The position numbers and the translations under genes are program-made. A DNA stretch of 12,913 nucleotides from an uncultured Clostridia bacterium (lineage in GTDB: Bacteria > Bacillota > Clostridia > Oscillospirales > Ruminococcaceae): positions 1 to 12,913 of the forward strand of contig CAMVBT010000034.1 in the NCBI GenBank assembly GCA_947165805.1, read 5' to 3'. This document shows positions 1 to 12,913 of this stretch, in pieces; positions within the stretch are counted from its first letter, which is position 1; the number at the start of each line of letters is the position of its first letter. A model generated the notes under the pieces. It was given only the letters and a program-made list of their open reading frames with translations. It searched no databases and was not told the DNA's origin.

Positions 1-942
1 GCGGGACTTATTTTGGCTGTGGTCTACTGCACAAAGCGCGGAAAGAAATACGGACTTACCAGCGATGATATTTTTGATGTCGCGCTGTTCGGAGGTATAG
101 CGGGATTTCTTGGCGCGAGGATATTCTATGTCATATTCTGGAACCTTAACCCCGAGAACAGCTTCAAGTATGACTTTATAACCACATTCACGACAATACA
201 CGACGGCGGTCTCGCTATCTACGGAGGCATAATCTGCGGCTCGATCGTCGGTATACTGACAACAAAGATACGCAAAGCTCCGATACTTCCGCTCTGCGAT
301 ATGGGCGGCTCCGGGTTCCTTATCGGTCAGGCTATCGGCCGCTGGGGCAACTTCATAAATCAGGAAGCTTACGGCGCTCCCACGGCCGGTGATCTGCCGT
401 GGGGCATGACCGGCAGCGTCATCGAGAACGACCCTGTCGTCATAGCTGCACAGGCACAGCTCCCCGCAGGTGAGTACGCGCTCGTACACCCCTGCTTCCT
501 GTATGAGAGTCTGTGGTGCGCGCTCGGGATATTCCTGCTGCATTTCGTGATATCACGGATACAGACCTTTGACGGCGAGCTTTTCCTCTGCTATATAATC
601 TGGTACGGCACCGGCAGAGGCTTCATCGAGGGACTGCGTACCGACAGCCTCTACATCGGTGATACGGGCATAAGGGTTTCACAGCTAATAGGCTTTGCGA
701 CGGCTCTGTTCTGCCTTATCCTTCTCGTTTATTTCAAGATAAAGGTCAGCAGGTCTGAAACCTACGTCCGCTACAACAAGACAGAAGCCTGCAAGGAACG
801 AATGGAAAAATTCTATAGAGATATGAAGAATGAAAAGGAGACAGAAAAGGCTCTGAAAGCATTCAAGCGCACTAAAAAAGAGCTCGTCGAAGCTCCCAGC
901 ATATTTGACGATTCGTCAGACAATACACAGGAGGGAAAATAA
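1..942 (+). CDS. lgt: Prolipoprotein diacylglyceryl transferase, 5'-truncated by window edge
   Basis: Lgt is a membrane enzyme that moves diacylglycerol from phosphatidylglycerol to the lipobox cysteine of prolipoproteins. The frame is open from base 1, so the true start lies upstream; 313 residues are visible. The family signature GRWGNFIN plus QEAYG is at about residues 113-125 (nt 337-375). It is followed by the conserved HPCFLYES block and by GRGFIEGLR, which should hold the second essential arginine. The [11 protein letters not shown] segment before the signature is also typical. Several hydrophobic segments are visible, the last around nt 690-750. After it comes a charged, lysine/glutamate-rich tail of about 65 residues ending in an acidic stretch, longer than I expect for the core family and probably cytoplasmic. 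The stop is 1 nt before folD, so the two genes are probably co-transcribed. Identity is secure; the role of the tail is unknown. Confidence 0.95.
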
Positions 943-943
943 A

Positions 944-1783
944 ATGGCAAAACTGATAGACGGAAAGGCAGTTTCACAGAAGGTCAAGGAAGAAGTACGC
1001 GCGGAGATCGAACGCGAAGGTCTCAAAGTAGGTCTCGCTGTCGTGATAGTAGGCAACGATCAGGCAAGCCGTGTGTATGTCAACAACAAGAAAAAGGCTT
1101 GCGAGGTCTGCGGCATACGCTCGTTCGAGTACGCTCTGCCCGAGGAGACTACCGAAAAAGAGCTTCTTGACCTCGTTGATACTCTGAACAATGATCCGGA
1201 AGTAAACGGCATACTTGTACAGCTCCCTCTTCCGAAGCATCTTGACTCCGAGAAGGTCATAGCGCGCATTTCGCCCGAAAAGGATGTTGACGCATTCCAC
1301 GCGGAGAATGTCGGAAAGATCATGATAGGCAATTATGCGTTCCTTCCCTGCACTCCCGCGGGCGTTATGGAACTGATACACAGCACAGGTACGGACGTTT
1401 CGGGAAAGGAATGTGTTGTAATCGGACGTTCCAATATCGTCGGCAAGCCTATGGCTATGCTGCTCCTGCATGAGAATGCTACCGTGACTATCTGTCATTC
1501 CCGCACAAAGGACCTTGCCGCGGTATGCCGCAGAGCCGATATACTTGTGAGCGCGGTAGGAAAAGCTGATTTTGTGACAGCCGATATGGTCAAAGAAGGT
1601 GCCGTAGTCATAGATGTTGGCATGAACAGAAACGCAGAAAACAAGCTGTGCGGAGACGTGAAGTTCGATGAAGTTGAGCCGAAAGTCTCATATATCACTC
1701 CCGTACCGGGCGGCGTAGGACCCATGACTATCGCTATGCTCATGAAGAACACACTTATGGCAAAACGTATACAGAGCAGATGA
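944..1783 (+). CDS. folD: Bifunctional methylenetetrahydrofolate dehydrogenase / methenyltetrahydrofolate cyclohydrolase
   Basis: FolD interconverts 5,10-methylene-THF, 5,10-methenyl-THF and 10-formyl-THF in the cytoplasm using NADP, supplying one-carbon units for purines and formyl-Met. The 279-residue length is normal. The catalytic YxxxK motif is Y45/K49 (YVNNKKKA). QLPLPKHL (93-100), KDVDAF (113-118), the PCTPAG block (135-140), the nucleotide-binding GRSNIVGKP (161-169) and PGGVGPMT (255-262) are all present and in order. KDVDAF has Ala where many family members have Gly. The ATG at 944 was chosen over an upstream in-frame TTG because AGGAGGG at 929-935 sits 8 nt before it and the protein then begins at the usual [10 protein letters not shown]. 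It starts 1 nt after lgt, and its stop overlaps the next gene's start, indicating a tight operon. Confidence 0.97.
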
Positions 1784-1992
1784 AAAAAGTAAATACTCCG
1801 CTGATAAACGGCATAATATTAGCCGCTGCATTTCTCTATCTTGCATGGTATTTCACGACTCACGGAATGTGGAATCCGGCTACTGTCATAGTTATGATCG
1901 TAATCGCTCTGTTATCGGCAGGTCAGATCATAATCTGGTTCATGTATTTCAAAACTCCCAAAAATTCAGGAAAAAGAAACAAAAAAGGTTGA
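1780..1992 (+). CDS. Small two-helix membrane protein, unknown function
   Basis: This is a 70-residue protein that I do not recognise. It has two hydrophobic segments, about residues 8-26 (IINGI-type start through LAWYF) and 34-56 ([12 protein letters not shown] through IWFMYF), joined by a short THGMWNP turn. It ends in a basic tail ([13 protein letters not shown]) that by the positive-inside rule should face the cytoplasm. The start codon overlaps the folD stop (ATGA at 1780-1783), and no separate ribosome binding site is evident, so translation is probably coupled to folD. The stop codon lies inside the -35 box of the rubrerythrin promoter. It may be a membrane-anchored helper for a neighbouring gene or simply a conserved small hypothetical protein. 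The overlap and clean hydrophobic pattern make it likely to be real. Confidence 0.75.
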
Positions 1993-2017
1993 CAAATACA
2001 CCCGCTGATGTTATAAT
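1989..2017 (+). promoter_or_regulatory. Consensus sigma-A promoter of rubrerythrin
   Basis: TTGACA (1989-1994) and TATAAT (2012-2017) are both perfect consensus hexamers separated by 17 nt. Transcription should begin near 2024, giving a leader of about 37 nt. The -35 box overlaps the stop codon of the upstream small gene, so rubrerythrin is set apart from the lgt-folD operon at this point. Confidence 0.9.
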
Positions 2018-2021
2018 ATAT

Positions 2022-2037
2022 TTGGCATATTTGCCAA
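2022..2037. promoter_or_regulatory. Perfect inverted repeat at the rubrerythrin transcription start (candidate operator)
   Basis: TTGGCA-TATT-TGCCAA is a perfect 6-bp inverted repeat with a 4-nt centre, beginning 4 nt after the -10 box. It covers the predicted +1, a position where a bound dimeric repressor would block initiation. It is not followed by a T-run and the stem is short, so an operator is more likely than a terminator. It does not match the PerR, Fur or Rex consensus as I know them, so the regulator is unknown. Operator function is inferred from position and symmetry. Confidence 0.55.
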
Positions 2038-2060
2038 TAATTTAACGGAGGATGTTTATT

Positions 2061-2594
2061 ATGGAATTAAAAGGCTCCAAGACCGAACAGAACCTTATGA
2101 CTGCTTTTGCAGGTGAATCTCAGGCACGCAACAAGTACACATACTTTGCGTCGGTAGCGAAGAAAGAGGGATATGAGCAGATAGCGGCTATCTTTGAAAT
2201 GACCGCAAACAACGAAAAGGAACACGCAAAAATGTGGTTCAAGGCTCTCGGCGAGCTCGGAACTACGGCGGAGAACCTCGCGAAGGCCGCAGAGGGCGAG
2301 AACTATGAGTGGACTGATATGTATGACCGTTTCGCCAAGGAAGCCGAGGAAGAGGGCTTCGTAAAGCTGGCTGCTCAGTTCAGAATGGTCGGTGCTATCG
2401 AAAAGAGCCACGAGGAAAGATACCGCGCGCTCCTCAACAATATCGAGATGCAGAAGGTATTTGAGAAGAGCGAGGAAACTATGTGGGAGTGCCGCAACTG
2501 CGGACATCTTGTTATCGGCAAGAAGGCTCCCGGCATCTGCCCTGTCTGTGGTCATCCGCAGAGCTTCTTTGAAGTAAGAAAAGAGAACTATTGA
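2061..2594 (+). CDS. rbr: Rubrerythrin
   Basis: Rubrerythrin is a cytoplasmic non-haem diiron peroxidase that detoxifies hydrogen peroxide in anaerobes. The protein is 177 residues long. The N-terminal ferritin-like four-helix domain (about 1-135) carries expected diiron ligands: E19 in FAGES, E52 and H55 in NEKEH, E94 and E97 in KEAEEEGF, and E114/H117 in AIEKSH. The C-terminal rubredoxin domain has C144-x2-C147 and C160-x2-C163 (ECRNC and ICPVC) for one iron. The ATG at 2061 is preferred to the in-frame ATG at 2052 because CGGAGG at 2046-2051 is 9 nt upstream of it and the family usually begins MELKG. It is a single-gene unit with its own promoter, candidate operator and terminator, which suggests regulation independent of its neighbours. 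Confidence 0.97.
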
Positions 2595-2606
2595 TCGTAA
2601 TACAGC

Positions 2607-2637
2607 AAAAGCCCGGCGTGATCTGCCGGGCTTTTTT
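2607..2637 (+). terminator. Rho-independent terminator of rubrerythrin
   Basis: GCCCGGC (2611-2617) pairs perfectly with GCCGGGC (2625-2631) around a 7-nt loop. The stem is extended by AAAA/TTTT to 11 bp and followed by a T-run (2632-2637). It lies 12 nt after the rubrerythrin stop. Confidence 0.92.
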
Positions 2638-2641
2638 GTAC

Positions 2642-2669
2642 AAAAAAGCTCCCAAAAAACCGGGAGCTT
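2642..2669 (-). terminator. Rho-independent terminator of the solute-binding protein gene
   Basis: AAGCTCCC (2646-2653) pairs with GGGAGCTT (2662-2669) around an 8-nt loop. Read on the minus strand the hairpin is followed by six T residues (complement of 2642-2647). It lies 10 nt past the minus-strand stop codon. The plus-strand side also has a weak T-rich tail, so it may back up the rubrerythrin terminator. Confidence 0.88.
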
Positions 2670-2679
2670 CTTGTTTTGA

Positions 2680-4188
2680 TTAACCGAGAGATGCGTTGAG
2701 CTCGTCTACCGATGCCTGGATAACATTTCCATATTCGGCGCGGGCGTTGGAGAATGTATTTGCGGAATCGTTGTAGGGATCCTTTACGATGTGGTCGATA
2801 GGAGCGGAACCGTCAGACTTTGCATTATCGGTGTCGATACCGGTTCTGAAGTCGAAGGAAGGAGTAAGAGGAGTGTTCTTGATGGAATAGAGCTGATCCT
2901 TGAACTGCATCTGTGTCTCTGTCCACTTTTCGTTCTCCATCTGCTGTGCTCTTGCGGCAGCCTGAACGTCTTCGTCAGCAAGAACGAGCATATTGCACTG
3001 TGTCCATGCCTTGTAAGCGTCAATGTTGGTGGAGCCGGAGCAGAGAGCGTAACCGAATACCTTGTAGCTGTGATAGTACTTGTCAGCCTTGGGATCCTTC
3101 GGGCACGGAACGAACATGATCTCGTCATAGTCCCAGCCGTACTTCTCGCAGTACTTGTGACCGTTGCCCTGATAGAACCAGAAACCATCGTCGAAGAAGA
3201 GCGTATCGCCGTTTACCCATGCCTTTTCGTTTACAGACCAGTTGTTCTCAACCAGCGGATAACGGTAATTCTGTGCGCAGAGCTCTGCGATAACAGCAGC
3301 AGCACGCTCAACGTTCGGGTCGTAGAGGTTGTTGACAACCTTGCCGTTTTCGATGCCTACGATCGGAACGCCTGTGGTCGAGAAGAGCAGAGACTGTATG
3401 TACCAGCCGTCGCAGACATACTTGTTCTCGCCTGTCTGCTGGAACTTGTCAGCCATATCCAGGAAAGCGTCCCATGTCCACTCACCGTTCAGGAACAGCT
3501 CATACGGATCCTGAAGGCCGGCTTCTTCGATTACGCTTCTCTTATAATAGAGAACCTGTGCGGGATAGAACTCGCAGGGAGCAAGGTAATGCTTGCCTGC
3601 CCATACGAACTGGTCGGAAAGCTCTCTCCAGCCGTCCCACTCGGAGCCGCTCATATCGATGATATCGTCGATATTCTGGAACATATTTTTGTATGCCGGA
3701 AGCGGGAATATATCATTCTCAAACGGGAAGATATCGGGAGCAAGGCCTGCGGAGATCGCGGTGCCGAGCTTGTCGTATCTCGCCTGATAGTCAACGACAT
3801 CGGATACTACTACAAAATCCTTTGTCTTGTCGGTAAGGAATGATGCGTATGCGTCGCTTATTCCCTCCGGTGTGCCGTACTTTGCCTTGAACAGCTCAAC
3901 TGCCGGCAGAGTGTTGTCGATCGTCCAGTTGCCCATAAATACGAGCTTCTGTGTAGGCTTGATAGTCTCGTCTACTTCAAGGTTAGCTACCGCGCCCTGA
4001 ACTTCGACATTGGTGTCATAGGTCTCACTTGCGAATACCGTAGTAGCCGCGGTAGTCGTCGCCGCAGCAGTGTCTGCAGTATTGGCTGCGCTGGGCTCTC
4101 TTCCCGTGTTCCCGCCGTTGCAGGAAGCAGTGGAAACGATTGCAGCGAAGGACAGAATCCCCGCCATGATCTTGTGGATCTTTCTCAT
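2680..4188 (-). CDS. Extracellular solute-binding lipoprotein, ABC sugar transporter type (family 1)
   Basis: This is a 502-residue lipoprotein that probably captures a carbohydrate outside the cell for an ABC importer. The signal peptide has a basic N-terminus (MRKIHKIM), a hydrophobic core and a lipobox-like STASC with lipidation expected on C23; T rather than L at -3 is slightly off consensus. An Ala/Thr-rich linker follows (about 32-55). The family 1 pattern is visible in GLAPDIF (about 148-154), the YYKRSVIEEAG segment (about 214-224), and DPYELF plus GEWTWDAF (about 227-242). The start at 4188 was chosen because GGAGGAA (4194-4200) lies 5 nt upstream and the signal peptide begins there; a longer in-frame opening would spoil it. 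No permease or ATPase gene is adjacent. It diverges from GH43, so its ligand may be an arabinose- or xylose-containing oligosaccharide, but that is inference. Confidence 0.88.
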   Translation of the reverse strand: MRKIHKIMAGILSFAAIVSTASCNGGNTGREPSAANTADTAAATTTAATTVFASETYDTNVEVQGAVANLEVDETIKPTQKLVFMGNWTIDNTLPAVELFKAKYGTPEGISDAYASFLTDKTKDFVVVSDVVDYQARYDKLGTAISAGLAPDIFPFENDIFPLPAYKNMFQNIDDIIDMSGSEWDGWRELSDQFVWAGKHYLAPCEFYPAQVLYYKRSVIEEAGLQDPYELFLNGEWTWDAFLDMADKFQQTGENKYVCDGWYIQSLLFSTTGVPIVGIENGKVVNNLYDPNVERAAAVIAELCAQNYRYPLVENNWSVNEKAWVNGDTLFFDDGFWFYQGNGHKYCEKYGWDYDEIMFVPCPKDPKADKYYHSYKVFGYALCSGSTNIDAYKAWTQCNMLVLADEDVQAAARAQQMENEKWTETQMQFKDQLYSIKNTPLTPSFDFRTGIDTDNAKSDGSAPIDHIVKDPYNDSANTFSNARAEYGNVIQASVDELNASLG

Positions 4189-4239
4189 TTTTGTTCCTCC
4201 GAATTTTGTTTTTTGGGGTTGGAAAACTTGCACGTTTTA

Positions 4240-4252
4240 TGCTTTTAAAGCA
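4240..4252. promoter_or_regulatory. Perfect inverted repeat in the leader of the solute-binding protein gene (candidate operator)
   Basis: TGCTTT-T-AAAGCA is a perfect 6-bp inverted repeat around a single base. It lies in the predicted 5' leader of the minus-strand gene, about 17-29 nt after its likely transcription start. The size and symmetry fit a LacI- or GntR-type operator, but no regulator gene is present and the match could be chance in AT-rich DNA. Confidence 0.35.
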
Positions 4253-4275
4253 CAAATCCGTCACTATACAAAAAT

Positions 4276-4304
4276 ATTATACACTTTATTATGCAGAAAA
4301 ACAA
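4276..4304 (-). promoter_or_regulatory. Probable promoter of the solute-binding protein gene
   Basis: On the minus strand TATAAT (complement of 4276-4281) is a perfect -10 box. Seventeen nt upstream is only a weak -35 match, TTGTTT (complement of 4299-4304). Transcription would start near 4269, with a leader of about 80 nt. The weak -35 suggests activator dependence or modest strength. Confidence 0.5.
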
Positions 4305-4333
4305 TTGACAATTTTAATAAATGATATTATAAT
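4305..4333 (+). promoter_or_regulatory. Consensus sigma-A promoter of the glycosidase operon
   Basis: TTGACA (4305-4310) and TATAAT (4328-4333), both perfect, are separated by 17 nt. Transcription should start near 4340, about 45 nt before the GH43 start codon. The -35 box directly abuts the -35 box predicted for the divergent minus-strand gene (4299-4304), so the two promoters may compete or share a regulator. Confidence 0.88.
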
Positions 4334-4384
4334 AATTTATGACATTTATATTAATATTCCACACAGGAAACAAAGAGGTTTTAT

Positions 4385-5875
4385 ATGAAATATCTAAACC
4401 CGGTAATAAAAGGCTTCTATCCCGACCCGTCGGTCTGTGAAGCTGACGGAAAATACTACCTTGCCGCAAGCTCGTTCCAGTATTTTCCCGGTGTGCCGCT
4501 GTTTGAAAGCGACGACCTTGTGAACTGGACGCAGTTCGGATATGCCCTTACGCGTCCTGAACAGGTGATGCTGGACAAAATAAACAGCTCCGGAGGCGTA
4601 TTCGCTCCCACGCTTCGTTATCACAACGGAAGGTTCTACATGGTAACTACCAATGACACCACCAAGCAGAACTTCTATGTATGGACGGACGATATCTACG
4701 GCGAGTGGTCGGATCCGGTATATGTCAATCAGGGCGGCATAGACCCTTCCCTTTTCTTTGATGACGGGAGAGTCTATTTTATAAGCAACTCGGTCTATGA
4801 CGGCGCTAAAAACGGGATCGTTCAGTGTGAAATAGATATATGTACAGGCAAAAGACTCACCGAGAGCAGATGTATCTGGACGGGTTCAGGCGGAAGATTT
4901 CTCGAAAGCCCGCATATGTATAAGATAAATGGGAAATATTATCTTATGGCTGCCGAGGGCGGAACTGAATATGGACACATGATAACCTACGCAGTCTCGG
5001 ACAGCCCGTGGGGCAGCTTTACCGGATATCCGGATAATCCTGTGCTCACAAACCGCAACAAGGCTCCGTACATTATACAGGGCATCGGACACGGCGATCT
5101 GATACAGGATAAGAACGACGACTGGCATATCCTGTGCCTCGGGTTCAGGCAGATGCACGAATGGATGCCTTTCCACCACCTCGGGCGTGAAGTGTTCCTC
5201 GTTCCCGTAACATTCGGCAGCGACGGTTGGTTCACGGCAGGACGGGACGGCACCTGTGACGAAGAATATGAGATCGCGGGCAATTCCGTACAGAACGAAA
5301 AACGTTCATACACCTTTGAAAATATGCTCTGGAACGTTGACTGGCAGTATCTCCGCAAGCCGAGCCCGGAAAATTATATATTTGAAAAAGATGGAATAAC
5401 CCTGATTGGGACTGATATTTCCCTTAACGATGTTGATTCGCCGACATTTATATGCACTCATCAGCGGGATTTCAGGTTTGAACTGAACGTGAACATTTCG
5501 GTGGACAAGGTAACCAACGACCTGTGTAAAGACGGTACCGAAGCGGGTGTGACTGTATTCCATGACGAGAACGAGCACTATGATATCGCGATAAAATACG
5601 ATGAGAGCGGATATTATGCCGCTCTGATACTCAATATTGGCGGCATTAACCATACTCAGGCCACCCTAAGGCTTGAAAAGAATTCGTGCGTATTCGGGAT
5701 AAAAGCCGATAATTACGGATACACGTTCCTTGCTGACGGGAAAGAACTCGGATATGGGGCTGCAAAATATCTGTCCTCCGAGGTTTGCGGAGGCTTTACA
5801 GGCACAGTGATCGGATTTTACGCGGTCGGAGGCATCAGAGCCTCTTTCAGCGATCTGGAAATAAAATACTTATAA
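4385..5875 (+). CDS. Glycoside hydrolase family 43 enzyme (beta-xylosidase / alpha-L-arabinofuranosidase)
   Basis: This is a 496-residue inverting glycosidase, likely removing xylose or arabinofuranose from oligosaccharides of arabinoxylan or arabinan. The N-terminal five-bladed propeller (about 1-290) holds the GH43 catalytic triad: D14 as general base in GFYPDPS, D120 in GGIDPS as the pKa modulator, and E174 in LESPHMYK as general acid. H236 in GIGHGD fits the conserved propeller histidine. The C-terminal part (about 295-496) has the SPTFICTHQ and GTVIGFYAVGG features of the beta-sandwich domain found in GH43 xylosidases. No signal peptide is visible, so the enzyme should be cytoplasmic. 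The start has AAGAGG at 4373-4378, 6 nt upstream. It is the first gene of an operon with GH27. Family assignment is firm; the choice between xylosidase and arabinofuranosidase is not. Confidence 0.92.
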   Translation: MKYLNPVIKGFYPDPSVCEADGKYYLAASSFQYFPGVPLFESDDLVNWTQFGYALTRPEQVMLDKINSSGGVFAPTLRYHNGRFYMVTTNDTTKQNFYVWTDDIYGEWSDPVYVNQGGIDPSLFFDDGRVYFISNSVYDGAKNGIVQCEIDICTGKRLTESRCIWTGSGGRFLESPHMYKINGKYYLMAAEGGTEYGHMITYAVSDSPWGSFTGYPDNPVLTNRNKAPYIIQGIGHGDLIQDKNDDWHILCLGFRQMHEWMPFHHLGREVFLVPVTFGSDGWFTAGRDGTCDEEYEIAGNSVQNEKRSYTFENMLWNVDWQYLRKPSPENYIFEKDGITLIGTDISLNDVDSPTFICTHQRDFRFELNVNISVDKVTNDLCKDGTEAGVTVFHDENEHYDIAIKYDESGYYAALILNIGGINHTQATLRLEKNSCVFGIKADNYGYTFLADGKELGYGAAKYLSSEVCGGFTGTVIGFYAVGGIRASFSDLEIKYL

Positions 5876-5893
5876 TATAAGGAGGACGAGATC

Positions 5894-7165
5894 ATGTTGA
5901 ATTTCACAAGGACAGCTCCTATGGGCTGGAACAGCTGGGACTGCTGGGGAGCGGCTGTAACGGAGGATACAGTAAAAAAGAACGCCGACTTTATAGCAAA
6001 GAATCTCAAACAGTACGGCTGGGAGTATGTGGTAGTGGATATACAGTGGTATGAGCCCACGGCGGAAAACCATGATTATCACCCGTTTGCCGAGCTCTCT
6101 ATGGACGGACATTCCCGCCTTATACCCGCAGAGAACAGATTTCCTTCCTCCGCGGACGGAAAGGGCTTTGCGCCGCTTGCGGAATATATACATTCCCTCG
6201 GACTGAAATTCGGTATACATATCATGCGCGGTATCCCGAGACAGGCCGTTCACCGCAATACGACCATAGCCGACAGCGACAAGACCGCCCGTATGATCGC
6301 AAAGACTGACAGCATCTGCAAATGGAATACAGATATGTACGGCGTTGACACTGCAAAAGAAGGCGCCAAGGCCTATTATGACAGCATTTTCAAACTCTAT
6401 GCCGAGTGGGGCGTAGATTTCATCAAGTGCGATGATATCGCCCGTGAACTGCCTGACTGCGAGGAAGAACTGAAAATGATAAGCGAGGCTGTAAATAACT
6501 GCGGCAGAGAAATGGTTCTCAGCCTGTCTCCCGGACCCGCTCTTCTTGAAAAAGCCGAGCTTTACAAACAGGTTTCAAATATGTGGCGCATAACAGATGA
6601 TTTCTGGGACAAGTGGGAGCTGCTCTACGATATGTTCGAGCGTGCCGAGAAATGGTGTACCCACACCGGTGCCGGTCACTGGCCGGACGCTGATATGCTG
6701 CCGATCGGCGCGATACTTCAGGATTACGGTCCCGACGGTAAAACAAAATTCACGGAAGAGGAACAGAAAACGATGATCTCGCTCTGGAGCATCTTCCGCT
6801 CTCCCCTGTTCATCGGCGGCGATCTGACAAAGTGCGATGATAATACTCTGAAACTTCTCACAAACTCCAAGATACTCGCTATGCACCGCAACTCCCGCGA
6901 CGCACATCAGGTATGGCGCAAAGAGATAAACGGCGTTGAGCATATACTGTGGAAAGCAAATAACATCGACGGCGGCGTATATGTTGCGGTATTCAATGTC
7001 GGTGAGGCTGACAGCAAGATCGAGATAAGCCTCCGTGATCTGGAAATACCGGCAGGCCAGTCCTGCACCGAGCTCTGGAGCGGTCTTAAGGCTCCGATCA
7101 ACGAAAAGATAAGCGTTCGCCTTGCTCCCCATGGCGCTAAGGTATTCAAACTCATCACCAATTGA
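5894..7165 (+). CDS. Glycoside hydrolase family 27 enzyme (alpha-galactosidase family; possible beta-L-arabinopyranosidase)
   Basis: This is a 423-residue retaining glycosidase. MGWNSWDCWG (10-19) is the GH27 N-terminal signature. The nucleophile is D180 in DFIKCDD, and the acid/base is D236, placed by the R-x3-D spacing in WRITDDFWD (R232 to D236). A TIM barrel occupies about 1-320 and a beta-sandwich the rest. Where classical alpha-galactosidases have an Asp-Asp-Cys-Trp motif that contacts galactose, this protein has D49-I50 in VVVDIQWYEP. I recall an Ile at this position being linked to preference for L-arabinopyranose in the Geobacillus enzyme Abp, so beta-L-arabinopyranosidase is a real alternative. 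No signal peptide is visible. AAGGAGG (5879-5885) lies 8 nt before the start, and the gap to GH43 is 18 nt, so the two are co-transcribed. Confidence 0.9.
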   Translation: MLNFTRTAPMGWNSWDCWGAAVTEDTVKKNADFIAKNLKQYGWEYVVVDIQWYEPTAENHDYHPFAELSMDGHSRLIPAENRFPSSADGKGFAPLAEYIHSLGLKFGIHIMRGIPRQAVHRNTTIADSDKTARMIAKTDSICKWNTDMYGVDTAKEGAKAYYDSIFKLYAEWGVDFIKCDDIARELPDCEEELKMISEAVNNCGREMVLSLSPGPALLEKAELYKQVSNMWRITDDFWDKWELLYDMFERAEKWCTHTGAGHWPDADMLPIGAILQDYGPDGKTKFTEEEQKTMISLWSIFRSPLFIGGDLTKCDDNTLKLLTNSKILAMHRNSRDAHQVWRKEINGVEHILWKANNIDGGVYVAVFNVGEADSKIEISLRDLEIPAGQSCTELWSGLKAPINEKISVRLAPHGAKVFKLITN

Positions 7166-7177
7166 GAAGGTCTGTAA

Positions 7178-7894
7178 ATGAAAAAGTTTTCATCATTATT
7201 TAAGCTGTTTATTCTCGCCGTTGCGGCTTCGCTCATGCTGTGCTCGTGCGAAGCTGTGGCGGACGCGGCTTCAAGTATTGCCGGAGCCGCTCTGAGCTCC
7301 GCACAGGCGGAAATATCAAGCGCTATCTCTGAAGGCATCTCCGGCATCTCCGAGGGACTGGGAGAGTTCTCCGACGAAATGGGAGAGGTTAGGAGCGCTG
7401 CAAGCGAAGTTTCGGACAACATTCAGAGCGCTGTGACCAGCATATCCGATCTTATCTCCGAGCAGATCAGCAGTGCGGGCAATGAAGTCTCCGAACAGCT
7501 CGGAAGTGCGGCAGAAAGTATTTCCGGCGAAATATCATCGAACATTGCGGAGGCAGTCGAAGACATAATCTCCGTAACGACAGCGGATACTACGGCTCCC
7601 GCAACGTCCGAAAAGAACACCAAATGGTACACGTTCCGGAACAAGACACGCTATGACGAACATTACAAGAAGCACGGCGCGGAATTCGGAAATATAACAA
7701 AGGAAGAATATCTTCAGCTCGCCAACGATCTTATCAACAACAAGTCCGACCGCGTTCTGCACAAATACTCCGAGGACGGAGATTATATGTACTTCGATCA
7801 GGACACGGGATATTTCCTCGTCCTTTCCGAAGACGGCTATATACGGACATTCTTTATCCCTAACAAGGGTATCGACTACTGGAACAGGCAGTGA
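7178..7894 (+). CDS. Lipoprotein with helical Ser/Ala-rich stalk and C-terminal toxin-like domain
   Basis: The 238-residue protein has a clear lipoprotein signal peptide (MKKFSSLFKL, hydrophobic core, lipobox LCSC with lipidation at C24). Residues about 28-130 form a Ser/Ala/Ile/Glu-rich region with repeated ISxxIS and SEGIS patterns, probably a helical or coiled stalk. A Thr/Ala-rich linker follows (about 131-145). The last 90 residues differ: WYTFRNKTRYDEHYKKHG, EFGNITKEEYLQLAN, and a final YIRTFFIP plus GIDYWNRQ. From memory this resembles small C-terminal nuclease domains (BECR/barnase-EndoU-colicin type) on bacterial secreted toxins, with H162 and H166 as candidate catalytic residues; I cannot confirm it. 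A weak site AGAAGG (7165-7170) precedes the start. It begins 12 nt after GH27 and ends just before a CPCC-type gene that could encode a partner. Confidence 0.72.
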   Translation: MKKFSSLFKLFILAVAASLMLCSCEAVADAASSIAGAALSSAQAEISSAISEGISGISEGLGEFSDEMGEVRSAASEVSDNIQSAVTSISDLISEQISSAGNEVSEQLGSAAESISGEISSNIAEAVEDIISVTTADTTAPATSEKNTKWYTFRNKTRYDEHYKKHGAEFGNITKEEYLQLANDLINNKSDRVLHKYSEDGDYMYFDQDTGYFLVLSEDGYIRTFFIPNKGIDYWNRQ

Positions 7895-7908
7895 CGGAGG
7901 GCTTGGAT

Positions 7909-8136
7909 ATGAAGATCAGATGTGCCTGCTGCGGCTATAAGACCGTGAGTGAGGAATATGATATCTGCCCTGTCTGCGGCTGGGAGAAGGACAAGGTACA
8001 GGAGCGTTTCATCGGGTACAGGGGCGGTGCGAACAGGCTTTGCCTTGCCGAAGCCAGAGAACTGTTCAGACTTGACGGCTGCTCCGATCCCGCTTTTGCC
8101 GACAGTGTAAGGCCTACGGTACAGGAAGAGATCTAA
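7909..8136 (+). CDS. CPCC-family cysteine-rich small protein
   Basis: This 75-residue protein has two close cysteine pairs. CACCGYKT (about 5-12) and ICPVCGWEKD (about 22-31) together form a probable zinc ribbon, followed by GGANRLCLAEARELF (about 43-57). This is the layout of the CPCC cysteine-rich family (Pfam Cys_rich_CPCC), here with CACC in place of CPCC. The ATG at 7909 was chosen because GGAGGG (7896-7901) is 7 nt upstream; an in-frame GTG at 7891 overlapping the previous stop is possible but lacks a site. It follows the lipoprotein/toxin-like gene by 14 nt and precedes a terminator, so they are likely co-expressed. An immunity or chaperone role is possible from position only; the family's function is not established as far as I know. 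Confidence 0.8.
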   Translation: MKIRCACCGYKTVSEEYDICPVCGWEKDKVQERFIGYRGGANRLCLAEARELFRLDGCSDPAFADSVRPTVQEEI

Positions 8137-8147
8137 AAGGAAGAGGT

Positions 8148-8187
8148 GCCCGGAAACGTCCTTCTGACGATTCCGGGCTTTATTTTT
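8148..8187 (+). terminator. Rho-independent terminator after the glycosidase operon
   Basis: GCCCGGAA (8148-8155) pairs perfectly with TTCCGGGC (8171-8178) around a 15-nt loop. TTTATTTTT (8179-8187) follows. It ends 21 nt before the GNAT start codon. The large loop may make it leaky, and no separate GNAT promoter is visible, so read-through could supply that gene. Confidence 0.8.
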
Positions 8188-8208
8188 GACTACAGGAAAG
8201 GAAAAACA

Positions 8209-8667
8209 ATGGATAATACCGAACGCTTTATAATACTTGACGAAACATACCTGCCTCAGATGTCGGAGCTTTACAGGAGCGCGTTCATGCGCGAGCCATG
8301 GAACGACGACTGGAGCGACAGCGAACAGCTCAGCGAATACATACGGGATATATCCGAGTGCCGCAGTTCGCTCAATTACGGACTTGTTATCGGCGGTAAG
8401 CTCGCGGCTCTTTCGATAGGAACGATATGTCACTGGTGGGAAGGAACGAACTACGTTGTTGAGGAATTCTGTGTTTCACCGGATATGCAGCACCAAGGGC
8501 TCGGAACAAGGTTCCTGAAAATGATAGAGGAGGATCTGTCAAAACGCGGTATAGCGGGCATATTCCTCCAGACCGACAATGATAAGCCTTCATACAGATT
8601 TTACCGTAAAAACGGGTTTGATGAGTTGACTTATCATGTCAGCTTTTTTAAACCGTTAAATAAATAA
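8209..8667 (+). CDS. GNAT-family N-acetyltransferase
   Basis: This 152-residue protein transfers an acyl group from acyl-CoA to an unknown amine. The acetyl-CoA pyrophosphate loop is QHQGLGTRF (94-102), preceded by the EEFCVSPDM strand (85-93) that is typical of motif A. The C-terminal motif B is visible as FLQTDN and SYRFYRKNGF (about 119-137). The FMREPWNDDW segment near residue 26 resembles a group of clostridial GNATs often annotated as aminoglycoside 6'-acetyltransferase-like, but nothing here proves resistance. The ATG at 8209 has AGGAAAGG (8194-8201) 7 nt upstream; an upstream in-frame GTG would put the start inside the terminator hairpin, so it was rejected. No terminator follows before the prfB promoter. 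Confidence 0.87.
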   Translation: MDNTERFIILDETYLPQMSELYRSAFMREPWNDDWSDSEQLSEYIRDISECRSSLNYGLVIGGKLAALSIGTICHWWEGTNYVVEEFCVSPDMQHQGLGTRFLKMIEEDLSKRGIAGIFLQTDNDKPSYRFYRKNGFDELTYHVSFFKPLNK

Positions 8668-8692
8668 TATGGAAGAAATATGTTCAAAATAC

Positions 8693-8721
8693 TTTACAAA
8701 ACAGGAAAAATATAGTATAAT
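8693..8721 (+). promoter_or_regulatory. Sigma-A promoter of prfB-rlmD
   Basis: TTTACA (8693-8698, 5 of 6 matches) and TATAAT (8716-8721, perfect) are spaced by 17 nt. Transcription should begin near 8728, giving a leader of about 35 nt before the prfB start at 8763. Confidence 0.82.
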
Positions 8722-8762
8722 AATCAGGAATATGCAATGTCTGTAGAATAAGGAGAAAAGTT

Positions 8763-9878
8763 ATGCTGCAATATGAAGAGATCATACTTGAATTTGAAGG
8801 TCTGAAGCCCCAGCTCGCAGACCTTAAGGCTGCAATAAACCCCGACGGACTGAAAAAGGATATCGCCGCTCTCGAGGAAGAGACCGCAAAACCGGATTTC
8901 TGGAACGACACCGAGAATTCGCAGAAGGTCTCCAGAAAACTCGGAGCGCTGAAAGCCAAGCTGGCGCAGTTTGAAAAGCTCAGCGAGAATTTTGAGGACG
9001 TTATAACAATGGCGGAGCTCGCTAATGAGGAAGAAGACGAGTCCATGCTCGCCGATGTCAAGGAGCTCGCAAATACAACAAAGACACAGCTTGAGGAGCA
9101 GAAGCTCATTACCCTGCTGTCCGGCGAATATGACTCGAAGAACGCCATACTCACCTTCCACGCGGGCGCGGGCGGCACCGAGGCGCAGGACTGGGTCGAG
9201 ATGCTTTACAGAATGTACAACCGCTGGGCAGAGCGCCACAATTTCAAGGTGTCGCTGCTCGACTACCTTGAAGGCGAAGAAGCCGGCATAAAGAGCGCTT
9301 CCATACTTATCGAAGGTCTTAATGCCTACGGTTTTCTCAAGTCCGAGAACGGCGTACACAGACTCGTGCGCGTTTCGCCGTTCGACGCTTCGGGCAGACG
9401 CCATACAAGCTTTGCCAGCCTTGAAGTAATGCCGGAAATTGACGAGGACACCTCCGTCGATATACGCCCCGAAGACCTCGAAATGGAAGTATATCGTTCG
9501 AGCGGCGCGGGCGGTCAGAAGGTAAACAAGACCAGCTCCGCGGTAAGACTCATTCACAAGCCCACAGGTATAGTGTGCGCCTGCCAGACCCAGAGAAGTC
9601 AGGTACAGAACCGTGAATACGCTATGAGAATGCTCATTTCCAAGCTTGTTGAGATAAAGGAAAGAGAACATCTCGAAAAGATCTCCGATATCAAGGGCGA
9701 ACAGCTCCAGATAGCATGGGGTGCGCAGATACGTTCCTATGTATTCATGCCTTATACCCTTGCGAAAGATCACAGGACGGGTTATGAAATGGGTAACATT
9801 CAGGCAGTTATGGACGGTGATATCGACGGTTTCATAAACGCTTATCTGAAGAGCAAGGCTCTTGAAAACAATGGTTAA
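8763..9878 (+). CDS. prfB: Peptide chain release factor 2, continuous frame
   Basis: RF2 reads UAA and UGA stop codons and triggers peptide release on the ribosome. The 371-residue protein has an N-terminal helical domain (about 1-110), the stop-codon recognition tripeptide SPF (205-207), which marks RF2 rather than RF1, and the catalytic GGQ (250-252) inside SSGAGGQKVN. AGAGGTEAQDW (134-144) is also characteristic. The gene reads as one continuous frame from a start with AAGGAG 7 nt upstream (8750-8755). The in-frame UGA and +1 programmed frameshift found early in many bacterial prfB genes, including E. coli, is absent here: the region around residues 20-47 aligns by eye with the shifted E. 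coli region without a break. The last 8 nt overlap the next gene, so translation is probably coupled. Confidence 0.97.
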   Translation: MLQYEEIILEFEGLKPQLADLKAAINPDGLKKDIAALEEETAKPDFWNDTENSQKVSRKLGALKAKLAQFEKLSENFEDVITMAELANEEEDESMLADVKELANTTKTQLEEQKLITLLSGEYDSKNAILTFHAGAGGTEAQDWVEMLYRMYNRWAERHNFKVSLLDYLEGEEAGIKSASILIEGLNAYGFLKSENGVHRLVRVSPFDASGRRHTSFASLEVMPEIDEDTSVDIRPEDLEMEVYRSSGAGGQKVNKTSSAVRLIHKPTGIVCACQTQRSQVQNREYAMRMLISKLVEIKEREHLEKISDIKGEQLQIAWGAQIRSYVFMPYTLAKDHRTGYEMGNIQAVMDGDIDGFINAYLKSKALENNG

Positions 9879-11220
9879 AAACGATATAATACCGCTGCGG
9901 ATAGAAAGCATCACAAACGAAGGAGCCGGTGTGGGACGATATGAAGGAATGGTCGTTTTCGTTCCTTTCGCCGCCGTTGGTGATGAATTGGAAGTCCGTA
10001 TCGTAAAGACTTCCGGCAGCTATTGCTACGGTAAGATCGAAAATGTAATACTCCCCTCCCCCGGCCGCGTTTCGCCCGACTGCACCGCATTCGGCAAATG
10101 CGGCGGCTGTGTATTCAGGCATATTTCGTATGAGGCGGAGCTTGAAGCCAAGACAGAAATGATACGCAGCGCGTTTACAAGGATCGGCGGACTTGACCCG
10201 GAATTTCTGCCTATAACACCGAACAGCAGTATCAAAGGCTACCGCAACAAGGCGCAGTATCCCACAGGACGGGACAAGGACGGAAATATAGTATGCGGTT
10301 TCTTTGCGCAGAGAAGCCACCGTATCGTTCCCTGTGAAAGCTGTATGCTTGAACCGCCTGTATTCGGTGAGATAAGACAGACTGTGCTTGATCTTGTCAG
10401 GGAGCTCCGGGTCTCGCCTTATAATGAGGAACAGCATAACGGCGTACTGCGTCACATCTGCATACGAAAAGGACATTATTCCGGAGAGATAAACGTGGTA
10501 CTCGTCGTCCGCAGGAATGTGCCGGAGCTGAAAAAGATCGCGGCGTCGCTCGCGGATAGATTTCCGGATATACGCGGAGTTGTCGCGAACATAAATAAAG
10601 ATAAAACCAACGTTATTTACGGCGAAGATGATATCGTACTTTACGGAAGACCCGAGATAACGGACACTATGCTCGGAAAGAAATTCACGATATCACCGAA
10701 GTCTTTCTATCAGGTGAATACGCCAATGGCAGAGCAACTGTATACCGAGGCCGCAAAACTCGCGGAGCCCGACGGCAAGACGCTGATCGACCTGTACTGC
10801 GGCATAGGCACAGTGGGACTCACAATGGCAGACAGAACGGAAAAACTTATCGGAGTCGAGATCGTTCCGAGTGCCGTTGAAAACGCGAGAATAAACGCCG
10901 GACTGAACGGATTTGAAAACGCTGAATTTTACCTTGGCGATGCCGGAAAAGTCACTTCCCTGCTGCGCGGCAGGAACATCAGAGCAGATGTAGTAACTGT
11001 CGATCCGGCAAGAAAGGGCTGTGATACGCAGACACTTGACAATATTGTTTCGTTTTCGCCCGAACGGATAGTTATGATATCATGCGAACCTGCTACCGCC
11101 GCGAGGGACTGTAAATATCTCGGGCAGCACGGGTATAAGACTGTCAGCGTCCGCGGAGTCGATCTTTTCAGCAGGACAAACCATGTCGAAGCAGTCATCT
11201 TACTGTCCCGTGGATCATAA
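9871..11220 (+). CDS. rlmD: 23S rRNA (uracil-C5)-methyltransferase, RlmD/RlmCD type
   Basis: This SAM-dependent enzyme makes 5-methyluridine in 23S rRNA (U1939, and in some Gram-positives also U747). From the ATG at 9871 it has 449 residues. An N-terminal TRAM domain (about 1-60, with the EGAGVGRYEG motif) binds RNA. The iron-sulfur cluster cysteines are C71, C77 and C80 (CTAFGKCGGC) plus C155 (PCESC). The SAM loop is DLYCGIGTVGL (about 307-317). The nucleophile is C405 in MISCEPATAARD, and E440 in NHVEAV is the conserved general base. The ATG overlaps prfB by 8 nt; a TTG at 9862 is in frame but less likely. No strong binding site precedes it, consistent with coupling to prfB. Whether one or two uridines are modified cannot be told from sequence alone. 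Confidence 0.93.
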   Translation: MVKNDIIPLRIESITNEGAGVGRYEGMVVFVPFAAVGDELEVRIVKTSGSYCYGKIENVILPSPGRVSPDCTAFGKCGGCVFRHISYEAELEAKTEMIRSAFTRIGGLDPEFLPITPNSSIKGYRNKAQYPTGRDKDGNIVCGFFAQRSHRIVPCESCMLEPPVFGEIRQTVLDLVRELRVSPYNEEQHNGVLRHICIRKGHYSGEINVVLVVRRNVPELKKIAASLADRFPDIRGVVANINKDKTNVIYGEDDIVLYGRPEITDTMLGKKFTISPKSFYQVNTPMAEQLYTEAAKLAEPDGKTLIDLYCGIGTVGLTMADRTEKLIGVEIVPSAVENARINAGLNGFENAEFYLGDAGKVTSLLRGRNIRADVVTVDPARKGCDTQTLDNIVSFSPERIVMISCEPATAARDCKYLGQHGYKTVSVRGVDLFSRTNHVEAVILLSRGS

Positions 11221-11241
11221 TAGAAATGAGGTTATGCAGCC

Positions 11242-12913
11242 GTGCAGATGATAGTCTGGATATGTGCCTTATTGATCGGTACAGGTTTCTTTACAACAGG
11301 CATAGTTTATATCTTCCGCAAACAGGGCAGGCGCGAAGTCCATTATGCGCTTGCCGCATTTCTGGAATTTATGTCCAGCTGGATATTGTATATCCCGCAT
11401 GAGGTATACAATGATATTCCCGGATCACAGCCCGTACTAAAGTGGATCGAAAGTGTTTTTACAGCGTTGCTGAAAAGCTTCAATGTTTATTCCGGAAACG
11501 GATATGAACGAGCGGCTTATACAGACGATGCTGTTTTTTCCAGTGTTTATAACTTGTTCAGAGTTTTGGCAAATATAGCGCTCCTTCTGTTTGTAGGCGG
11601 TTTTATTCTCAAATTCCTTAACGGTCCGCTTCAAAGATTTAAATTGATATTTTACAGAAAAAGATACTTGTATGTCATGTCCGCCTGCAATGAAAAGACC
11701 CTTATTTTAGCAAAAAGCATCTTGGACAAAAAAGAACACAAGAAAACACTTGTAGTATTTTCCTGCGGTGATCAAAGTCCGGAGGCAAGTCAAAGAGAAC
11801 AGCTCGATCTCATGAAAGCTCTTTATGTAGACTGTTCGGTCACCGATATTATAAGAAAATATTCGGCAAAAGCCGAGGGAATGGAAATTTTTCTTTTTGA
11901 AGATAAGGAGGAAAATAACCTCGTTCTGCTGAGATCCGTTTGCACAGAACTTGAAAAAACGAAAAATGACGGTGTAAAGATATATGTTGAACTGACAGAA
12001 ACACCATGGGATATGTATGATAATTATGTTGAGCGGTATGGTCTTGGAAACAGGAACATAATCATCAATTTTGTCCGTGTTGAAGAGGCGTTTGTATATA
12101 GTGAACTGCTGAAACGTTCTGTTTTTGAAAAGGCTGCCGAAAGAGAAAATGAAAATGTCAAAGATATCCGTGCGATTATTGTGGGCGGAATGAACGCCCG
12201 CAATCTCGAGATGTTAAAAGCGCTTCTTCATCTGTGCCAAATGCCCGGATATTACCTTGATCTGACAGTTATCGAAGACGGTCACGGAAGGTCTATGCTC
12301 AGACAGCTGATGCCGGAAGTATATGATGAAAGTGATCGTGTCGGAGACGCCGTTTACAAGCTGAACTATATCGAGGGCATAGATTATTGTTCTGAAAAAT
12401 TTGAGCAGACATTGGCAACAGAATGTTCCGATCTCACTTTTGCGTTTATAAACGCGGGCGATGATCTCACGAATGTCAATCTTGCGCTGAAGGTAAAAGC
12501 TATAGCCTGCAGAAAAGGCCATGAAACAGATAAATATACACTTCTGGTCAATATACTGAATAAGGGTATCTGGGAAAACTGGAATAAAGAACTCTGCAAT
12601 GGTATCGTACCTGTAGGCTGTAAGGAAGAAACCTATAATTATGATTTTGTGACTTATTCAGACATTGAGCAAGCTTCGGAAAAGATCCATATTGCGCGGC
12701 ATGGTTCCACAAAATGGATAAGCTATCTTAATAACGAGTATAACCGTCATTCGGTATTTGCAAGAACACTGAGCTATAAATATAAGATCAGGATACTCGG
12801 TGACCGTTACAGCCTTGCCGGAAGGCCGTCAGAGATAGAATGGCATACCGAAGAAGAACTCATAAGGAATTGGGAGTCGATGTCAGATGAAGAAAAACTC
12901 TGGAAAGCATATG
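11242..12913 (+). CDS. Membrane protein with two Rossmann/RCK-like domains, probable TrkA-N/RyR type, 3'-truncated by window edge
   Basis: This frame stays open for 557 codons to the last base of the window, so the C-terminus is missing. The GTG at 11242 is preferred (GAGG at 11228-11231, 10 nt upstream), with ATG at 11248 as an alternative. Hydrophobic segments lie at about 4-24, 33-52 and 105-126. A first Rossmann-like unit starts at about 144 (LYVMSACNEKTLILAKS), and a second at about 309 (IRAIIVGGMNARNLEMLK). Both resemble TrkA-N/RCK domains, though the glycine loops are degenerate. The region NEYNRHSVFARTLSYKYK (about 498-515) and the end WESMSDEEKLWKAY resemble the lead-in to a RyR-type domain, whose EHxRW motif would fall just past the edge. 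That reading is from memory. It lies 21 nt after rlmD without a visible promoter or terminator and is more AT-rich than the genes before it. Confidence 0.8.
   Translation, partial: MQMIVWICALLIGTGFFTTGIVYIFRKQGRREVHYALAAFLEFMSSWILYIPHEVYNDIPGSQPVLKWIESVFTALLKSFNVYSGNGYERAAYTDDAVFSSVYNLFRVLANIALLLFVGGFILKFLNGPLQRFKLIFYRKRYLYVMSACNEKTLILAKSILDKKEHKKTLVVFSCGDQSPEASQREQLDLMKALYVDCSVTDIIRKYSAKAEGMEIFLFEDKEENNLVLLRSVCTELEKTKNDGVKIYVELTETPWDMYDNYVERYGLGNRNIIINFVRVEEAFVYSELLKRSVFEKAAERENENVKDIRAIIVGGMNARNLEMLKALLHLCQMPGYYLDLTVIEDGHGRSMLRQLMPEVYDESDRVGDAVYKLNYIEGIDYCSEKFEQTLATECSDLTFAFINAGDDLTNVNLALKVKAIACRKGHETDKYTLLVNILNKGIWENWNKELCNGIVPVGCKEETYNYDFVTYSDIEQASEKIHIARHGSTKWISYLNNEYNRHSVFARTLSYKYKIRILGDRYSLAGRPSEIEWHTEEELIRNWESMSDEEKLWKAY

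Follow-up and report, generated by a model that had tools for sequence, protein, structure and literature searches.

The window, meaning the whole 12,913-nucleotide stretch of DNA analyzed herein, closes with a forward-strand frame of 557 codons (11242-12912) that begins with GTG and remains unbroken up to the end of contig C34. The open frame of at least 557 codons that an earlier note on this DNA had described is thus plainly visible, and its missing end has been supplied by two sources: P0001, a protein of 671 aa that is 100% identical across the window part in a protein search and completes the truncated frame, and contig C240 of the same genome (a draft of 2.50 Mb in 354 contigs, 80% complete), which carries the last ~120 codons of the gene (C240:6-371). 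The start of C240 departs slightly from P0001 (YVHMRW vs. YEHMRW), probably because of noise at the contig edge or variation between strains. Residues are numbered according to P0001, with M1 at 11248 (ATG), and the features of the gene, hereafter that of the RyR protein, are collected in Table 1.

Table 1. Features of the RyR-protein gene and its upstream neighbor, in positions of the window.
Feature	Position	Strand	Basis
RNA (uracil-5-)methyltransferase with TRAM domain, upstream neighbor	9862..11220	+	Pfam tRNA_U5-meth_tr E 2e-22, TRAM E 4.4e-8
TM-RCK-RCK-RyR protein	11242..12913	+	ORF; 557 of about 673 codons inside the window
Predicted membrane helices 1 (residues 2-24) and 2 (residues 30-55)	11251..11412	+	AlphaFold2, moderate confidence
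Predicted helix 62-82 followed by SGNGYE, where K+ channels have their pore helix and filter	11431..11508	+	AlphaFold2 model
Predicted membrane helix 3 (residues 95-125), continuing into the RCK ring as the inner helix of a channel does	11530..11622	+	AlphaFold2 model
First RCK-like Rossmann unit (residues about 139-290), glycine loop lost	11662..12117	+	Predicted fold
Second RCK-like Rossmann unit (residues about 305-470)	12160..12657	+	Predicted fold
First part of the RyR-type domain at the C-terminus (helix NEYNRHSVFARTLS through WKAY)	12736..12913	+	Profile comparison, alignment

The stop codon of the upstream methyltransferase gene lies 21 bases from the GTG start of the RyR-protein gene, and this neighbor is a housekeeping gene outside the system. 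On the 3' side, the 4.36 kb of C240 hold the end of the gene followed by hisE and then polC on the opposite strand; the suggestion that the gene might be the first of a larger system to the right is therefore not borne out, and a larger defense system is ruled out for these 4.36 kb. No TIR gene was found at this locus (the C34 side plus the 4.36 kb of C240), and the window copy is a lone gene amid housekeeping genes. Its G+C content of 0.41, as compared with 0.49 in the remainder of the window, suggests a recent arrival. Positions 2052-7165 of the window appear ordinary by eye (a rubrerythrin-like protein, an ABC solute-binding protein, and GH43-like and alpha-galactosidase-like enzymes).

Architecture of the RyR protein and its K+ channel kin

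The membrane part was predicted in the earlier note to comprise about three hydrophobic segments, a count that is matched by the AlphaFold2 helices at residues 2-24, 30-55, and 95-125 but not by a 19-residue hydropathy scan, in which two peaks pass (2-20 and 106-124) and, of helices 1 and 2, only helix 1 is recovered. A fourth helix (residues 62-82) sits between helices 30-55 and 95-125 in the model, and residues 81-120 are modeled with a pLDDT of 52-56. A TxGYG selectivity filter is absent, SGNGYE standing in its place; within the alignment of the window protein's family (A1), the GNGYE-type motif is frequent, though not invariant, and Y86 is found in 90% or more of the rows.

The two Rossmann/RCK-like units proposed for the middle of the protein hold by fold and not by sequence profile: structure comparison of the predicted model finds a tandem RCK fold, with nucleotide-bound TrkA among the structure matches, whereas Pfam returns zero TrkA_N matches for the window protein and P0001. 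The glycine loops are indeed degenerate, as had been noted, with unit 1 lacking a GxGxxG loop altogether (YVMSACNEKT) and unit 2 retaining just VGGMNARN.

Plain Pfam searches are blind to the RyR domain in P0001, and profile methods were thus needed. The Pfam RyR model (PF02026) matches neither the window protein nor P0001, P0003 reaches 14.9 of the 27.4 bits of the cut-off, and a relative in L034 clears it with 34.1 bits. A profile of 18 C-terminal domains (A4), run against the PDB with an E limit of 10, matched six distinct sequences (best E 7.7e-9), all of them named ryanodine receptor or RyR domain and covering the C-terminal half of the domain, and its hhalign comparison with 17 RyR domains taken from the genomes of relatives (A5) gave an E of 8.2e-11 with EHxRW in register. 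These results bear out the RyR-type C-terminus proposed from the window, and the EHxRW motif, expected within about 30 residues, begins as EHMRW at the first residue past the window end (WKAY-EHMRW in P0001). Of the findings that the earlier note had listed as speaking against its reading, namely a missing EHxRW/RyR match or profile searches yielding a known housekeeping family in place of any Rossmann or RCK similarity, none was encountered, the RCK likeness coming from the fold without a TrkA_N profile match.

The putative pocket residues H557, W560, H639, and D656 lie beyond the window end and are kept in 33 of the 34 rows of the window's family that have letters there (P0010 carries Q for H639, and P0034 is without that region); by eye, the pocket D is present in 15 of the 17 A5 rows. 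According to PMC13232231, RyDEP holds ADP-ribose via H75, W78, H100, and D117, with H75 and D117 forming its catalytic dyad, and both HxxW and the 17-residue step are common to RyDEP and the window's family. Since the other homologues tested did not cleave while six of the eight tested bound the signals (PMC13232231), conservation of the pocket does not imply catalysis.

RyR matches in the genomes of relatives led to proteins that have a TTVGYGD pore at one end, a RyR domain at the other, and a Rossmann-like region in between (L062:91-1665 and L067:73-1680). A protein search returned 430 K+ channel-RyR matches at E <= 0.001; among the matches listed (the best 120 of the 430), precomputed Pfam annotation gives Ion_trans_2 and often also RyR. 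When an alignment of 36 such proteins (A2) was compared with the PDB, matches were obtained to a voltage-gated K+ channel (6uwm, presumably KvAP; E 2.5e-21) and to a RyR1 chimera (6uhi; E 1.2e-17). The hhalign comparison of the window's family with A2 (E 2.9e-20) covers 416 columns, starting at the third membrane helix and reaching through the RyR domain, and residues from 100 onward align with the inner helix of the K+ channel-RyR proteins. These proteins (e.g., P0036) share the inner-helix end, both Rossmann units, and the RyR domain, including EHxRW and the H+17D step, and 35 of their 36 rows have the pocket residues; they keep TTVGYGD, where the window's family has a sequence of SGNGYE type, and they lack the additional N-terminal helix of that family. 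P0036 itself matches no PADLOC family, and it scores against NCBIfam K+ channel models below their cut-offs only.

The pore is a different matter. An hhalign comparison of the membrane part together with the start of the RCK region places GNGYE near the TVGYGD register (E 1.9e-7), but when the membrane part is compared by itself, its similarity to the K+ pore falls short of significance (E 0.072, worse than the reversed controls at 0.012 and 0.009), so homology, as judged from sequence comparison, is claimed for the RCK ring and RyR end only; the likeness of the pores is positional. Viral contigs scanned with the K+ channel-RyR alignment returned generic K+ pores (193 loci matched, the best segments of the 80 kept all falling in the pore part of the query, residues 1-134) and were uninformative on RyR.

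TIR genes near relatives of the RyR protein

Thirty loci of relatives were collected from Lachnospiraceae, Ruminococcaceae, and kin, mostly from metagenome assemblies. A TIR_2 gene, in each case checked by open-frame length, lies within 3 kb at 13 of them (L006, L008, L010, L014, L015, L017, L019, L022, L023, L024, L026, L028, and L034), against an expectation of 1% per locus from genome density (129 TIR_2 matches in the 79.4 Mb of the 30 genomes) and against 3 of 82 TrkA_N genes from the same genomes, which served as a control (Fisher p 1.2e-6). Clustering of the loci at 60% identity leaves 21 clusters, nine of which have TIR. At 12 of the 30 loci, at least one flank is shorter than 3 kb, and among the 17 loci where Pfam TIR is absent within 3 kb, 8 have incomplete flanks. 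At 8 of the 13 TIR-positive loci, the TIR gene comes next on the same strand, overlapping or separated by a gap of under about 110 bases (L008, L010, L015 (18), L017 (77), L019 (23), L024, L026 (95), and L028). A more distant set of 19 genomes has TIR within 3 kb of 3 of 22 genes, including a case at 1.3 kb in G280, from the window's own genus; this count used 40 of 76 TIR rows, the omitted ones being located, by eye, on different contigs or over 20 kb away.

A single Glu column is kept in all 16 aligned TIR domains (14 from neighbors at the 13 loci plus two from the window's own genome, the second TIR matches of L026 and L028 being left out), and we take it to be the catalytic one of TIR NADases. 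The TIR neighbor at L008 clears Pfam ThsB_TIR (26.0 vs. 21.2 bits), and PADLOC ThsB gives weak matches for several TIR neighbors (best E 2.3e-7). Many of the TIR neighbors form one family, composed of a degenerate TIR-like domain (by eye), a canonical TIR domain, and a Sel1/TPR part, for which an alignment of eight rows was built (A3). One of these rows is a copy on contig C169 of the window's own genome, which shows 20-34% identity to the other members and scores 566.9 bits against A3, by construction, as it is itself an A3 row; its frame meets an in-frame TAG after 455 codons and continues past it, which may reflect a real break or an assembly error. Two further TIR_2 genes, one cut by a contig end, are present in the same genome.

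The co-occurrence of the two proteins was assessed in 299 genomes of one family, a group centered on a carrier: 15 match the RyR protein, 9 have the TIR partner at a strong score (at least 220 bits), and 5 have both, as compared with 0.45 expected (p 1.8e-5, uncorrected for the relatedness of the genomes). Two of the five shared genomes contain weak or partial A1 matches (G751, 20.6 bits; G868, 38.9 bits), and a stricter cut leaves three shared of nine and nine (p 0.0015, likewise uncorrected). Among the carrier genomes, 15 of 30 have a partner of at least 220 bits, or 9 of 24 once the six A3 seeds are removed. The distribution of the RyR protein is patchy (15 of 299 and 20 of 295 genomes).

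Several further arrangements were observed around RyR genes. At L012, a neighbor looks TIR-like by eye and is uncalled by Pfam, while L021 has a DUF4062 gene, as do the vicinities of RyR genes at L058:1938-2792 (Pfam) and L091:2570-3148 (by eye); DUF4062 is described in PMC13174449 as a TIR-like NADase family. At L037:665-2032, a partner TIR protein has a degenerate N-terminal TIR-like domain (by eye), a canonical TIR domain, and a Sel1/TPR tail. RyR proteins whose pore region appears degenerate by eye occur with a TIR-like gene within a few bases or overlapping at L059 (286-1797 with 1-279) and L064 (208-1707 with 1689-3170). Conserved opposite-strand genes, whose products by eye resemble vWA, PP2C-type phosphatase, and kinase proteins, lie upstream at L013, L014, and L023. 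In the window's own genome, a stand-alone 97-aa RyR gene on contig C146 (L001:1486-1779) lies 19 bases ahead of a TIR-TM-MORN gene (1799-3268), and similar small RyR genes adjoin TM-RCK-RyR genes at L049:2555-2836 and L056:2218-2502; a role as sponge or regulator is possible for these small genes.

Taken as a whole, the earlier proposal of a nucleotide-responsive membrane effector heading a larger system is partly supported: its membrane helices, tandem RCK-like units, and RyR domain stand, the system to the right does not, and, beyond what that proposal foresaw, a candidate conflict-system partner appears in the TIR genes near relatives (13 of 30 loci) and, with its frame interrupted, on contig C169 of the window's own genome.

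Possible roles of the RyR protein

The interpretation that we hold to be probable by a slight balance is that the RyR protein acts as a membrane receptor or effector for an NAD-derived nucleotide signal from TIR-domain enzymes. Its basis is the predicted RCK-like gating-ring fold, the membrane helices, the pocket-conserved RyR domain, the homology to K+ channel-RCK-RyR proteins, and the TIR coupling of relatives, from which we infer the ligand, conduction, and defense role of the protein. A TIR enzyme would be activated, probably by phage, and would make ADP-ribose, or a cyclic isomer of it, from NAD+; this ADP-ribose-type signal would bind to the RyR domain, whereupon the RCK ring, probably a tetramer, would rearrange and pull the third membrane helix, opening a non-canonical pore or otherwise disrupting the membrane, such that the infected cell would stop growing. 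The scheme would be Thoeris-like, with an ion-channel-type effector. Counting against it are the lack of a TIR gene at the window's own locus, the interruption of the partner TIR gene in the same genome, the 17 of 30 relatives' loci (8 of them with incomplete flanks) and 19 of 22 genes of the more distant set that have no TIR within 3 kb, the absence of the K+ filter, the weak pore likeness and low pLDDT of the membrane part, and the fact that P0001 matches neither Pfam RyR nor any PADLOC or NCBIfam family; in addition, the co-occurrence p value is uncorrected for relatedness and two of its five shared genomes have weaker A1 matches. That TIR-made (cyclic) ADP-ribose binds the C-terminal RyR domain and opens a channel via the RCK ring, with a true K+ filter in one branch and a changed one in the window's, is put forward more tentatively.

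It seems unlikely that the protein is a housekeeping regulator of ion flux whose RyR and RCK parts sense ATP, ADP, or NAD and tune K+ or other ions, the TIR genes being nearby via variable islands. The nucleotide-bound TrkA structures among the structure matches, the housekeeping character of the window's own locus, and the frequency of TIR near TrkA_N genes (3 of 82, somewhat over the 1% expected) would fit such a role; the TIR genes within 3 kb at 13 of 30 loci, 8 of them tightly spaced on the same strand, argue against it, as do the patchy occurrence of the protein among genomes and the lower G+C content of the gene (0.41 vs. 0.49). Less likely still is a non-conducting member of the K+ channel-RCK-RyR family, that is, an anchored receptor that recruits or activates the TIR enzyme and forms no pore. 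Such a protein would account for the absent canonical filter, the low confidence of the membrane model, and the lack of significance of the pore likeness alone, and the TPR or LRR parts of TIR neighbors could dock to it; nevertheless, its last membrane helix, which leads to the RCK ring, can be aligned with the corresponding helix of true channels, and a motif of GNGYE type is repeatedly seen where the filter would be, albeit not in all rows. A membrane-tethered signal remover, whose RyR domain would serve as glycosidase or sponge for the TIR product and thereby limit autoimmunity, is improbable, since, despite the conserved counterparts (H557 and D656) of the RyDEP dyad (H75 and D117) and the stand-alone RyR genes beside TM-RCK-RyR genes (L049 and L056) that could be sponges, the other homologues tested in the RyDEP study did not cleave and six of eight bound the signals (PMC13232231), and a sponge would presumably need neither gating ring nor membrane helices.

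Comparison with known systems

A receptor or effector for TIR-derived signals, as favored here, would represent a variant form of TIR-type nucleotide signaling. The architecture is already visible in databases, as P0018 carries a RyR name from UniRef and the K+ channel kin have both Pfam domains; NCBIfam has no match for P0001 or P0018, and PADLOC has no family for the window protein or P0001, hence no known Thoeris effector model. Two works may bear on novelty: Burroughs et al. (2015, NAR), reported to discuss RyR in conflict systems of prokaryotes, and Yirmiya et al. (2025), on TIR-based systems. No bacterial RyR channel with TIR was found in the searchable literature, absence from print not being claimed. 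Both Thoeris and RyR are mentioned in PMC8295901.

Like Thoeris, which combines a TIR enzyme, an NAD-derived signal, and an effector, the relatives have TIR genes adjoining a putative nucleotide-sensing effector; the differences are that the receptor domain is RyR, that the window's own locus is without TIR, and that the effector is not PADLOC-listed. The gating rings of CASTOR/DMI1, GsuK, BK, and TrkA share about 7-14% identity with the window protein, which is set apart by degenerate glycine loops and an added RyR domain. RyDEP (PF02026) shares with it the RyR domain by profile as well as the H/W/H/D pocket residues and their spacing, but the RyDEPs are phage counter-defense proteins, whereas the window protein is of bacterial origin, membrane-anchored, and equipped with an RCK ring; according to PMC13232231, phage RyR domains bind cyclic ADP-ribose-type signals. 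If the favored interpretation is correct, the host would possess a receptor for TIR signals, TIR immunity would gain an ion-channel-type effector, and TIR-to-channel signaling would become testable in simple cells.

Finally, the animal ryanodine receptors likewise carry a RyR domain (Repeat12) on a channel-type protein, with another pore and another architecture (about 5000 aa). The RyR protein touches the question of whether the RyR domain of these receptors mediates the action of cyclic ADP-ribose; it may represent a bacterial counterpart of animal cADPR-ryanodine receptor signaling, a new TIR signaling type, and thereby a hint at the origin of the animal arrangement.
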